The notes beneath the pieces were generated by a model that saw only the letters and a list, made by a program, of their open reading frames with translations, ran no database searches and was not told where the DNA came from. Of a stretch of 54,204 nt of DNA, positions 1 to 54,204 are shown one piece after another (positions within the stretch are counted from its first letter, which is position 1; the number at the start of each line of letters is the position of its first letter). The translations under genes were made by a program, and so were the position numbers. The stretch is taken from positions 1 to 54,204 of the IMG/VR virus record IMGVR_UViG_3300027608_002214. One strand, written 5' to 3'. Origin of the DNA: a virus.

Positions 1-12
1 AGTTTCATACCA

Positions 13-43
13 CAAAGATAATCATATTATTTGAACTGCCAAA
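13..43 (-). promoter_or_regulatory. Bacteroidota-type promoter firing off the left edge
   Basis: On the minus strand a TTTG (40-43) is followed after exactly 19 bases by TATCTTTG (13-20). This matches the Bacteroidota housekeeping promoter TTTG-N19/20-TAnnTTTG. It would transcribe leftward into a gene outside the window. Confidence 0.7.
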
Positions 44-50
44 CTTTTAT

Positions 51-84
51 GAAAAAAAAAATCCCCCACTATTGTGAAGGATCT
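51..84 (-). terminator. Terminator after the first leader gene
   Basis: Minus-strand hairpin with an 11-pair stem (74-84 with 59-69, including G-U pairs) and a 4-base loop, followed by a run of T residues. It sits 52 bases after the stop of the gene at 137-436. An almost identical hairpin occurs at 488-521. Confidence 0.8.
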
Positions 85-136
85 TTATTATTTATTACCA
101 ATAAAATTAGTCTTAGGGTTAGAGATCTGAAAAATA

Positions 137-436
137 TTAGAAATCAATTTTCATTACCACGTAATTTATTTTTTCATGAATATCACCTATAGATCTTTTT
201 ATTTTTTGAGCCTCCGGATAACTCATTAATCCTGATTGATATAATATTTTAACCACATCCTCGACCTCCTGATAAACTATCCCCATCTTTTCTATGACTT
301 GGTCTGCAGCTTCTTCTTGTTCTTGATTATCATGCCCCCAATCTCGCCCATCCCGAATATCTTCATTTTCTTCATTAATAATTCGTTTAACAATTCTTGT
401 CAAATCTCTTTCAGTTAATCTTACAGTTTTTTTCAT
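137..436 (-). CDS. Small leader-bearing protein, function unknown
   Basis: A 99-residue protein. Residues 1-22 (MKKTVRLTERDLTRIVKRII, then NE) form a basic amphipathic leader shared with the proteins at 7206-7739 and 43379-44911 and ending in an I-N-E site. The remainder is acidic and then helical (residues 45-99) with no recognised fold. A TATTTAT box lies at 455-461, 18 bases before the start, and a strong hairpin terminator follows. I infer virion cargo from the leader only; the function of the helical part is unknown. Confidence 0.75.
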   Translation of the reverse strand: MKKTVRLTERDLTRIVKRIINEENEDIRDGRDWGHDNQEQEEAADQVIEKMGIVYQEVEDVVKILYQSGLMSYPEAQKIKRSIGDIHEKINYVVMKIDF

Positions 437-454
437 ATTTTTTTGTATTTTATA

Positions 455-461
455 ATAAATA
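455..461 (-). promoter_or_regulatory. TATTTAT box of the 137-436 gene
   Basis: TATTTAT on the coding strand, 18 bases upstream of the start codon. This is one of a set of boxes discussed under findings. Confidence 0.45.
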
Positions 462-487
462 TACGATTGTTTGAAAAAATCCTCTTA

Positions 488-521
488 TTAAAAAAAAATC
501 CCCCACTATTGTGAAGGATCT
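488..521 (-). terminator. Terminator after the tRNA-like RNA
   Basis: Same 11-pair hairpin as at 51-84 (stem 511-521 with 496-506), then eight T residues. It begins six bases after the 3' end of the tRNA-like element and marks that element as an independent transcript. Confidence 0.8.
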
Positions 522-527
522 TTTTGT

Positions 528-680
528 AGTCAGGACAGGAATCTAACCTGTATGAACACTTTGAAATTTACCTACGCACCGTGAGGTAGTGTTCTTCATC
601 ATTCGCATTTCCTTTTCAAAGTGCACTTATTCAAGGCTGCCGTGCGTGTCATTATGTGTCTAACATTCCACCACCTGACT
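528..680 (-). ncRNA. tRNA-like structured RNA, 153 nt, atypical
   Basis: The ends pair as a 7-base acceptor stem (AGTCAGG at 680-674 with CCTGACT at 534-528). The 5' part continues as in a leucine tRNA: TG, then a D-arm GTG...TTAGA-CAC. The 3' part has a perfect 5-pair, 7-base-loop T-arm (ACAGG TTAGATT CCTGT). In place of an anticodon arm there are about 100 bases in which ACGCAC/GTGCGT and CACTTTGAAA/TTTCAAAGTG pair in crossing order, so a pseudoknot is possible. There is no encoded CCA. A terminator follows at once. It could be a tRNA with an insertion, a tmRNA-like molecule or a tRNA mimic; I cannot assign an anticodon. No protein gene is visible in 437-690. Confidence 0.5.
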
Positions 681-690
681 AACTAAGTTA

Positions 691-1320
691 TTATTTTCTA
701 ATAAAGAACTTATCATTATCCCATCTCACTTTCTTTAGTGTTGATAAATAATCATTCTCTGTATCTCTATATCCTAATGGAAGAACTACTACTGATTTTA
801 ATCCTAACTCTTGTAGACCTAAAACAGTATCCACTGATTCTGGGACAAATCCTTCCATTGGTGTTGAGTCTACTTCTTCTACTGCTGCTGCCGTTAATGC
901 GAACCCTAATCCGATGTATGCTTGTCTCTGAGCCCAAGAAATCTTTTGTTCCTGTGTCATGTTGGTTAATGATCCATTCATCATGTCTTGTAAACCATTT
1001 AATGACTCTACAGGGATTTCTCTTTGTTTTGCAATCTCATTAATGTAGTTCCCCACAGAATTTTCTGTAACATCATCCCACGTTGCAAATACAAGTACTG
1101 CGGATGACTCACTTAATTGTGTTTGTCCGTAACATGCTCCTTGTAACTCTTCTTTTAATTTTTGATCCTCTACCACAATAACATTATATGGTGTAAGTCC
1201 GTATGAACTTGGCGCCAATCTTGTTGCTTCTAAGATTCTTTCTAATTTATCCTGAGGAATTTTCTCCCCATTCATTTTTTTGGTGGCGTATCTCCACTCT
1301 AACGATTTTAATAATTCCAT
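691..1320 (-). CDS. Nitroreductase family NAD(P)H oxidoreductase
   Basis: A 209-residue protein of usual length for the FMN-dependent nitroreductase family. N-terminal LEWRYATKKMNGEKIP and ATRLAPSSYGLTPYNVIVV match the FMN-binding start of the family, and GLGFALTAAAVEEVDSTPMEGF near residues 137-157 matches the middle region. Such enzymes reduce nitro compounds or quinones using NAD(P)H; the actual substrate cannot be told. The gene has no leader and a strong sigma70-like promoter at 1341-1372. It is probably a metabolic passenger acquired from a bacterium. Family call is firm, physiological role unknown. Confidence 0.9.
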   Translation of the reverse strand: MELLKSLEWRYATKKMNGEKIPQDKLERILEATRLAPSSYGLTPYNVIVVEDQKLKEELQGACYGQTQLSESSAVLVFATWDDVTENSVGNYINEIAKQREIPVESLNGLQDMMNGSLTNMTQEQKISWAQRQAYIGLGFALTAAAVEEVDSTPMEGFVPESVDTVLGLQELGLKSVVVLPLGYRDTENDYLSTLKKVRWDNDKFFIRK

Positions 1321-1340
1321 AAGTATATTTTTTTTATATT

Positions 1341-1372
1341 CAAATTATAACTAAATTTATTTTAATTGTCAA
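1341..1372 (-). promoter_or_regulatory. Strong promoter of the nitroreductase gene
   Basis: The minus strand reads TTGACA (1372-1367), 17 bases, then TATAAT (1349-1344), extended to TATAATTTG. This is a perfect sigma70 consensus and also resembles the Bacteroidota TTG/TAnnTTTG pattern. The start codon follows 21 bases after the box. Confidence 0.7.
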
Positions 1373-1402
1373 CAAAAAATCCCCCATTGTTAGTGGAGGA
1401 TT
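1372..1402 (-). terminator. Terminator after the kinase gene
   Basis: Nine-pair stem (1394-1402 with 1378-1386), 7-base loop, then T-rich tail on the minus strand. It follows the P-loop kinase gene and the orphan leader at 1405-1434. The same hairpin recurs at 2338-2368. Confidence 0.8.
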
Positions 1403-1404
1403 AG

Positions 1405-1434
1405 TTATTTTCTTATGTGTTCCTGTAGGTTCAT
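1405..1434 (-). pseudogene. Orphan leader mini-ORF (MNLQEHIRK)
   Basis: ATGAACCTACAGGAACACAT continues for nine codons (M-N-L-Q-E-H-I-R-K) and stops with TAA just before the terminator. Its ATG overlaps the TGA of the kinase gene (ATGA). It matches the first nine residues of the shared leader, with no cargo behind it. I read it as the remnant of a cassette whose cargo was lost. It may or may not be translated. Confidence 0.6.
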
Positions 1435-2318
1435 TTTAATGCGTTATCAATATTTTTTAGGTAAACAGTTCTCTCACTATCAACATTTACTAATTGTGTT
1501 TCAGGTGTCATATATGAATCCCTAACCTTAATATAATAGTCACCATCTTCAGTTAAATTAATACTATTTAAAAACTCATCTATATGTTCATCACTCATAC
1601 CATTTTTTTGAAGTAAGTCCGTTAACCCACCTTTAGTTAATACTGTTGTAGGATCTCCTTTATCAATGTCAGGTTTTGATTGTGTTGCCTCATACTTTTG
1701 AGAGTATTGGCCTAACACCATCTTAACATCCCTACCATCATATTTAAAATTAGGGTTGTTTTTTGCTCTATCATTTCTCTCTTTAACATTCTTTAAAAGA
1801 ATGTATAGTGGAGTGTGTAATAGAATATATTTTAATTTAACATCAGGCAAGTATTGTAATATTTCCTTACCAATATCATCAATGACGATTTTCTTAAAAG
1901 GACCTGTTTTAATTTCTTGAGCAACATACCATAATCTTGGGTCGGTGTTTTGTATATACTCATCCTCATACGGATTTTCAGGAACTTCTTTACCATCTTT
2001 ACGATAATTTCCTGACACAATACCAGCATCCGCATTTTCTTTTGCCCATTGTCTTATATTTGGGTGGTCTAATTTTAATCTTCTTTCTTCACCATCTGCA
2101 CCTAACTCTCCTGTTCCACTAAAATCATCTGTAGCAATAATAACCCATTGGTTTGGGTTGTTTGCTTCGTAGTATGGAACTGCGTTCAGATGTTTTAAGG
2201 TATGTGATTTACCTGCGGATGATGTCCCATCTAAAAGAACTATAGATTTATCTTGCTGTTCTTCAACAAGTAACCCCATCATGGATCTAATTCTTTGTAT
2301 GTTCTCTTGTAGGTTCAT
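1431..2318 (-). CDS. Leader-bearing P-loop kinase (CPT/zeta-toxin-like)
   Basis: A 295-residue protein. Residues 1-20 are the leader MNLQENIQRIRSMMGLLVEE. A Walker A motif follows at once (LLDGTSSAGKS, residues 28-38), then IIATDDF and a VKERNDRAKNN segment, in the pattern of chloramphenicol phosphotransferase-like and zeta-toxin-like P-loop kinases that phosphorylate small molecules. Substrate unknown. A TATTTAT box (2323-2329) lies four bases before ATG. With the leader, it looks like a kinase delivered with the virion. The fold call is good; substrate and delivery are inferred. Confidence 0.8.
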   Translation of the reverse strand: MNLQENIQRIRSMMGLLVEEQQDKSIVLLDGTSSAGKSHTLKHLNAVPYYEANNPNQWVIIATDDFSGTGELGADGEERRLKLDHPNIRQWAKENADAGIVSGNYRKDGKEVPENPYEDEYIQNTDPRLWYVAQEIKTGPFKKIVIDDIGKEILQYLPDVKLKYILLHTPLYILLKNVKERNDRAKNNPNFKYDGRDVKMVLGQYSQKYEATQSKPDIDKGDPTTVLTKGGLTDLLQKNGMSDEHIDEFLNSINLTEDGDYYIKVRDSYMTPETQLVNVDSERTVYLKNIDNALK

Positions 2319-2322
2319 ATTA

Positions 2323-2329
2323 ATAAATA
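2323..2329 (-). promoter_or_regulatory. TATTTAT box of the kinase gene
   Basis: The coding strand reads TATTTATTAATATG: box, four bases, start codon. The same arrangement is seen at 4037-4043 and 6702-6708. Confidence 0.5.
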
Positions 2330-2337
2330 TGTTAATA

Positions 2338-2368
2338 AATAAAAATCCCCCATTGTTAGTGGAGGATT
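2338..2368 (-). terminator. Terminator after the gene at 2394-3008
   Basis: Nine-pair stem (2360-2368 with 2344-2352), 7-base loop and T-tail on the minus strand; sequence copy of the terminator at 1372-1402. Confidence 0.8.
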
Positions 2369-2393
2369 ACATTAATTTATTTAAATAATTTTA

Positions 2394-3008
2394 TTATATC
2401 TTTGGACTGTTATTTAATATTTGTTCTTTAGGTGATGTTACTGTTAAACATTTACCTATATTTGTATTTGTTGTTGGTCCGTAATGCATAAAACCAACTG
2501 GTAGTGATGTAGTTGAAGACTGTGTTTCAAAATTTACATAACCAACTACTCCACCTGTTGTCATTTCCCACACAAAACCAAAGTTACTATTTGGGTTCCA
2601 TGTTGTTGTTGTTGAAACCCTAAAGGTTCCAACTACTACTCCTGTTCCCGTTGGTATGATAGGAGATGTTTCATTGGTGAAGATATTTGTTGCTGAAGAA
2701 AAATTTAATTTCCTTTGTCCTGAGATATATGGTAAGTTAGTTGTTCCTTTATTAGGCCATCCTAACCATAATGGATCAGTATTGTCATTTAACGCCTTCC
2801 ATGTTATAGTTCCTGTCGTTATCTTTGGTGAATGAACACCACGAATAATCAAAGCGTTTAATTTAATTACTGATGTACCAGTGTTTGTTAATCGGATCTG
2901 AAAGTCTGCGGTGTTTGTTGTTGAACTCAACCATTCCATATCCATTTTGACTGATACTGTTGGGGCAATCTTAGTTAATTCTTGTAATCTCTGTTCTGTA
3001 AGGTTCAT
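2394..3008 (-). CDS. Beta-rich Ser/Thr/Asn-rich protein, possibly structural
   Basis: A 204-residue protein beginning MNLTEQRLQELTKIAPT, a weak relative of the shared leader without a clear L-x-E site after it. The rest is rich in Thr, Ser, Asn and Gly with alternating hydrophobic residues (QIRLTNTGTSVIKLNALII), typical of beta-sandwich surface or fibre domains. No catalytic motif is seen. A tail-fibre, capsid-decoration or adhesin-like role fits but is not shown. Confidence 0.65.
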   Translation of the reverse strand: MNLTEQRLQELTKIAPTVSVKMDMEWLSSTTNTADFQIRLTNTGTSVIKLNALIIRGVHSPKITTGTITWKALNDNTDPLWLGWPNKGTTNLPYISGQRKLNFSSATNIFTNETSPIIPTGTGVVVGTFRVSTTTTWNPNSNFGFVWEMTTGGVVGYVNFETQSSTTSLPVGFMHYGPTTNTNIGKCLTVTSPKEQILNNSPKI

Positions 3009-3091
3009 TTTTTTATTTTATTTTTTATGTATTATCTACATAATATAAATATATTTATAATACCTATAAGTTTAATTATTTTTTACTTAAT

Positions 3092-3142
3092 TTAATATAC
3101 CCTACCCTTAAATATGTTTCTAATGTGTACCTGTAGGTTCAT
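3092..3142 (-). pseudogene. Orphan leader mini-ORF (MNLQVHIRNIFKGRVY)
   Basis: Directly after the stop of the next gene (TAA at 3144-3146) the minus strand reads ATGAACCTACAGGTACACAT, encoding 16 residues that begin like the shared leader and then a TAA at 3092. No cargo follows. It repeats the situation at 1405-1434. The rest of 3009-3143 is AT-rich with no other gene. Confidence 0.55.
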
Positions 3143-3143
3143 A

Positions 3144-3686
3144 TTAATCTAACCATTTAGCGTTTAGTCCGATATACACATTAGGTTGTATAAACCCATC
3201 GGGGAATTGTATAAATGTCTGTGTGGTTCTATGCCACCCTTCACCTAATTCATATTTACCATTTTTGGTTTTAAATAAAATAATTGGTTCTTCAGATATT
3301 CCCTTACTTTGAAGTAACTCTTTTTGTGTTTCGTGTCTTTCAGTATCTTTATCAACATCTTGTCTTACTTCACCTTGTATTCTACTTTCTAACTCTTTTT
3401 TTGTTTTATCGGTAAATATATCCATTGATATTGGAAAATCTTTTTGAAACTCCCATTCCATATCTTTAACCCACTCATCAATCCATTCTGTAATACCTTC
3501 ATATGTGTTTACATCGTCTGATTGTGTAATCATTTTATAAACCCAATCTCTTATTACATATTCAGGAGTGTTTGGTAGTTTTTCTTTTAACCAATTAAAC
3601 ATTCCTTGTCTTGTTTCTGTAACAAGTCCCATCATTTCTTTAATTCTTGATATGTTTTCTTGTAGGTTTATATTAATACTCATCAT
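3144..3686 (-). CDS. Leader-bearing protein, function unknown
   Basis: About 180 residues. The leader reads INLQENISRIKEMMGLVTE, but the ATG that starts this leader in its relatives is ATA here, so translation must start upstream; ATG-ATG at 3686/3683 gives MMSININLQEN and overlaps the previous gene by 11-14 bases. The body is polar and acidic, with FIQFPDGFIQPNVYIGLNAKWLD at its end and no motif that I recognise. The leader ends LVTE, compatible with cleavage after the Glu. Confidence 0.7.
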   Translation of the reverse strand: MMSININLQENISRIKEMMGLVTETRQGMFNWLKEKLPNTPEYVIRDWVYKMITQSDDVNTYEGITEWIDEWVKDMEWEFQKDFPISMDIFTDKTKKELESRIQGEVRQDVDKDTERHETQKELLQSKGISEEPIILFKTKNGKYELGEGWHRTTQTFIQFPDGFIQPNVYIGLNAKWLD

Positions 3687-4032
3687 CACAGATTCTACCG
3701 TCAAATTGATTTATAAGGTAATTACCATATTTTTTAGTTAATAAGTGCCATATAATTTCTTCAATTTCTGACATTTCATGTTTAACATAAAGTTCATCAC
3801 TAAAATGATTAATAAAATTAGAACTTGCAACTTCAAAAATTACATCTTTATAATCTTCAGATGTACTATAACCACAAGGACTAATTTGATCGGTTAAACT
3901 ATCAATTTGTTCATTTAGGTAATATTTTATATCTTGGGTTTCCAGTCTTCTTAATAACCAAATCTTATTTTTATCTGACTCATTCAGATTCATCATTGAT
4001 CTAATCCTTTGTATGTTCTCCTGTAGGTTCAT
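3673..4032 (-). CDS. Leader-bearing small protein, function unknown
   Basis: A 119-residue protein starting at the ATG at 4032, where MNLQENIQRIRSMMNLNESD gives the leader with an L-N-E site; a longer reading frame exists but the TATTTAT box (4037-4043) and leader fix the start. The rest (from about residue 24) is acidic and probably helical, ending in CDDEY. Function unknown; it belongs to the run of leader genes at 3144-12112. Confidence 0.75.
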   Translation of the reverse strand: MNLQENIQRIRSMMNLNESDKNKIWLLRRLETQDIKYYLNEQIDSLTDQISPCGYSTSEDYKDVIFEVASSNFINHFSDELYVKHEMSEIEEIIWHLLTKKYGNYLINQFDGRICDDEY

Positions 4033-4036
4033 ATTA

Positions 4037-4043
4037 ATAAATA
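4037..4043 (-). promoter_or_regulatory. TATTTAT box of the 3673-4032 gene
   Basis: Box four bases upstream of the ATG, in the same TATTTATTAATATG context as at 2323-2329. Confidence 0.5.
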
Positions 4044-4053
4044 TCCTTATAAA

Positions 4054-4083
4054 CAAAAAATCCCCCACTTTTAATGGAGGATC
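4054..4083 (-). terminator. Terminator after the 4084-4773 gene
   Basis: Ten-base arms (4058-4067 with 4075-4084, last pair in the stop codon), 7-base loop and T-tail. The hairpin abuts the TAA. Confidence 0.8.
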
Positions 4084-4773
4084 TTATTCACAATTACTGA
4101 TTGCGTCATAAAAGAATTCCCTAACTTTACCGTCGTAGTCTAATTCTATTAGAAGATCGTATATTACATCATAGATTTTTCCCCATTCTTCACTATAATC
4201 ATAATAGCTTCTAATTTCAAAAATTTTATCTGTCATAAATCTTGCAATTTCACCCATCGTTTCGTTTACATAAGGAATCTCATAATTTGCTAACCAATAA
4301 TCACATACATCCTTTGGATTTAAATTATCAAGGTATTCATCCGCAATATATAATAATCTTCTACCTGTTGTTTTGTTGTCAACCCCCTCATTTATATTAT
4401 CTGATTTAACTTCATTATATCTTTCTTTTATTCTTTTACCATAATGTTTAAGTAGTGGTTTTCTAATTTGTTCATGATATTTTTCGGTATCCTCCTCATT
4501 ATCACTAAAATAAATTCGGTTATCATCATTAAAATATTCTTGTTCAATAAGTGTAACCATATCATCAATAACAAACTTTGCAAATACCCATAATGTTGTG
4601 TGTTCCTTCTCTTTAAATATAATTGACCTTGGGTTGTTCATAGAGTCCGCATTTTGTTCTAAAGCAAATTCAAACGCCTCTTCTATATCGTCAGATGATA
4701 CCCTCCTTCTAATAACGGAAGGTATTTGAGTTTCCTCACTTAATATTCTTCTTATGGATTCTTTTATATTCAT
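4084..4773 (-). CDS. Leader-bearing protein, RRR family, possible two-part polyprotein
   Basis: A 229-residue protein. Leader MNIKESIRRILSEE, then IPSVIRRRVSSDD, which starts a helical domain also found three times in the neighbour at 4774-5796. Around residue 129 a second possible site, NINEG, is followed by another basic start (TGRRLLYIADEYLDNL) and a second helical domain. The protein is acidic and rich in Tyr/Asp. No enzyme motif. I infer two cargo domains separated by an I-N-E processing site. Confidence 0.75.
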   Translation of the reverse strand: MNIKESIRRILSEETQIPSVIRRRVSSDDIEEAFEFALEQNADSMNNPRSIIFKEKEHTTLWVFAKFVIDDMVTLIEQEYFNDDNRIYFSDNEEDTEKYHEQIRKPLLKHYGKRIKERYNEVKSDNINEGVDNKTTGRRLLYIADEYLDNLNPKDVCDYWLANYEIPYVNETMGEIARFMTDKIFEIRSYYDYSEEWGKIYDVIYDLLIELDYDGKVREFFYDAISNCE

Positions 4774-5796
4774 CTATAAATCTAATAATAAATTATTATA
4801 TCTCACATTTATTCTATGTTTGTAGTGGTCTCTTAAATTATTAAACACATCATCATACCAATCTGAATTTTCAGGTGTTGTACTGTGTAGTTCATGATGG
4901 ATTCCATCCATCATCATTGAGATTGTTATGTGTTCAAAACTTTCTTGAGTTCTAATAAACCCCCCATTTTGACTTACGCGAACTAACATACCTGATGACT
5001 TGTCTAACGATTCAATAAATTCTCTCTCTAAATCATCATGTGGGACTCTGCGTCGGATCATAGGCAAAAGATTATTCTCTTCCCTTAACACTTTTCTTAT
5101 GGATTCTTGTATGTCACCACCAAACACCTCAACATATCTATCTTTAATCTTATCATAAAAATGATTTAAAATAAAATTATAAACCTCATCATATGGGAAA
5201 TTATCATAATCTTCATCAGATAAATTATCACGATAATCATCAATAAGATATGATATAACAGTAGTTCTAAACACATTAAAACTACAATATTGTCCATTAT
5301 TATGTTTTCTTAAATATTTATCGGTAACAATATTTAAATTTGTTAAGAATTTTTTATCTATTGTACTCATATCAGCTCTTCTACGAAGATATGTAGATTC
5401 ATTAAGTTCTTCCTTTAATACTTTTCTTATTGATTCTTTTATAGGAATTGAACCTGAACCACAATTATCGTCGTAATGTTTCATTATTTTGTCTTGGTAT
5501 TTTTTTCTAATATAATCAACCATATCAAGATATTCATGAGCCCATTCTCCTGAATTATCATCTATATGAAAAAAATAATTAAAATACATAGCGTTAATTG
5601 CACTCTCCATTACTGATTCAAAAAATTCTATATCACTTTTAAAAAATACACATATATTAGATCCTCCAAATGGACCATTTAGTACGCTTTCAACTTCATA
5701 ATCCAAATTTTCCAATCTTCTTCTAAGAAAATTAGACATTTTTTTATCTTCCCTTAACACTTTTCTTATGTGTTCATGTAATATATTACTATTCAT
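4774..5796 (-). CDS. Polyprotein with three in-frame leader+RRR units
   Basis: A 340-residue protein made of three tandem units. Leaders are at residues 5-17 (ILHEHIRKVLRED), 118-131 (IPIKESIRKVLKEE) and 228-241 (DIQESIRKVLREEN). Each is followed by a triple-arginine start (FLRRRLEN, YLRRRADM, MIRRRVPH) and a helical domain ending in a Lys/Arg-Tyr-rich helix (KDRYVEVF, NVRYNNLL). Unit length is about 105-115 residues. No catalytic motif is seen. The start overlaps the upstream gene by eight bases, and the stop abuts the next start. The simplest reading is a polyprotein cut after L-x-E into three related small proteins. Confidence 0.8.
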   Translation of the reverse strand: MNSNILHEHIRKVLREDKKMSNFLRRRLENLDYEVESVLNGPFGGSNICVFFKSDIEFFESVMESAINAMYFNYFFHIDDNSGEWAHEYLDMVDYIRKKYQDKIMKHYDDNCGSGSIPIKESIRKVLKEELNESTYLRRRADMSTIDKKFLTNLNIVTDKYLRKHNNGQYCSFNVFRTTVISYLIDDYRDNLSDEDYDNFPYDEVYNFILNHFYDKIKDRYVEVFGGDIQESIRKVLREENNLLPMIRRRVPHDDLEREFIESLDKSSGMLVRVSQNGGFIRTQESFEHITISMMMDGIHHELHSTTPENSDWYDDVFNNLRDHYKHRINVRYNNLLLDL

Positions 5797-6697
5797 GTAA
5801 AAATCTCCCCTCTAAATCTATTTCCCTCACCTCAAGACCTGAGTTTTCTTCAAACCATCTTTTAAATGTTGGAATCCATTTATTACCAAATATCGATGTT
5901 AATTCATTAACCACCCATCTATTTATGGATAACAAATATAAATAATCATACCCATCGTGTTCTCCAAAATAGGAATATGCTTCAATACCATTAATCTGAA
6001 ATGTGTGCATCCCATAATAATTAACTTCCTTCTTATAATATTTGTGTGTTATGTGTTCTTCAGGTCCCCAAGGATTGGTAAAATCAGGATATAGTTCTTC
6101 TTTTAGGTGTTCATATATTAATCCATCAAGACCTTTATCATCAAGATCCAATATCTTTATTAACCTACTTATTCCACCAACGGCTGTTGATGCCATTTTA
6201 ATACCAAATTTATTAATCATATTCTTCAGTTTGATCTGAATTGTTGATTCTTCCCTTAATATTCTTCTTATATTCTCTTGTATGTTCTTATCAATTAACA
6301 TATCCATAGGGTTTATACCAAGTTTTTCTAAACCCCAAAGTATTTGATTGTATTTTCCGTCATATATTTTATCAACAAAATTTTTATGCTGTTCTGTTGG
6401 AGCTACTTTAGTAATTGCCTTTAGAATCCACCCATCTTCACTTGAATGTTCTACATTATATAAAGTTAGTAAATGAGTATAAGGTTCTTCCAACCATTCT
6501 TTATAAGTTTTTGAATTTGGGTCACCATCAATTGCGGGTGTAACAAAAACAACCCCCGAATTAACCAATTTATCAATATCAAATGGTAACCTTTCAGGAA
6601 CTGTGTCTCTTTTTTTGTCATAATCATAAACCCTTTTATCCGGATTTAATTCCTCATCTTCCCTTAATATTCTTCTTATGGATTCCTGTAGGTTCAT
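5789..6697 (-). CDS. Polyprotein with two leader units; second unit is SVGG family
   Basis: A 302-residue protein. Leader 1 (MNLQESIRRILRED) leads a mixed domain (residues about 20-135) of unknown function. Leader 2 (residues 138-150, NIQENIRRILREE) is followed by IQIKLKNMINKFGIKMASTA-VGG, the start of a domain shared with genes at 6751, 7741 and 8641. A TATTTAT box lies at 6702-6708. Probably cut into two proteins; what they do is unknown. Confidence 0.8.
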   Translation of the reverse strand: MNLQESIRRILREDEELNPDKRVYDYDKKRDTVPERLPFDIDKLVNSGVVFVTPAIDGDPNSKTYKEWLEEPYTHLLTLYNVEHSSEDGWILKAITKVAPTEQHKNFVDKIYDGKYNQILWGLEKLGINPMDMLIDKNIQENIRRILREESTIQIKLKNMINKFGIKMASTAVGGISRLIKILDLDDKGLDGLIYEHLKEELYPDFTNPWGPEEHITHKYYKKEVNYYGMHTFQINGIEAYSYFGEHDGYDYLYLLSINRWVVNELTSIFGNKWIPTFKRWFEENSGLEVREIDLEGRFLHE

Positions 6698-6701
6698 ATT
6701 A

Positions 6702-6708
6702 ATAAATA
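6702..6708 (-). promoter_or_regulatory. TATTTAT box of the 5789-6697 gene
   Basis: Box four bases before ATG; likely serves the overlapping genes 5789-6697 and 4774-5796. Confidence 0.5.
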
Positions 6709-6750
6709 TTTGTTAATTTAAAATAACCTTTAGTTATTCCATTGTATTTT

Positions 6751-7206
6751 TTATCCTTCCAAATACCACCATAAGACAGATTCAAATATTGTATCCACAA
6801 CTTTAGGATCTAATCCATCATATTGTATTGTTACATCACCCAATTCACTAAATCCATCATCATGATTATAATACATTGCAATTACACCATATGTTGTTAC
6901 TATTTCTATTTGTAAGAAATCATTAGTATCTTCATATTCTTCAATTATTATTGGTTCTAAACCGGCATCATTTAAATCTAATTCTTCATCTAAAAATTTT
7001 TCTGAGTCAACAATCTCAACTATCGCATCTATCTTCATTTGAGTTGTCATAAATCCAAAATCCCCCATAATCTTTTCTAAATTATCCATCCCACCAACAG
7101 ATTTGGCAGCATTAATTAACCCATACTTATTAATCATATTCTTCAGTTTGATCTGAATTGATGATTCTTCCCTTAATACTTTTCTTATGGTTTCTTGTAG
7201 GATCAT
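6751..7206 (-). CDS. Leader-bearing SVGG-family protein
   Basis: A 151-residue protein. The ATG at 7206 shares its A with the upstream stop (TAATG) and gives MILQETIRKVLREES; a longer frame to 7227 would overlap the upstream gene and precede the leader, so I reject it. After the leader comes IQIKLKNMINKYGLINAAKS-VGG, then an acidic alpha/beta region (IEIVTTYGVIAMYYNHDDGF). Same domain as in 5789-6697 unit 2, 7741-8613 and 8641-9105. Function unknown. Confidence 0.75.
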   Translation of the reverse strand: MILQETIRKVLREESSIQIKLKNMINKYGLINAAKSVGGMDNLEKIMGDFGFMTTQMKIDAIVEIVDSEKFLDEELDLNDAGLEPIIIEEYEDTNDFLQIEIVTTYGVIAMYYNHDDGFSELGDVTIQYDGLDPKVVDTIFESVLWWYLEG

Positions 7207-7739
7207 TACTTTGTCTTCTTGACACAATTAGGGTATCGTTTACCAAACATCGTCTTCATACCTTTTTGAGTATATCCTGCCCAACATTTTTCTGTAAGTT
7301 CACCTTCTTTCATTTCTTCTTGTCTACCAATATGACTAAAGACTTTTCTTATATCTTTGGGTAAATCGTTAATTGGTATTACCTTTGCCTTAATTGTTTC
7401 TAACCCTTTTCTTACCGCCTTTTGTGCTCTGTGGTGTCCATCTATAATTGATATGAATTCACCATCATTATCAACAAATATTAATATTGGGTATTGTAAA
7501 TCGGCACTATCTATTTTTATAATTTCTTCTTCATCACCATCCCAACTTAATAGGTGTGGTTTTAATTCTTCTACTGAAACTCTTTCCACAGGAATATCTT
7601 CTGTTGCATTTAATAAATCCATAAGGGTTATTTTGTCACCCTCATCATTTTGCCAAGATGTATCGTGTAAGCCCTCATTAATTACTCTTTTAACTAATAA
7701 AATAAGTTCTGACTCTGTTAATCTTATTATTTTTTTCAT
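7206..7739 (-). CDS. Leader-bearing ParB/sulfiredoxin-like protein
   Basis: A 177-residue protein. Leader MKKIIRLTESELILLVKRVI ends in INEG at residues 20-23. Residues 84-122 match the ParB/Srx nuclease-type fold: ILIFVDNDGEFISIIDGHHR (DGHHR at 100-104), then a short helix and strand (KAVRKGLETIKAKVIPI). The last 26 residues (CWAGYTQKGMKTMFGKRYPN, then CVKK) form a separate Cys-containing module preceded by ELTE, another possible cut site. ParB-like domains bind or cleave DNA, or bind nucleotides; which applies is open. Confidence 0.75.
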   Translation of the reverse strand: MKKIIRLTESELILLVKRVINEGLHDTSWQNDEGDKITLMDLLNATEDIPVERVSVEELKPHLLSWDGDEEEIIKIDSADLQYPILIFVDNDGEFISIIDGHHRAQKAVRKGLETIKAKVIPINDLPKDIRKVFSHIGRQEEMKEGELTEKCWAGYTQKGMKTMFGKRYPNCVKKTK

Positions 7740-7740
7740 A

Positions 7741-8613
7741 TTACCTGTTGTATGGTCTAAACCTTGCTGGGTTTGCTTTTATTGCTGACTTTGGGAATCT
7801 TAATCCAACCCCCTGTTGTCTTGCGTTTTTTAATGTTCTTGCGTATTCTGTTAGTTCCTTATCTGTAATATTGTGACAATTTTCAAGATAATAATCTTCT
7901 AACTCATGGTGCTTAAAGTCATTCACATAATGTGTTACATCAAATTTATCTAACATATCAAGATCACCGTGGTATTCATCTCTTAACTCCCATAGAAGTT
8001 CGTCCAAAACCACATAAATAAACTCATCAGGTGTATTATACTTACATAATTCTATATCTTTTATTACCTTTACAATTAGATCATCTAAACGTTGTACTCT
8101 TCGTATTAATTCATTTGGTAATTCTCTTGGTCCTTTTTTTTTAGATTCTAATAAGTCTTCCTCATCATCTTCATCAACAACTTCAGCATCTAAAAATATT
8201 TTACACCCACTCAATGCGAAAACAGGATGCCACGCTGGTCGTACTTTAAAAGGAAATAATTCTTTATTAAGATAATCACATATCTCATTCACATACCAAC
8301 TTGTTACATTTGACGCCATGTGTCCAGTTTTAAAATGAACGTCAAGAATCTTACCCCCATTATTAGATGATCTAACCTCAATAAATGACACATCAATCTG
8401 ATCAAATTTAGTATGGTAAATAAAATTTTTAACTAACATTTCTTGAGTATCTACGTCATATAAATCAAGATTTAATATCTTAGCAACATTTTTCATCCCA
8501 CCAACTGCAGTTGATGCCATATCAATACCTTTATTATCAATTAGATTTTTAAGTTTAACGGATAAAGATGTTTCTTCGGTTAATACTCTTCTTATGGATT
8601 CTTGTAGGTTCAT
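7741..8613 (-). CDS. Leader-bearing SVGG protein with a second RR domain
   Basis: A 290-residue protein. Leader MNLQESIRRVLTEE, then LSVKLKNLIDNKGIDMASTA-VGG (SVGG family) to about residue 150. An acidic linker (DEDDEEDLLES) joins it to a second helical domain beginning ELIRRVQRLDD, similar to the triple-Arg family. The C-terminus is a basic tail (ARQQGVGLRFPKSAIKANPA). No internal full leader is seen. A TATTTAT box is at 8618-8624. Function unknown. Confidence 0.75.
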   Translation of the reverse strand: MNLQESIRRVLTEETSLSVKLKNLIDNKGIDMASTAVGGMKNVAKILNLDLYDVDTQEMLVKNFIYHTKFDQIDVSFIEVRSSNNGGKILDVHFKTGHMASNVTSWYVNEICDYLNKELFPFKVRPAWHPVFALSGCKIFLDAEVVDEDDEEDLLESKKKGPRELPNELIRRVQRLDDLIVKVIKDIELCKYNTPDEFIYVVLDELLWELRDEYHGDLDMLDKFDVTHYVNDFKHHELEDYYLENCHNITDKELTEYARTLKNARQQGVGLRFPKSAIKANPARFRPYNR

Positions 8614-8617
8614 TTTG

Positions 8618-8624
8618 ATAAATA
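8618..8624 (-). promoter_or_regulatory. TATTTAT box of the 7741-8613 gene
   Basis: TATTTAT ends four bases upstream of the ATG on the minus strand. Confidence 0.5.
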
Positions 8625-8640
8625 CAACTTAATATTATTT

Positions 8641-9105
8641 TTAATATTGGACAAATCCAAATGGATTTACATCTATTGTTGCAAAGTTAATCAAAACCAC
8701 ATCAATATCAAAATCTTCTTTAATTCTATATTGTATTTCACTTGTTACATTATCGGGGTCACCAGCATTATCACGAACATAAATATTTAAATAAGCTTTT
8801 GGTTTTTCAACATTATCAAAATGGTTTAACTCAATTCTTTCAACAGATTCGATATCTTCAAGCTCAGACATTTCACCTAAACCCCAATCTTCGGAATCTT
8901 TTCTAATATTATCCAATTGATATTGTATTAAATTTTCCACATTTTCTTTTGTAAGATAATCAAAATCTTTCATAATTTTTTTAAAGTTTTTCTTACCCCC
9001 AACAGAACTAATCGCATATTTGAAACCATCTTTATTAATAATAGATAATATTTTTTTTTGTAAAGATGTTTCTTCTTTTAATATTTTCCTGATAATATCT
9101 CTCAT
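8641..9105 (-). CDS. Leader-bearing SVGG-family protein
   Basis: A 154-residue protein with a short leader (MRDIIRKILKEET) and LQKKILSIINKDGFKYAISS-VGG directly after it. The middle has an acidic stretch (EDWGLGEMSELEDIESVE) and the C-terminus mixes strands and helices. Start supported by TATTTATA at 9109-9116, three bases before ATG. Function unknown; closest in layout to 6751-7206. Confidence 0.75.
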   Translation of the reverse strand: MRDIIRKILKEETSLQKKILSIINKDGFKYAISSVGGKKNFKKIMKDFDYLTKENVENLIQYQLDNIRKDSEDWGLGEMSELEDIESVERIELNHFDNVEKPKAYLNIYVRDNAGDPDNVTSEIQYRIKEDFDIDVVLINFATIDVNPFGFVQY

Positions 9106-9108
9106 AAC

Positions 9109-9116
9109 TATAAATA
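9109..9116 (-). promoter_or_regulatory. TATTTATA box of the 8641-9105 gene
   Basis: Full 8-base palindrome-like box three bases before the ATG; the shortest spacing seen in the set. Confidence 0.5.
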
Positions 9117-9119
9117 CTT

Positions 9120-9680
9120 TTAAGTACCCTCAAAAGGTTGTAATCCAGCTTTACAAAACATATCCGTAACAACAGAAATACTTGATAATGTTCCTGGTGA
9201 TTGAAAATGTGGTGAGTCAACAAATTCAGACCATCTACCACCCCATTCTAACCCTAAATTTTCGGCAATTTTACCAATTTCTTCAGTCATTTTTGTGTTT
9301 AAATCAATACTATTAGATGTAGTAAAATACACATCAAAAGCTTCTCCGTAATTATGTTTACTACATCCTCCTTTTTGTCTTGTTACGATATTACCTTTTG
9401 TTGGTATTTTATTTTTTATACAGAATTCATCTTTACTCCTACCTTGACAATATAATTTATTTTGATCGTCAAATGATCTAAAAGCGTCTGTAATGGTTAA
9501 AGTTTTACTAAACTTTGTAAAAACCTCATCAATAAATTTTATTGCCTTATCTTTTATTTCAGGTGATAATGTTTCAATATTTTTTTTTGTTCTTTCATTA
9601 CAATGTTTACAAATTGACGTTTCTTCTTGTATTAATCCCATCATTGACTGTATCCTTAATATTTGTTCCTGTATGTTCAT
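9120..9680 (-). CDS. Leader-bearing M15 D,D/L,D-peptidase
   Basis: A 186-residue protein. Leader MNIQEQILRIQSMMGLIQEE (L-I-Q-E). Residues 60-160 match the M15 (VanY/CwlK) zinc peptidase family: TDAFRSFDDQNKLYCQGRSK, the SKHNYGEAFDV motif (His109, Asp116) and SPHFQ (His158), giving the expected His-Asp-His zinc ligands. Such enzymes cut peptide bridges of peptidoglycan. With the leader, it could open the cell wall at entry rather than at lysis; alternatively it is an ordinary endolysin. The enzyme family is firm. Confidence 0.88.
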   Translation of the reverse strand: MNIQEQILRIQSMMGLIQEETSICKHCNERTKKNIETLSPEIKDKAIKFIDEVFTKFSKTLTITDAFRSFDDQNKLYCQGRSKDEFCIKNKIPTKGNIVTRQKGGCSKHNYGEAFDVYFTTSNSIDLNTKMTEEIGKIAENLGLEWGGRWSEFVDSPHFQSPGTLSSISVVTDMFCKAGLQPFEGT

Positions 9681-10541
9681 TTATTTAGCCCATTTTGAAT
9701 TTTTTAATTCAGACCTTGGATAAAACCCATCAGCATATTTATCATATCCTGTACCAAAAAAATTATTTTTATCAAGTTTGTCTTGCCAATTATTATATTG
9801 GGTTGTATACTTCCATACTTCGTCTTTATTTGTCATGTAACCATTATTTTTAAGATAAGCACCAACCATCCCTCCAGTTCTATCCGCACCATGAGCACAA
9901 TGAATTAATGTATTACCTTTATTTAAAACTTCACTAGTTTTTTGTATTGATTGGGTATATCCTTTTCCCTCTTTGAACCCACTATGTGAATCAATATAGT
10001 GGTAAGTACAACCATTTTCCTCACATATTTTCCTCTCAGTGTCTTTAGGTGTTTCAGTATGTTTACTTCTATGTTTTTCGTGATCACCACTCATTCTGAT
10101 AATATTTTTTATTCCATATTTTTTAATTACAGAAGGTAATATGTCTGCGGTTATTTGGGCTGATCTCCAATTATTTTGACCTCCAGGTATTTTAGCAAAT
10201 TTAAAGTCTTTTAAATCGTCGGGTTGAACGTCTTTCTCCTTAGTTTTCGTATCATTTTTAATGTCTTTATCATTAGTTTTTTTATCTTCTTTAAATTTTT
10301 TGTATTCTTTATCTATTTTTTCTAATTCTTCTTCACTTGCTGTTGATTCAAGTTTGGATTTAAACTCTTTTTTATCAATTACCCTATTTTTAAATAATTC
10401 AATTAATTTTTTAATTTTTTCAGATAAAAATTCATATATAAAAGATAAAAATCCCTCATTTAATTGATCTTCATTGTAAAATTTAACAATTTTTTTTAAT
10501 TGCTCTTCAGTTATTTTTATTTTTAATTTTCTTTTTTTCAT
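9681..10541 (-). CDS. Leader-bearing tyrosine/dual-specificity phosphatase-like protein
   Basis: A 286-residue protein, start chosen at the ATG at 10541 where MKKRKLKIKITEEQLKKIVK begins. Residues 1-85 are nearly identical to the next gene and contain LNEG (28-31). A charged linker follows (85-112). Residues 115-235 hold a phosphatase fold with the signature LIHCAHGADRTGG (Cys215, Arg221; H-C-x5-R). Cysteine phosphatases of this class remove phosphate from proteins, lipids or RNA ends; target unknown. The stop is adjacent to the M15 gene. Confidence 0.82.
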   Translation of the reverse strand: MKKRKLKIKITEEQLKKIVKFYNEDQLNEGFLSFIYEFLSEKIKKLIELFKNRVIDKKEFKSKLESTASEEELEKIDKEYKKFKEDKKTNDKDIKNDTKTKEKDVQPDDLKDFKFAKIPGGQNNWRSAQITADILPSVIKKYGIKNIIRMSGDHEKHRSKHTETPKDTERKICEENGCTYHYIDSHSGFKEGKGYTQSIQKTSEVLNKGNTLIHCAHGADRTGGMVGAYLKNNGYMTNKDEVWKYTTQYNNWQDKLDKNNFFGTGYDKYADGFYPRSELKNSKWAK

Positions 10542-10555
10542 AATTCTTTTATTAA
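10288..10555. repeat. 268 bp direct repeat, copy 1
   Basis: Encodes the N-terminal leader and helical stalk of the phosphatase-like protein plus the bases just upstream of its ATG. Copy 2 is at 11228-11495, same length, with only scattered differences. Confidence 0.85.
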
Positions 10556-10563
10556 ATGATAAT

Positions 10564-11481
10564 CTAAGTAATATTTTTAATGTCAAATTTGTCAACTGCC
10601 GCAATCGCATTTGCCCTATGAGAACTAACTCCTCCACCAGCATTTATATCAGCAAAATGAGTAGCGGCTTCAGTTTTATTTTTAAATTTAGGAAATGTAT
10701 TACCTGGTTTACCTTTAGTAAAAAATGCGACAGCAATTTCCGCAGCAACTGTTGGGTCGTTAGCTAAGTCAGGATTTCCTACTAAGTTTCTACCAATCAT
10801 ATTACCATATTTTTCGTAATTTTTTTTACCTGTTAGTTGGTTAAATCCTCTACCTCGGTATTTCCATCCATCACCACCACCTTGGTTTCCAACTGTCTTT
10901 GCATACACTACGTTGAAGAATTTTTCAGGGTTTTTTTTAAGAGAGTCCATTTCACTATCTGAATATTTTGAAACTCTAGACCCAAAAATTTTTCTAATTC
11001 TTGAATTTGATGTATTGGCATAAGATACTTCAGATTTTGGTCTAAAATTTGATTCTTTAGATATTACAGATAAAACGCCAATTTGAGCCAATGGGTCTTT
11101 GATTCCTGATTTATTCATGTATTTAATCATTAACTCAATATTAGCTTTCTGTGTTGAGTCAAAATTACCCTTTAAAAAAACTTTACCTGTATCTCCATTA
11201 TAATTAGGAGTATCCGATTTTTTTTCATCTTTAGATTTTTTGTATTCTGTACCTATTTTTTCTAATTCTTCTTCACTTGCAGTTGATTCAAGTTCAGATT
11301 TAAACTCTTTTTTATTAATTTCCCTATTTTTAAATAATTCAATTAATTTTTTAATTTTTTCAGATAAAAATTCATATGTAAAAGACAAAAATCCCTCATT
11401 TAATTGATCTTCATTATAAAATTTAACAATTTTTTTTAATTGCTCTTCAGTTATTTTTATTTTTAATTTTCTTTTTTTCAT
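10564..11481 (-). CDS. Leader-bearing GH19 lysozyme/chitinase
   Basis: A 305-residue protein starting at the ATG at 11481. Residues 1-85 duplicate the leader/stalk of the phosphatase gene. From residue 104 a GH19 catalytic domain follows: GVLSVISKESNFRPKSEVSY (Glu143 and Glu151 in the positions of the catalytic pair of H-E-S-x-G-F...E-x-x-x-Y in phage GH19 enzymes) and KYRGRGFNQLTGKKNYEKYG. It hydrolyses peptidoglycan glycan strands in phage relatives. The shared N-terminus suggests the same destination as the phosphatase. Confidence 0.87.
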   Translation of the reverse strand: MKKRKLKIKITEEQLKKIVKFYNEDQLNEGFLSFTYEFLSEKIKKLIELFKNREINKKEFKSELESTASEEELEKIGTEYKKSKDEKKSDTPNYNGDTGKVFLKGNFDSTQKANIELMIKYMNKSGIKDPLAQIGVLSVISKESNFRPKSEVSYANTSNSRIRKIFGSRVSKYSDSEMDSLKKNPEKFFNVVYAKTVGNQGGGDGWKYRGRGFNQLTGKKNYEKYGNMIGRNLVGNPDLANDPTVAAEIAVAFFTKGKPGNTFPKFKNKTEAATHFADINAGGGVSSHRANAIAAVDKFDIKNIT

Positions 11482-11495
11482 AATTCTTTTATTAA
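11228..11495. repeat. 268 bp direct repeat, copy 2
   Basis: Second copy of the leader/stalk segment, now in front of the GH19 domain. The breakpoint at about residue 85 separates identical N-terminal halves from unrelated catalytic halves. Confidence 0.85.
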
Positions 11496-12112
11496 TTTTC
11501 TTCGAATTGTTTCTGCCAAATATGTTCAAAACTTATTTGTAATCGTTCATCATCTTGTTCTTCCCAATATGTTCTTCCTCTTCCTGTGGACTCAATATAA
11601 TCAAGAATTTGTTCTCTATCGTAATTTGGGATATCTTTAATCAATTCATATTCACACAATCTATTTTTGTAATCGTGTTCATCGGCATCATCCAAATCAT
11701 TGAATTGTATACCATATTTTTCTGATATATAATTTATATAATGATCCTCAAAATACTCAGTCAATAAATGTAAGGCTAAACCTCTTCTTATATTAAATGT
11801 CGCTGTTATCTGATCTACAATTTTTTTATCAAAACTTATTCCAGCATAAGGATCTATTTTTTGGGTTTCGGAGTCATCATCCCAACCAGGTTCATCACCA
11901 CCGCTAAAGTCAGCCACTACTCTACCATTTAAACAAAATTCTACGGATACCGAACCATATGATCTTTTTGGATCTTTATATTCTACTCTCATAGATTTAA
12001 ACAATAATGATATCTTTTTTGTTATAACATTACTTAATTCAGGACTTAATCTTCTATATTTACTTTGAATCTCTTCCCTTAATACTTTTCTTATTGATTC
12101 TTTTAGGTTCAT
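11492..12112 (-). CDS. Leader-bearing protein, function unknown
   Basis: A 206-residue protein. Leader MNLKESIRKVLREEIQ, then SKYRRLSPELSNVITKKISL, a basic helix. The rest is mixed alpha/beta and acidic at the end (YWEEQDDERLQISFEHIWQK). No catalytic motif. TATTTAT at 12117-12123 supports the start. Confidence 0.75.
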   Translation of the reverse strand: MNLKESIRKVLREEIQSKYRRLSPELSNVITKKISLLFKSMRVEYKDPKRSYGSVSVEFCLNGRVVADFSGGDEPGWDDDSETQKIDPYAGISFDKKIVDQITATFNIRRGLALHLLTEYFEDHYINYISEKYGIQFNDLDDADEHDYKNRLCEYELIKDIPNYDREQILDYIESTGRGRTYWEEQDDERLQISFEHIWQKQFEEN

Positions 12113-12116
12113 AGTA

Positions 12117-12123
12117 ATAAATA
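12117..12123 (-). promoter_or_regulatory. TATTTAT box of the 11492-12112 gene
   Basis: Box four bases before the start codon (TATTTATTACTATG on the coding strand). Confidence 0.5.
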
Positions 12124-12127
12124 CTAT

Positions 12128-12841
12128 CTACAGATAAATAATTCTCCAATTACCTTTAAAATCTTCTACAAGACACGTAGAGTTTTCACAGAAGTCACCA
12201 CTGTTCATATAGTCCACATCTAATTTAGGTTGATGAATATGACCACATACCGCAACATCAAATCCTTTTTGTTTTGTTAAACCTTTTGCGTTCTCCTCAA
12301 AATCAGATACAAAGTTGATTGCTCCCTTTACAGATTGTTTTATATCATTTGCCAAGGAATGGTATTGTAAGTTAAACTTTCTCCTGATATAGTTGTATAT
12401 TGTATTTAATCTAATAATCAAATCATATGACCATCCACCAAGAACTGCCAACCATCTTACTTTCATAATAACAAAGTCCAACACATCCCCATGAAAACAA
12501 TAATAACTTCTACCATCCGCGCCAATGTGTGTGTACTTTCTAACAATCTCTATGTTGTTTAATAAGAACGGAACAAATGGTTTTAAAAAGTCATCGTGGT
12601 TTCCCCTAATATATACTACCTTTGTTCCCTCTTCTGATCGTTTCATAAAACGTCGGAATATCTTTGAGCATTCTTTCTTCCATTTACCACCACCCTTTAA
12701 TGCCCATCCATCTATAATATCACCATTTAATATTAGTGTTTCAGATTCATTATTCTCTAAGAATTTTAAGATCTTATCTGTTTGTGATTGTCTTGCACCT
12801 AAGTGTAAATCACTCATTATTATTGTTCTCCACTTTTTCAT
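12128..12841 (-). CDS. LpxH-like metallophosphoesterase
   Basis: A 237-residue calcineurin-like phosphoesterase with all metal motifs: SDLHLG, LILNGDIIDGW, IRGNHDD and VCGHIHQP. The length and the GNHDDFLKPF pattern match the UDP-2,3-diacylglucosamine diphosphatase (LpxH)-like group that acts in lipid A synthesis. The ATG at 12841 overlaps the stop of the glycosyltransferase as ATGA, so the two are translationally coupled. With that partner it may modify the host surface. It has no leader. Exact substrate uncertain. Confidence 0.85.
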   Translation of the reverse strand: MKKWRTIIMSDLHLGARQSQTDKILKFLENNESETLILNGDIIDGWALKGGGKWKKECSKIFRRFMKRSEEGTKVVYIRGNHDDFLKPFVPFLLNNIEIVRKYTHIGADGRSYYCFHGDVLDFVIMKVRWLAVLGGWSYDLIIRLNTIYNYIRRKFNLQYHSLANDIKQSVKGAINFVSDFEENAKGLTKQKGFDVAVCGHIHQPKLDVDYMNSGDFCENSTCLVEDFKGNWRIIYL

Positions 12842-13560
12842 TTCCAATAATCCTTATCGTTTGTAAAATATTCTTTATTGTTACTATTGAAGAATGATGA
12901 CAACATAAGTCTTAACATATACATAACACCCTTATTCTCAAATCTTCTTGGTGGTGTAAACACAATGTTGTTTATTCTTCCAAACTTCTTTGGTTTGATT
13001 TGTTTTGAGAAAATATAATCTTCAGCAACTTTAATATCTTCATCAAAACCTCCGATTGATTTAAACGTCTCTGAACGAACTAACATATACCCACCGAGAC
13101 AGAATGGTGTTGACCACTTGGAAAGTGACTGTATTAAGTCAAATACCTTATATACGTAATTGAATTTTCCATTGTCCGAACGGAACTTTGTTGTTACCAG
13201 ATCTAAATGGTATCTATGTATTCTTATAATTGATCTTTTTAGTACCTTTGGATCCAATAGGAACACATCTGCATCCATAAACAACACATATGGTGTTGTA
13301 ACAAGTTTGAATCCGTTGTTTCTTGCTATTGCTGGAAGTCCACCCTCCATTAAATGTAATTCAAATTTATCATGAAAGAATTTGTACACTAATCTATTCA
13401 ATAGCTCAGTTTTTGTAATTCCATCATTTGATGCATCACATACAACAACTTTTACGTTATGTATATCAACTTGATAGTTTAGCAGGTCCAACGTTTTTAT
13501 TATAATATCCTTCTCGTTCTTACAAGGAATAACTATTGTTACAAGATTTGATAACTCCAT
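12838..13560 (-). CDS. Family 2 glycosyltransferase
   Basis: A 240-residue GT-A glycosyltransferase: VTIVIPCKNEKDIIIKTLDL at the N-terminus, VLFMDADVFLLDP containing the D-x-D metal site, and GGFDEDIKVAEDYIFSKQ in the acceptor region. A hydrophobic stretch near the C-terminus (GVMYMLRLMLSSFF) may touch the membrane. It transfers a sugar from a nucleotide donor; acceptor unknown. It is first of a two-gene unit with the metallophosphoesterase and has TATTTATA at 13565-13572. Confidence 0.85.
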   Translation of the reverse strand: MELSNLVTIVIPCKNEKDIIIKTLDLLNYQVDIHNVKVVVCDASNDGITKTELLNRLVYKFFHDKFELHLMEGGLPAIARNNGFKLVTTPYVLFMDADVFLLDPKVLKRSIIRIHRYHLDLVTTKFRSDNGKFNYVYKVFDLIQSLSKWSTPFCLGGYMLVRSETFKSIGGFDEDIKVAEDYIFSKQIKPKKFGRINNIVFTPPRRFENKGVMYMLRLMLSSFFNSNNKEYFTNDKDYWK

Positions 13561-13564
13561 ATAT

Positions 13565-13572
13565 TATAAATA
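13565..13572 (-). promoter_or_regulatory. TATTTATA box of the glycosyltransferase gene
   Basis: Box four bases before the ATG of a gene without a leader, showing that the box is not limited to leader genes. Confidence 0.45.
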
Positions 13573-13619
13573 GTAGTGAAAATATTCATTAATAACAAAT
13601 TAAAAAATAATTTTGTTAA

Positions 13620-14015
13620 TTAATCAAATTTAGATGGATAACCTTTATTAGGGATAATAAAAAACGTTTTGTTATAATTATCCTGTTTTCTTAACATATT
13701 TAAATATTCTTGACAATCTAAAAAAGGTGATGAATGATTTGAATGGTAAAACATTATCGTAATATCACTAGTTTTAAAAACATTACTAATTTCTGATTGA
13801 AGTTTTATATCAAAATTACCATTATAATAAAGATCATTACCCACCAGTAAAACCATAGGATTATTATTTTTACCTAGTATAACTAATGAAAAACAAATAT
13901 AATTAGGTAACCCCCTTGAAAAGAGATATCTTTTAAGTGGTTCAAGTAACTCTCTTAATCTTGAGTCATTAATTTTAACCTCTTCTCTTAATATTTTTTT
14001 TATTAATTTTTTCAT
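13620..14015 (-). CDS. Leader-bearing protein, function unknown
   Basis: A 131-residue protein starting at the ATG at 14015 (MKKLIKKILREEVKINDS); an ATG five codons upstream would place the leader internally. The rest is alpha/beta (ICFSLVILGKNNNPMVLLVG, ITIMFYHSNHSSPF). No known motif is recognised. The same leader variant (KKLIKKILKEET) occurs inside the upstream protein at 14044-15684, so the two may descend from one fused gene. Confidence 0.7.
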   Translation of the reverse strand: MKKLIKKILREEVKINDSRLRELLEPLKRYLFSRGLPNYICFSLVILGKNNNPMVLLVGNDLYYNGNFDIKLQSEISNVFKTSDITIMFYHSNHSSPFLDCQEYLNMLRKQDNYNKTFFIIPNKGYPSKFD

Positions 14016-14043
14016 AATTGTAATCCCCATGTTAAAAAATTAT

Positions 14044-15684
14044 TTAACCCCATTCTAAATATACTTGATCAATCTCAACACCTAAAGAATTAACAGTATG
14101 CCATATAAAATTTTCTATAATCTCTTTAATTTCACTATCTAATTCCCACCATAATTCATCGTTAATTAATTCATGATCCGTTAAATTATAATGTTCCCCA
14201 TTAAATGTATCAACAGTACCTTCAATAATATCAAAAGACGCATAAAGTTCTGAATCACCATTCGCCGTAATATTTGTTTGTTCAAATGACATATCAACTA
14301 TTTTAAAAACAAAATCATAATTACCAACACCAATATCCATATCTTCCACATCCTGAGTTGTAAAAGTTTTACCAATAAAATAGTTTTTGATATTTCTAAC
14401 TAACTCTTCTTGACCCCCAATGTATTCTATATAGTAATTACGGATCTCATCTACTCGTTTTAATAACCCCAAATTACTTATTTGTTTTAAATTAAACATT
14501 GGTATTTTACCTTCCGATTTTTTTGTGTCCCACACTTTAGTAAAATACTTTTTTAATAGATTGGTTTCTTCTTTTAATATTTTTTTTATTAATTTTTTAC
14601 TTGAGGATTCCATCTGTCGATTGTGTGTATTATTTTGTTCATCAATATGAAAAATTAAACGAATATTGTGTGTTCTAATAATATCTGAAGCCACGGTTGA
14701 AATAAAAAAATCATCGTAGTCTACCCATTCAAAAACACTACTAAAGTTAACATCTATATAAACATTAAACATAGGATATTTACCAAAATTTTTTTTTATT
14801 TTTTCAACATTTTTAACATTAACATTTCCAAGAGTATCCAACACATCACAGGTATCAAAATTTAACCAATCAGGCCAAGTCTCGTTATCTGACGTGTCAC
14901 AAATATTTTTTATTGTGTTAATACTTTTATTAACTATTTTATTAAATGTTTCAGCTAAATTACTTTCATTGATTGATCCTTTACTTAGTTTATCATCATT
15001 AATAGATTCTCTCCATAAACTTCTTCCATTACCTTCATGTATTAATTCTATTGCTTCTGGTGGTATGTTATCAAATGTTACTATATGTTTTTTAGATGAT
15101 TCAAAGTGTCTATCTTTATACCATTTAACTTTAGGTATCATTTCCGTATTAATTCCCCATACATCATCGTCGTATGTTGAATCAAACCAAGCCCTTTTAT
15201 TTGTTGAGTTAGTTGCAAATATTGCCGGTATACACTTCTCACCATAACCAACATAAGTCGTATAACAATCTCCAGCGCTCACTTCTAATCCAATTCTTAA
15301 TATACTTTCTCTCCATACAGGACTTGATTTATGTATAACAATTCTGTTTGGTGTAATTTCTTTACCTGCAGGACTATAATTTTCATTTATATTACCACTA
15401 TTTTTTCTTTGATTATAATAATACGCCTTAAGTACAGGTTCATAAGTATCAACCATATATTTAATGAAATCAGAAACATCATATACAGGTACAGTATATA
15501 ATTCAATTTCGTATTTGTAGTGGAGATAGTTTTCTAAAGTTGCTTGGACCAATTTCCATTTGAACTCTTCTAAACTTTTGGAATCATGGTAGATATAGGA
15601 AATACCTTTCCTCATCATTTTTTCAAATTTATGGTGGTCAATTCGTCTCTTGAAGAATGGTGGTATATTGTGATCGTTACTCAT
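14044..15684 (-). CDS. Large multi-domain polyprotein with ART-like segment and internal leader
   Basis: A 546-residue protein in four apparent parts. Residues 1-95: RRR-like start (IPPFFKRRIDHHKF) and helical domain. Residues about 112-220: VIHKSSPVWRESILRIGLEV, then VWGINTEMIPKVKWYKD and HIVTFDNIPPEAIELI, resembling the ADP-ribosyltransferase/KptA-like fold found in phage and toxin proteins. Residues 241-355: unknown. Residues 361-374: full internal leader (SSKKLIKKILKEET), then a C-terminal domain. The parts are separated by NINEN (99), SINES (238) and ILKEE (369), all I/L-x-E. I infer processing into four proteins. The ART assignment is tentative. Confidence 0.7.
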   Translation of the reverse strand: MSNDHNIPPFFKRRIDHHKFEKMMRKGISYIYHDSKSLEEFKWKLVQATLENYLHYKYEIELYTVPVYDVSDFIKYMVDTYEPVLKAYYYNQRKNSGNINENYSPAGKEITPNRIVIHKSSPVWRESILRIGLEVSAGDCYTTYVGYGEKCIPAIFATNSTNKRAWFDSTYDDDVWGINTEMIPKVKWYKDRHFESSKKHIVTFDNIPPEAIELIHEGNGRSLWRESINDDKLSKGSINESNLAETFNKIVNKSINTIKNICDTSDNETWPDWLNFDTCDVLDTLGNVNVKNVEKIKKNFGKYPMFNVYIDVNFSSVFEWVDYDDFFISTVASDIIRTHNIRLIFHIDEQNNTHNRQMESSSKKLIKKILKEETNLLKKYFTKVWDTKKSEGKIPMFNLKQISNLGLLKRVDEIRNYYIEYIGGQEELVRNIKNYFIGKTFTTQDVEDMDIGVGNYDFVFKIVDMSFEQTNITANGDSELYASFDIIEGTVDTFNGEHYNLTDHELINDELWWELDSEIKEIIENFIWHTVNSLGVEIDQVYLEWG

Positions 15685-15690
15685 ATAGTT

Positions 15691-15698
15691 TATAAATA
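15691..15698 (-). promoter_or_regulatory. TATTTATA box of the 14044-15684 gene
   Basis: Box six bases before the ATG. Confidence 0.45.
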
Positions 15699-15777
15699 CT
15701 TTGAGTAATAAAAAATGTGTTACCTTTGTGAGGTTTTACTTGCGGATAAGTAATCGTAATAAGTAATAATATTATTA

Positions 15778-16020
15778 TTATCTTTTGAAGTTAAATACAA
15801 ATGGTTCATAAGTTTCTTTATAGTAGTTAATTTTCATTTTTCGGTTTACTTCTTTATCCGTATAACCAATCATGTAAGCTCTATCAATTAAAGAGATTTC
15901 TTCTTCTTTTAAATTATTAATTTGTTCTTTTAAAGATGTTAAATGTAATTTTAAATCTTCAGGAAAATGTTTTTCTTTTTCCTGAATAATATCAATCATT
16001 TTTTTAGTAATTAGTCCCAT
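15778..16020 (-). CDS. Small coiled-coil protein, unknown
   Basis: An 80-residue, mostly helical charged protein (LKLHLTSLKEQINNLKEEEI) starting MGLITKKMIDIIQEKEKHF. No leader of the shared kind, although MGLI recalls the end of the M15-type leader. A TATTTAT box lies at 16037-16043. Function unknown. Confidence 0.6.
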   Translation of the reverse strand: MGLITKKMIDIIQEKEKHFPEDLKLHLTSLKEQINNLKEEEISLIDRAYMIGYTDKEVNRKMKINYYKETYEPFVFNFKR

Positions 16021-16046
16021 ATGTTCTGATTTTTAAATAAATATAA

Positions 16047-16322
16047 CTAAACTAAACTATCTTCACACCATATTGGTGTTTTTTCTCCAACATAAGATCC
16101 AACAACATTATAATAATAATGTTCTAAGGCATCTTCTTCATCCATTCCTTCATTAATAAATATTTCAATACATTTTGTTTTTGAATATATAAGTCGGTAT
16201 GATCCTTCCTCAATACCAATAATTGCATCATCAAGTCCATCAGCCTTTAATATTTCTTCATCAGGATAATTTTCAACAATTGAATCTAATATAATACTAC
16301 CATTTTTATTATTATCACTCAT
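16047..16322 (-). CDS. Small acidic protein, unknown
   Basis: A 91-residue acidic protein (SIVENYPDEEILKADGLDDA, then IIGIEEGSYRLIYSK) with no recognisable motif. It has no leader and lies 46 bases downstream of the next gene. Confidence 0.6.
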   Translation of the reverse strand: MSDNNKNGSIILDSIVENYPDEEILKADGLDDAIIGIEEGSYRLIYSKTKCIEIFINEGMDEEDALEHYYYNVVGSYVGEKTPIWCEDSLV

Positions 16323-16368
16323 ATTAAATGTTTTATTTAAAAATAAACATTTTTTTTTAATGAGTCAA

Positions 16369-17742
16369 CTAATTTTTTTCAAACCACTCTCTCATTTCAT
16401 CTCTGACAGAATTTAATGCTTTTTTAGCGTAATGTATAATAGCAGGAAAATAGTTTGTATTGTAGAAATCAATCAGTTGTTCAATTGTTTTAAATTTTTG
16501 ATCTATATCCATAAAGTTATGGATCTCAACATCCTCCTCATATTCTTCTATATCATTCCTATAAAAGTCTATGTCCACAGGTAGTATATTGTTTCCATCC
16601 CAAAACATTGTGGCATAACCTACTAATGCTTCAGTTTTATTTTTACCAAAATAAATTGTAAAATCCCATGTGGATGATTGACGATCAATTGCAACATTTA
16701 TTTCAACCTCATCATCTTTATAATTAGAATTCAATTCTTTTTTATCAAAGATATAATAAGTTAATATATCATTACATTGTTGAGGTGTAAATGATTTTAT
16801 TTTATTTAAACTTAACTGATCATCATCAGATGAAATAAAATCAGGTTTAATAAGTTTATTTGCAGCATTAATCGTCAAACCAAACTTTTTTATTGTGTCA
16901 TAAACTCCAATCTTATCAACAGATTTTGAAATCATTTCTTTTGTTCTTTCAAAACTATTTTCAGATAATAATTTTTTATCATTAAACATTAACTTTTTAA
17001 TTTCATTAACATATCCCGATAAAGGATTTTTTATATCCAATGGTGAGTTCAATATCCAATCCTCAATTTGAAAAAATCTTTTTAAAATCTGATTAATAGA
17101 TTCATCCATAAATTCTTTTGGTGGTGTTGGACTTTCAGTTATTTCATCATTACTATATGATAACTTTTCAGTAACCTGTTTGTTTGCCAATCTATAAATT
17201 TTTTGAAATAACTCATCATCATTATTTTCAAACGCCAATGGGATTTCAAATCTTAACCCAATAGTGTAACTATATCTTGGGTTTTCACTTCTAGATCCTC
17301 CCATTATATTTTTATAATAATAAAGTTCAATAACAGTATTATATTGACGGAAATTAAGTTCAGTTGGGGGGTCTGTTTTGTAACTAACATAACCAACATT
17401 TTCATTGTAAGTCACATCTTGAAATTGTATTCTATCATTTCCGTCTCTTTCACTAGTAACAGATGTTTTAAGATATTTTAGAAAGGGTATTCTTTTTTTA
17501 AGGTATTCTTCAGTAACTTTAATTGATTTATCTTCAATTTCATTAACCATATTATAGTTCTTCCAAAACTTATTTAATTCAGTTTTATTATATTTTTTTG
17601 ACTTATTATCCCAACCACAAGAATGACAAAGATTAGGATGTTTATCCTTTTTTTCTTTATCCCAAGAGTGTTTACACTTAGAACACTTTATTTTACCTTC
17701 TAAAAGTAGTTTTGATTGTTCTTCAGTTATAATAATTTTCAT
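16369..17742 (-). CDS. Leader-bearing zinc-ribbon protein
   Basis: A 457-residue protein. N-terminus MKIIITEEQSKLLLEGKIK is the third leader type (L-L-E-G). Residues 20-46 form a Cys4 zinc ribbon (CSKCKHSW ... CHSCGWDN). The large remainder is unknown; a stretch near residues 270-295 (KSVDKIGVYDTIKKFGL) loosely recalls the SVGG domain start. Its ATG overlaps the upstream stop (ATGA). The leader resembles that of the sigma factor at 36423. Confidence 0.75.
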   Translation of the reverse strand: MKIIITEEQSKLLLEGKIKCSKCKHSWDKEKKDKHPNLCHSCGWDNKSKKYNKTELNKFWKNYNMVNEIEDKSIKVTEEYLKKRIPFLKYLKTSVTSERDGNDRIQFQDVTYNENVGYVSYKTDPPTELNFRQYNTVIELYYYKNIMGGSRSENPRYSYTIGLRFEIPLAFENNDDELFQKIYRLANKQVTEKLSYSNDEITESPTPPKEFMDESINQILKRFFQIEDWILNSPLDIKNPLSGYVNEIKKLMFNDKKLLSENSFERTKEMISKSVDKIGVYDTIKKFGLTINAANKLIKPDFISSDDDQLSLNKIKSFTPQQCNDILTYYIFDKKELNSNYKDDEVEINVAIDRQSSTWDFTIYFGKNKTEALVGYATMFWDGNNILPVDIDFYRNDIEEYEEDVEIHNFMDIDQKFKTIEQLIDFYNTNYFPAIIHYAKKALNSVRDEMREWFEKN

Positions 17743-18620
17743 TTATCAATTTCTTTAGTAATATTATCTTTAACCATAAATATTACGTATTTTGAGTTTT
17801 TTGGATAAATTACTAAATCAACCGCTTTATGTTTTCCATTATTATAATCAATAATAAATGTGTCTAGTTGAGATTCGTTTGACTTTGATTGAATTGTACT
17901 TATACCTTTTTTTGTTTTAATAATAAAATCAACAGATAACAACATATCAATAAAATCGCCGTTTCCACCTTGATATAAAAGTTCTGCTCCATCACTTTTA
18001 AGTTTTTTTATGATATTATTTTCTAACTTTTCACCATAATCACTGTTAACTTTTATATTGTTTGTAAAGTTAAGTAATTCCATAGGTGAGGTTAAATATG
18101 TTGTAAATAATTGTGGAATTTTATGTTTATGTTTTAATAAAATATTTTTAGATTCCTCATCAGAATCTTTTGAAAGTAACGAATCAATTATATTTTTACT
18201 GTTAAGACTACCGTTAGTATATGACCGAATAAGTAATTCAGTTAAAATATCCGCAATATCTGAGTAATTAGTATTTAATTTATTAACATAATTCCAAACA
18301 CCATTAGAATCTATTTCTCCATTATTGTTAGTGTAAACAAGTTTTCTATTTGGTAAATTTTTAATAAAATCATTATGTTGTATTTCTGAGATATTACCGT
18401 TATTTTTTAATAAATTAATTCCAAAAATATGTTTGTCAATCTCTTCCTGCCTTATATTACTTTTTAAAGGATCTAATATCTTATCAATAATTTTTTCTAT
18501 CCCTAACCCTTCTTTTTTTACTAACTCTAACCCTTCTTTTTTGTATACCCAACTTTTGTGTAACCAATACTTAAAACTATTTAATCTTCTTTCTATTTCT
18601 AATCTTTTGTTTTCAACCAT
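17739..18620 (-). CDS. Protein with possible nuclease-like C-terminus
   Basis: A 293-residue protein with a helical, charged N-terminal two thirds. Residues about 200-260 read LENNIIKKLKSDGAELLYQG, GNGDFIDMLLSVDFII and STIQSKSN, which could be a PD-(D/E)xK-type arrangement (acidic residues on one strand, Q-x-K on the next). This is only a pattern match. It has no leader, has a Bacteroidota-type promoter, and is coupled by ATGA to the zinc-ribbon leader protein. Confidence 0.65.
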   Translation of the reverse strand: MVENKRLEIERRLNSFKYWLHKSWVYKKEGLELVKKEGLGIEKIIDKILDPLKSNIRQEEIDKHIFGINLLKNNGNISEIQHNDFIKNLPNRKLVYTNNNGEIDSNGVWNYVNKLNTNYSDIADILTELLIRSYTNGSLNSKNIIDSLLSKDSDEESKNILLKHKHKIPQLFTTYLTSPMELLNFTNNIKVNSDYGEKLENNIIKKLKSDGAELLYQGGNGDFIDMLLSVDFIIKTKKGISTIQSKSNESQLDTFIIDYNNGKHKAVDLVIYPKNSKYVIFMVKDNITKEIDK

Positions 18621-18638
18621 ATTATAATTTTATTTCTA

Positions 18639-18670
18639 CAAAGATAAAAAATTATATTTGATTAATCAAA
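18639..18670 (-). promoter_or_regulatory. Bacteroidota-type promoter of the 17739-18620 gene
   Basis: TTTG (18670-18667), 20 bases, TATCTTTG (18646-18639): exact match to TTTG-N20-TAnnTTTG, 18 bases before the ATG. Confidence 0.75.
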
Positions 18671-18685
18671 TAAAAAGTATTATTT

Positions 18686-19354
18686 TTAGTCTAAATCATC
18701 TTCTTTAATAATGATTGATAAACCAGACTCCATCCATTCATTACTATATAAATCAATTTCTATTGTCAGATTGTTTCTATCTAAAATAATTTTTCCTGAT
18801 GATCCCTCATTTATTTCCCAACCACCAAATGAAGACTCAAGTTTATCATAGAAAAAATTTTCAAGTTCATCAGGATATCCAATTGTTTCTGATGGACCAT
18901 CTTCCTCATCACTTCCATTATTATTTAACTCACCACTATCTCCTCCACCAGAAAACTTAACTTCAAAGTAATTTATATTATTTTCATCTAAAAAATTTTG
19001 AACTAAAGGCATAGTACTTACGTCATATTCATCGGATTCACCCACCGAAGTTTGTTCTTCTATTTCACTAGTTATTTCCATAGTTTTATTAATGCGATCA
19101 ACAAGTATAGTAACGTGATAATAATAGTCTCCATTCTCATTTCGAGAGTTTTCCCAAATTTCATCCGTATATTTTTCAATTATTTTTTCAAAAAATGAGT
19201 AAAAGTTAGACGGTATGGTATAACTTTTATTACCAACATAAAACATATCTTCAAAATGGTCAACATATCTACCATCCATGCTGAGATTAAGTCTAACCTC
19301 ATCAACTTTCAAACTTTTTAGATAAACTAAAAATCCATAAAATTTATTTTTCAT
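18686..19354 (-). CDS. Acidic protein with GGGDSGE motif, unknown
   Basis: A 222-residue acidic protein. Two helix-strand segments (FYSFFEKIIEKYTDEIW...HVTILVDRINKTMEI and ELENFFYDKLESSFGGWEIN...KIILDRNNLTIEIDL) look like related halves. Between them lies FEVKFSGGGDSGEL, a glycine-acid motif seen in some uncharacterised bacterial and phage families. No leader. TATTTATA lies at 19367-19374, 12 bases before the start. Confidence 0.65.
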   Translation of the reverse strand: MKNKFYGFLVYLKSLKVDEVRLNLSMDGRYVDHFEDMFYVGNKSYTIPSNFYSFFEKIIEKYTDEIWENSRNENGDYYYHVTILVDRINKTMEITSEIEEQTSVGESDEYDVSTMPLVQNFLDENNINYFEVKFSGGGDSGELNNNGSDEEDGPSETIGYPDELENFFYDKLESSFGGWEINEGSSGKIILDRNNLTIEIDLYSNEWMESGLSIIIKEDDLD

Positions 19355-19366
19355 ATTTTTTTATTA

Positions 19367-19374
19367 TATAAATA
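19367..19374 (-). promoter_or_regulatory. TATTTATA box of the 18686-19354 gene
   Basis: Box 12 bases before the ATG, just after the stop region of the gene at 19377-19730. Confidence 0.4.
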
Positions 19375-19376
19375 TA

Positions 19377-19730
19377 TTAATCATCGAATTTAAGATCTAA
19401 AGTTCTTGTCATCCACATAGGTTTTTGTTTATTTTGTATTGCTTGTATCCATTCTCTTGCACTTGGTATATAATCAAAACAATCTTCCTTCACATGTTGT
19501 TCTCCAACATATCTTGTATAAACAACTTTTTCATCACTATTAACAAACGAAGATCCAAATATCTTTTCCATTTCAAATATACCCTCTGAATGATGTCTAA
19601 ACATTCTGTGATATGAATGACCTACCCAAGCTTTTGTTTCATCCATCCAATTATGTAAATGAATATAATCTTCAACTTTACCCCCAAACTTTTTAACAGA
19701 ACTTTTTGAGTGTAATAAAGGATGTGACAT
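19377..19730 (-). CDS. Small conserved-type protein (DUF6915-like?)
   Basis: A 117-residue protein rich in His and Trp: MSHPLLHSKSSVKKFGGKVE, IHLHNWMDETKAWVGHSYHR, MFRHHSEGIFEMEKIFG. The opening resembles a small uncharacterised bacterial family that I associate with DUF6915; I cannot verify this. Clustered His residues suggest metal binding. No leader. Confidence 0.65.
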   Translation of the reverse strand: MSHPLLHSKSSVKKFGGKVEDYIHLHNWMDETKAWVGHSYHRMFRHHSEGIFEMEKIFGSSFVNSDEKVVYTRYVGEQHVKEDCFDYIPSAREWIQAIQNKQKPMWMTRTLDLKFDD

Positions 19731-19802
19731 ATAATATACTTTTATTATAAGTATAAAAAAAATATTTATTATTTAAAGTATTTAATTTTTAAGTATTGAC
19801 CA

Positions 19803-19810
19803 TATTTATA
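19803..19810 (+). promoter_or_regulatory. TATTTATA box of the 19815-20789 gene
   Basis: Box four bases before the plus-strand ATG, so the arrangement is kept on both strands. Confidence 0.5.
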
Positions 19811-19814
19811 TAAT

Positions 19815-20789
19815 ATGGAATATTTAATTAAAAAAATATTAAAAGAATATGAGGAGGAAGAGGAAAAAGCGTTTCCAAAAAATGTTTCTTTATTTTTTAA
19901 ATTTTTAAATGGTTATAGAAAAGGAGGAAATGTAACACTAAATGCCTTAGGTAATTTTATGTTGTCTAACATGAAAACTTTTGGTTTAAAACCTCAAGAA
20001 TATCAACACTATTTAAATCTTTATACTCAAAATTTTAGAGAAGATGGTCAATACATTTTAACCAAAAAAAATGAATTAAATGCCGAATATAATCAATCAA
20101 AACCAAAACGAACTTCTAATTCAAAAGCTTCAGATTTAGTAAGGGATTTACAACCATTTAAAGGATCAAATTTAGAGGGTAAGTGGAAACAGGATTATAA
20201 GGGTGATTGGGCATATGTTGTATATTCTTGGAATTGGTATCCAATATATATGTATAAATATAAAAAATGGTTTGAGGTTGATAATCGATATTCCTCATCA
20301 ACAGGTAAACATATGTCAGCCACAAGTCCTGGAAGGTATAACAGTCAGTTAAGAAAAACAATGTTCATTGTTTCACAAGATGAAATGTCTAATCTTTTAA
20401 ACGGTCAACAAACATCAGAAAATATAATTAAAAATAAAAATAAAAAATTTATTGACATTGTTGGAAAAGAAATTCATACCTTAAAACAAGTTAGATTAGG
20501 TTGGGACCCAAGAGTTAGAATATCATTTAATTTTATGAAAGTAAGTATGGAAGAAAATGATCCTCGTATTGATGTTGAAGTTATTAATGTTGATAAAATG
20601 GACAATAATAAAATAGATAGATCTTCAGGTAACTTTTTAAAAGGTGAAATGGTTGGAGTTTCAAAAGAATATATCACCGATTTAATGAAAGAATACATCT
20701 CAAGATATTCTTCCTCTATATTAGGAAGAGATGTTTCAAATGAAATTAGTGTAATCGTAACTTACTTAGATAATCCAAATATAAACTAA
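19815..20789 (+). CDS. Leader-bearing plus-strand protein, unknown
   Basis: A 324-residue protein with leader MEYLIKKILKEYEEEEEKAF, close to the KKLIKKILKEE type. The body is Trp/Tyr-rich in the middle (WAYVVYSWNWYPIYMYKYKK) and ends in an alpha/beta region (RLGWDPRVRISFNFMKVSME). No known motif. It faces the minus-strand neighbours and ends in its own terminator. Confidence 0.75.
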   Translation: MEYLIKKILKEYEEEEEKAFPKNVSLFFKFLNGYRKGGNVTLNALGNFMLSNMKTFGLKPQEYQHYLNLYTQNFREDGQYILTKKNELNAEYNQSKPKRTSNSKASDLVRDLQPFKGSNLEGKWKQDYKGDWAYVVYSWNWYPIYMYKYKKWFEVDNRYSSSTGKHMSATSPGRYNSQLRKTMFIVSQDEMSNLLNGQQTSENIIKNKNKKFIDIVGKEIHTLKQVRLGWDPRVRISFNFMKVSMEENDPRIDVEVINVDKMDNNKIDRSSGNFLKGEMVGVSKEYITDLMKEYISRYSSSILGRDVSNEISVIVTYLDNPNIN

Positions 20790-20793
20790 AAAA

Positions 20794-20817
20794 TCGGATC
20801 TAGTCCGACTTTTTTTC
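20794..20817 (+). terminator. Terminator after the 19815-20789 gene
   Basis: TCGGA-TCTAG-TCCGA hairpin followed by C and a run of seven T residues, five bases after the stop. Convergent with the gene at 20833-21045. Confidence 0.7.
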
Positions 20818-20832
20818 ATTAAACTAACATAG

Positions 20833-21045
20833 TTATCCCATCATTTCAGTAGCTTTGTACACCGCTAATTCTTTGGTTTTAAACCCACGTTCTTTAATGT
20901 TTTTACCATGTACGATTTGATAAGTAGTTGAAGCAACTTCTTTTTTATCACCTCTACCTGGTTGTTTTCTCATAACATCTGTTGCGTAGACATCTAAAAA
21001 ACCAACTTTACAAATGTAACGACCTTTTGTTGAACCTTTTCCCAT
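20833..21045 (-). CDS. Small basic protein, unknown
   Basis: A 70-residue basic protein (MGKGSTKGRYICKVGFLDVY...GFKTKELAVYKATEMMG). Short, basic and Gly-rich at the start; it could bind nucleic acid but no domain is identified. A host-like promoter with TATATTTG at 21078-21085 lies upstream (the -33 element is GTTG rather than TTTG). Confidence 0.65.
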   Translation of the reverse strand: MGKGSTKGRYICKVGFLDVYATDVMRKQPGRGDKKEVASTTYQIVHGKNIKERGFKTKELAVYKATEMMG

Positions 21046-21161
21046 TTTTTTATTTTTTGTTTTGATTAATACTTTTACAAATATATAAATTTATTTTCTA
21101 TTTATCAACAAAATTTTAATTTTATTCTAAAAGTATTACCTATATTATATATTTAATTACT

Positions 21162-21707
21162 TTATTTAAGAAATTTTAATTTGTAAAGTGTAGAATTTAT
21201 TAGTTCCTGAATTGTATCTATTTGATTTTGGATATAACTATCGTCAACCGAATCTCTATTTTCTTCAATCATATTCAATAAACTTGTAAAGTATTTTAAT
21301 ACTTGGTTTTTGTTTTTATAAGATTGATTCTTAAATGATTTGTAATTAGTTAAAAGACCGTACTTACCTTGATAAGACTCTATTACACCATCAACAAGTA
21401 CATCAATCCCTTCGTAATATTTTTGTAAGGCTTTGTGTTCAGAATATGATTTAGTTCCTAAATGGAAAATATGAATTTGTGTTTGTGAATGTAATATTTG
21501 ACAAACCATTTCACAGAAATCTTCATTATGACTGGAAGATTCTGTATCTTCGTCGTTGTTATCCTCTTGATCATTATCGTCCTCATCATTATCGTCCACA
21601 TCCTCTTCATCATTATCGTCCTCATCATCTAACAAATCGTCTTGTTCATACAGTCCTTGTTTTTTTAATGTTTCAAAAACTTTTTTAGTTAAATTTTTAT
21701 CAGCCAT
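21162..21707 (-). CDS. Acidic ferritin/Dps-like protein
   Basis: A 181-residue protein. Residues 1-20 (MADKNLTKKVFETLKKQGLY) are a basic helix; residues 21-58 are almost entirely Asp/Glu/Asn. The rest is a helical bundle with IFHLGTKSYSEHKALQKYYE and GIDVLVDGVIESYQGKYGLL, matching the H-x-x-T...E-H-x-x-L...D-x-x-x-D...E spacing of Dps/ferritin-like metal sites. It may bind iron or DNA in the particle, or be structural; the ferritin-like fold is inferred from pattern only. Confidence 0.7.
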   Translation of the reverse strand: MADKNLTKKVFETLKKQGLYEQDDLLDDEDDNDEEDVDDNDEDDNDQEDNNDEDTESSSHNEDFCEMVCQILHSQTQIHIFHLGTKSYSEHKALQKYYEGIDVLVDGVIESYQGKYGLLTNYKSFKNQSYKNKNQVLKYFTSLLNMIEENRDSVDDSYIQNQIDTIQELINSTLYKLKFLK

Positions 21708-21733
21708 AATATTTGTTTTTATTTACTTATTTT

Positions 21734-22717
21734 TTAAAACCAGTTCTTTGGGTTCCATTTTGATTTTTTAGCATCTTCCGCAGCTCTATTTAACGCATCT
21801 TGAGCGTCTCTTGCTTGTCTATCAAGTTCGTCTTGTGCCGCTCTCGCTTGTCTATTAAGTTCATCTTGTGCCGCTCTCGCTTGTCTATCAAGTTCTTCCT
21901 GTGCAATTCTTGCCAATCTATCACTTTCTTCTTTAGCCGCTTTTGTTTGTCTGTCAAGTTCTTCTTGAGCTTCTCTCGCCTTTCTTTCAGTTTCTTCTTG
22001 GGCTATTTTTGCAAGTCGTTCAGTTTCTCTTTGTGTTGCTTCAGATAACGCTTGTGCTTCTGCTGCCGCACGTTCTGATTGTTCTGCCGCCAATCTAGCG
22101 TCTTCAGCAATTTGATTCGTATCAACACTCACACTTAGATCAACATCAACACCAAGTAAAACTGCCACTTCACCACTAACTCCGACAGTTGCAACACCAT
22201 CTACATAAGTAGCTTCACCACCACCACCAACACCAACTTGTTCTCCAACCGATACACCAGCACCTGCGGTTACTGAACCTTCTCTTAAATCTAAAGTTCC
22301 TTCACCATCTACACCAACTGAACTTCCTGCCGATACACTTCCATTTGCTACCACTCCTTCATCACCTGCCCTTACTTCTAAACTTGCTTCATTTCCTGTT
22401 TTAGCGTAAGCATCTACAGAACCACCAACCCCAAATCCTTCATCATTAGCCTGACCCTCTACTGTAACATGAACTTCAGTTGTGTCTGAATAGTTTGCTT
22501 CCACATATACATTGTTACCATCTAAACCACCATCAACTGATGCTTCTGTCCCAGTTTTAGCGGAAGCTTCAATGCCAATCGAGGCATTTTCATTTCCTGT
22601 TTCTATTCCTGCGGATGCAGTAGTTGTATTATCAAATGATGCACCACCTGAGGTTTCATCTGAATGTGTTTCGGTTGTTTGATTTTGTTTCATATGTTCG
22701 TGTTTTTTTGTTTTCAT
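21734..22717 (-). CDS. Gly-rich / hendecad-repeat protein
   Basis: A 327-residue protein in two parts. Residues 20-205 are Gly/Ala/Ser/Val/Thr-rich with short repeating strands (EASAKTGTEASVDGG, SVSAGSSVGVDGEG). Residues 210-320 form a long helix of 11-residue repeats such as AAQDELNRQAR, AAQDELDRQAR and IAQEELDRQAR, about eight or nine units. Hendecads make right-handed coiled coils and also occur in LEA-like proteins. A fibre-like, peptidoglycan-spanning or protective role fits. Its ATG overlaps the upstream stop (ATGA). Confidence 0.75.
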   Translation of the reverse strand: MKTKKHEHMKQNQTTETHSDETSGGASFDNTTTASAGIETGNENASIGIEASAKTGTEASVDGGLDGNNVYVEANYSDTTEVHVTVEGQANDEGFGVGGSVDAYAKTGNEASLEVRAGDEGVVANGSVSAGSSVGVDGEGTLDLREGSVTAGAGVSVGEQVGVGGGGEATYVDGVATVGVSGEVAVLLGVDVDLSVSVDTNQIAEDARLAAEQSERAAAEAQALSEATQRETERLAKIAQEETERKAREAQEELDRQTKAAKEESDRLARIAQEELDRQARAAQDELNRQARAAQDELDRQARDAQDALNRAAEDAKKSKWNPKNWF

Positions 22718-23349
22718 TTCTTTTTTATGGGTTTTTTTATTGGTTTTTTAATTGTTTTTTTAATTGTTTTTTTCTTTTTTACTGGTGTAATAACAATTGG
22801 TTTATCAAATCTGATTAAAATAACAAATCCCAATAGTAATAGAACCAAAAAGTATATGTAAATGTTTAATTCAAGTATAGCTCGTTGAAGTTTGTCATTT
22901 GATTTTTCATATGTCACATCTCTTAGATGTTCTATACTAGAAATAATTCTAGTTTTATACGACAAATATTGATCAGTAAAAAATGCCGTGTCATTCATTG
23001 CTTTAAATGCCGGAGCCTCTATTACTGACGCTAATTCATTACTCAAACTTAAACCTTCATTGTAATATACCATACCTTCAGGTATAATATCAAATTTTAG
23101 TTGTTTTCTTCTTTCTAAATGGGAATTAAACTCATTAATGAATTTTTCTTTACCAGTGGCCGTATATGCTATTGCCAAATAGGTTAAACTATCCGTAGAT
23201 GTTCTTAAATAATATGCGGTTCGTTTACCTAAATCTAACTCTACATGAGCGTCTTCAATATCTTTTATTGCGGACATTGATAATAAGGCCGCTATAGCAA
23301 CTGGTATTGATATGAGCCAAATTTTACTTTTTATTTTTTCTAAAATCAT
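22714..23349 (-). CDS. Membrane protein with chemoreceptor-like sensor bundle
   Basis: A 211-residue protein. A transmembrane helix at residues 9-27, then a periplasmic four-helix region (LGKRTAYYLRTSTDSLTYLA, IAYTATGKEKFINEFNSHLE) that resembles the ligand-binding bundle of methyl-accepting chemotaxis proteins, a second transmembrane helix at about 165-182, and a Lys-rich tail (KKPIKKPIKKK). No signalling domain follows. The downstream and upstream genes overlap by ATGA. The role is unknown; it could act at the envelope with the holin-like neighbour. Confidence 0.72.
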   Translation of the reverse strand: MILEKIKSKIWLISIPVAIAALLSMSAIKDIEDAHVELDLGKRTAYYLRTSTDSLTYLAIAYTATGKEKFINEFNSHLERRKQLKFDIIPEGMVYYNEGLSLSNELASVIEAPAFKAMNDTAFFTDQYLSYKTRIISSIEHLRDVTYEKSNDKLQRAILELNIYIYFLVLLLLGFVILIRFDKPIVITPVKKKKTIKKTIKKPIKKPIKKK

Positions 23350-23705
23350 TCAACTGGTTTTTTAATAACTTTCTTTTTAATTGGTGTTTTTTTAATTGGT
23401 TTTTTTTTAACAGGTGTTTTCTCTTCAGGTTGAGGAGCAACTTGGTTTAAAAATTTATTACTTAATATCTCTACTAATTTTAATCCTAAAAATCCAACAA
23501 TAAAGGCTAAACCATTTTGTAATTTAGCTTCATTTAAATTTAACAATTCTACCATTATTGGGGTAAGATAATTAGCTGCCGCCATACCACCAAAAATAGA
23601 TAATATGGTAGATTTAACACTTGTTTGAGCGTTTTTGGATGCCATTAATATAGCACCAAATAACCCACTAATTAAAAAACTTATGGTTATACCTATTTCT
23701 TTCAT
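23346..23705 (-). CDS. Holin-like membrane protein
   Basis: A 119-residue protein with two to three hydrophobic segments (ISFLISGLFGAILMA, AANYLTPIMVELLNL, GLAFIVGFLGLKLVEI) and a Lys/Pro-rich tail (KKKPIKKTPIKKKVIKKPVE) like that of its neighbour. Size and topology suit a holin. Near the L,D-transpeptidase-like gene, this could be part of a lysis module. The function is inferred from topology and position. Confidence 0.7.
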   Translation of the reverse strand: MKEIGITISFLISGLFGAILMASKNAQTSVKSTILSIFGGMAAANYLTPIMVELLNLNEAKLQNGLAFIVGFLGLKLVEILSNKFLNQVAPQPEEKTPVKKKPIKKTPIKKKVIKKPVE

Positions 23706-23714
23706 ATTTTTATA

Positions 23715-24014
23715 TTACCAAGTTTTTATGGTGTATGTAACTGAGATTCCAAATCTTAAATCAGGTTGGTTTCCATTTATGTAATAGTTAGTACCCGCCC
23801 AAGTTCCAAAAGACCACTTTTTGATATTGTAGTTAAGATTCAAAGATGACCAACCATTGGATTGGTATATAGCTCCCTTTGGTTTAATATTTGATACATT
23901 AATATAACCAGCACTTGTGCTTAGAGCCCAATGTTTTATTGGTTTAGGGGTGCATTGACCATAAACTGTATAACTAAATAGGGTTAATATAATACACGAT
24001 ATTATTTTTTTCAT
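23715..24014 (-). CDS. Small exported beta-rich protein
   Basis: A 99-residue protein with a signal peptide (MKKIISCIILTLFSYTVYGQ, cleavage likely before Gln as is common in Bacteroidota). The mature part alternates aromatic and polar residues (SSLNLNYNIKKWSFGTWAGT) as in short outer-membrane strands. Unknown function; supports a Bacteroidota host. Confidence 0.7.
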   Translation of the reverse strand: MKKIISCIILTLFSYTVYGQCTPKPIKHWALSTSAGYINVSNIKPKGAIYQSNGWSSLNLNYNIKKWSFGTWAGTNYYINGNQPDLRFGISVTYTIKTW

Positions 24015-24026
24015 TTTACTTTAATA

Positions 24027-24284
24027 TTACTCTTCTGTTTTATCGTTATCTTTTTTACCCCAAATTTTATCTACTGATGCTAATCCTAAACATCCAAATG
24101 CCAGCATTGCCACAGCATTTACTAAAGTGTCTGCAGGTTTTATATCTCCGTGAGTATAGCTGTTTACATATAAAGTAATACATAAAGTAATACCACACAA
24201 TATACCAATAAATCTTTTAGACGATGGGGATCCTTTTTCGTCCTTAAATAACCCATTTATCCAATGAAACATTTTTTTAAACAT
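24027..24284 (-). CDS. Small two-helix membrane protein, holin-like
   Basis: An 85-residue protein with two transmembrane helices (RFIGILCGITLCITLYV and LVNAVAMLAFGCLGLASV) and a charged C-terminus. Topology matches small phage holins. It sits next to the peptidoglycan enzyme at 24306. Confidence 0.7.
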   Translation of the reverse strand: MFKKMFHWINGLFKDEKGSPSSKRFIGILCGITLCITLYVNSYTHGDIKPADTLVNAVAMLAFGCLGLASVDKIWGKKDNDKTEE

Positions 24285-24305
24285 AACTTTATTTTTTTTA
24301 TTTAT

Positions 24306-24905
24306 TTATTTAATATCTAAACTTTCAATTAACGTATATGTAAATGAATTACCGTGTATATCTTTAGCTTTTCTACAGATTTTCATAAATTCCTCAAAAT
24401 CCGCAGATTTTTTAAAGACTTGACATCCTTCAGACCAATTTTCCACATATGTTGAATCGGCACCTGCTTTATGAATGTTTATACCAAAAACACCTTCTTG
24501 TATTAGTTTTTCGTCATATACCATATCACGGTTTGCGTCTCGATATACTTTAACTGGTTTGTTTTGTCCCAAAGCCTCATATTTTCCCCCATGTAATCTA
24601 ATAATGTGAGAACCTCTGTATTGACCTTCAACAAGTCTAGCAACTCCAGCTTTATTACCAAATTGTTTTACACCTTTTGTTCCTGGATCTGTAGTTGCCA
24701 ACCATTCGTGATATTGCCAAACACCTTTTTCGTTTTTATAACTTAAAGTTAATAAATCATCAAAAACATTTGTGACTTTGTCTCCAACAGATGAATTTCT
24801 GATCCCAACAATGTTTACATCATATCCTTTATTGTTTGTGTCTTCAAACCAAACATAACCTTTAGTCTTTACGGTAGACTCAATATTTTCTTTAGTGTAT
24901 TTCAT
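24306..24905 (-). CDS. L,D-transpeptidase-like peptidoglycan enzyme
   Basis: A 199-residue protein. GINIHKAG near residue 152 and SEGCQVFKK near residue 169 give a His followed by S-x-G-C, the catalytic His and Cys arrangement of YkuD-type L,D-transpeptidases. No signal peptide, so export would need a holin or other route. It may cut or link peptide stems at lysis. Family call moderate; role inferred from the holin-like neighbours. Confidence 0.72.
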   Translation of the reverse strand: MKYTKENIESTVKTKGYVWFEDTNNKGYDVNIVGIRNSSVGDKVTNVFDDLLTLSYKNEKGVWQYHEWLATTDPGTKGVKQFGNKAGVARLVEGQYRGSHIIRLHGGKYEALGQNKPVKVYRDANRDMVYDEKLIQEGVFGINIHKAGADSTYVENWSEGCQVFKKSADFEEFMKICRKAKDIHGNSFTYTLIESLDIK

Positions 24906-25001
24906 AATTTTATTTATTAATAAATATATACGGTTACTAAAAAATAAAATTTTTTTATAAATTCACATTTTTTACTATTTTACTAAGGTTATTATAGTAA
25001 A

Positions 25002-25034
25002 AAAACCCCCACTCTTATTAGAAATGGGGGTTTT
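25002..25034 (-). terminator. Strong bidirectional-type terminator
   Basis: Perfect ten-pair stem (25002-25011 with 25025-25034), 13-base loop, A-run on one side and T-run on the other. It follows the stop of the gene at 25054-25389. The stretch 24906-25001 holds nothing else recognisable. Confidence 0.85.
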
Positions 25035-25053
25035 AATTGTAGTATAACTTTTA

Positions 25054-25389
25054 TTATTTGTTGGTATAATCACTCCATTCCCAACCTAAAAATAGTTTCA
25101 TACATTTTCTGTGTAACCAATTTGGTTTTTTCTCCAAATGGATGTGAAATCCTTTTCCGGTACCCATAAAATAACTACCAACATTTTTATTTGTTATTAG
25201 TTTTTTATATTCAACATATGGTCTTTCTGAATTAACTATTTTATGGTAATTATCAAGTCCAATTTTATCAATTTTAATATCTAAAATTTCTCTTTTCTTT
25301 CTAGGTTTATAATATTTTTTCTTTGTTGTTTTTTTTACCTCAGGGTTTCCTTTAGTAATTGTTTCTTTTAATATAATTTTTTCTGTCAT
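25054..25389 (-). CDS. Small basic protein, unknown
   Basis: A 111-residue protein, very basic in the first third (KKTTKKKYYKPRKKREILDI) and ending in WLHRKCMKLFLGWEWSDY. No known domain. Lies directly downstream of thyA. Confidence 0.65.
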   Translation of the reverse strand: MTEKIILKETITKGNPEVKKTTKKKYYKPRKKREILDIKIDKIGLDNYHKIVNSERPYVEYKKLITNKNVGSYFMGTGKGFHIHLEKKPNWLHRKCMKLFLGWEWSDYTNK

Positions 25390-25411
25390 TTTTTTTATTT
25401 TTAATTTATTT

Positions 25412-26749
25412 TTAATTTGATAATGGTGCTTTAATTTTTTCGTGTGATCTATAATTACTTAATTGTATATCTTCTTCTAATAAACATTTACAAAAATTGT
25501 CATTAGTAAATGAATTAAATATTTTTATTGCATCTAATAGTCCTATACCACACTCACCTGATTCAGTTGGCCAAAACTCTGTGTTGATGTTTAGGGTTGG
25601 TAGTGTATATGGTTCTCTTGTTCGGGTTGGTACATTCCATTGGTCAATTTCAGAATGTGATAATGTGTTACTGTCTCCACCATTATATATTTGATTAAAC
25701 ATTTCTTGAGTAACCATTTCTCTTCTTTCATCTAAATCTAATTCTCTACCAATCTGTTCTTTTGCTTGTTCAACGTGATTCAAATACAAATGTGTATCAC
25801 CCAAGTTACCAATCAATTCATCAGGAACCATATTAACTGACTTGGCAATAATTTCCAATAACAATCCGTAAGACGCAATGTTAAATGGTAAACCTAAGAA
25901 TGTATCTACTGAACGTTGATTCCACATTAAAGAGATTGCTCTGGTTGGAATATTAAATTTGTCACATTCTTTATGAACCTCATTATCTAAATCTATACTA
26001 ACATTACTTTTTATAAAATCAAACAGTTCATTTGAATCCAATAAATTAATTTGTTTAGTGTTTTTATACGTGATTCTTTCACTAGCACTCAACTCTCTTG
26101 TATAAACTTGAAATCCATAATGACAAGGTGGAAGAACCATTTGGTCTAATTTACCCACATTCCAAGCATTAACCATTAATCGTCTTGAGTCTGGATTTGT
26201 TTTAAGGTCGTTGATTAAGATTGATATTTGGTCTATAACCTTTTCCCCAACTAATGTATGTAGACCATTGTGTCCTATTGTTACATTTTCACCTGTACCC
26301 CAACTTCTCCACTGTTTACCATAAATTTTTCCAAGGTCACCCCACTTCTTAGCAAACTCATCATCTGTTTTGATTTTGTTGATGAAGTCTTCTTGTGTTT
26401 GGTATTTTACTAATTGACCAGCTTGTGAAGAAATTAAATCAGAGTAGTTTTCTGATTTATAGTCTGGGTTATATATATAATTCTTATAAGCATCACCATC
26501 CCAAATATGACAACCATTATCAACAAGGAACTTGATGTTTGTATCACCACGTAAGAACCACATTAGTTCTGTAACGATTGATTTCCATGCCATCTTCTTA
26601 GTTGTAAGTAATGGAAACCCCTCACTCATTTTATGTCTAATCTGTCTACCAAACACTGAAAGAGTACCACCGTTTCTTGTTTCTTTTTTTACACCATTAT
26701 CAAAGATGTCTTGTAGGAGTGATTGGTATTGTTTATCTAGGTTATTCAT
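25412..26749 (-). CDS. thyA: Thymidylate synthase with insertions
   Basis: A 445-residue protein; ordinary ThyA is about 264. Core motifs are present: TRNGGTLSVFGRQIRHKMSE, the nucleophile site LPPCHYGFQ (Cys209), DSRRLMVNAWN and LPFNIASYGLL, so it should methylate dUMP to dTMP using methylene-tetrahydrofolate. The extra length comes from inserts, roughly residues 90-135, 215-262 and 350-395, outside the core motifs. Phages use ThyA to boost dTTP. The stop region overlaps no other gene; the start overlaps the upstream gene by eight bases. Confidence 0.95.
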   Translation of the reverse strand: MNNLDKQYQSLLQDIFDNGVKKETRNGGTLSVFGRQIRHKMSEGFPLLTTKKMAWKSIVTELMWFLRGDTNIKFLVDNGCHIWDGDAYKNYIYNPDYKSENYSDLISSQAGQLVKYQTQEDFINKIKTDDEFAKKWGDLGKIYGKQWRSWGTGENVTIGHNGLHTLVGEKVIDQISILINDLKTNPDSRRLMVNAWNVGKLDQMVLPPCHYGFQVYTRELSASERITYKNTKQINLLDSNELFDFIKSNVSIDLDNEVHKECDKFNIPTRAISLMWNQRSVDTFLGLPFNIASYGLLLEIIAKSVNMVPDELIGNLGDTHLYLNHVEQAKEQIGRELDLDERREMVTQEMFNQIYNGGDSNTLSHSEIDQWNVPTRTREPYTLPTLNINTEFWPTESGECGIGLLDAIKIFNSFTNDNFCKCLLEEDIQLSNYRSHEKIKAPLSN

Positions 26750-27104
26750 TAATAATCTCGTTTAATCGTTTAATTTCTGATATCACATCATCACCCAATT
26801 CAATTTTGGACATCATTGTTAAATCCACTACTTGAGAATAAAGTAAGTTTATTAGTTGTTGCTGAGCCGCCATTTTTGAGGACATCATTTGTGGAAAGTT
26901 TTGTAGTTCTTCTTCTGTCATTGTTTTCTCTTTTGTTATTGTATATTCATCAATCATCCACTTTATCTTATCAAACTCACTTTGAATGTCATCTTTTAGT
27001 CTATTTAATCGAGTATCTGCCGTTATTTTTTCTTCTCTATCTTTCATTAGTTCTTTACGTTTTTCAGGATGTCTCCACTTACCATAGTTAGACCATTTGT
27101 TCAT
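26742..27104 (-). CDS. Helical protein sharing a C-terminal module with its neighbour
   Basis: A 120-residue protein, start taken at the ATG at 27104 (MNKWSNYGKWRHPEKRKELM); a longer frame would run deeper into the upstream gene. The C-terminus (QVVDLTMMSKIELGDDVISE, then IKRLNEIIN) is nearly identical to an internal module of the gene at 27088-27411. Predicted helical. Function unknown. Confidence 0.7.
   Translation of the reverse strand: MNKWSNYGKWRHPEKRKELMKDREEKITADTRLNRLKDDIQSEFDKIKWMIDEYTITKEKTMTEEELQNFPQMMSSKMAAQQQLINLLYSQVVDLTMMSKIELGDDVISEIKRLNEIINE
26759..26835. repeat. 77 bp repeat, copy 1
   Basis: Encodes the MMSKIELGDDVISEIKRLN module at the end of the 26742-27104 gene; copy 2 is at 27288-27364. 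Confidence 0.8.
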
Positions 27105-27411
27105 AACTTTCCAATTGATTTTCGTTGAAGATGTGTAATAGTCCATATTCGTCCATTTCACCTATCACCCGTATTTCACCACCGATTGTTTCAAATACAC
27201 CTACGATTGTACAAGGAAATTTATAACCTTTTGGTTTGTGTACCTTATCACCAACCTTAAATTTTGGTTCTGTTTGATTAATAATACCGTTTAGTCGTTT
27301 AATCTCAGAGATCACATCATCTCCCAATTCAATCTTGGACATCATTGTTAGATCCACCACTTGATTCGTAAGGACATTGATTAACTCGTCTTTTGCTTGT
27401 TCTCTATTCAT
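27088..27411 (-). CDS. Helical module plus SH3-like domain protein
   Basis: A 107-residue protein. N-terminal half carries the repeated module (VVDLTMMSKIELGDDVISEI). The second half (KFKVGDKVHKPKGYKFPCTI, VGVFETIGGEIRVIGEMDEY) looks like a small SH3/Tudor-like beta barrel of a type common in phage genomes. Function unknown. Overlaps the next gene by 17 bases. Confidence 0.7.
   Translation of the reverse strand: MNREQAKDELINVLTNQVVDLTMMSKIELGDDVISEIKRLNGIINQTEPKFKVGDKVHKPKGYKFPCTIVGVFETIGGEIRVIGEMDEYGLLHIFNENQLESYEQMV
27288..27364. repeat. 77 bp repeat, copy 2
   Basis: Second copy of the module-encoding segment; same length as copy 1 with a few substitutions. Confidence 0.8.
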
Positions 27412-27417
27412 AATTTT

Positions 27418-27867
27418 TTATTTACCAATAATAAATTTAAGTGCTGATGAGCTTCCAGCCATATTAAAGGTAAAAACTTCAGATGAACAAGTTATATCGT
27501 TTACCCTAATTTTTAATACACTACATAGTTTAAAGTCATTAAGTATATTACTTTCCATTAGATTACTAACGATCCATATAATTTTTTTATCTTCAGAAAC
27601 TACCATAGGTTCAGAATATTTTACATAGGAACCGTTAACTAAAAAAGACAAGTCTACCGTGGGGTTTTCATCACACGTATATCCACCCTGCAGATAAAAA
27701 AATATTGATCCATCTACATTTTCTAACTTTAAAACTGATTTATTATTTTCAACAGTATAACATATTCGATAAGGGTCATCAAATCCATTATTAACATTTT
27801 TGTTTATCCATTGTGCATTAACATTTAAAGTTAACATTAACGCAATACTAATCATTAATTTTTTCAT
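27418..27867 (-). CDS. Exported protein, unknown
   Basis: A 149-residue protein with a signal peptide (MKKLMISIALMLTLNVNAQ; A-Q cleavage typical of Bacteroidota). The mature part is beta-rich (NKSVLKLENVDGSIFFYLQG) with four Cys residues that could form disulfides. Function unknown. Confidence 0.7.
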   Translation of the reverse strand: MKKLMISIALMLTLNVNAQWINKNVNNGFDDPYRICYTVENNKSVLKLENVDGSIFFYLQGGYTCDENPTVDLSFLVNGSYVKYSEPMVVSEDKKIIWIVSNLMESNILNDFKLCSVLKIRVNDITCSSEVFTFNMAGSSSALKFIIGK

Positions 27868-27879
27868 ATTTATTATTTA

Positions 27880-28113
27880 TTATTTATTATTTATTTTTAA
27901 TGAATCAAGAAACTCGTTGAGTTCCACTTTAGATGGTGGTCTTCCATCAATATCACAACAAGTATTGTAATAATTTCTAATTTTGTCAATTACTTCTCCC
28001 ATTTCAATCTCTTTAAGTCCGTCTATTAAGGTGTTGTCCCATAATTTTATTTCGTCGTCATCCATAAAAAAATATCCATCCGAACCTATGTAAGGTGTTG
28101 TGTTTTCACTCAT
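27880..28113 (-). CDS. Small acidic protein, unknown
   Basis: A 77-residue acidic protein (DGYFFMDDDEIKLWDNTLID) with no recognised motif. Upstream of the signal-peptide gene; the gap between them is a TTTATTA tandem. Confidence 0.6.
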   Translation of the reverse strand: MSENTTPYIGSDGYFFMDDDEIKLWDNTLIDGLKEIEMGEVIDKIRNYYNTCCDIDGRPPSKVELNEFLDSLKINNK

Positions 28114-28155
28114 AATATTTTTTTTTCATTTTTTATGTTTTTAGTAATTTATTTA

Positions 28156-28491
28156 TTATTTGATACCATCTTCTAATTCTTTCTCTGCAAGAACACTACC
28201 TAAAAATTGGTTTTCATTTTCTAAGAAAATAATATATTCTTTCAACGCCTTATTTCTATCCCTTTGAGATTGAATTTTTTTTAATTGTTTTCCTATTTGA
28301 ACCTTTATGGAGTCTTCAGGTAATGATAACCATAGAGTATCTACATGGGGATTTTTTTTAAGACTGTCGATTATTCTTTCTTTATCTTTTATTAATCTAC
28401 TAAATTTGGTATTTGCTCTATTATTGATAATGGCAGCAAATAGTCCAGTAAAAATTAATGTGATAATAATGATGATTGAAATTTTTTTCAT
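28156..28491 (-). CDS. Membrane-anchored coiled-coil protein (spanin-like?)
   Basis: A 111-residue protein with an N-terminal transmembrane anchor (IIIIITLIFTGLFAAII, residues 5-21) and a long charged helix (KQLKKIQSQRDRNKALKEYI). This is the layout of inner-membrane spanin subunits. No outer-membrane partner is embedded in it. Assignment is from topology only. Confidence 0.6.
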   Translation of the reverse strand: MKKISIIIIITLIFTGLFAAIINNRANTKFSRLIKDKERIIDSLKKNPHVDTLWLSLPEDSIKVQIGKQLKKIQSQRDRNKALKEYIIFLENENQFLGSVLAEKELEDGIK

Positions 28492-28613
28492 AATTTATTT
28501 TATTTATATATTTTTAATATAATTATTTTTTATTGTAATGTCAACTCCATTACAATATGTTTACTACTAAATCCTGATTTATACGTATTAACCCACATAT
28601 ACTTGATTTTTTT

Positions 28614-28862
28614 TTAATCGTTTAAATCTAAACTATAACCATTAAGTATTTCTCTTATTTCGTCACGTATTTTTTGTACAATATCCACCTCTTCTTCACT
28701 TGATTCTTTTGATTTATCAAGTAAACTTGTACCATATTTTGTGGTTCCTCGAAGTAATTGATCTAAATCCCACATAGCTATTTTCCATTTATATCCATCT
28801 AATGCGGTTCTTGCATCATTTTTTTCTTCTTCAGAGTCAAACTCTAATATTATTTTTCCCAT
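28614..28862 (-). CDS. Small acidic phage-type protein
   Basis: An 82-residue protein (MGKIILEFDSEEEKNDARTA...YKWKIAMWDLDQLLRGTTKY), of a type that recurs in phage genomes next to small unknown genes. No motif with known activity. The 122 bases between it and the next gene are AT-rich and empty. Confidence 0.68.
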   Translation of the reverse strand: MGKIILEFDSEEEKNDARTALDGYKWKIAMWDLDQLLRGTTKYGTSLLDKSKESSEEEVDIVQKIRDEIREILNGYSLDLND

Positions 28863-28864
28863 TT

Positions 28865-29038
28865 TTATTGTTGTTTAAAATCTAATTCTCTTTTATAAAA
28901 ATAGGGACAAAACCACTTTGGTTCATCACATTCAAGTTTAACCATCTTGCCTCCATAGCATCCTACTTCTATTACAGTAGCTATTCCTGAAAGATTAGTC
29001 TTAACTCTATCTCCTACTTTTAATTCACTAAATGTCAT
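28865..29038 (-). CDS. 57-residue SH3-like small protein
   Basis: The short frame MTFSELKVGDRVKTNLSGIA continues TVIEVGCYGGKMVKLECDEP and KWFCPYFYKRELDFKQQ to a TAA. The KVGDRV...V-E-V-G pattern and Gly/aromatic spacing resemble small SH3-like barrels. The ATG overlaps the stop of the upstream gene by 11 bases, and its stop lies two bases before the next start, so it fills the operon gap exactly. Confidence 0.7.
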   Translation of the reverse strand: MTFSELKVGDRVKTNLSGIATVIEVGCYGGKMVKLECDEPKWFCPYFYKRELDFKQQ

Positions 29039-29267
29039 CATCTTCTTCCCTATATGTTAAAAATTCATTATATCTTTCTTCCATATGTTTCTTATCTCTA
29101 TACTTACCACAAGCTAAGTCATCTGCTATATCATATCCAAAATCTATTATCTGCTCCTTCTCCATCTCTTTAGCTTTCTCAAATAATCCTTCAAAAATTA
29201 CCTCCTGCTCATATGTTAGTCCTAAATTTATATGTGTTACTAACCATTCTACTGCTGTCTGTTTCAT
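29028..29267 (-). CDS. Small acidic helical protein, unknown
   Basis: A 79-residue protein (MKQTAVEWLVTHINLGLTYE...KHMEERYNEFLTYREEDDDI). Fully helical and acidic at the end. ATGA overlap with the upstream gene. Function unknown. Confidence 0.65.
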   Translation of the reverse strand: MKQTAVEWLVTHINLGLTYEQEVIFEGLFEKAKEMEKEQIIDFGYDIADDLACGKYRDKKHMEERYNEFLTYREEDDDI

Positions 29268-29641
29268 AATCCATTTTGTATCATTGTTAATACTTCTAAT
29301 TTCTGCTCATCTGTTAATCTAACAGGTAACTCATACTCCACTTTATTATCCAACCTACATTGTTCTACCTCTTCCCATAATGACTTGACATCATAACAAA
29401 TAGGTTTTCCGTCATTAGTAGTTGCTTGGTCAATTGTTCCAAGAGGGTCTCTCTCCCATAGATACCAATTAATCCAATCTGCTCCATCCTTACCATAGTA
29501 CACCTCTAATAAAATGTTTATCACTGAGATATAATTATCTGAGAAATTAATAGTGTCTATATCTAATACATACAATGCATGTTCCTTGTCTGATTGCTTC
29601 CTAAGTCTATTTAGGATTTCTGTAAATACTTCTAGTTTCAT
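29264..29641 (-). CDS. Small protein, unknown
   Basis: A 125-residue protein (NRLRKQSDKEHALYVLDIDT...VYYGKDGADWINWYLWERDP). No motif recognised. It forms a tight run with the neighbours at 28865-30294. Confidence 0.68.
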   Translation of the reverse strand: MKLEVFTEILNRLRKQSDKEHALYVLDIDTINFSDNYISVINILLEVYYGKDGADWINWYLWERDPLGTIDQATTNDGKPICYDVKSLWEEVEQCRLDNKVEYELPVRLTDEQKLEVLTMIQNGL

Positions 29642-29642
29642 A

Positions 29643-29996
29643 TTATTTTTTTAGTTTCCATAACTCGTAATTACTATTTTTTGTCTTAAATTTAATATAG
29701 TCATCTTGATCCTCAACAATTTCTGTTATTGGAGTTGTTTGCCATGTAAAAAATTGGCTAAATGGTGACATAAGTAGTGAACGACCAACATCTGGTTTAT
29801 CATGTTTTGATTTAAACCTACCTTCCTCATTAAATTCCAACCACATTACTTCTTTAGATTGGTTAGTTAATCCATCATGTTCACGAATCATTTTCCAATT
29901 GAATTCGTTTTCAATTACTCCCTGATCAACAGCAATCTTTAAAACATTATCTTCCGTTAATGTCATTGGTATTTTAGTTTGTTTAATCTTGCTCAT
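29643..29996 (-). CDS. Small protein, unknown
   Basis: A 117-residue protein, mixed alpha/beta with aromatic residues (MLMSPFSQFFTWQTTPITEI-like central stretch; KTKNSNYELWKLKK at the end). Overlaps the upstream gene by 14 bases. Function unknown. Confidence 0.65.
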   Translation of the reverse strand: MSKIKQTKIPMTLTEDNVLKIAVDQGVIENEFNWKMIREHDGLTNQSKEVMWLEFNEEGRFKSKHDKPDVGRSLLMSPFSQFFTWQTTPITEIVEDQDDYIKFKTKNSNYELWKLKK

Positions 29997-30294
29997 TTTT
30001 AATTATATTATATGTAAAATCACTAAATTTTAAACCCCATTGTAGTGAGATCCACATCATTTCTTTTTCAGCACTTTTTGCGTTCATTCGTAGGTTTTTT
30101 ATTAGGTATTTTTTACCCCATAACTTCCATTGATCGTTTTGTTCTGTAGTCATAGTCCATTCCTGAAACCAATTGTCTTTACGATCTTTAATGTCCTCAA
30201 AGGTTACCGTATGACCCGCAATTTCAAACATCTTGTTAACTAAATCAATGATTACCTGTACTTTTTTTTCTTGTTTACTTAATCTTTTATTCAT
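29983..30294 (-). CDS. Small helical protein, unknown
   Basis: A 103-residue protein, basic N-terminus (MNKRLSKQEKKVQVIIDLVN) and Trp-rich middle (DNWFQEWTMTTEQNDQWKLW). No domain identified. Confidence 0.65.
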   Translation of the reverse strand: MNKRLSKQEKKVQVIIDLVNKMFEIAGHTVTFEDIKDRKDNWFQEWTMTTEQNDQWKLWGKKYLIKNLRMNAKSAEKEMMWISLQWGLKFSDFTYNIIKNEQD

Positions 30295-30299
30295 TTTAT

Positions 30300-30911
30300 T
30301 TAATCTTGATTGTTTTCTAATTCATTTAATTGTTTTTCTAATCTTTCGATGCTACCCCAAATAATTCTAGCGGTTGGATCTATCGATTTAATCTGTTCAA
30401 CTAATTCGTTTTGTCTGCCTCTGCTGTAAAATCCAAGTTCAATATCATTAGCCAAGTTTTGGATGTGTTCTGGTGCGTGAATAGAAATACGGAGGTCATA
30501 AGATTCCCATTTAGTTTTCCAATCAACGAAAGCGATTCCCTTAGTTAATTTCCTAAGTAAATTATGTAGAGTCCAATTACGAACTCTAACAATTGATCGG
30601 TCACTACCAAATACATGTAAGAACCGTAGAAACCATCTTTGGCACCATTTTGGTTTTGCTTCATAGTCCATTGCCAACACCAGTGGATAAAGAGCTTTGT
30701 AGTAGACGCTGTCTTCTTTATAGAAAGTTATTCCAAGATATCCCCACTTTTCTAGTTTCTTTGGAAAAAAGATATACCGTAAGTCATCCAAGTTGATGTT
30801 ACGAGTGTGTATAATACCTTTTTTACGTCCTCTCCAAAATATCAGACTTTGTGCAAAAGATTTTACCTTTGTTGCTATAGACCGATTGTCTTTGTAATCA
30901 AATTTACTCAT
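30300..30911 (-). CDS. Basic Trp/Arg-rich protein, unknown
   Basis: A 203-residue protein, basic and rich in Trp, Arg and Leu (SLIFWRGRKKGIIHTRNINL, WCQRWFLRFLHVFGSDRSIV), with a helical C-terminus (RLEKQLNELENN). It has an exact Bacteroidota promoter upstream. No catalytic motif. Possibly nucleic-acid binding. Confidence 0.7.
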   Translation of the reverse strand: MSKFDYKDNRSIATKVKSFAQSLIFWRGRKKGIIHTRNINLDDLRYIFFPKKLEKWGYLGITFYKEDSVYYKALYPLVLAMDYEAKPKWCQRWFLRFLHVFGSDRSIVRVRNWTLHNLLRKLTKGIAFVDWKTKWESYDLRISIHAPEHIQNLANDIELGFYSRGRQNELVEQIKSIDPTARIIWGSIERLEKQLNELENNQD

Positions 30912-30929
30912 AATTCTTATTTTATTTTA

Positions 30930-30961
30930 CAAATGTACAAAAAAATTTTTACTTTACCAAA
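30930..30961 (-). promoter_or_regulatory. Bacteroidota-type promoter of the 30300-30911 gene
   Basis: TTTG (30961-30958), 20 bases, TACATTTG (30937-30930), 18 bases before the start codon. Confidence 0.75.
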
Positions 30962-30966
30962 TTTAA

Positions 30967-31668
30967 TCATAACCATTTTATTTCATTTGTTATTGAATCC
31001 CATTCAATGTTAAGAGGTAAGTTAGTGTAATTATATCTCTCATCTAATACTGAAGCATTAATAAAGTGTGTGTGTCCATTATAATAATATCCTGAACTTC
31101 CATGTATGTGTCCAAATACATGAATCTTTGGTTTGATTTCATCTACTCGATGACGTAACATTTCACAACCTAATCTTACACTTTGTCCTCCTGGAATATC
31201 TAAATGTCCAAATGGTGGTCCGTGTGTAATCAGTATGTCCGTATCGTCAGGTATATCATCCCACTTTGCTTTCATTACTTCTCCATTTCGAGGTAAATTA
31301 AAAGCCCAATTAAAGAACTCTGGTTGCCAAGGTGACCCATAGATCTTTAAACTACGATCTTCATCCATATCATAAAGACCAAACATCTCATCTTGAAGAT
31401 AAATTAGATTTGTATAATCTTTGATGGTTAATAAACTCCAAGTAGGTTCATTTTCTAAAATACGGTCGTGATTTCCTGCAATAAAAATTTTCTTATCGTA
31501 TCCTTTTATTGTACTAAACCAATCAAGGAATTCAATTACCTCTATTTTACTATATCCACCGTTCATAAAATCTCCAGCATGTATTAGTATATCACCACCT
31601 GGTAAATCATTTTCACAATACCGGTGTTTGGTATGTGTATCACTAATAAATGTTATTGTTTTTTTCAT
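30967..31668 (-). CDS. Calcineurin-like metallophosphoesterase
   Basis: A 233-residue phosphoesterase with FISDTHTKHR, LIHAGDF, FIAGNHDRIL, LITHGPPFGHLD and VFGHIHGSSG, the complete metal-binding set. Its compact form and the N-H-D and G-H-I-H motifs match the small MPP/YfcE-like group rather than LpxH. Substrate unknown (phosphodiester, nucleotide or protein). An upstream TATATTTG at 31673-31680 is a partial host-type promoter. Confidence 0.88.
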   Translation of the reverse strand: MKKTITFISDTHTKHRYCENDLPGGDILIHAGDFMNGGYSKIEVIEFLDWFSTIKGYDKKIFIAGNHDRILENEPTWSLLTIKDYTNLIYLQDEMFGLYDMDEDRSLKIYGSPWQPEFFNWAFNLPRNGEVMKAKWDDIPDDTDILITHGPPFGHLDIPGGQSVRLGCEMLRHRVDEIKPKIHVFGHIHGSSGYYYNGHTHFINASVLDERYNYTNLPLNIEWDSITNEIKWL

Positions 31669-31737
31669 GTTACAAATATAAGAAAAATAATTTAAAATTT
31701 AAAATAAAAGTACAAGAGTTTTTAACGGATTATTTTA

Positions 31738-32118
31738 TTATTTAATTATTTCTTTTTTTCCTATGATGGAACCTTGTAACACTACCTTATCTATTCTTGA
31801 ATCAATGTATGATTTTGTTTGATCAATTTCTCTATGAATTTCATTTTCTATCTTGTGATGAAAATCATCCACATTTCTAACTTGATTCATTATTGTTTGT
31901 TCAACCATATTAATATCACGATGGGTAGATTCAAGTAATTGTTCAGTATGTCTTCTTTCGTGATCAATTGATTGATATACTTCGTCAATCATTTTTTTAA
32001 TTGTTATTGTTTGTTTTTCTAATTTGTTTATCTTAACCATACCTAAAACTAAAGCAATTAATAATAATATTGCTGCAATCGTAAGCATACCTAAAACATA
32101 TGATGTTATTTCTACCAT
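31738..32118 (-). CDS. Membrane-anchored coiled-coil protein
   Basis: A 126-residue protein with one N-terminal transmembrane helix (LGMLTIAAILLLIALVLGMV) followed by a continuous coiled coil (VYQSIDHERRHTEQLLESTH to DSRIDKVVL). Layout like a spanin or a membrane tether. Function unknown. Confidence 0.65.
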   Translation of the reverse strand: MVEITSYVLGMLTIAAILLLIALVLGMVKINKLEKQTITIKKMIDEVYQSIDHERRHTEQLLESTHRDINMVEQTIMNQVRNVDDFHHKIENEIHREIDQTKSYIDSRIDKVVLQGSIIGKKEIIK

Positions 32119-32165
32119 GTTTTTTAAATTTTATTTATTTTTATGTCAAAGAACTCTTGTACTGT

Positions 32166-32195
32166 ATCTATGTAGAATTTTAAATCTACATAGAT
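32166..32195. repeat. Perfect inverted repeat between two genes
   Basis: ATCTATGTAGA (32166-32176) and TCTACATAGAT (32185-32195), 11 base pairs with an 8-base loop. Without a strong T-run on the minus strand it is a weak terminator; it could be a processing site or protein-binding site. Confidence 0.7.
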
Positions 32196-32200
32196 TTTAA

Positions 32201-32509
32201 TTATTTAATTATTTCTAATTCTATTCTATATTTTTTAATCTTTTCTCTAGTTTTTTGGTACTCATCTTGATCAGTAGCCTTGTGACCATTTAGAACTGCT
32301 CTTGTTATTATTAATTCATTTTTTAAAATAAAAGATAGTTTTTCTTGATTGGTTAATTCATAAGGGACAACTTCCGTCCTAATGAACTCTCTAATCATTC
32401 CTCTAATATTATCAATGTGATCTTTTGGATTTTGTTTTGCCCCGTGTACCATAACAGATGTTTGGTATATTGTTCTACTTAAATCTAATATTTTTTTATC
32501 AAAACCCAT
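32201..32509 (-). CDS. Small helical protein, unknown
   Basis: A 102-residue helical protein (MGFDKKILDLSRTIYQTSVM...YQKTREKIKKYRIELEIIK). No motif. Confidence 0.62.
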   Translation of the reverse strand: MGFDKKILDLSRTIYQTSVMVHGAKQNPKDHIDNIRGMIREFIRTEVVPYELTNQEKLSFILKNELIITRAVLNGHKATDQDEYQKTREKIKKYRIELEIIK

Positions 32510-32522
32510 TTAATTTTTTTGT

Positions 32523-32735
32523 TTAAAGGATTTCTTTTCTTTTTTTGTTTAAATAAACCTCAAGTGGATTAATAATATTATATTGATATTCTCTCAAATA
32601 CTCCACAATATTTTTGTTTTTTAATTGATTATCAAAATTATTAATTAATTTATTTGCCGTAATTATTTGTTCTTGAGTTTTACAAGAATTAATAACTTTT
32701 TTAATCCATGTCTCTATTTCTGTGTAATTTTTCAT
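32523..32735 (-). CDS. Small helical protein, unknown
   Basis: A 70-residue protein (IETWIKKVINSCKTQEQIIT...YLNKKRKEIL). Charged helices only; function unknown. Confidence 0.6.
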   Translation of the reverse strand: MKNYTEIETWIKKVINSCKTQEQIITANKLINNFDNQLKNKNIVEYLREYQYNIINPLEVYLNKKRKEIL

Positions 32736-32740
32736 TTTTT

Positions 32741-32968
32741 TTATTGATTATCAATTAATACATAAGGGGGATTAATTCTTACCTCAGACCCATCACTATT
32801 AAAGTAATACGCCGTATCCCCATCAAAACTAATGGTATCTGTATACCAAATAGCAGGATGAGGACCTTTATTGGTAATAACATCACCTTTTATTTTATAT
32901 CTATATTTGTTTTGGTTACACGAGAATATTATAAGTCCGAGTAAAACAATAAGAATTAATTTTTTCAT
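32741..32968 (-). CDS. Small lipoprotein
   Basis: A 75-residue protein with a lipoprotein signal (MKKLILIVLLGLIIFSCNQN; Cys17 as lipid site). The mature part is short and beta-like. Exact Bacteroidota promoter upstream. It could act at the host envelope, for example in superinfection exclusion or as an outer spanin, but nothing specific shows this. Confidence 0.72.
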   Translation of the reverse strand: MKKLILIVLLGLIIFSCNQNKYRYKIKGDVITNKGPHPAIWYTDTISFDGDTAYYFNSDGSEVRINPPYVLIDNQ

Positions 32969-32990
32969 AATTTAGTTAATATGTATAAAA

Positions 32991-33022
32991 CAAATATAAT
33001 TATTTTTTTTTAATAAATCAAA
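32991..33022 (-). promoter_or_regulatory. Bacteroidota-type promoter of the lipoprotein gene
   Basis: TTTG (33022-33019), 20 bases, TATATTTG (32998-32991), 22 bases before ATG. Confidence 0.75.
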
Positions 33023-33048
33023 TTTTTAGTAAAATTTCTTTTACCATT

Positions 33049-33348
33049 TTATATATTATCAAATTTAAGTTCAGATCCATCAAGTGATACATCACATATA
33101 CCCCCATTTTCAAAAATTAAGTCTATTCTTGATTCGGGTATATTAACTTTATCTGGTCCACTAACAATTTTATAACTTTGTGTTAATGTTAATCTTGGAT
33201 TTTTAATTAACGATAAAACAGTTTCGTTTTCGCAATTCATTTTTGATGGGTATTGACCTCCAACAGTTACAATAACTTCATCACCAATTTGTATTTCTTC
33301 ATTAGAAACCAAGTAAGGTTTTTTTTCAATTAATATTATTTTATTCAT
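33049..33348 (-). CDS. Small beta-rich protein, unknown
   Basis: A 99-residue protein (PYLVSNEEIQIGDEVIVTVG...ESRIDLIFENGGICDVSLDG). Resembles short beta-barrel phage proteins. No function assigned. Confidence 0.65.
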   Translation of the reverse strand: MNKIILIEKKPYLVSNEEIQIGDEVIVTVGGQYPSKMNCENETVLSLIKNPRLTLTQSYKIVSGPDKVNIPESRIDLIFENGGICDVSLDGSELKFDNI

Positions 33349-33387
33349 TGTTTTTATTTATTTTTTAATAAATTATTTTATATCATG

Positions 33388-33412
33388 AACCCCCACGGAT
33401 TAGGTGAGGGTT
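33388..33412 (-). terminator. Hairpin after dnaK
   Basis: Nine-position stem with one mismatch (33388-33396 with 33404-33412) and a 7-base loop, 19 bases past the dnaK stop. The T-tail on the minus strand is short, so it may be a weak terminator. Confidence 0.55.
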
Positions 33413-33430
33413 TTATATTTAACTTAAAAA

Positions 33431-35287
33431 TTAGATTACCTCTTCAAACTCAACATCAGATGGTTTACTATTTTCTTCTTCTGTTGTTGTTTGTTCGTAC
33501 AATAATTGACTAATATTTTGAAATTTAGTATTAAGATCATTGATATCATTTTCAATCTTCTCAATATCTTTTTTACCGTAAGATTCTTTTAAACTTTCAA
33601 GTGCCGTATTAAGTTCGATTTTTTGATCTTCGGTTAATTTTTCATCTAAATCTTTGATTGATTTTTCAGTTTGAAAAATTGTACCGTCGGCTCTATTTAT
33701 AACTTCAGCATCTTCTCTTAGTTTTTTGTCTTGTTCAACATTTAACTCAGCTTCTTGTTTCATTTTCGCAATCTCTTCTTTTGATAACCCAGAAGATGCC
33801 TCAATACGAATTGTTTGTTGTTTGTTTGTTCCTTTATCTATCGCTGACACATTGATAATTCCATTTGCGTCAATATCAAACGTAACTTCAATTTGTGGAA
33901 CACCTCTCATTGCCGGTGGAAGACCATCTAAGTTGAATTTACCAATAGTTTTATTATCGGTTGACATTGCTCTTTCTCCCTGAAGTACGTGGATCTCAAC
34001 TGTTGGTTGATTATCCACTGCCGTTGAGAACACCTGAGATTTTTTAGTCGGGATTGTGGTATTAGACTCAATCAATTTAGTCATAACTCCACCCATAGTT
34101 TCAATACCTAAAGATAATGGTGTTACATCTAATAATAAGACATCTTTAACATCACCAGCTAACACACCTCCTTGGATTGCAGCACCTAACGCAACTACCT
34201 CATCAGGGTTAACACCTTTAGAAGGTTCCTTACCAAAGAATTGTTTAACCGCATCTTGTATTGCTGGAATTCTTGTTGTACCACCAACCAAGATAATTTC
34301 ATCAACATCAGAAACCTTCATCTTAGCATTTTTTAATGCCTTCTTACAAGGTTCAATTGTTCTTTTAACCAAAGAATCAACTAACTGTTCAAATTTAGAT
34401 TTTGATAATGTTCTTACCAAATGTTTTGGTAGACCATCCACAGGCATAATATAAGGTAAATTGATCTCACTTGATGAGGTTGAAGATAATTCAACTTTTG
34501 CCTTCTCAGCCGCCTCACGTAATCTTTGTAATGCCATTGGATCCTGAGTTAAATCAAGACCGTTCTCTTCTTTGAATTCACTTACTAACCAATCGATGAT
34601 TGTTTGATCAAAGTCATCACCACCTAAATGAGTATCACCATCAGTTGATAATACTTCAAACACTCCGTCACCTAATTCAAGAATGGACACATCGTGAGTA
34701 CCACCACCACAGTCAAAAACCACAACTACCATATCTTTAGACATTTTATCTAAACCATAAGCTAATGCCGCCGCGGTAGGTTCGTTAATAATACGTTTTA
34801 CTTCTAAACCCGCAATTTCACCTGCCTCTTTAGTTGCTTGTCGTTGAGCATCGTTAAAATATGCCGGTACGGTAATAACCGCCTGAGTTACCGTTTCACC
34901 CAAATAATCCTCAGCAGTTTGTTTCATCTTTTGAAGTACCATTGCCGATATTTCTTGTGGTGAATATTGTCGTTTATCTATTTCAACTCTTGGAGATCCT
35001 CCATCACCTTTAACAATCTTATACGGTACTTTTTTAATCTCTTTTTTAGATTCATCAAAACTTGTCCCCATAAAACGTTTAATTGAACTAATAGTTTTAT
35101 CCGGATTGGTTACAGCTTGTCGTTTAGCCGGATCTCCAATTTTTCTTTCACCATCTGTAATAAATCCAATGACGGATGGTGTTGTTCGTTTACCTTCACT
35201 ATTTGTTATAACTACAGGTTCGTTTCCTTCCATAACGGCAACACACGAATTTGTTGTTCCTAAATCAATTCCAATAATTTTTCCCAT
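33431..35287 (-). CDS. dnaK: Hsp70 chaperone DnaK
   Basis: A 618-residue Hsp70 of near full length (bacterial DnaK is about 640). ATPase motifs [52 protein letters not shown] and [20 protein letters not shown] are present, with the substrate-binding domain ([20 protein letters not shown]) and a lid ending in FEEVI, shortened relative to bacterial homologues. It refolds proteins with ATP and pairs with the DnaJ at 52333. No GrpE is seen in the window. Likely captured from a host for folding of virion proteins. Confidence 0.97.
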
Positions 35288-35385
35288 TTTTAATTTTTAT
35301 TTTTATTTTTATTTATTATGACTTTAAAGTCGTACTATTTTTTACAAAAAACATTCCATTCATAAAATACTGACATTTTGTCAGT

Positions 35386-35706
35386 TTACCAACTATCAAC
35401 ATCTGTCAAATCTAATTCTATGTCAGCCAACTCACTAAATACTGTGACAATTTTTCCAATACCATCACTTGAGAATCTGTATTCGTAGTTTCCATAACTC
35501 CCATATATTGCCTTTATGTGACTCTGCCATTCCTCCAACTTTTTAACTTGATCTTCATCAAGAGTAAAAGTTTTAGTTTTACCTTTTTTTGGTGGAGGTA
35601 GTAACATTTCACGATCTTTAGGTGGGGGTGGTGACATCTCATGATCATTTGGTTCACTGTTTATTCTCAAATACATTTTTTTTATGCGTTCTTGATTCTC
35701 ATCCAT
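35386..35706 (-). CDS. Pro-rich small protein, unknown
   Basis: A 106-residue protein with an acidic and proline-rich first third (EMSPPPPKDREMLLPPPKKG) and a helix-strand C-terminal domain (EEWQSHIKAIYGSYGNYEYR). Unknown function. Sits upstream of dnaK with no promoter match found. Confidence 0.62.
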   Translation of the reverse strand: MDENQERIKKMYLRINSEPNDHEMSPPPPKDREMLLPPPKKGKTKTFTLDEDQVKKLEEWQSHIKAIYGSYGNYEYRFSSDGIGKIVTVFSELADIELDLTDVDSW

Positions 35707-35712
35707 ACCCTA

Positions 35713-35916
35713 TTATTTTTCAATGATCATATTTGTATTAGCAATTGGAGCTCTAAATACTGGAATTTTTTTACCATCAAAATCTTCAACATAAACTTCA
35801 TAATGTTGGTCCATTACTTTTACTGTTGGGACGTTGTGTTGGAAGTAAATTATATCTCCTTGTGAATTAATCAAAATTACTTCTTTTTTTGTTGTGTTAA
35901 ATGTTAATGTTTGCAT
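35713..35916 (-). CDS. Small protein, unknown
   Basis: A 67-residue beta-rich protein (MQTLTFNTTKKEVILINSQG). No known motif. Confidence 0.58.
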   Translation of the reverse strand: MQTLTFNTTKKEVILINSQGDIIYFQHNVPTVKVMDQHYEVYVEDFDGKKIPVFRAPIANTNMIIEK

Positions 35917-35996
35917 ATTTTTTATTTTTTTAAAAAAATAATAAAAAAAAATAAAATTGTCAAGTTAATGTGAGTCACTTTTTATTTTCTATTGTT

Positions 35997-36218
35997 TTAT
36001 CTTAACACGTATCTATGAATTACTACCACCAATTTTCCATTAAATAATGCTCGGTCTGTTTGAATGTCAATATCCATCATACCCAAGTCTTCCTTGAGTC
36101 TATTAGCTTGGACCCCAACTTCGTGTTCCGCATCTTTTTCATTTTTGAAGAATCCAAAGTAGGAATCACATTTCCCTGTTTTATCACACACTCCGTAAAT
36201 CATTTCTCTTTGATCCAT
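35997..36218 (-). CDS. Small protein, unknown
   Basis: A 73-residue protein (MDQREMIYGVCDKTGKCDSY...RALFNGKLVVVIHRYVLR) with two nearby Cys residues at its start. Overlaps the next gene by 35 bases. Confidence 0.6.
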   Translation of the reverse strand: MDQREMIYGVCDKTGKCDSYFGFFKNEKDAEHEVGVQANRLKEDLGMMDIDIQTDRALFNGKLVVVIHRYVLR

Positions 36219-36375
36219 AACATTCTAATTTTATATTTTTAACATTCCACAAATCTTTAACCCCTTCGGTCATATGACAATTATGTTTCTTACCAGTCCT
36301 ACGACCAAATTCAACAATCATATCATTATGACGATTCTTAATAAAGTGCGGACATTCTTTGCATGGAGTTTCCAT
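36184..36375 (-). CDS. Small zinc-binding-type protein
   Basis: A 63-residue protein with METPCKECPHFIKN and HNCHMTEG, giving Cys-x2-Cys...His-x-Cys pairs suited to zinc binding. A nearly consensus promoter (TATCTTTG at 36380-36387) lies upstream. Function unknown. Confidence 0.65.
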   Translation of the reverse strand: METPCKECPHFIKNRHNDMIVEFGRRTGKKHNCHMTEGVKDLWNVKNIKLECYGSKRNDLRSV

Positions 36376-36411
36376 AAAACAAAGATAGTTATTTTTTTTT
36401 AAATAAACAAC

Positions 36412-36418
36412 TATTTAT
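36412..36418 (+). promoter_or_regulatory. TATTTAT box of the sigma factor gene
   Basis: Box four bases before the plus-strand ATG. Confidence 0.5.
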
Positions 36419-36422
36419 TGGT

Positions 36423-36983
36423 ATGAAAATTATTTTAACTGAATCTCAATATTCAACATTATTAAATGAGGTAGTTGATTTTAATTCACTATATAAATCT
36501 TTATACCCAAAAATGTATCGACAAGTTTGTTTGAAATATGCAAATGGAGATGAAGAAAAAGCAAATGATTTTTGTCAATTAGGGTTCATTAAAGTATATC
36601 AAAAAATTAGTATGTACAATGAGTCAGGACCTATTGAGGCTTGGGTAAAACGTGTAATCACAAATACAGTAATTGATGAATGGAAAAAAGAAAAAAGAAG
36701 TCCATACAAAAACCCCATTGACTTTGAACGAGCAAATTTAGAAGTAATTGACGACACCCCAGAAGAAAGTTTATATTCATCAAAAGAGATTAAAGATGCC
36801 GTTGAAACTTTATATCCTTCACAAAAAAAAGTATTTGAGATGTTCTTTTTTGAAAATATGAAACATCAAGAAATTGCCGAAGAATTAGGGATTAGTGAAA
36901 GCACATCAAAAACTAATTTATTTAAAGCAAAGGCAAAAGTAAAACAATACCTAATTAATTTAAACAAAAAAAGGGAAGACTAA
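36423..36983 (+). CDS. ECF-type sigma factor with virion-type leader
   Basis: A 186-residue RNA polymerase sigma factor. Residues 1-17 (MKIILTESQYSTLLNEV) match the leader of the zinc-ribbon protein at 16369 (MKIIITEEQSKLLLEG), ending in L-N-E. Region 2 follows (NDFCQLGFIKVYQKISMYNE, AWVKRVITNTVIDEWKKEKR) and region 4 has a helix-turn-helix (HQEIAEELGISESTSKTNLF). It should direct host RNA polymerase to specific promoters, perhaps the TATTTAT class. A sigma factor carrying this leader is unexpected; packaging is an inference. Confidence 0.85.
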   Translation: MKIILTESQYSTLLNEVVDFNSLYKSLYPKMYRQVCLKYANGDEEKANDFCQLGFIKVYQKISMYNESGPIEAWVKRVITNTVIDEWKKEKRSPYKNPIDFERANLEVIDDTPEESLYSSKEIKDAVETLYPSQKKVFEMFFFENMKHQEIAEELGISESTSKTNLFKAKAKVKQYLINLNKKRED

Positions 36984-36992
36984 TCTTCCCCT
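36967..36992 (-). terminator. Terminator overlapping the sigma factor stop
   Basis: GGGAAGA/TCTTCCC hairpin with the TAA of the plus-strand gene in its loop; on the minus strand it is followed by seven T residues, so it fits as terminator of the minus-strand gene at 37051-37530. Confidence 0.7.
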
Positions 36993-36998
36993 TTAAAG

Positions 36999-37019
36999 GT
37001 CGACAACGAATTGTCCGAC
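36999..37019. repeat. Short hairpin with UUCG loop between convergent genes
   Basis: On the minus strand an imperfect 8-pair stem (GTCG...CGAC ends, one bulge) closes a TTCG tetraloop. A second perfect 7-pair hairpin lies at 37028-37045 (CTTGTTT/AAACAAG). Confidence 0.6.
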
Positions 37020-37050
37020 TCCACCAACTTGTTTTACTAAACAAGGAAAA

Positions 37051-37530
37051 TTAACAAAAGTCTATTGAATCAGATATTCTTAACCCATCTACATAACGTT
37101 CAGGTTTACTCCAAGAATTTCTACTTTCAGGATATTCCAAATAATATGATTCCGAATCAAAACCATCTTCCTGTCCCCACGAAAAAGACATTTCAATAAA
37201 TTCATCCTGGCTCAATTCATCCCCATATTCATCTAAGATACGACCTGATTTAATAAATTCAAGTAATGATTCTTTATCTTTAAAGAACTTATCTTCATTG
37301 AAATTCCAAAGAAACTTCCACCCCATACTACGTTTACCCAAATGAACTTTTACATTATCAGTAAACTCATCCCAAGGTGACAAATTTTGAAATTGATCAG
37401 TACCATCTATTCTAAAATTGTTATTAACTGATTCCACATTTAATTCCATTTGTCTAATTCTAGACATAAGACGATTTTTCCTTGTCTCCAATTCATTTAA
37501 AGTTGGAGATCTATAATAATTTGTTCCCAT
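37051..37530 (-). CDS. MGTNYY-type phage protein
   Basis: A 159-residue protein starting at the ATG at 37530 (MGTNYYRSPTLNELETRKNR), preferred over a longer frame overlapping the lipoprotein gene. The opening MGTNYY and the later GWKFLWNFNEDKFFKDKESL recall a phage family of unknown function. No catalytic motif. Confidence 0.7.
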   Translation of the reverse strand: MGTNYYRSPTLNELETRKNRLMSRIRQMELNVESVNNNFRIDGTDQFQNLSPWDEFTDNVKVHLGKRSMGWKFLWNFNEDKFFKDKESLLEFIKSGRILDEYGDELSQDEFIEMSFSWGQEDGFDSESYYLEYPESRNSWSKPERYVDGLRISDSIDFC

Positions 37531-37532
37531 GT

Positions 37533-37982
37533 TTATATTTTTTCCATCCAAAGGTAGTAGTTTGGGGGATTAACCACACCTATTGAAATATCCGTAAACT
37601 TACCCCCAATTATAACTCCCATTTCTAAATTAACTTTATTCACATTACCAGTTAAGTAACCAAATATTGTATAATTCAATGTTAAGGAATAAACAGTACC
37701 CACAGAATAAAAACCATAATTTTGGGGACTCATTGAGTTATATGTGTATTTATTTTTTGTAATAAATTTAATTGTATCAACCGGCATCATATCCATTGGT
37801 AAACCCATCTCACCAATTCTATATTGTTTAATAACCCAAGTTTGTCCAACCAAAGAGTATGTACTATCTTGTGTTGTTGGATTTGGGGTTACATATGGTT
37901 GATATTCACCAGGTTCAATAACTTGTTTCTCACAAGATAATAACCCAACTAATACTAATGTTAAAAAAATTATTTTTTTCAT
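37533..37982 (-). CDS. Lipoprotein, lipocalin-like
   Basis: A 149-residue protein with a lipoprotein signal (MKKIIFLTLVLVGLLSCEKQ, Cys17). The mature domain (SLVGQTWVIKQYRIGEMGLP, TIKFITKNKYTYNSMS) resembles small lipocalin-like beta domains common in Bacteroidota lipoproteins. Host-type features suggest capture from a host; role unknown. Confidence 0.72.
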   Translation of the reverse strand: MKKIIFLTLVLVGLLSCEKQVIEPGEYQPYVTPNPTTQDSTYSLVGQTWVIKQYRIGEMGLPMDMMPVDTIKFITKNKYTYNSMSPQNYGFYSVGTVYSLTLNYTIFGYLTGNVNKVNLEMGVIIGGKFTDISIGVVNPPNYYLWMEKI

Positions 37983-37985
37983 ATC

Positions 37986-38270
37986 TTATTTTGTTACTAA
38001 TGATTCAATTTTACTTTTAACTTGATCACTTATAGAAATATCTTCCACATTACTAATAATTACTGAATTAATTAAAATTTTATTTGGTATATGTACTAAG
38101 AATGCGTCTCCATTGTAAAAACTCAAATTATTTCCCAATTCAATTGACCCATGAATCATTTTTAAAAATATTTTATATTGAATCTGATCCATAAATGTCT
38201 CATCAATTAACACACCCATACTTTCATTAATAACTTTTAGTGTGTATCCCGTAATTGTTTGTTTTAACAT
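37986..38270 (-). CDS. Small protein, unknown
   Basis: A 94-residue protein (TGYTLKVINESMGVLIDETF). No motif. An upstream TATCTTTA at 38287-38294 with TTTG 19 bases before it is a near-consensus host-type promoter. Confidence 0.62.
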   Translation of the reverse strand: MLKQTITGYTLKVINESMGVLIDETFMDQIQYKIFLKMIHGSIELGNNLSFYNGDAFLVHIPNKILINSVIISNVEDISISDQVKSKIESLVTK

Positions 38271-38286
38271 AATCTATAATTTTTTA

Positions 38287-38317
38287 TAAAGATAATACAT
38301 TATTTTATAATAACAAA
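38287..38317 (-). promoter_or_regulatory. Near-consensus Bacteroidota promoter
   Basis: TTTG (38317-38314), 19 bases, TATCTTTA (38294-38287); one mismatch in the -7 element. Confidence 0.55.
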
Positions 38318-38632
38318 TTTTTTACCAACTTTTTTTAGTGTACCAACAAAATCATTTTTATGGTCAATACCACCCCAAAAACCACTTCCGTCCGACCAAA
38401 CTCCTTTTTTATTATTTTTATATACTGATTCATCCTCAAAAATAATGTAATCAGGTTGATCATGTTTAGGTAAAGCATATGCTCTTGTCATTTCTCTATG
38501 CTCAGATGGTGAGTAATTACCCAACCAATCTTGTCGACATAAAAATGTTGCCTGTCCAACAATAACTTCTTGTCCATCAAGAATAACTTTTTTGTTGAAT
38601 TTTTTTTTAAATGTGTGAATGTAAGTTCCCAT
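38300..38632 (-). CDS. Small protein, unknown
   Basis: A 110-residue protein (KKFNKKVILDGQEVIVGQAT...SDGSGFWGGIDHKNDFVGTL), basic and Gly/Trp-containing. No known domain. Confidence 0.65.
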   Translation of the reverse strand: MGTYIHTFKKKFNKKVILDGQEVIVGQATFLCRQDWLGNYSPSEHREMTRAYALPKHDQPDYIIFEDESVYKNNKKGVWSDGSGFWGGIDHKNDFVGTLKKVGKKFVIIK

Positions 38633-38682
38633 TTTTTAAATTTTAGACGTTTGAATTAAAATAACTAATATTAATAAATTTA

Positions 38683-38952
38683 TTATAAAGATTGTACTTG
38701 TTCCATAATGCCAGTAACCTCTTCTCGACTCAAGTAACCAATAACATCATTTGTTATAGGCGTATCATAAGTTAAGTCACCATCCTTACCAAGAACTGCA
38801 ATCTCAAACAAACCAGTTTTACCGCCATATGAATGTGTATGACATACAACAGATACTCCGTATCCATTTTCAAACACCATTTTACATTTCACCCCAATTT
38901 GGTACGGAGAATCTTCAATTTTTTCAAACTCTAAATCTTCAAATTTTTTCAT
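38683..38952 (-). CDS. Small protein, unknown
   Basis: An 89-residue mixed alpha/beta protein (KCKMVFENGYGVSVVCHTHS, then YGGKTGLFEIAVLGKDGDLT) of a type seen as small phage accessory proteins. Exact Bacteroidota promoter upstream. Function unknown. Confidence 0.68.
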   Translation of the reverse strand: MKKFEDLEFEKIEDSPYQIGVKCKMVFENGYGVSVVCHTHSYGGKTGLFEIAVLGKDGDLTYDTPITNDVIGYLSREEVTGIMEQVQSL

Positions 38953-38981
38953 AATATATTTTTTAATTTTTAATTACAGAA

Positions 38982-39012
38982 CAAAGGTAATACTTTTTTT
39001 TAAACTGCCAAA
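38982..39012 (-). promoter_or_regulatory. Bacteroidota-type promoter of the 38683-38952 gene
   Basis: TTTG (39012-39009), 19 bases, TACCTTTG (38989-38982), 29 bases before the ATG. Confidence 0.78.
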
Positions 39013-39013
39013 C

Positions 39014-39058
39014 AAAAAATAAAAAATCCCATAATTTTTTTAAAAAAGTTATGGGATT
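39014..39058 (-). terminator. Strong terminator after the NUDIX gene
   Basis: Perfect ten-pair outer stem (39025-39034 with 39049-39058) with a further A/T-paired inside, followed by a T-run on the minus strand. Confidence 0.8.
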
Positions 39059-39150
39059 ATCTTTTTGATTAACCATTAAATAACTAAGAAAGAGGATTTT
39101 GGTTGTTATTTGTACGATATAAATATACTATAATTTATTAAAAGTTAACT

Positions 39151-39570
39151 TTATTGTAAATTTTTAACAATTATTTTATAAAATTCATCTGTTTTATTTG
39201 TAATTGGTAATTCATCAATACTATAATATCCACACTCACTATGTTCCCCACCATCTTTTGCGTTATCTAGATCTGGATATATCTTATCTTCAACCTCAAG
39301 ACCATAGACATACATAAAACCTTTTAGGTAGGTACCGTCTTTGTTAAATCTATCAACAAACCCAACCAAATTTAATTTATCGTTGATTTTAATATTTGTT
39401 TCCTCAAAAAATTCCCTACGAGCAGCCTCTTCAGGTGTTTCACCATCTTCTATTCCCCCACCAGGGATTGACCATTGATTTGGCATTGTGTTGTCACTAC
39501 TTCTTTTACACAACAATACCTTGTCATTACATTTAACTAATATTCCAGAAAATCTTTTGTTTTTTTTCAT
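39151..39570 (-). CDS. NUDIX hydrolase
   Basis: A 139-residue protein with the complete Nudix box (GGGIEDGETPEEAARREFFE, then ETNI: G-x5-E-x7-R-E-x2-E-E-x-G/N). It hydrolyses a nucleoside diphosphate linked to another group, perhaps cleaning damaged nucleotides or decapping RNA; substrate unknown. Confidence 0.92.
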   Translation of the reverse strand: MKKNKRFSGILVKCNDKVLLCKRSSDNTMPNQWSIPGGGIEDGETPEEAARREFFEETNIKINDKLNLVGFVDRFNKDGTYLKGFMYVYGLEVEDKIYPDLDNAKDGGEHSECGYYSIDELPITNKTDEFYKIIVKNLQ

Positions 39571-39578
39571 ACCTTACA

Positions 39579-39586
39579 TATTTATA
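39579..39586 (+). promoter_or_regulatory. TATTTATA box of the DUF192 gene
   Basis: Box five bases before the plus-strand ATG; the gene is divergent from the NUDIX gene. Confidence 0.45.
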
Positions 39587-39591
39587 TATAT

Positions 39592-39948
39592 ATGGAAGTA
39601 ATAATAAACAATAATCTTTTTAATGTCAAATCTGCAATTACCGATAAAGACATTCAAGATGGAATGAAAGGTAAAAAATTTGATGACGAATTTAACGGTA
39701 TGTTATTTGTAATGAATGAAGGTACTCATTCATTTTGGATGAAGGATTGTACTACTTCTTTAGATATTATTTTTATATCAGATGAATCAATAATAAAAAT
39801 TTACTCGGATTGTCCACCTTGTCGGGAACAAGACGATTCGAAATGTCCCCGATATGATGGTGTTGGTGATATGATCTTAGAGATCAATGGTGGTGACTGT
39901 ATTAAATACGATATCACCGAGGGTGATTCAATTTTGATTAAAGAGTGA
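39592..39948 (+). CDS. DUF192 family protein
   Basis: A 118-residue protein matching DUF192: MLFVMNEGTHSFWMKDCTTS, LDIIFISDESIIKI and a C-terminal EINGGDCIKYDI. The MKDC motif is typical. A Cys-rich loop (SDCPPCREQDDSKCPRYDG) is inserted before the C-terminal strand and may bind metal. The role of DUF192 is unknown. It overlaps the 3' end of the methyltransferase on the opposite strand by 21 bases. Confidence 0.8.
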   Translation: MEVIINNNLFNVKSAITDKDIQDGMKGKKFDDEFNGMLFVMNEGTHSFWMKDCTTSLDIIFISDESIIKIYSDCPPCREQDDSKCPRYDGVGDMILEINGGDCIKYDITEGDSILIKE

Positions 39949-40785
39949 TTTTTGAATTCTAAAAGGTTCAACTCTATCTTTCGCAATTTTTGTGTAATTT
40001 GGAGATAACTCAATTCCAACCCAACGTCTTCCCAATATTTCAGCAGCAACCAAACTAGTTCCGCTACCAGCAAATGGATCTAAAACAATATCATTCTTAT
40101 ACGATAAAATTTTAATTGCCTTTGTTGGGATGTCCATTGAGAATGTTGCCTTAGTCATTGACTTAGTATCTGCAAAATAATTCCACTGACCAAAAACAAG
40201 TTCCATGAACTCTTTCTTATCATTTTCTTCATAAACAGTTTTCTTTTTGGTGGTCCCGTCTTCTTGTTCAACATCAGTTGGAACACCTGTCCATTCAGGT
40301 TGACCTTTTACTTTTTTAATGTGTTGTTTTTTATACGCTAAAATTACACACTCTTTTGGGTTATAAATGTATGGGCTAGAAGGACTCATCCAAGAACCCC
40401 AAGCGGTTGTTTTACTTCTATGTGGAGAGTCTTCTTCAAGATCCACAACACCAAAGAAACCATAACCAATTTCTTTCATAATTTGCCACATTTCTGAAAG
40501 AAATAAAATTCTACCTCCCTTAGTTTGTCTATTGATCTCATAAGGAATGTTCAAGGCAATTCGACCGTCATCCTTTAAAACTTTGTAAGCCTCTGTTAAC
40601 CAATCTTTGGCGAACTCAATATACTCCTCAAACGCAACATCATCGTCATGTACATCATAATCGATTCCAACACCATAGGGTGGGGATGTTACAATTAAAT
40701 CCACACAACCTTCAGGAAATGTTTTCATTACATCAATACAACTACCATTAATAATTTTACCAGTAATGTCTTCTAAATTCTTCAT
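39928..40785 (-). CDS. DNA methyltransferase (DNMT, N4/N6 type)
   Basis: A 285-residue protein. VDLIVTSPPYGVG (residues 28-40) is the S-P-P-Y catalytic motif of N4-cytosine or N6-adenine methyltransferases; DPFAGSGTSLVAAEILGRRW in the C-terminal part binds S-adenosylmethionine. It would protect phage DNA from restriction or mark host DNA. No matching endonuclease is adjacent. A host-like promoter (TTTG-N20-TAGGTTTA at 40817-40848) lies upstream. Confidence 0.92.
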   Translation of the reverse strand: MKNLEDITGKIINGSCIDVMKTFPEGCVDLIVTSPPYGVGIDYDVHDDDVAFEEYIEFAKDWLTEAYKVLKDDGRIALNIPYEINRQTKGGRILFLSEMWQIMKEIGYGFFGVVDLEEDSPHRSKTTAWGSWMSPSSPYIYNPKECVILAYKKQHIKKVKGQPEWTGVPTDVEQEDGTTKKKTVYEENDKKEFMELVFGQWNYFADTKSMTKATFSMDIPTKAIKILSYKNDIVLDPFAGSGTSLVAAEILGRRWVGIELSPNYTKIAKDRVEPFRIQKSLFNQN

Positions 40786-40816
40786 ACTTTTTTTTTAATT
40801 AATTAAACAATTTTAA

Positions 40817-40848
40817 TAAACCTAACTATAATTTTTTTTATTGTCAAA
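40817..40848 (-). promoter_or_regulatory. Near-consensus promoter of the methyltransferase
   Basis: TTTG (40848-40845), 20 bases, TAGGTTTA (40824-40817); one mismatch in the -7 element. Confidence 0.55.
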
Positions 40849-40854
40849 TTTTTA

Positions 40855-41178
40855 TTAAACTATTTCTGTAATTATTTGTGCTAATTTATATCCTGCAAAT
40901 GCTCCCGCAGCGGCTGAACCAGGAAGAACTATAAACTTACCTAAAATTGTGTCATATTTTTTTCTGTTGACAATATACGAAATTAAAACGTAATACAGAA
41001 CATAATTTATTAAAACTAAAAAGTCCAATTCTTTTGCAACAAACACAACAATAGAATTACCTAAAAACCCCCACATAAAATTTATGAAAGTTTCCCGTAG
41101 TAATTCACTTGGTGTTGTGATTGCGTCTAAAACTGAAATTTCTTTACTAAATCCTGTTTTATTTTTCGATGTTTTCAA
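40855..41178 (-). CDS. Small membrane protein, unknown
   Basis: About 107 residues if translation starts at the TTG at 41178, just inside the end of the DUF3310 gene; a GTG at 41250 would read far into that conserved gene and is less likely. Hydrophobic segments (FINFMWGFLGNSIVVFVA, LDFLVLINYVLYYVLISYIV and PGSAAAGAFAGYKLAQII) indicate two to three transmembrane helices. Start uncertain; function unknown. Confidence 0.6.
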   Translation of the reverse strand: MKTSKNKTGFSKEISVLDAITTPSELLRETFINFMWGFLGNSIVVFVAKELDFLVLINYVLYYVLISYIVNRKKYDTILGKFIVLPGSAAAGAFAGYKLAQIITEIV

Positions 41179-41428
41179 TGTGGTGTTGGATGTACCATAG
41201 GGCTTTTCTGAGGTCTTCAAGTTCTGTATCTTTTCTTTTTTTTCCTGCACGGCTAATATATTTTATTGCATTTCCTAAACTAAACCCCAAATCCCAAGCA
41301 TCAATAACTTTTATTGCTTCGTATTCATTATTTTTTCCCCCATAATGTTGAGGATGATTTACTTGTTCTATTTTTATCGGTGGACACTGACAAAGTCCGG
41401 TTCCACCACATACACATTCTTTATCCAT
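41159..41428 (-). CDS. DUF3310 (SaV-like) protein
   Basis: An 89-residue protein with the DUF3310 core: VNHPQHYGGKNNEYEAIKVI, FSLGNAIKYISRAGKK and LEDLRKALWYIQHHIEN. This family is widespread in phages and predicted to act in nucleotide metabolism or kinase-like roles; the true function is unknown. Its N-terminus carries a Cys-rich piece (CVCGGTGLCQCPP). Confidence 0.88.
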   Translation of the reverse strand: MDKECVCGGTGLCQCPPIKIEQVNHPQHYGGKNNEYEAIKVIDAWDLGFSLGNAIKYISRAGKKRKDTELEDLRKALWYIQHHIENIEK

Positions 41429-42546
41429 TATTCTTCTTTATATTCGTTTAATAATTCATCATTAGAAATTGTACCATATTTACCACTAAGATTATTTGTG
41501 TCAATATTTTTAGTCATCATGGTTTTTATATCGTATATTTGTTTTGTTTCGTGGAGTGATTTAACAATCTCAAAAATAATTTTATATGGGTCTGCGTTTG
41601 ATCCTGGTCTTCTGTCTTCAAGATATCCTTTCCATTCCTCTGCGGTTTCTTTTGGAACTCTAATTGATGCTCCTCTATCAGAGACACCCCAACTAAACTT
41701 ATCTATTGATTGTGTTTCGTATTCACCAGTAAGTCTTAAATTATTGTTTGAACCGTAAGATTTAATGTGTTGACGATGTCTTGATTCAAATGCGTTAAAC
41801 AATGACATAAAATATTCTTTATTTCCATCATTTCTCATAATATCTGTTGAAAAATTTGTATGAAGACCAGACCCATTCCATTTACCATGTGTAATTGGTT
41901 TTGGGTGTAAATCAATGTGGTATGAATATTTCTCTGAGGTTTTAAAAAGAAAATATCTTGTCATCCAAAGATCATCTCCACTTTTTAATTTTTCTTTAGA
42001 TAATACTTGGTATTCCCATTGTCCTAACGCAACCTCAGCATTAACTCCTGTAATATCAATTCCATAATTTAAACACATATTTAAATGTTTATCAACAAAA
42101 TCTCTTCCAACAACATATTGACCAACTCCACAATAATATTTACCTTGTGGTTCCAAGTTGTTTTGATCATGACCTAAAACGCATTTGTTTTTTTTGTCGT
42201 ATATAAAGTATTCTTGTTCAAAACCAAACCAAAGATCTTCAAAACCTTCACCAATACTTGATCTTTTATTTGACTCGTGTGGTGACCCATCAGAATTTAA
42301 TACCTCACATAAGACATATACGGTTGATTCCATATCTTTAAAATAATGTCTAACAGGTTTTAAAATACAATCTGAACTTCCTGTTTCAGCCTGTAATGTT
42401 GAAGACCCATCAAAGTTCCAAATTGGGAAATTTCCATCAAGAAACGCTTCCTTAATAGATTGATAGTCAACTATTTTTACCTTACTTCTAAGATTTGGTT
42501 CTGGTTTATATCCATCTAACCACACATATTCTAATTTAACTTTCAT
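41428..42546 (-). CDS. glnA: Type II glutamine synthetase
   Basis: A 372-residue enzyme starting at the ATG at 42546 (MKVKLEYVWLDGYKP). GSII motifs: WNFDGSSTLQA, LWFGFEQEYFIYD (metal and substrate Glu), NGSGLHTNFST and EDRRPGSNADPY (ATP site). It makes glutamine from glutamate, ammonia and ATP, as in Bacteroidota and eukaryotes. An intact glutamine synthetase in phage-like DNA is a rare auxiliary metabolic gene; glutamine feeds nucleotide synthesis. The stop overlaps the DUF3310 start by one base. Confidence 0.93.
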   Translation of the reverse strand: MKVKLEYVWLDGYKPEPNLRSKVKIVDYQSIKEAFLDGNFPIWNFDGSSTLQAETGSSDCILKPVRHYFKDMESTVYVLCEVLNSDGSPHESNKRSSIGEGFEDLWFGFEQEYFIYDKKNKCVLGHDQNNLEPQGKYYCGVGQYVVGRDFVDKHLNMCLNYGIDITGVNAEVALGQWEYQVLSKEKLKSGDDLWMTRYFLFKTSEKYSYHIDLHPKPITHGKWNGSGLHTNFSTDIMRNDGNKEYFMSLFNAFESRHRQHIKSYGSNNNLRLTGEYETQSIDKFSWGVSDRGASIRVPKETAEEWKGYLEDRRPGSNADPYKIIFEIVKSLHETKQIYDIKTMMTKNIDTNNLSGKYGTISNDELLNEYKEE

Positions 42547-42554
42547 ATACAATT

Positions 42555-43337
42555 TTAAAAATTTAATTCTTCTTTGTTTTTTTTATAATTTTCAATCATT
42601 TGAGTTTGATTAATGTAGGTAATCAATTTTCTTTTAAACAATGGAAGAAGCGTTTCATTTATTGGGAAATTCGCTTCACATAACATTTCATACAAAGGTA
42701 ATTTTGATATATTATCTTGATTCCATTGACTAAATGTATTTATAATTTTTGTAATTGTCAAATTATTTTTTTTTTCAGAATAAATTAAATTTACTAATGT
42801 TTTACTTTCAGGTGATTTTTTATTTACTTGTTTAACATTAAATTCCCAAACATAAAACAAATTATCTTTTGAGTCTAAATAATAAAAATATCCTTTTTTT
42901 TGTAAAACCTCATTTTTGTTTTTTTTTATTCTTAAAATTACACTATCAAACACTATTTCCCAAACAGATTTAGCAATGTTAAAATATTCTAACATTCTTG
43001 GAGCACTATATGTTAATATTTTGTTAAATTCTTCTTTTTCCTCATTGTTTAATATTGGGATGTCTTTTATTTTTAAATCTTTTACTAATAATTCATCATC
43101 TATTGTTGTAAATTTTTTATTAGTATACATTATTTTTTTATCTCTGATTAAATTTTGAAGATTTGCCACGTGTAATGACAACTCAATGAATCCAGGATAG
43201 AGTTCCATATTATCTAATTTTTCCCCCATTTTTTGAAAGTAAGATAATAATTTATACTCTTTGTGTTCTTGATCAATGGGTTTTTCAAACATCCATTCAG
43301 TGTTCATTAAAAATTCTATTTTTTTCTTTTTTTCCAT
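42555..43337 (-). CDS. Phage-type protein, unknown
   Basis: A 260-residue helical protein (MEKKKKIEFLMNTEWMFEKP, SYFQKMGEKLDNMELYPGFI...FSQWNQDNISKLPLYEMLCE). The pattern is familiar from large Bacteroidota phage genomes but I know no function. A near-consensus promoter (TTTA-N19-TATCTTTA) is at 43344-43374. Confidence 0.7.
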   Translation of the reverse strand: MEKKKKIEFLMNTEWMFEKPIDQEHKEYKLLSYFQKMGEKLDNMELYPGFIELSLHVANLQNLIRDKKIMYTNKKFTTIDDELLVKDLKIKDIPILNNEEKEEFNKILTYSAPRMLEYFNIAKSVWEIVFDSVILRIKKNKNEVLQKKGYFYYLDSKDNLFYVWEFNVKQVNKKSPESKTLVNLIYSEKKNNLTITKIINTFSQWNQDNISKLPLYEMLCEANFPINETLLPLFKRKLITYINQTQMIENYKKNKEELNF

Positions 43338-43378
43338 TACACATAAAGATAATAATATTATTTCATTCTGTAAAGGTA

Positions 43379-44911
43379 TTAGTCAGTTCTAAATACAATA
43401 TAGGTATTTGAATTTATATTAACTTCTTGGTAATCCCCATCATAATGACTTATTACGCTATAGTCAGATTCATCAATTAAGTCACGTAGTAAACTTCTTG
43501 TATTAACAAAATTATCATAGTTCATACCATAATCATCCAACCAAGATATCGGGTCAGACTCTATCTCATCTCTTTTTTCTTCCATAACTCGTTCAATATC
43601 ATCATCACTTAAATCTCCATCAGGATTCTCTTCAATTTCTTCAATTTCAGAATCTATTTCTTCCGCCCTATTCTCAATTTCTTCAATCCTTGATTCATTA
43701 TCCGATTCATGTTCTCCATCTTCATCTTCATCTTCATAAGTTACTGACTCAACCTTTTTATTGTTTTGGTAAATTTGCCATTTATCGTCAGACCATTCAA
43801 CAACTAATAAATTGTTCATATAATCTTTGAATTTAAAGTATTTCATACTTTCTATTCCTTCTTCAATAAGAGGAGATCTAGCCCCATTTGAAATTAAATA
43901 ATTTTCTATCTCAAGAGATTTTTTTTCATTTTTAAGGTTTATTATTTCTTGATCTTGTTCTTTACTAGTTTCTTTAGAAATATCATAATCTTCATAATTT
44001 TCATAAATATCGTCACGAATCGAATCTTCAAAATACTCATACACATCTTCACCATCAATGTGATTACTTAGTGTGCTTTTATCAAAATTATTTAAATCAT
44101 TTACCATATCTTCATAATATTCTTCAATGGAGTCATCCACCTCACCTTCAGTACCAACAGCATAAGTATTTCCATTTGTATCACCATGAATTGATTTAAA
44201 TACTGTCATTTTATAGTGAGAATGCCGATCTTCGGGAACTAAACCATATTGATCATTATCTTTTTCCTTTAAGGCGTCAATATTTTCTTCTAACTCATCT
44301 CTTTCAGTATATAAATCATCTAAAATTTCATCATCTTCCTCATTATCAATTTTTTCTTCAAGTTCCACCATTTGTATTTCTAAATCTTCTAATTCTTCAC
44401 GTTCTCGTCCATCTAAATATCCAATATCATTTTGTTGAACCATATAGTCAAAAACTGCGTTTGCCATCTCACTTATTTCATCTGTATTTTTTATATTCCA
44501 TTCGTCATTTATTCTTCTTTCATTAGCGTCTTCCCTTTCTTGTTTTAATCTTTTTTTCTCAATTTCATCAGCATATGGTGTCATATGATACGCACCAAGT
44601 TTTTCAAATTTTACCCCGTCTAAGTTTTTTATTCCGGTATAAGGAATATCTAATTGTCCACTTACCGTTAAATCACCTAAACTAGTAATTTGTCTTAAAC
44701 CATTTAATTTCAAATTACCATTAACTCTTATTTTTTTACCTTTAAACATTGGTAATCTTGAAATAACTTTTGCATTAAAATTAACAGATACCAACAATTT
44801 ATGATATTGTTCCGGGGTAATTTCAAAGTAATCATTTTCAGATTCTTCAACAATAATATTTTTTATTAAATTTATTAATTTGTTTTCTGTAATTTTTATA
44901 ATTTTTTTCAT
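43379..44911 (-). CDS. Large acidic leader-bearing protein with LRR-like segment
   Basis: A 510-residue protein. Leader MKKIIKITENKLINLIKNII ends in VEES. Residues 60-105 (IRVNGNLKLNGLRQITSLGD, LTVSGQLDIPYTGIKNLDG) form a repeat like short leucine-rich repeats. Most of the remainder is highly acidic with long helices (EELEDLEIQMVELEEKIDNE, DEDGEHESDNESRIEEIENR). No enzyme motif. TATTTAT at 44918-44924. Acidic coiled proteins of this kind could act as capsid-internal fillers or counter-ions; this is inference. Confidence 0.75.
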   Translation of the reverse strand: MKKIIKITENKLINLIKNIIVEESENDYFEITPEQYHKLLVSVNFNAKVISRLPMFKGKKIRVNGNLKLNGLRQITSLGDLTVSGQLDIPYTGIKNLDGVKFEKLGAYHMTPYADEIEKKRLKQEREDANERRINDEWNIKNTDEISEMANAVFDYMVQQNDIGYLDGREREELEDLEIQMVELEEKIDNEEDDEILDDLYTERDELEENIDALKEKDNDQYGLVPEDRHSHYKMTVFKSIHGDTNGNTYAVGTEGEVDDSIEEYYEDMVNDLNNFDKSTLSNHIDGEDVYEYFEDSIRDDIYENYEDYDISKETSKEQDQEIINLKNEKKSLEIENYLISNGARSPLIEEGIESMKYFKFKDYMNNLLVVEWSDDKWQIYQNNKKVESVTYEDEDEDGEHESDNESRIEEIENRAEEIDSEIEEIEENPDGDLSDDDIERVMEEKRDEIESDPISWLDDYGMNYDNFVNTRSLLRDLIDESDYSVISHYDGDYQEVNINSNTYIVFRTD

Positions 44912-44917
44912 TCAATA

Positions 44918-44924
44918 ATAAATA
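44918..44924 (-). promoter_or_regulatory. TATTTAT box of the 43379-44911 gene
   Basis: Box six bases before the minus-strand ATG. Confidence 0.45.
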
Positions 44925-44994
44925 TTATATTATTTACAAATTTAATAATATTATAATATTTATATATAAATAAACTATATAAAATTAAATTATT

Positions 44995-45135
44995 ATGGGA
45001 TGCGGATGTAAAAAAAATCAGTCTGAAGCGGCTCCTCAGCCACAAACACCAGTTCAACCTCAACCACAAACACAAAATGTTACGGTTCAGGAATCTGTTA
45101 AAAAAATTGTTGAGAAATATTATAAAAATAAATAA
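44995..45135 (+). CDS. 46-residue MGCGCKK-type small protein
   Basis: MGCGCKKNQSEAAPQPQTPV is followed by QPQPQTQNVTVQESVKKIVE and a basic end. CGC near the start suggests metal binding or a disulfide; the middle is a Pro/Gln spacer and the end a helix. TATTTAT lies at 44957-44963 (31 bases upstream) and a terminator follows. No function known. Confidence 0.65.
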   Translation: MGCGCKKNQSEAAPQPQTPVQPQPQTQNVTVQESVKKIVEKYYKNK

Positions 45136-45159
45136 TAGTCGTTTATAATATTTACTTGA

Positions 45160-45187
45160 GTGGGAAATTAGTTTTCTCACTTTTTTT
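45160..45187 (+). terminator. Terminator of the small CGC protein gene
   Basis: Eight-pair hairpin (GTGGGAAA with TTTTCTCAC) followed by seven T residues, 24 bases after the stop. Confidence 0.75.
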
Positions 45188-45188
45188 A

Positions 45189-45195
45189 TATTTAT
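45189..45195 (+). promoter_or_regulatory. TATTTAT box of the 45206-46327 gene
   Basis: Box ten bases before the ATG, immediately after the preceding terminator. Confidence 0.45.
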
Positions 45196-45205
45196 TAAAA
45201 AAAAT

Positions 45206-46327
45206 ATGACGGTAAACAATATTATAGAAGAATTTAATGATGGTAATTGGGATAAAATATCTTCTATTTTTAATGGAAGAATTTTAACTTTTTTTAGATT
45301 TATAAAAGGAAAAAATTTATTAAATAAAATAGATATAAATAATATTCCTTCTGATGATTTTAGTAATGAAGTGTTTGATTATTTGGTTGAAAGTGATATA
45401 ATATCTAATTTAGAATATGATTCTGTTCCTGAATCGTTTATAAACAATTATTTACTACATGGTTTAGAACATAACTACGATAATACTATTAAGTATATTA
45501 CAAGCAACCTTTTAACTGATGTTGAAATTAGACCTGATGGGTTCTATTTATATTTAGGTAAGGATAGAGATGAGTTGGCTTCTTTTTTCTGTGGTTCCTC
45601 CCGTCGTGACATTTCTCCTGAAGATGTTGCAAAACAAATATTTGACGGAGATGGTTTAAGTGACGATTGGTATTTTGATGTTGACACAAAACCATCTGAA
45701 GTTATTGACGATTTAGACGAAAAAAATACCGCCCATTTAAAAGATGTTATTTTTAAAGAAATTGGTAATGTTGAATTATCTTTAGAAGATTATGATTCTG
45801 ATTTTTTTGAAATCTTATCAGAAGATCAGGGAACTGAAGGTTATTTTAAAATTGGACCTGAAGACTTAAATGAATTAATTAAAGATTCCGAGGCAATAAA
45901 TGAACTATGTAAAAATGATTTGAGTGAGTTAGGTCAAGAATTACAAAGTGTTTATTGGAACGCATATAATTCTGCTTATCAAAATGAAATATATGAATTA
46001 GTATATAATGGTTTAGATGAATACTTTGAAGGTAAAGTTGATGAATTCCCAAAAGAATATACCATGTCAGATGGTAAAAAACACTCCATATATGTAAATT
46101 ATATTAAAATTAGAAATTTTGTTGGTGACATTACTTTATTTTTAGAAAACAATAGAGGCCAATCATATTCAGATTCATATTTAGATTATTTTGGTAGTTA
46201 TACGACTTTGATGAAACAACTAATCTACGATGGTGATTTTGAATGTATAGATTTTAGAACTCCTGATTATCCAGATTGGTCTGATATTCAAAAAGAGATA
46301 AACGAAAACTTTGGTCATTATATTTAA
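45206..46327 (+). CDS. Acidic protein, unknown
   Basis: A 373-residue acidic protein (MTVNNIIEEFNDGNWDKISS...NLLTDVEIRPDGFYLYLGKD). Largely helical with a Gly/aromatic motif near residues 112-125. It has no basic leader but TVNNIIEEF at the start includes I-I-E. No enzyme motif recognised. Confidence 0.68.
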   Translation: MTVNNIIEEFNDGNWDKISSIFNGRILTFFRFIKGKNLLNKIDINNIPSDDFSNEVFDYLVESDIISNLEYDSVPESFINNYLLHGLEHNYDNTIKYITSNLLTDVEIRPDGFYLYLGKDRDELASFFCGSSRRDISPEDVAKQIFDGDGLSDDWYFDVDTKPSEVIDDLDEKNTAHLKDVIFKEIGNVELSLEDYDSDFFEILSEDQGTEGYFKIGPEDLNELIKDSEAINELCKNDLSELGQELQSVYWNAYNSAYQNEIYELVYNGLDEYFEGKVDEFPKEYTMSDGKKHSIYVNYIKIRNFVGDITLFLENNRGQSYSDSYLDYFGSYTTLMKQLIYDGDFECIDFRTPDYPDWSDIQKEINENFGHYI

Positions 46328-46396
46328 ATAAACTTTATATTTAAATAAACTATTTATTTATTCATTTATAATCCATATCAATTGTAAAAAAAAGAT

Positions 46397-47092
46397 ATGA
46401 GATTAATTAATAAAAATTCAAAAAGAGGCATTGTTAATTTATTTGCCGAATTTATTTTATCTAAAATTGATAAAAATAAAGATTCAATAATACAAGTTTC
46501 TGATGTGGGATCTTTTTATGTTGTAAACGGTATAACCACAAGTGAAATTTTTTTAGATATAAATTTAATAAGAGATGAATTTACAGAAAAATTTAAAGAA
46601 ATATTAATTGAGTTAAATATTAAATTACTTAATGTTGTTGACGTTATAAACTATAACCAAAAAATAAGTAACATTGAAACAGGTTGGGTTAAAGTTAATA
46701 AAATTCCATTTACACAGGAATATGAACCTTTAAGTGAAATTTCAATTAATTCTGAGTTTCCATATGGTCATAGTTTAAATTGTGGTAGATTAATGGTTTA
46801 TTATACTCATTATATGTTTAACCAAGTTTACAGTACAATTATGACTGATGAGGTACATTTCTTTTTCACAAAAGAATTAAATGACGATGAAGATTTTAAC
46901 ATTAAAATTTTACCTAAATCAGGTTTAGATAAAACCATTATCAAATCTTTAATATTAGACTTATTTGACTTTGATTTAAAAGACTTTAAAACTAAAGTGG
47001 AGGGTTATGACCTTATTCAGGACATATTAGATCCTACGGGAGAAAAACCTTATTTAATTCAAGATAGATTGGAAGATGTTATTATCTTCTAA
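46397..47092 (+). CDS. Plus-strand protein, unknown
   Basis: A 231-residue protein (NLFAEFILSKIDKNKDSIIQ, VGSFYVVNGITTSEIFLDIN, GHSLNCGRLMVYYTHYMFNQ). The GSFYVVNGITTSE stretch is faintly like the N-terminal domain of S-adenosylmethionine synthetase, too weak to assign. Its stop abuts the glutaredoxin gene on the other strand. Confidence 0.68.
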   Translation: MRLINKNSKRGIVNLFAEFILSKIDKNKDSIIQVSDVGSFYVVNGITTSEIFLDINLIRDEFTEKFKEILIELNIKLLNVVDVINYNQKISNIETGWVKVNKIPFTQEYEPLSEISINSEFPYGHSLNCGRLMVYYTHYMFNQVYSTIMTDEVHFFFTKELNDDEDFNIKILPKSGLDKTIIKSLILDLFDFDLKDFKTKVEGYDLIQDILDPTGEKPYLIQDRLEDVIIF

Positions 47093-47377
47093 TTACCCAT
47101 TAATAAATTCTTTAATAATTTTTACTCCTTCATTAATATCTTCAAAATCTCTATCAGGAGCAAATAATCCAGTAATTGGATCATCATCGGGTGACTCTAT
47201 TAACATAAATGATGGAACATACTCATTGTTAGTTACCTCAACAAATAAATTATATTCCTCCTCATATTCATGTATATCACGATCAACATACTCAACATTT
47301 TCTTTATCCAACATTTCTTTTAACATATGACAAAACGGACATTGTTTCATCGTAAATAATACTACAACTTTATCCAT
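47093..47377 (-). CDS. Glutaredoxin-like protein
   Basis: A 94-residue thiol oxidoreductase: VVVLFTMKQCPFCHMLKEML has the C-P-F-C active site (Cys13, Cys16) and EYVDRDIHEYEEEYNLFVEV continues as in glutaredoxins; the cis-Pro region is EYVPSFMLI. It likely exchanges electrons with ribonucleotide reductase or repairs disulfides. Adjacent to and overlapped by the thioredoxin gene (8 bases). Confidence 0.87.
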   Translation of the reverse strand: MDKVVVLFTMKQCPFCHMLKEMLDKENVEYVDRDIHEYEEEYNLFVEVTNNEYVPSFMLIESPDDDPITGLFAPDRDFEDINEGVKIIKEFING

Positions 47378-47684
47378 TGATTAATTCTGTTAACATACCT
47401 TTTAGATCTTTTTCATTCAACATTCCCACTTTTGTTTCAATAACATTCCCCCCATTTATTACTTTAATAGTAGGAATACTTCTAATACCTAATGATGCTC
47501 CAACCTCACGATTTAAATCTACGTTCATTGTAAACATTTGAACATCGGAAGTATTTTCTTTTGATATCATTTCAAAAATAGGTTTCATCATTCGACAAGG
47601 TCCACACCATTCCGCCCAAAATTCAATAATTAATTTTTCACCTTTATTGATTTTTTCTTGTAATTCTACACTTGTAATTTCCAT
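47370..47684 (-). CDS. trxA: Thioredoxin
   Basis: A 104-residue thioredoxin with EFWAEWCGPCRMMKP (Cys27, Cys30), VDLNREVGASLGIRSIPTIK (cis-Pro) and a Gly at the usual end position. It reduces disulfides, for example in ribonucleotide reductase. Forms a two-gene redox unit with glutaredoxin. Confidence 0.93.
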   Translation of the reverse strand: MEITSVELQEKINKGEKLIIEFWAEWCGPCRMMKPIFEMISKENTSDVQMFTMNVDLNREVGASLGIRSIPTIKVINGGNVIETKVGMLNEKDLKGMLTELING

Positions 47685-47710
47685 TTGTTTTATTATTTTA
47701 ATATTTATTA

Positions 47711-48055
47711 TTAATCAGTTTCTTTTAGTTTTGATAAATTTTTTATAAAAAACTTAACTTCTTCTAATTGACTTACGTCGTAATAAACTTTTATTTTAAA
47801 ATTTATCTCAGATAATGTAATCTTTGATAAATATAAATAGAATCCTGATCTATTTTTAAATATCCCATCGGAGTGTTTAATTTCTCCATTATATTCAAAA
47901 CTATTAAGATATTCAACTTCAAAGTTTTTTTTTATTAAGAGTTCAGGTTCTATTGATAAAACACTGTTAACGTTAATTATTGCATATAATTTTTGATGTC
48001 TTTCTTTTAGAATATCTAAAAAATTTTTTTCTTTTGTAAAATATTGTTCTTCCAT
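47711..48055 (-). CDS. Small protein, unknown
   Basis: A 114-residue protein, helical at the start (NFLDILKERHQKLYAIINVN) and beta-rich after (SGFYLYLSKITLSEINFKIK). No motif. Confidence 0.65.
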   Translation of the reverse strand: MEEQYFTKEKNFLDILKERHQKLYAIINVNSVLSIEPELLIKKNFEVEYLNSFEYNGEIKHSDGIFKNRSGFYLYLSKITLSEINFKIKVYYDVSQLEEVKFFIKNLSKLKETD

Positions 48056-48061
48056 TATAAA

Positions 48062-48817
48062 TTATAACATTAATTCGGCTGTCTCCCAAAGTTTTGTGTT
48101 TAATGTATTTAAAGTAATAATATTTTTTAATCCTCTCAATCCTGTTTTACGTCCGGATTGTGATTTATATTCAATTCCACCACGGACAAATTTCTCTTGT
48201 ACTACATTAAATACTCTCCATAGGTCATCTCCTTCATCTTCATTACGATTAGGTGTTAACAAGTCAACTAAATCAAGTGTTGAGGGTACTGATCCTGCTG
48301 TCCACCTAAGTTTAGATGCTTTTTGAACAAAATCTATTTTTTCGGACATAGTAAGTTGACGTTCCATCATTCTTCCAACAGACTGTTGAATTATTGGTAA
48401 TTTTTTTGCAAAACTTTCAGTTAAACTTTTAACATCGTCAAGTTCAAAATTTTTGTGTCTAAGTTTAAATTGGTCAGCTACTGATGTTGGAACTGTTAAT
48501 CCATTACTACATACTAATCTGTGAAGTCCAGAACTCATTGAGAATGAACACATACCATTGTGAGAGTTTCTAATAATCGCCTCAACTAAAGTGTCTCCAA
48601 CCGATGGAAGTTGTTGATTACGAAACTTTACTTCATGTACTGAGTGTATATCCTTACCATTTTGGTTAACTGATGAAATTTCCCACCCTTCTCTTTCAAA
48701 ATATTCCATAATTTTGTCGGTAGGAACAAATTGGTACTTGTTTGTCATTTTTGACGATGGGGATGTTGCAAAAATAGACGGTGCCATTGTTTGAATTAAT
48801 TCTGTTGTATAGTTCAT
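48062..48817 (-). CDS. DUF932 protein
   Basis: A 251-residue protein with DUF932 features: KYQFVPTDKIMEYFEREGWE, RSGLHRLVC-type core (SMSSGLHRLVCSNGLTVPTS) and ADQFKLRHKNFELDD. DUF932 proteins are common in phages and plasmids and have unknown function. A host-type promoter lies upstream (48841-48871). Confidence 0.87.
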   Translation of the reverse strand: MNYTTELIQTMAPSIFATSPSSKMTNKYQFVPTDKIMEYFEREGWEISSVNQNGKDIHSVHEVKFRNQQLPSVGDTLVEAIIRNSHNGMCSFSMSSGLHRLVCSNGLTVPTSVADQFKLRHKNFELDDVKSLTESFAKKLPIIQQSVGRMMERQLTMSEKIDFVQKASKLRWTAGSVPSTLDLVDLLTPNRNEDEGDDLWRVFNVVQEKFVRGGIEYKSQSGRKTGLRGLKNIITLNTLNTKLWETAELML

Positions 48818-48840
48818 ATTTTTAAATTTTAATTATACAA

Positions 48841-48871
48841 CAAAGATAGTCTTTTTTTTTTAATCAACAAT
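48841..48871 (-). promoter_or_regulatory. Bacteroidota-type promoter of the DUF932 gene
   Basis: ATTG (48871-48868), 19 bases, TATCTTTG (48848-48841), 23 bases before ATG; the -33 element has one mismatch. Confidence 0.6.
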
Positions 48872-48889
48872 ACTTTTTTTAAAAAAATT

Positions 48890-49186
48890 TTAATTTAAAA
48901 ATATATTACCAAATTTTGTTTTTAATATAATATTTTCAATATTTTTAATATCGTCTTTTTTTTCATTTAAATTGGGGTGTTGAAGTTCAATAACAATATC
49001 AATCATTTGTTCTTTAGTTAATATCAAATCTTTTTCTTCTTTTACGTTTTTTAAAGATCTCTCCTTCATTTTATTGTAAAAAATTTCTTTTTGTATGTTA
49101 CCAACTAAGTCTATAAAATCTTTTGGGTTTTTTTCAAAAAAAGTTATCATTTGACTAATGTAAATTTCAACATCTATATTTTTCAT
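48890..49186 (-). CDS. Small helical protein, unknown
   Basis: A 98-residue helical protein (MKNIDVEIYISQMITFFEKN, IQKEIFYNKMKERSLKNVKE). No leader, no motif. Located just downstream of the LRR protein. Confidence 0.6.
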   Translation of the reverse strand: MKNIDVEIYISQMITFFEKNPKDFIDLVGNIQKEIFYNKMKERSLKNVKEEKDLILTKEQMIDIVIELQHPNLNEKKDDIKNIENIILKTKFGNIFLN

Positions 49187-49196
49187 AAACTATAAG

Positions 49197-51146
49197 TTAA
49201 ATTGATGTGATTCCTTTGCAATGTTGTTTCATATTATCGGGGAATTCTACTAAGAAAAAATCTTCATCTATTGTCATATATTTTCGTAAAACTTCCGGAA
49301 TTATAATATCTGGATTAGATCCCTCAATTGAAACAAATTCTAAACAGGTTAAATTTACCATTGATTTGGGTAACCTTTCTAACTCAATGTTATTAGTTAA
49401 ATTTAAAAATGTTAAATTTTTACATTCACCAATACTTTCAGGTATACTTTTGATCATATTATCAAGAACCAAAGTATCTAAATTTTTAAATTTACCAATT
49501 GATTCTGGTAAATCTAACAGTATTGGGGATGATCCTTTATTTTCAATATTAATGAATTCAATATTTTCTGATAGGGATTCAAAAAATTCTTCAAATCCAA
49601 ACATCACAATAAATTTAGATGGGTCATCTTTAGGGTACTGTAATATTACTTTGTTATCCGCAAAAATTGTGTTTAGTTCATTTTTATATTTTCGTTTTAA
49701 ATCTCTAAAATATGGTCTCATTTCTTGAGATAATATTACTGCAATATCGTTTTCTGTTACTTCTTTTAAAGTTTTTGTTAGTATTTTTTCTTTTTTCTTA
49801 GAAACATAATATGTCATTGCTGCAGGGGCTAACCTCTTAACCATGTTACCATCTAATTCATTTCCAAGACCAATATATTTTTTTTGTAATTCTTCAGGTA
49901 AATTACCAAATATTTCATCACCATTAGTAATATGTTTAAAATCAGGACCTCTTAATTCCATCCATAATTCAACCTCATCTACTGATCCTAATTCTTTAAC
50001 AGGATCAGAGGTTGTAAGATTAAGACTTTTATATTTGGTTAGTTTTTTTGTGTCTTCATCAGTAAATGGTTTTGGTACAAGATAATCTTCCTTACCTTCA
50101 AGACTAGGAACTTTTTGAGTTATTTCTCTCCAAGATATTTCTTCTCCTCCCGCAAATCGACCGGAATTTGATCTATCCGCTAATTTCATTCTTCCGTACT
50201 TATCAACAAGTATAACAACCGCATAATTTAAATCAGATTCTTCAAGGTTTTTACTAATAACATAATACAATGTTAAGTTTTGATTTAATCTATAATTGTA
50301 ATAATAATTACTTGATCCTTCCCATGATGTACACCATCTTCTATCTGGAGCATATTTTTTTCTAATATTAATACACTTATGTTTTTGATCAGGAGCAAAA
50401 ATTAATATGTTATCATCTTCATATGCAATGTCCACGTCACTCACATCAATTTCAGGCATACTATATTCATCTTCTCCAGCCGGAGTATAACCATCAACAA
50501 TGTGTTCAAATTCATCAAAAGACATAAATGAACTTAATTTTGTGTTTAATGGTATTAATAAAAAATTAGTGACAAATCTTTTAACTCTTGGTAGTATAAC
50601 TGTAAGTGGATCCTCATCAGGAATTTCTTTTGCGAATTTCTCAGTCATTCTTTTTGTTAATGCATTTTCTCCGTTCTCATTAAATCTATCAAAATATTTT
50701 CTAACAAGACTATCAAGTTGTGATGGGTTTAAATCTGTAACCGGATTTTTAAACGCTTTATCTTCAGGAAACAATGTTTTCAACTCAAAATATTTTTTAA
50801 TATTTTGTTTTGTTAGTAGTAAATCCGTTCCTTCGTATTTTGTAACAAATTCTTGAGCAAAACTATCAAGATCTTTTTTAGTTTGTTGTTTTGTGGATTT
50901 ATCCTTAATTAACTGTTTTAACTTAATATAAGTGTGTCTAAAAATATCCTTATCTTCGTTAGCAAAACCACTTTTAAATCTTTCAAAGTCAGAAATAACT
51001 TTTTTTATATCATCCTCACTATCGTCTGTTTCTAATGAAAATTTATCAACTAATCGTTTAATTGTTGATTCAGGATATTCTAATAATATTTTTTGTATAT
51101 TTAGATTTTCATTAATTATCTTTGACAAAATTTTTACTAATTCCAT
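49197..51146 (-). CDS. Leader-bearing leucine-rich-repeat protein
   Basis: A 649-residue protein. MELVKILSKIINENLNIQKI is a leader-like start with an I-N-E site. Residues about 60-230 are helical. Residues about 245-345 hold DRRWCTSWEGSSNYYYNYRL and TLYYVISKNLEESDLNYAVV, a domain I have seen described only as phage-type unknown. Residues about 530-625 are leucine-rich repeats (LPESIGKFKNLDTLVLDNMI, IPESIGECKNLTFLNLTNNI, LPKSMVNLTCLEFVSIEGSN), usually used for protein binding. TATTTATA at 51160-51167. The function is unknown. Confidence 0.78.
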   Translation of the reverse strand: MELVKILSKIINENLNIQKILLEYPESTIKRLVDKFSLETDDSEDDIKKVISDFERFKSGFANEDKDIFRHTYIKLKQLIKDKSTKQQTKKDLDSFAQEFVTKYEGTDLLLTKQNIKKYFELKTLFPEDKAFKNPVTDLNPSQLDSLVRKYFDRFNENGENALTKRMTEKFAKEIPDEDPLTVILPRVKRFVTNFLLIPLNTKLSSFMSFDEFEHIVDGYTPAGEDEYSMPEIDVSDVDIAYEDDNILIFAPDQKHKCINIRKKYAPDRRWCTSWEGSSNYYYNYRLNQNLTLYYVISKNLEESDLNYAVVILVDKYGRMKLADRSNSGRFAGGEEISWREITQKVPSLEGKEDYLVPKPFTDEDTKKLTKYKSLNLTTSDPVKELGSVDEVELWMELRGPDFKHITNGDEIFGNLPEELQKKYIGLGNELDGNMVKRLAPAAMTYYVSKKKEKILTKTLKEVTENDIAVILSQEMRPYFRDLKRKYKNELNTIFADNKVILQYPKDDPSKFIVMFGFEEFFESLSENIEFINIENKGSSPILLDLPESIGKFKNLDTLVLDNMIKSIPESIGECKNLTFLNLTNNIELERLPKSMVNLTCLEFVSIEGSNPDIIIPEVLRKYMTIDEDFFLVEFPDNMKQHCKGITSI

Positions 51147-51159
51147 AATATTTTTTTAC

Positions 51160-51167
51160 TATAAATA
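51160..51167 (-). promoter_or_regulatory. TATTTATA box of the LRR protein gene
   Basis: Box 13 bases before the minus-strand ATG. Confidence 0.4.
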
Positions 51168-51191
51168 TCATTTAAATAAAAAAAAAACAAA

Positions 51192-52100
51192 TTATACATA
51201 AATATGCTTAAACATATCCAATTGTTCTCCAACTTTTATTTTTTTAACTTTATTTTCACCGTAATTCATAATTAACAATTCTTCCCCCATATTTTGTTTC
51301 ACCCCACTTTTAGCTGATGCGGCTTTAGCAAATTCTTTCATCTCCCACGAGTATTCATCTACTGGAAACCATTTTCTTAAAATTGGAAAATCATAATAAC
51401 TAAGTGAAAATTTTCCTTTAATTTGTTTTAAAGAATTTGCCAATCTTTCATGGTCATTTCTATCAAAATCATGGTTTGAATAATAGTTCTCTGTTTTCCA
51501 ATAGGGTGGGTCAACATAAAAATATGTATTTGGTGAATCATACATTTCAATTAATATTTGAAAATCTAAATTTTCAACAAATGTTATCTTATCAAAATGA
51601 TCTCTAAATTCTTTATTTTTTAATTTATCCATAAATATTAAAATTTTACATCTGTATTTACCTTTATAATCGGTATATTTTGATGTTTCAGGTTTAGATC
51701 CAGAAAATACCTGAGTTAATACATACACATATTTTGCTGCAACCTCAAATCTATTATTTTCAGTTATATCAATTCCACTATGAAAAACTTCTTGTTGGAA
51801 CTGATTAAACATTTCTTCGTATTCTGGAGGTGTATTTTCAACCCCTACCTGTTGACAAGGGTATTTATTTAGTTCATCCCAAAGTCTGTCATAATCTTTA
51901 GAACATCTAAATAAATTGGCATTTAATCCATTAAAATCATTATAAACAACAGTTTTAAGGTTTGGGTACTCATTTAACTTTGTTTTAAAAAAAACCCAAT
52001 ACATACCACCAAATGGTTCAACATAAGTTTCAATGTTTTTTGGAATAAATGGTACAATCCATTTACCAATTCGAGCTTTTCCTCCGATGTAAGATATCAT
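51192..52100 (-). CDS. Dam-type (D12 class) DNA adenine methyltransferase
   Basis: A 302-residue protein with YIGGKARIGKWIVPFIPKNI at the start (SAM-binding F/Y-x-G-G-K), YVEPFGGMYWVFF and YFYVDPPYWKTENYYSNHDF (D-P-P-Y). These are the motifs of D12-class N6-adenine methyltransferases. It may modify phage DNA against restriction. Second methyltransferase in the window, of a different class from 39928. Confidence 0.9.
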   Translation of the reverse strand: MISYIGGKARIGKWIVPFIPKNIETYVEPFGGMYWVFFKTKLNEYPNLKTVVYNDFNGLNANLFRCSKDYDRLWDELNKYPCQQVGVENTPPEYEEMFNQFQQEVFHSGIDITENNRFEVAAKYVYVLTQVFSGSKPETSKYTDYKGKYRCKILIFMDKLKNKEFRDHFDKITFVENLDFQILIEMYDSPNTYFYVDPPYWKTENYYSNHDFDRNDHERLANSLKQIKGKFSLSYYDFPILRKWFPVDEYSWEMKEFAKAASAKSGVKQNMGEELLIMNYGENKVKKIKVGEQLDMFKHIYV

Positions 52101-52160
52101 ATATATATGTTTTATATAAAAATAATAATTTTATATTTATTTGTCAAATATGTAACACTA

Positions 52161-52167
52161 TATTTAT
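52161..52167 (+). promoter_or_regulatory. TATTTAT box of the small membrane protein gene
   Basis: Box 13 bases upstream of the ATG at 52181. Confidence 0.4.
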
Positions 52168-52180
52168 TAAAAAAGAAAGT

Positions 52181-52336
52181 ATGAAAACTGAAGCAACACA
52201 AGTAACCGGATGTAAAAAATGTGGACAATCGCCAAGTAAAACACAAAAATTTGTTTTTATTACTGGAGCAATAATGTTTTTATTGACAATATATGGTTTA
52301 GTTTCTTTAATATATGATATTAAATCACTATTTTAA
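52181..52336 (+). CDS. Small single-span membrane protein with CxxC
   Basis: A 51-residue protein. The ATG at 52181 (MKTEATQVTGCKKCGQSPSK) is preferred over an upstream frame that overlaps the methyltransferase gene in opposite orientation. C-K-K-C near residue 11 could bind metal; one transmembrane helix follows (FVFITGAIMFLLTIYGLVSL). Function unknown. Confidence 0.65.
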   Translation: MKTEATQVTGCKKCGQSPSKTQKFVFITGAIMFLLTIYGLVSLIYDIKSLF

Positions 52337-53259
52337 CTTCTATTGTATTTAATATATTGATTTATTAATAAATCACCATTATGTTGGTTTTTATACCCTT
52401 TTCCTTTAACTCTTAATGGTGTTGATGTATCAACATTATTTGGGAATTTAACATTTATTTTTCCATCTGGATGTGGAACATCAAATGATCCTCTTTTTAA
52501 ATCATCAAGATTTAAAAAAGCACTATATATAAGATTTGTTCCTAATTTTTCAAAGTTACCCTCATTAGTTGTTTTAACTCTAATAACCAAATTACCATAT
52601 CCCCCGTTTCTATAATCACCAAGTCCTTGTAATCTTAAAAACTGACCATCATCAATTCCATGTGGTAGTTGGATCTCGATTGTTTTAATCTCATTTTTTG
52701 TTCCTTGTCCCCCACAAGCATAGCAAGCTGCTGTTGTTATTTTACCAACACCATTACAAGTATTACACGCTACTTGGACTATCTGTATAAACATTCCTGA
52801 ACCCATTTGTTTTACAACAAATCCTTTTCCATTACAAACATTACATGGTTTTTTCTCTCCCCCATTTCCATTACATGGAGGACATTTATCTTTTCTGTTA
52901 TATGTTATACTTTTTTTACCCGCTAAGTATGATTCCAATACACCAATATTTATATCAATTATGGTGTCGTGAACTCTATTTTGTGAATTACGACCACCAA
53001 ACATATTATTCATAATGTCATTCATTGATTGACCTCCAAAACCGTTCATGTTAGAAAATGGGTTATTTCGTTGGTTGTTGTATTGTGATCTTTTATTTTC
53101 GTCTCCAATAGTATCATATGCAGTTGAGATTTTTTTAAACTTTTCCTCATCCCCACCTTTATCGGGGTGATTTTCTTTAACTAAATTCCTATAAGCTTTT
53201 TTAATTTCGTCTTGAGTTGCACTTTCTGTAACTCCTAACACATTATAATAATCTTCCAT
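52333..53259 (-). CDS. dnaJ: DnaJ co-chaperone
   Basis: A 308-residue DnaJ. J domain at 1-70 with HPDKGG (31-36); Gly/Phe-rich stretch (NPFSNMNGFGGQSMNDIMNN); four C-x-x-C-x-G-x-G zinc motifs (CPPCNGNG, CNVCNGKG, CNTCNGVG, CYACGGQG); then the substrate-binding C-terminal domain, shorter than in bacterial DnaJ (about 375). It stimulates the DnaK ATPase; DnaK is 17 kb away in the same window. The last bases overlap the small membrane gene by four. Confidence 0.95.
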   Translation of the reverse strand: MEDYYNVLGVTESATQDEIKKAYRNLVKENHPDKGGDEEKFKKISTAYDTIGDENKRSQYNNQRNNPFSNMNGFGGQSMNDIMNNMFGGRNSQNRVHDTIIDINIGVLESYLAGKKSITYNRKDKCPPCNGNGGEKKPCNVCNGKGFVVKQMGSGMFIQIVQVACNTCNGVGKITTAACYACGGQGTKNEIKTIEIQLPHGIDDGQFLRLQGLGDYRNGGYGNLVIRVKTTNEGNFEKLGTNLIYSAFLNLDDLKRGSFDVPHPDGKINVKFPNNVDTSTPLRVKGKGYKNQHNGDLLINQYIKYNRS

Positions 53260-53309
53260 ATTTATTTTTACTAATTTATAATTATACTTAACAAATATAT
53301 CATAACCAA

Positions 53310-53948
53310 ATGAGTAACTTTATAATTGTTTTATTTAAAAATAAGATAAAAAAGAAAATAATAAAGAAATTTAAAACTTATAATAACGCAAAAAAATTTT
53401 ATGATAAAATTTTAAGTGAAAGTAATACAGTTATTTTTAATATGGAGACAGAAAATGGTAAGTATTGTGAATATGAACTTGGGTTTTTAGAAAGAGGTGT
53501 TGCTCACAGACCTTATTTTGTTCGAGATAAATACGGAAGACAAATAAGGGTTGACCTTGAGGATCCTGATTTTAATTTAAAAATACTTAATGACTATAAA
53601 AAAGAAGAATTATTATTTGATATAACAAAATCTAAAAGAATTACAGTTTTAACAATGATAAAAGAATATCTTCCAAAAGTAGGAATAAAAATGATTTCTA
53701 AACTGAATAATAAAATTATTATTCAAAATAACGAAAAAATACATTTGTTTTCATTAAAGACTGAAGAGGATTCAAATAGACTAATAGACACTCTATCAGA
53801 ATACATGATTAACCAACAAAGGATTGATTGTATATTAATTAAAGATGGGTCAAAAGAACAAAAAAAGTACATGTATGATCTTTTAAATAAGAATGGTTAT
53901 GATAAATCAATTCTTTACCGTAAGTTTACCACTTATAAAAGATTTTAA
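53310..53948 (+). CDS. Plus-strand protein, unknown
   Basis: A 212-residue basic protein (IIVLFKNKIKKKIIKKFKTY at the start; GVAHRPYFVRDKYGRQIRVD in the middle). It resembles phage proteins of unknown function that follow chaperone or head regions. No catalytic motif. Confidence 0.7.
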   Translation: MSNFIIVLFKNKIKKKIIKKFKTYNNAKKFYDKILSESNTVIFNMETENGKYCEYELGFLERGVAHRPYFVRDKYGRQIRVDLEDPDFNLKILNDYKKEELLFDITKSKRITVLTMIKEYLPKVGIKMISKLNNKIIIQNNEKIHLFSLKTEEDSNRLIDTLSEYMINQQRIDCILIKDGSKEQKKYMYDLLNKNGYDKSILYRKFTTYKRF

Positions 53949-54203
53949 TTTACCAAAAATACTAATTTTTACAGGTTCTTCTATTTTAAATGTATTTTCT
54001 AAAATAAAAACAACTTCAATTCCCGATAAATCAATTTTAAACTGATTAAATCCACTATCTATATGTCTAAAATTAGACTGTACTTTTTTAAAATCTTCAT
54101 AATTTAATTCAAAAACAATAAACGATTTTCCATTTGGGAATAATGTTTGAATTCCATCGGTTATCAATGCCAATTTTTCTATTACCCCATCAACACTTTT
54201 TTG
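53907..54203 (-). CDS. Partial protein running off the right edge
   Basis: The frame stays open to the end of the window (QKSVDGVIEKLALITDGIQT), and no ATG occurs in it near the edge, so this is the C-terminal part (about 99 residues) of a larger gene. It shows alternating strands and helices (SFIVFELNYEDFKKVQSNFR, VVFILENTFKIEEPVKISIF). Overlaps the 3' end of the plus-strand gene by 42 bases. Function unknown. Confidence 0.65.
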   Translation of the reverse strand, partial: QKSVDGVIEKLALITDGIQTLFPNGKSFIVFELNYEDFKKVQSNFRHIDSGFNQFKIDLSGIEVVFILENTFKIEEPVKISIFGKLKSFISGKLTVKN

Positions 54204-54204
54204 A

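Follow-up and report, generated by a model that had tools for sequence, protein, structure and literature searches.

We propose that a 340-aa open reading frame (ORF) in a 54,204-nt viral contig (IMG/VR record IMGVR_UViG_3300027608_002214; the whole analysed stretch, hereafter the window) is probably a polyprotein of three paralogous, head-packaged cargo domains that the prohead protease opens at capsid-targeting-like leaders. The ORF runs uninterrupted for 340 codons from an ATG and contains three units in one frame, each consisting of a leader and an RRR domain (Table 1). We infer cleavage by a gp21 homologue, packaging and injection; that the products would be packaged in virions is suggested by analogy with T4 and by the occurrence of gp21 and gp23 in relatives.

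The arrangement of three leader and cargo units in a single frame had been described in a first-pass annotation of the window, and profile searches confirmed it. Leaders were called by profile; a hand-made regular expression overlooked most of them. The leader helices ILHEHIRKVLRED, IKESIRKVLKEE and IQESIRKVLREE were found at residues 5-17, 119-130 and 229-240, as compared with 5-17, 118-131 and 228-241 in that annotation, and no leader-profile match of at least 10 bits was obtained after all 1,436 ORFs had been shuffled with their composition preserved. Leader 1 reads ILHEHIRKVLRE↓D (arrows mark predicted cuts), leader 2 reads IKESIRKVLKE↓ELNE↓S and leader 3 reads IQESIRKVLRE↓E. Since the internal leaders also begin with (L/I)xE↓S (IKE↓S and IQE↓S), trimming on both sides may be possible. 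Each leader is followed by one copy of the helical RRR domain of ~90 aa, consistent with the similar sizes noted earlier. The unit-to-unit comparison that had been suggested as a check shows that domains A, B and G are homologous: a profile of unit A matches residues 22-112 (6.5e-36), 136-221 (1e-4) and 247-334 (8e-6), and the RRR profile matches residues 137-221 (2.6e-29) and 246-334 (6.7e-35).

Relatives share these joints. The codons of leader 2 are identical in contig L002, the leader 3 joint is also present in L172, and the orthologous A-B joint in L181 has lost the helix and kept the site (SIKE↓STFFRRR). Because the joints recur in these three independent contigs, we rejected an assembly artefact.

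Table 1 Leaders, cargo domains and joints in the multi-unit ORFs of the window
Feature	Position	Strand	Basis
340-aa ORF, three leader and RRR units	4774..5796	-	ORF reading, leader profile, domain profiles
Leader 1 (residues 1-16)	5749..5796	-	T1 leader profile 22 bits; predicted cut VLRE↓DKK after E16
RRR domain A (residues 22-112)	5461..5733	-	profile A 6.5e-36, profile F 1.4e-14
Internal leader 2 (residues 118-133)	5398..5445	-	17 bits; sites IKE↓S, LKE↓E, LNE↓S
RRR domain B (residues 136-221)	5134..5391	-	RRR profile 2.6e-29
Internal leader 3 (residues 228-239)	5080..5115	-	21 bits; sites IQE↓S, LRE↓E
RRR domain G (residues 246-334)	4795..5061	-	RRR profile 6.7e-35
Internal leader in two-unit neighbour ORF 5789-6697	6251..6286	-	20 bits
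Bare joint INE↓G, RRR unit/Y unit of ORF 4084-4773	4387..4395	-	domain profiles either side
Bare joint LLE↓S, VGG/F units of ORF 7741-8613	8146..8154	-	profile search
Bare joint INE↓N before SPAG unit, ORF 14044-15684	15382..15390	-	SPAG profile 1.1e-62
Internal leader-like helix KKLIKKILKE↓E, ORF 14044-15684	14569..14598	-	by eye, without profile match

The first-pass annotation had taken a tag inside a protein as strong evidence that the leader is cut. Because an identical remnant would be expected if tandem genes had simply fused, the internal tag alone is no proof of cutting, and to this extent the argument falls short. Its direction is nevertheless supported by comparison: LxE is kept at internal leaders and at helix-less joints, it matches the capsid protein site, and whole modules have been gained or lost between NES sites in related chains. 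With a profile of the helix only, [ILVM]xE was present at a fixed offset in 25/25 internal and 128/138 N-terminal leaders, against a background of 3.6%. A search with cargo only recovered related chains of 649-1,065 aa, in which the modules are joined by INE↓S, LNE↓S, MNE↓S, LRE↓S or LME↓S. [ILMV]xE occurred within 17 residues in 45 of the 49 helix-less joints, as compared with 28.7% of windows from the same proteins; when these were collapsed to 34 independent joints, 33 had the site (36.5% of 23-residue windows) and 31 had a stricter motif (8.6% of 23-residue windows), the joints being partly kin by descent, so that P values for these comparisons are overstated. NES motifs are not generally enriched in leader ORFs (0.18 versus 0.13 per 1000 aa); the enrichment is found in multi-unit chains only. 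Given that the bare joints and the L181 joint keep the site without the helix, we conclude that the cut-site is what the chain retains, and that the internal helix is optional.

These data bear on a second explanation, in which tandem leader and cargo genes were fused in frame by recombination and the product works uncut, perhaps packaged, with its internal leaders as scars or linkers. The main argument for such a relic is that the leader DNA of unrelated genes is alike beyond codon usage (80% identical synonymous codons, as compared with 52% predicted). One 36-mer, CTACAAGAATCCATAAGAAGAATATTAAGGGAAGAA, recurs without mismatch in 21 of the 138 T1 leaders, in front of differing cargo (L006-L066 and leaders of the window), and some joints are DNA-identical between contigs. 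This likeness suggests spread by recombination, for which the leader DNA may provide the seam; because the likeness extends to synonymous sites, some of the internal leaders may have arisen by recent recombination. However, relics should decay, whereas pN/pS of the internal leaders and joints is ~0.30 (14 joint pairs, some of which share sequence; 29 synonymous and 35 non-synonymous changes). Moreover, xxE is kept in every internal leader scored, and the sites outlast the helix, both in the independent helix-less joints and as IKE↓S in L181. We therefore consider an uncut fusion product unlikely.

Leaders can be exchanged between cargoes. Among 459 non-redundant leader and cargo units, 240 homologous cargo pairs have different leader types, with the seam at the site, and 6 cargo clusters occur in both N-terminal and internal position. 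For example, the same cargo follows two leaders in MKKIIRLTESELILLVKRVINE↓GLHDTSWQN (window) and MNLQENIHRIKQMMGVINE↓GLHDTSWQN (G010), and the VGG-F cargo, which starts with an ATG and a leader of its own both in the window and in L004, lies behind an internal leader in L003.

The predicted site is shared with the major capsid protein (MCP). We aligned 16 MCPs to T4 gp23, which sheds a 65-residue propeptide (PMC9026906); T4 E65 corresponds to the E of (I/L)NE↓A/S or VTE↓T in 16/16, and the leaders end in (L/I)xE, as at this site. Against this agreement, the prevailing P1′ residues differ: E/D follow the leaders, S/N are found at bare joints and A/S/T in MCPs. The first 10 residues of T4 IPIII are enough for packaging, with residues 4 and 7 serving mainly in targeting and residues 8 and 10 in processing (PMC9026906); we read the N-terminus of T4 IPIII and IPII as MKTYQEFIAE↓A. 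A leader that served instead as a targeting or docking helix for a site other than the head, such as an assembly site or the membrane, with the conserved E as a binding surface rather than a cut-site, would suit the cell-wall enzymes among the cargo (Pfam matches include lysozyme, GH19 chitinase and VanY), which could act elsewhere. We regard this as highly unlikely, given the agreement of xxE with the capsid protein site, the retention of xxE↓S at bare joints without any helix, and a layout that parallels the T4 capsid-targeting signal (CTS; PMC9026906). Separate translation of the units from internal starts, with the long frame incidental, could draw on the annotated internal start of T4 gene 21 and on a GTG five codons upstream of leader 3, but is most improbable, since this GTG is not conserved (GCG in L172), no ATG, GTG or TTG is present at leader 2 or at 33 of 39 internal T1 leaders (a larger set than the 37 non-redundant internal leaders first collected), and bare INES joints would be left unexplained.

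Two structure models of modest quality (mean pLDDT 62.5 for the 340-aa ORF, built from 14 sequences, and 58.9 for a 904-aa relative) are consistent with cleavage between domains. The model of the 340-aa ORF comprises helical domains, of which B and G reach pLDDT of ~70-88, and leaders 2 and 3 form separate helices (~37-66). Hence, the possibility raised in the first-pass annotation, that internal leaders are part of a continuous folded domain, is answered in the negative by the model, with modest confidence. In the 904-aa relative, all 6 joints are in segments with pLDDT <50, and single-domain fold matches fall between the joints, at residues 190-279, 284-381 and 660-754. The models thus suggest, again with modest confidence, that the joints lie in low-confidence linkers between modelled domains. 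In a Foldseek search, the 340-aa model had no match with E below 1, and ribosomal-protein matches of the long relative were set aside (target TM <0.35). The long relative also matched the tRNA 2′-phosphotransferase Tpt1 (prob 1.00, E 0.005), with an ADP-ribosyltransferase-like fold. This match probably falls on the SPAG unit; a SPAG sequence profile had no match among solved structures, so we treat it as a lead. T4 Alt is a packaged ADP-ribosyltransferase.

The pattern is wider than first claimed. An internal leader also lies within the neighbouring ORF 5789-6697, and bare xxE joints connect the units of three further multi-unit ORFs, 4084-4773, 7741-8613 and 14044-15684 (Table 1). The units of ORF 4084-4773 were matched at residues 21-120 (RRR, 7e-21) and 138-228 (Y, 1.4e-46). 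The INE↓N joint of ORF 14044-15684 was found also in L192; the SPAG cargo unit itself is at 15025-15378 (-), with related loci L183, L184 and L187.

In the window, an ECF-type sigma factor at 36423-36983 (+), with Pfam sigma70 regions 2 and 4, starts with a T3-type leader (MKIILTESQYSTLLNE) and is possibly head-packaged. The adjoining genes 9681-10643 and 10564-11529 (-) have nearly identical N-terminal regions of ~80 aa (MKKRKLKIKITEEQLKKIVKFYNEDQLNEGFLSF...), behind which are unrelated enzymes, one phosphatase-like (by eye) and one a GH19 chitinase (Pfam). A C-terminal motif, GYTQKGMKTMFGKRYPNCVKK, recurs at the ends of cargo proteins (7206-7739 (-), G001 L144:17421-18710 and L021), and in G001 an internal leader directly follows it.

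We found the DNA pattern of the leader in 61 stretches of IMG/VR contigs, the contigs being up to 308 kb, and in 257 Gb of bacterial genomes it gave two chance frames only. In four genomes, read piecewise, N-terminal leaders of four types are present on 33, 41, 32 and 25 ORFs (131 in all). Peptidase_S77 (PF03420, the T4 gp21 type) was detected in 19 of 27 leader-bearing contigs and gp23 in 18 of 27, the genes being close together; the head cassettes of relatives comprise TerL, a T4-type portal, protease, scaffold and MCP. The window is a fragment with no head genes, and its link to protease and capsid runs through relatives: among the genomes tested, the best match for one phage gene of the window was in G021 (68%), which has both. 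The source seems to be a large lake phage. In relatives L091 and L104, ribosomal protein bS21 (PF01165) is encoded inside the block of TerL, portal, protease and MCP, but on the opposite strand. The available part of a report on bS21 phages presents this protein as a hallmark of freshwater Bacteroidetes phages, and describes neither the leader family nor polyproteins (PMC9723584).

Pfam and PHROGs searches with 10 leader ORFs gave nothing convincing, and tblastn of the 340-aa ORF and four other leader proteins against named phages gave nothing useful. The isolated T4-type Flavobacterium phage immuto has gp20, gp21 and gp23, and no leader match >12 bits. Genes near the MCP in L091 (478-1701) and L104 (11037-12467) also have leader-like and xxE joints (IKEATSDS, ILREATSDS), and the latter has an internal T2 leader. 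G002 (268,739 bases) has two different gp21-gp23 head cassettes (L107 and L108) ~200 kb apart; either two phages are joined in a chimeric contig, or one phage has two head modules.

For a polyprotein of this kind, each leader would be a capsid-targeting-type signal ending in a prohead-protease site, (L/I)xE. The N-terminal leader would draw the precursor into the prohead core, and a gp21-type protease would then cut at every joint during maturation, after E16, E129 and/or E133, and E239, giving predicted products of ~12.4-13.4, 11.9-12.9 and 12.1 kDa. These would remain associated with the DNA and be carried into the next host, like T4 IPI-III and Alt. Chains would originate when adjacent leader and cargo genes fuse in frame; the internal helix may later erode, with the xxE↓S site retained. 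Somewhat less firmly, we favour the wider view that modular polyproteins are the form in which a clade of T4-type Bacteroidetes jumbo phages delivers its arsenal, and that in these chains cassettes fuse, shuffle and shed the internal helix while keeping xxE↓S, with one tag carrying the whole string of modules into the head and the prohead protease separating them.

The polyprotein strategy is best known from RNA viruses. As in viral polyproteins, the single frame of the 340-aa ORF encodes several domains, with predicted sites of one protease between them. Polyvalent proteins, multi-domain proteins for which packaging, injection and division into units have been proposed, have likewise been compared with RNA-virus polyproteins (PMC5512222). 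However, polyvalent proteins depend on embedded peptidase domains (PMC5512222), whereas no peptidase domain was found within the chain described here and its sites match a prohead protease acting in trans. Polyvalent proteins combine disparate domain activities; in the 340-aa ORF a single type of domain occurs three times, and longer relatives mix types. Substrates of the prohead protease of SPN3US and phiKZ-type phages are similarly cut after E, with P1′ Ser favoured and several cuts per protein, but the multi-cut propeptides of SPN3US are shredded and mostly lost from the head (PMC10052503), and they are without repeated cargo domains. Our search of the open-access literature yielded no account of CTS or prohead-protease sites being repeated between cargo domains, or of polyprotein cargo in phage heads. 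If our reading is true, the protease that matures the capsid of a DNA phage also processes polyproteins of injected cargo; the occurrence of xxE at module joints is then a sequence rule that predicts which of the many uncharacterized jumbo-phage genes encode packaged proteins, and the mature products of these genes; and the arrival of dozens of unrelated proteins in one head would be explained.

Close parallels exist in T4 itself. The core proteins gp22 and gp67 are each the product of one gene that gp21 cuts at several sites, with products kept in the head (PMC9026906); their fragments are scaffold remnants, whereas here whole folded domains lie between the sites. T4 IPI-III and Alt share with the leader proteins a short N-terminal helix-like tag on unrelated cargo, ending in hydrophobic-x-E (PMC9026906), as well as the protease family and gp23 capsid encoded in relatives. 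In T4 there is one tag per gene, on three IPs and Alt; here each genome has 25-41 tagged genes, and within one chain tags or bare sites recur between domains. The cargo polyprotein that we propose is the T4 capsid-targeting system in a new form.

Follow-up and report, generated by a model that had tools for sequence, protein, structure and literature searches.

Introduction

The internal proteins of phage T4 bear capsid-targeting propeptides of 10–19 residues, and the T4 protease gp21 cleaves after the motif L/I-X-E (PMC9026906). These proteins differ from one another in everything except the leader (PMC3012670, PMC12373910), and those with known targets block host restriction enzymes (PMC12373910). 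The T4 capsid protein gp23 is also processed, with removal of a 65-residue propeptide (PMC5694885).

The locus described here lies in the window, which is the whole stretch of viral DNA analyzed, a 54-kb fragment of 54,204 nucleotides. Its central feature is ORF 5789-6697, in which two modules are joined through a second copy of the N-terminal leader (Table 1). Sequence comparison suggests that this ORF is probably a cargo polyprotein that is directed to the prohead, cleaved at every LxE motif and injected.

Table 1. Coordinates of the fused ORF and of neighboring leader genes in the window; a slash follows the last residue of the motif
Feature	Position	Strand	Details
Fused two-module ORF, polyprotein candidate	5789..6697	-	302 aa, open throughout
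N-terminal leader MNLQESIRRILRED	6656..6697	-	predicted cut after E13 (LRE/D); motif DNA 6659-6667
N-terminal copy matched by internal leader, NLQESIRRILRED	6656-6694	-	
Front module, residues 15-136	6290..6655	-	single gene in L054; other partners in L001, L098, L190
Codon AAG (K137), at the place of the leader's ATG start	6287..6289	-	
Internal leader NIQENIRRILREE, residues 138-150	6248..6286	-	predicted cut after E149 (LRE/E); motif DNA 6251-6259
Back module, residues 151-302: SVGG mini-module and C-terminal domain	5792..6247	-	also found as a separate gene (L223, L247, L250) and after other fronts (L119, L216)
Three-leader ORF with related 'RRR' modules (three, ~95 aa each)	4774..5796	-	340 aa, adjoins fused ORF
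Internal leader 1 of ORF 4774-5796, PIKESIRKVLKEE	5407..5445	-	
Internal leader 2 of ORF 4774-5796, DIQESIRKVLREE	5077..5115	-	
Leader gene, MNIKESIRRILSEE	4084..4773	-	
Leader gene with SVGG mini-module, leader MILQETIRKVLREE	6751..7227	-	
Leader gene: SVGG mini-module, second module, basic tail after KELTE	7741..8613	-	tail from residue 257, DNA 7845
Leader gene with SVGG mini-module, MRDIIRKILKEE	8641..9105	-	sequence reading
Gene with second leader type MKKIIRLTESELILLVKRVINE/G, basic tail LTE/KCWAGYTQKGMK	7206..7739	-	tail from residue 151, DNA 7289

Results and Discussion

The internal leader of ORF 5789-6697

A leader profile of 13 positions was built from 50 N-terminal leaders. The internal copy in ORF 5789-6697 scored 40.6 bits against it, compared with a maximum of 15.3 bits in shuffled proteins, and 22 internal matches of at least 12 bits were found in the real proteins versus 0.25 per shuffle replicate. 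The sequence-only reading that residues 138–150 repeat the N-terminal leader was therefore confirmed far beyond chance. Both leaders of the ORF end in LRE, and the N-terminal leaders of genes 7741, 4084 and 6751 closely resemble them. When only the first nine profile positions were used on the collected contigs, 46 internal matches were obtained versus 0.4 expected from shuffles, although a few of them (e.g., in L041, L084 and L174) probably represent N-terminal leaders of genes whose reading frame was wrongly extended upstream.

The domain behind the internal leader had been assigned to an SVGG type that elsewhere has its own gene and leader. This holds for three other contigs (L223, L247 and L250); within the window, the likeness to 6751 and 7741 covers only the first 33–36 residues after the leader, and that to 8641 comes from reading of the sequence only. 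The SVGG stretch itself (~40 residues; 6136-6247, residues 151–187 of the fused ORF) is a mobile mini-module that also occurs in 6751, 7741 and 8641 and sits on differing C-terminal domains. A weak YdaS match to this stretch in L119, below the cut-off, hints at a helix-turn-helix.

Both halves occur independently in other contigs

The two halves were found as separate genes in related phage contigs. In L054 (7211-7624), a complete gene of 137 aa corresponds to the front half with 81% identity and stops where the internal leader starts in ORF 5789-6697. The back half is its own gene with its own N-terminal leader in L223 (2269-2754), L247 (6303-6806) and L250 (6940-7419), and the whole 152-aa back module has full-length relatives in other contigs. 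The halves also have other partners. The front half is found with another leader and with other C-terminal modules in L001 and L098, and in L190 it is joined at the same place, via the same kind of leader, to another back module; the back half stands behind other fronts in L119 and L216, and its C-terminal part alone follows another N-terminus in L022, L164 and L166. The halves thus occur singly and in other combinations rather than always as one conserved unit, and the proposal that two cassettes were fused was supported. Two mobile modules fused through an internal leader are well supported by these comparisons.

The same pattern was seen at other joints. Among the 38 joints with enough sequence on either side for analysis, the front module ends as its own gene for 24 and has another partner for 33, while the back module is its own gene for 32 and follows another front for 29. 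As the contigs were mostly gathered by leader patterns, these counts describe recurrence and not natural frequency.

A metagenome assembly or base-calling error that deleted a stop between two genes is very unlikely as the source of the fusion. No second contig was found that carries the exact junction of ORF 5789-6697, which is thus a singleton; against this, the junctions of the adjoining triple ORF 4774-5796 are repeated in the independent contigs L002, L029 and L094, a fused front is common to L042, L053 and L250, and in L190 this front is joined to another back at an identical position.

The L054 front gene ends in TAATG, in which its stop codon and the start codon of the following gene overlap; the protein encoded by that following gene resembles the C-terminal part of the back half over a short stretch (35% identity over 37 residues). 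Initiation of translation within the fused ORF, at M131 or M133 upstream of the internal leader, would be another way to obtain a second protein. Two in-frame ATG codons do lie 5 and 7 codons before the internal leader, and T4 gp21 provides a precedent for an internal start (PMC9026906), but both Met codons are part of the front module and recur in L054, in which the following gene starts at an overlapping ATG of its own. Moreover, other internal leaders have no Met just before them (e.g., ..KNKKSKTNLQES in L006 and ..FQLKLKNLQEH in L042), and internal initiation is considered very unlikely.

Codon usage and origin of the joint

At the DNA level, the leaders of unrelated genes have rare synonymous codons in common, and this bias fades past the leader. 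In R-type leaders, CTA encodes Leu3 in 80% (background, 10%), ATA encodes Ile7 in 96% (38%) and AGG encodes Arg12 in 83% (14%). The internal leaders carry the same codons as the N-terminal ones, and for this reason it is most likely that they descend from leaders at the starts of genes. A role of the codon bias in translation start was rejected, since internal leaders, far from start codons, have the same codons. Within any one large contig, all matches to the start-codon leader pattern are on a single strand, and in most of these contigs they are only a few kilobases apart.

The sequence-only reading had attributed the fusion to loss of a stop. The AAG codon at the junction is one base from ATG and, together with the TAATG overlap in L054, makes this plausible; in-frame recombination at the leader DNA gives the same picture, and the stop loss is not proven. 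Module exchange by recombination at leader DNA fits the codon data, with which stop loss agrees equally well. Leader DNA, common to otherwise unrelated genes, is a probable site of module swapping and joining.

A protease motif at leader ends, tails and joints

The leader is a short N-terminal peptide common to proteins with unrelated mature parts, and its main types end in [I/L]xE, e.g., ILREE, GLLNEE and RVINE. An LxE motif with its E at residues 10–28 was present in 98% of R-type, 90% of MM-type and 91% of RLTES-type proteins, whose mature parts are dissimilar. In the controls, LxE at residues 40–58 was found in 17–25% and LxD in 11–18%. For the MKIIITES type, which may be different, the figure was no more than 64%. 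When 120 mostly dissimilar leader proteins were aligned, only three columns, all in the leader, were nearly invariant, including that of the E of LxE.

The motif also recurs away from N-termini. In all 32 cases, the residues immediately before a basic tail module (KCWxGY...) are [L/I]xE, with T, N, S, D or C in the middle, and tails of the ARTLKNARQQG type have LxE one residue upstream in 5/6. The module STYLRRR... sits behind ELNE, PVNE or GINE irrespective of the upstream sequence. The KCWxGY tail module was additionally observed in cyanophage proteins near terminase genes (L157–L159: S-RIM8, S-BM3 and BUCT-ZZ01), where it does not always come right after LxE.

The internal joint of ORF 5789-6697 is probably a processing site, since its leader ends in the prohead-protease motif. 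The two modules might instead form one working two-domain protein in which the internal leader is an uncut leftover linker. This is unlikely, given that LxE is retained at the exact position in 10 of the 13 internal leaders from loci fetched by patterns blind to LxE (background, 2.6% per position), that joints without a full leader (ELNE/S, INE/S and LTE/K) also have the motif, and that many joints pair unrelated modules in shifting combinations, unlike a fixed two-domain function. It nevertheless agrees with the loss of LxE from the internal leaders of L119, L024 and L034, and with the recurrence of the same module pair for 11 of the 38 joints. As the leaders have a common, recent DNA ancestry that includes the rare synonymous codons, the retained LxE may be partly due to recent descent, and a site without function may still be kept. 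LxE is also not universal among N-terminal leaders: in L001, L054 and L098, the front module has an MM-type leader with the ending NPNE or PTK.

Protease and capsid protein in related phages

Of 17 large contigs chosen for the leader, 13 contain both an S77 protease (Peptidase_S77, gp21-like) and a gp23-type capsid protein; the remaining four lack both and could be incomplete. The S77 proteases of these relatives align with T4 gp21 across the conserved His and Ser blocks. In their capsid proteins, INE/A, LNE/S and VTE/T align at FLTE/A of T4 gp23; this site is the end of the known 65-residue gp23 propeptide, so that the [I/L/V]xE of the relatives aligns with the known T4 cut site. The S77 protease had no match in the 54-kb window fragment, and the window DnaK is 75% identical to the DnaK of G012 and G013, two contigs that encode the S77 protease and gp23.

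Taken together, the motif, the protease and the capsid site strongly suggest that the leader is a capsid-targeting propeptide cut by the protease. It is improbable that the leader is another recurring N-terminal element, such as a peptide with a binding partner in the host or phage, or an expression element, in which LxE is incidental. Such an element could account for the codon usage conserved across unrelated genes, which points to constraint or shared ancestry at the DNA level, and for the weaker LxE signal in the MKIIITES type. However, one short motif with a variable middle residue recurs in three unrelated leader types, in the tail modules and in the capsid protein, the S77 protease and gp23 accompany the leaders, and the persistence of the codon pattern in internal leaders argues against an expression role at the translation start. 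By eye, the leader and those of T4 IPII and IPIII have in common only a helical start and the terminal IxE, with no sequence similarity beyond this; the two may work similarly, and homology is not supported.

As a propeptide of this kind, the leader would take the protein into the prohead core, like the capsid-targeting sequence on T4 internal proteins, and the gp21-like (S77) prohead protease would cut after its terminal [I/L]xE. The genes of the island would encode cargo that exits the head with the DNA and acts in the host cell, possibly in beating host defenses or in host takeover. In ORF 5789-6697, two cargo genes would have merged and left the second leader in mid-chain. Cleavage at LRE/E during head maturation would then yield two mature proteins of about residues 14–149, with the spent leader at its end, and 150–302.

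Domains, structure and candidate cargo

No credible Pfam domain was detected in either half of ORF 5789-6697, with one sub-threshold match. The EIF_2_alpha, YdaS and HypA Pfam matches were all under their cut-offs and were rejected. The AlphaFold model of the whole ORF had a mean pLDDT of 66, with a poor front half and a reasonable back half, and a Foldseek search with it returned no significant match in the PDB or among viral models. For the 'RRR' module of ORF 4774-5796, the predicted structure was compact and helical (pLDDT 86), and the leader formed its own helix of lower certainty; Foldseek found no significant match to this module in the PDB, and its alignment was too diverse for use as a search query. 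Recognizable domains among the 120 leader proteins include peptidoglycan hydrolases, a sigma factor, a thioredoxin, a phosphatase and a nuclease; most of these proteins fall outside known Pfam families.

Other genes of the window were also noted. A Sigma-70 family (ECF-like) factor at 36423-36983 (plus strand) has as its N-terminus a leader of the MKIIITES type, MKIILTESQYSTLLNEV, and may be head-packaged cargo. The adjacent genes 9681-10643 and 10564-11529 (minus strand) share an 80-residue N-terminal segment (KIKITEEQLKKIVKFYNEDQLNEG...) with 95% identity, behind which one is a phosphatase-like enzyme and the other a chitinase-like (GH19) enzyme. Four genes at 25412-26749, 33431-35287, 41428-42552 and 52333-53259 (minus strand) make up a set that fits a large phage: a thymidylate synthase and, as judged by reading the sequence, genes resembling DnaK, glutamine synthetase and DnaJ.

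In contig L001, three adjacent genes at 11527-13483 (minus strand) have repeated LGNLxSVGGxLxL units after MKIIITESQY leaders. At 6976-8182, the same contig contains two arrays of 36-base repeats (GTTGAAAATGTCATACAAAATGGGGTGATAAACACC) with ~30 bases of unique DNA between them that seems richer in GC; the region looks like a phage-borne CRISPR array, although the frame is open through the repeats.

Phage relatives and host

A tblastn search of a phage collection with the whole protein, the leader peptides and the 7741 protein gave no match, and no cultured phage carrying the leader was found. Related loci sought with the 7741 protein were likewise not found. By capsid protein, Flavobacterium phage immuto is among the nearest cultured phages, with about 41% identity; the RLTES leader pattern had no match in this phage. 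The MM leader pattern had no exact match in bacterial and archaeal genome contigs. Freshwater phages of comparable size and gene content have been published (PMC9723584), and from these and the immuto capsid our guess is that the host belongs to the Bacteroidetes.

Comparison with known systems

We consider it somewhat better than an even chance that large T4-type phages, probably of Bacteroidetes, possess a combinatorial cargo system in which the leader would act as capsid address, protease site and recombination handle, and in which modules would be gained, swapped, strung into polyproteins and cut into several injected proteins. If this is true, the leader would mark, at the sequence level, proteins that are packaged into the head and injected by a large phage group with hardly any cultured members, and many candidate host-takeover or counter-defense proteins of unknown function could be listed from it. 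It would also mean that the prohead protease processes cargo polyproteins, and would offer a simple route for cargo exchange between phages.

Among described systems, T4 IPI, IPII, IPIII and Alt likewise have a short N-terminal leader ending in [I/L]xE on otherwise unrelated proteins (PMC9026906, PMC3012670, PMC12373910). A gp21-type protease and gp23 are present in T4 as in the relatives of the present phage, the genes of both systems lie in variable hotspots, and the C-terminus of Alt is trimmed as well, as proposed here for the basic tails. The T4 internal proteins, however, have one leader each, whereas the present phages also have leaders inside chains of two or more modules; in addition, the leader sequences are unlike those of T4, several leader types coexist, and the packaging of the present proteins is a prediction.

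A second likeness is found in the giant phages phiKZ and SPN3US, whose head and ejection proteins are cleaved by a diverged prohead protease and whose head proteins have propeptides and several protease sites per protein (PMC5694885). Their extra sites lie in removed propeptides, whereas those described here separate cargo modules that also occur as genes of their own. The polyvalent proteins of phages and conjugative elements also resemble the present chains in carrying several unrelated domains, with proposed co-delivery with DNA and, sometimes, cleavage (PMC5512222). Those proteins have many recognizable enzymatic domains, some with a peptidase domain of their own, while here the joint is a repeated leader with the prohead-protease motif; Pfam and fold searches detected neither a peptidase domain nor other recognizable conflict-related domains in ORF 5789-6697, which sets it apart from polyvalent proteins. 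In the literature that could be searched, there was no report of a prohead protease cutting phage polyproteins between cargo domains. The parts of the T4 system are known, and swappable cargo chained by repeated internal leaders looks new.
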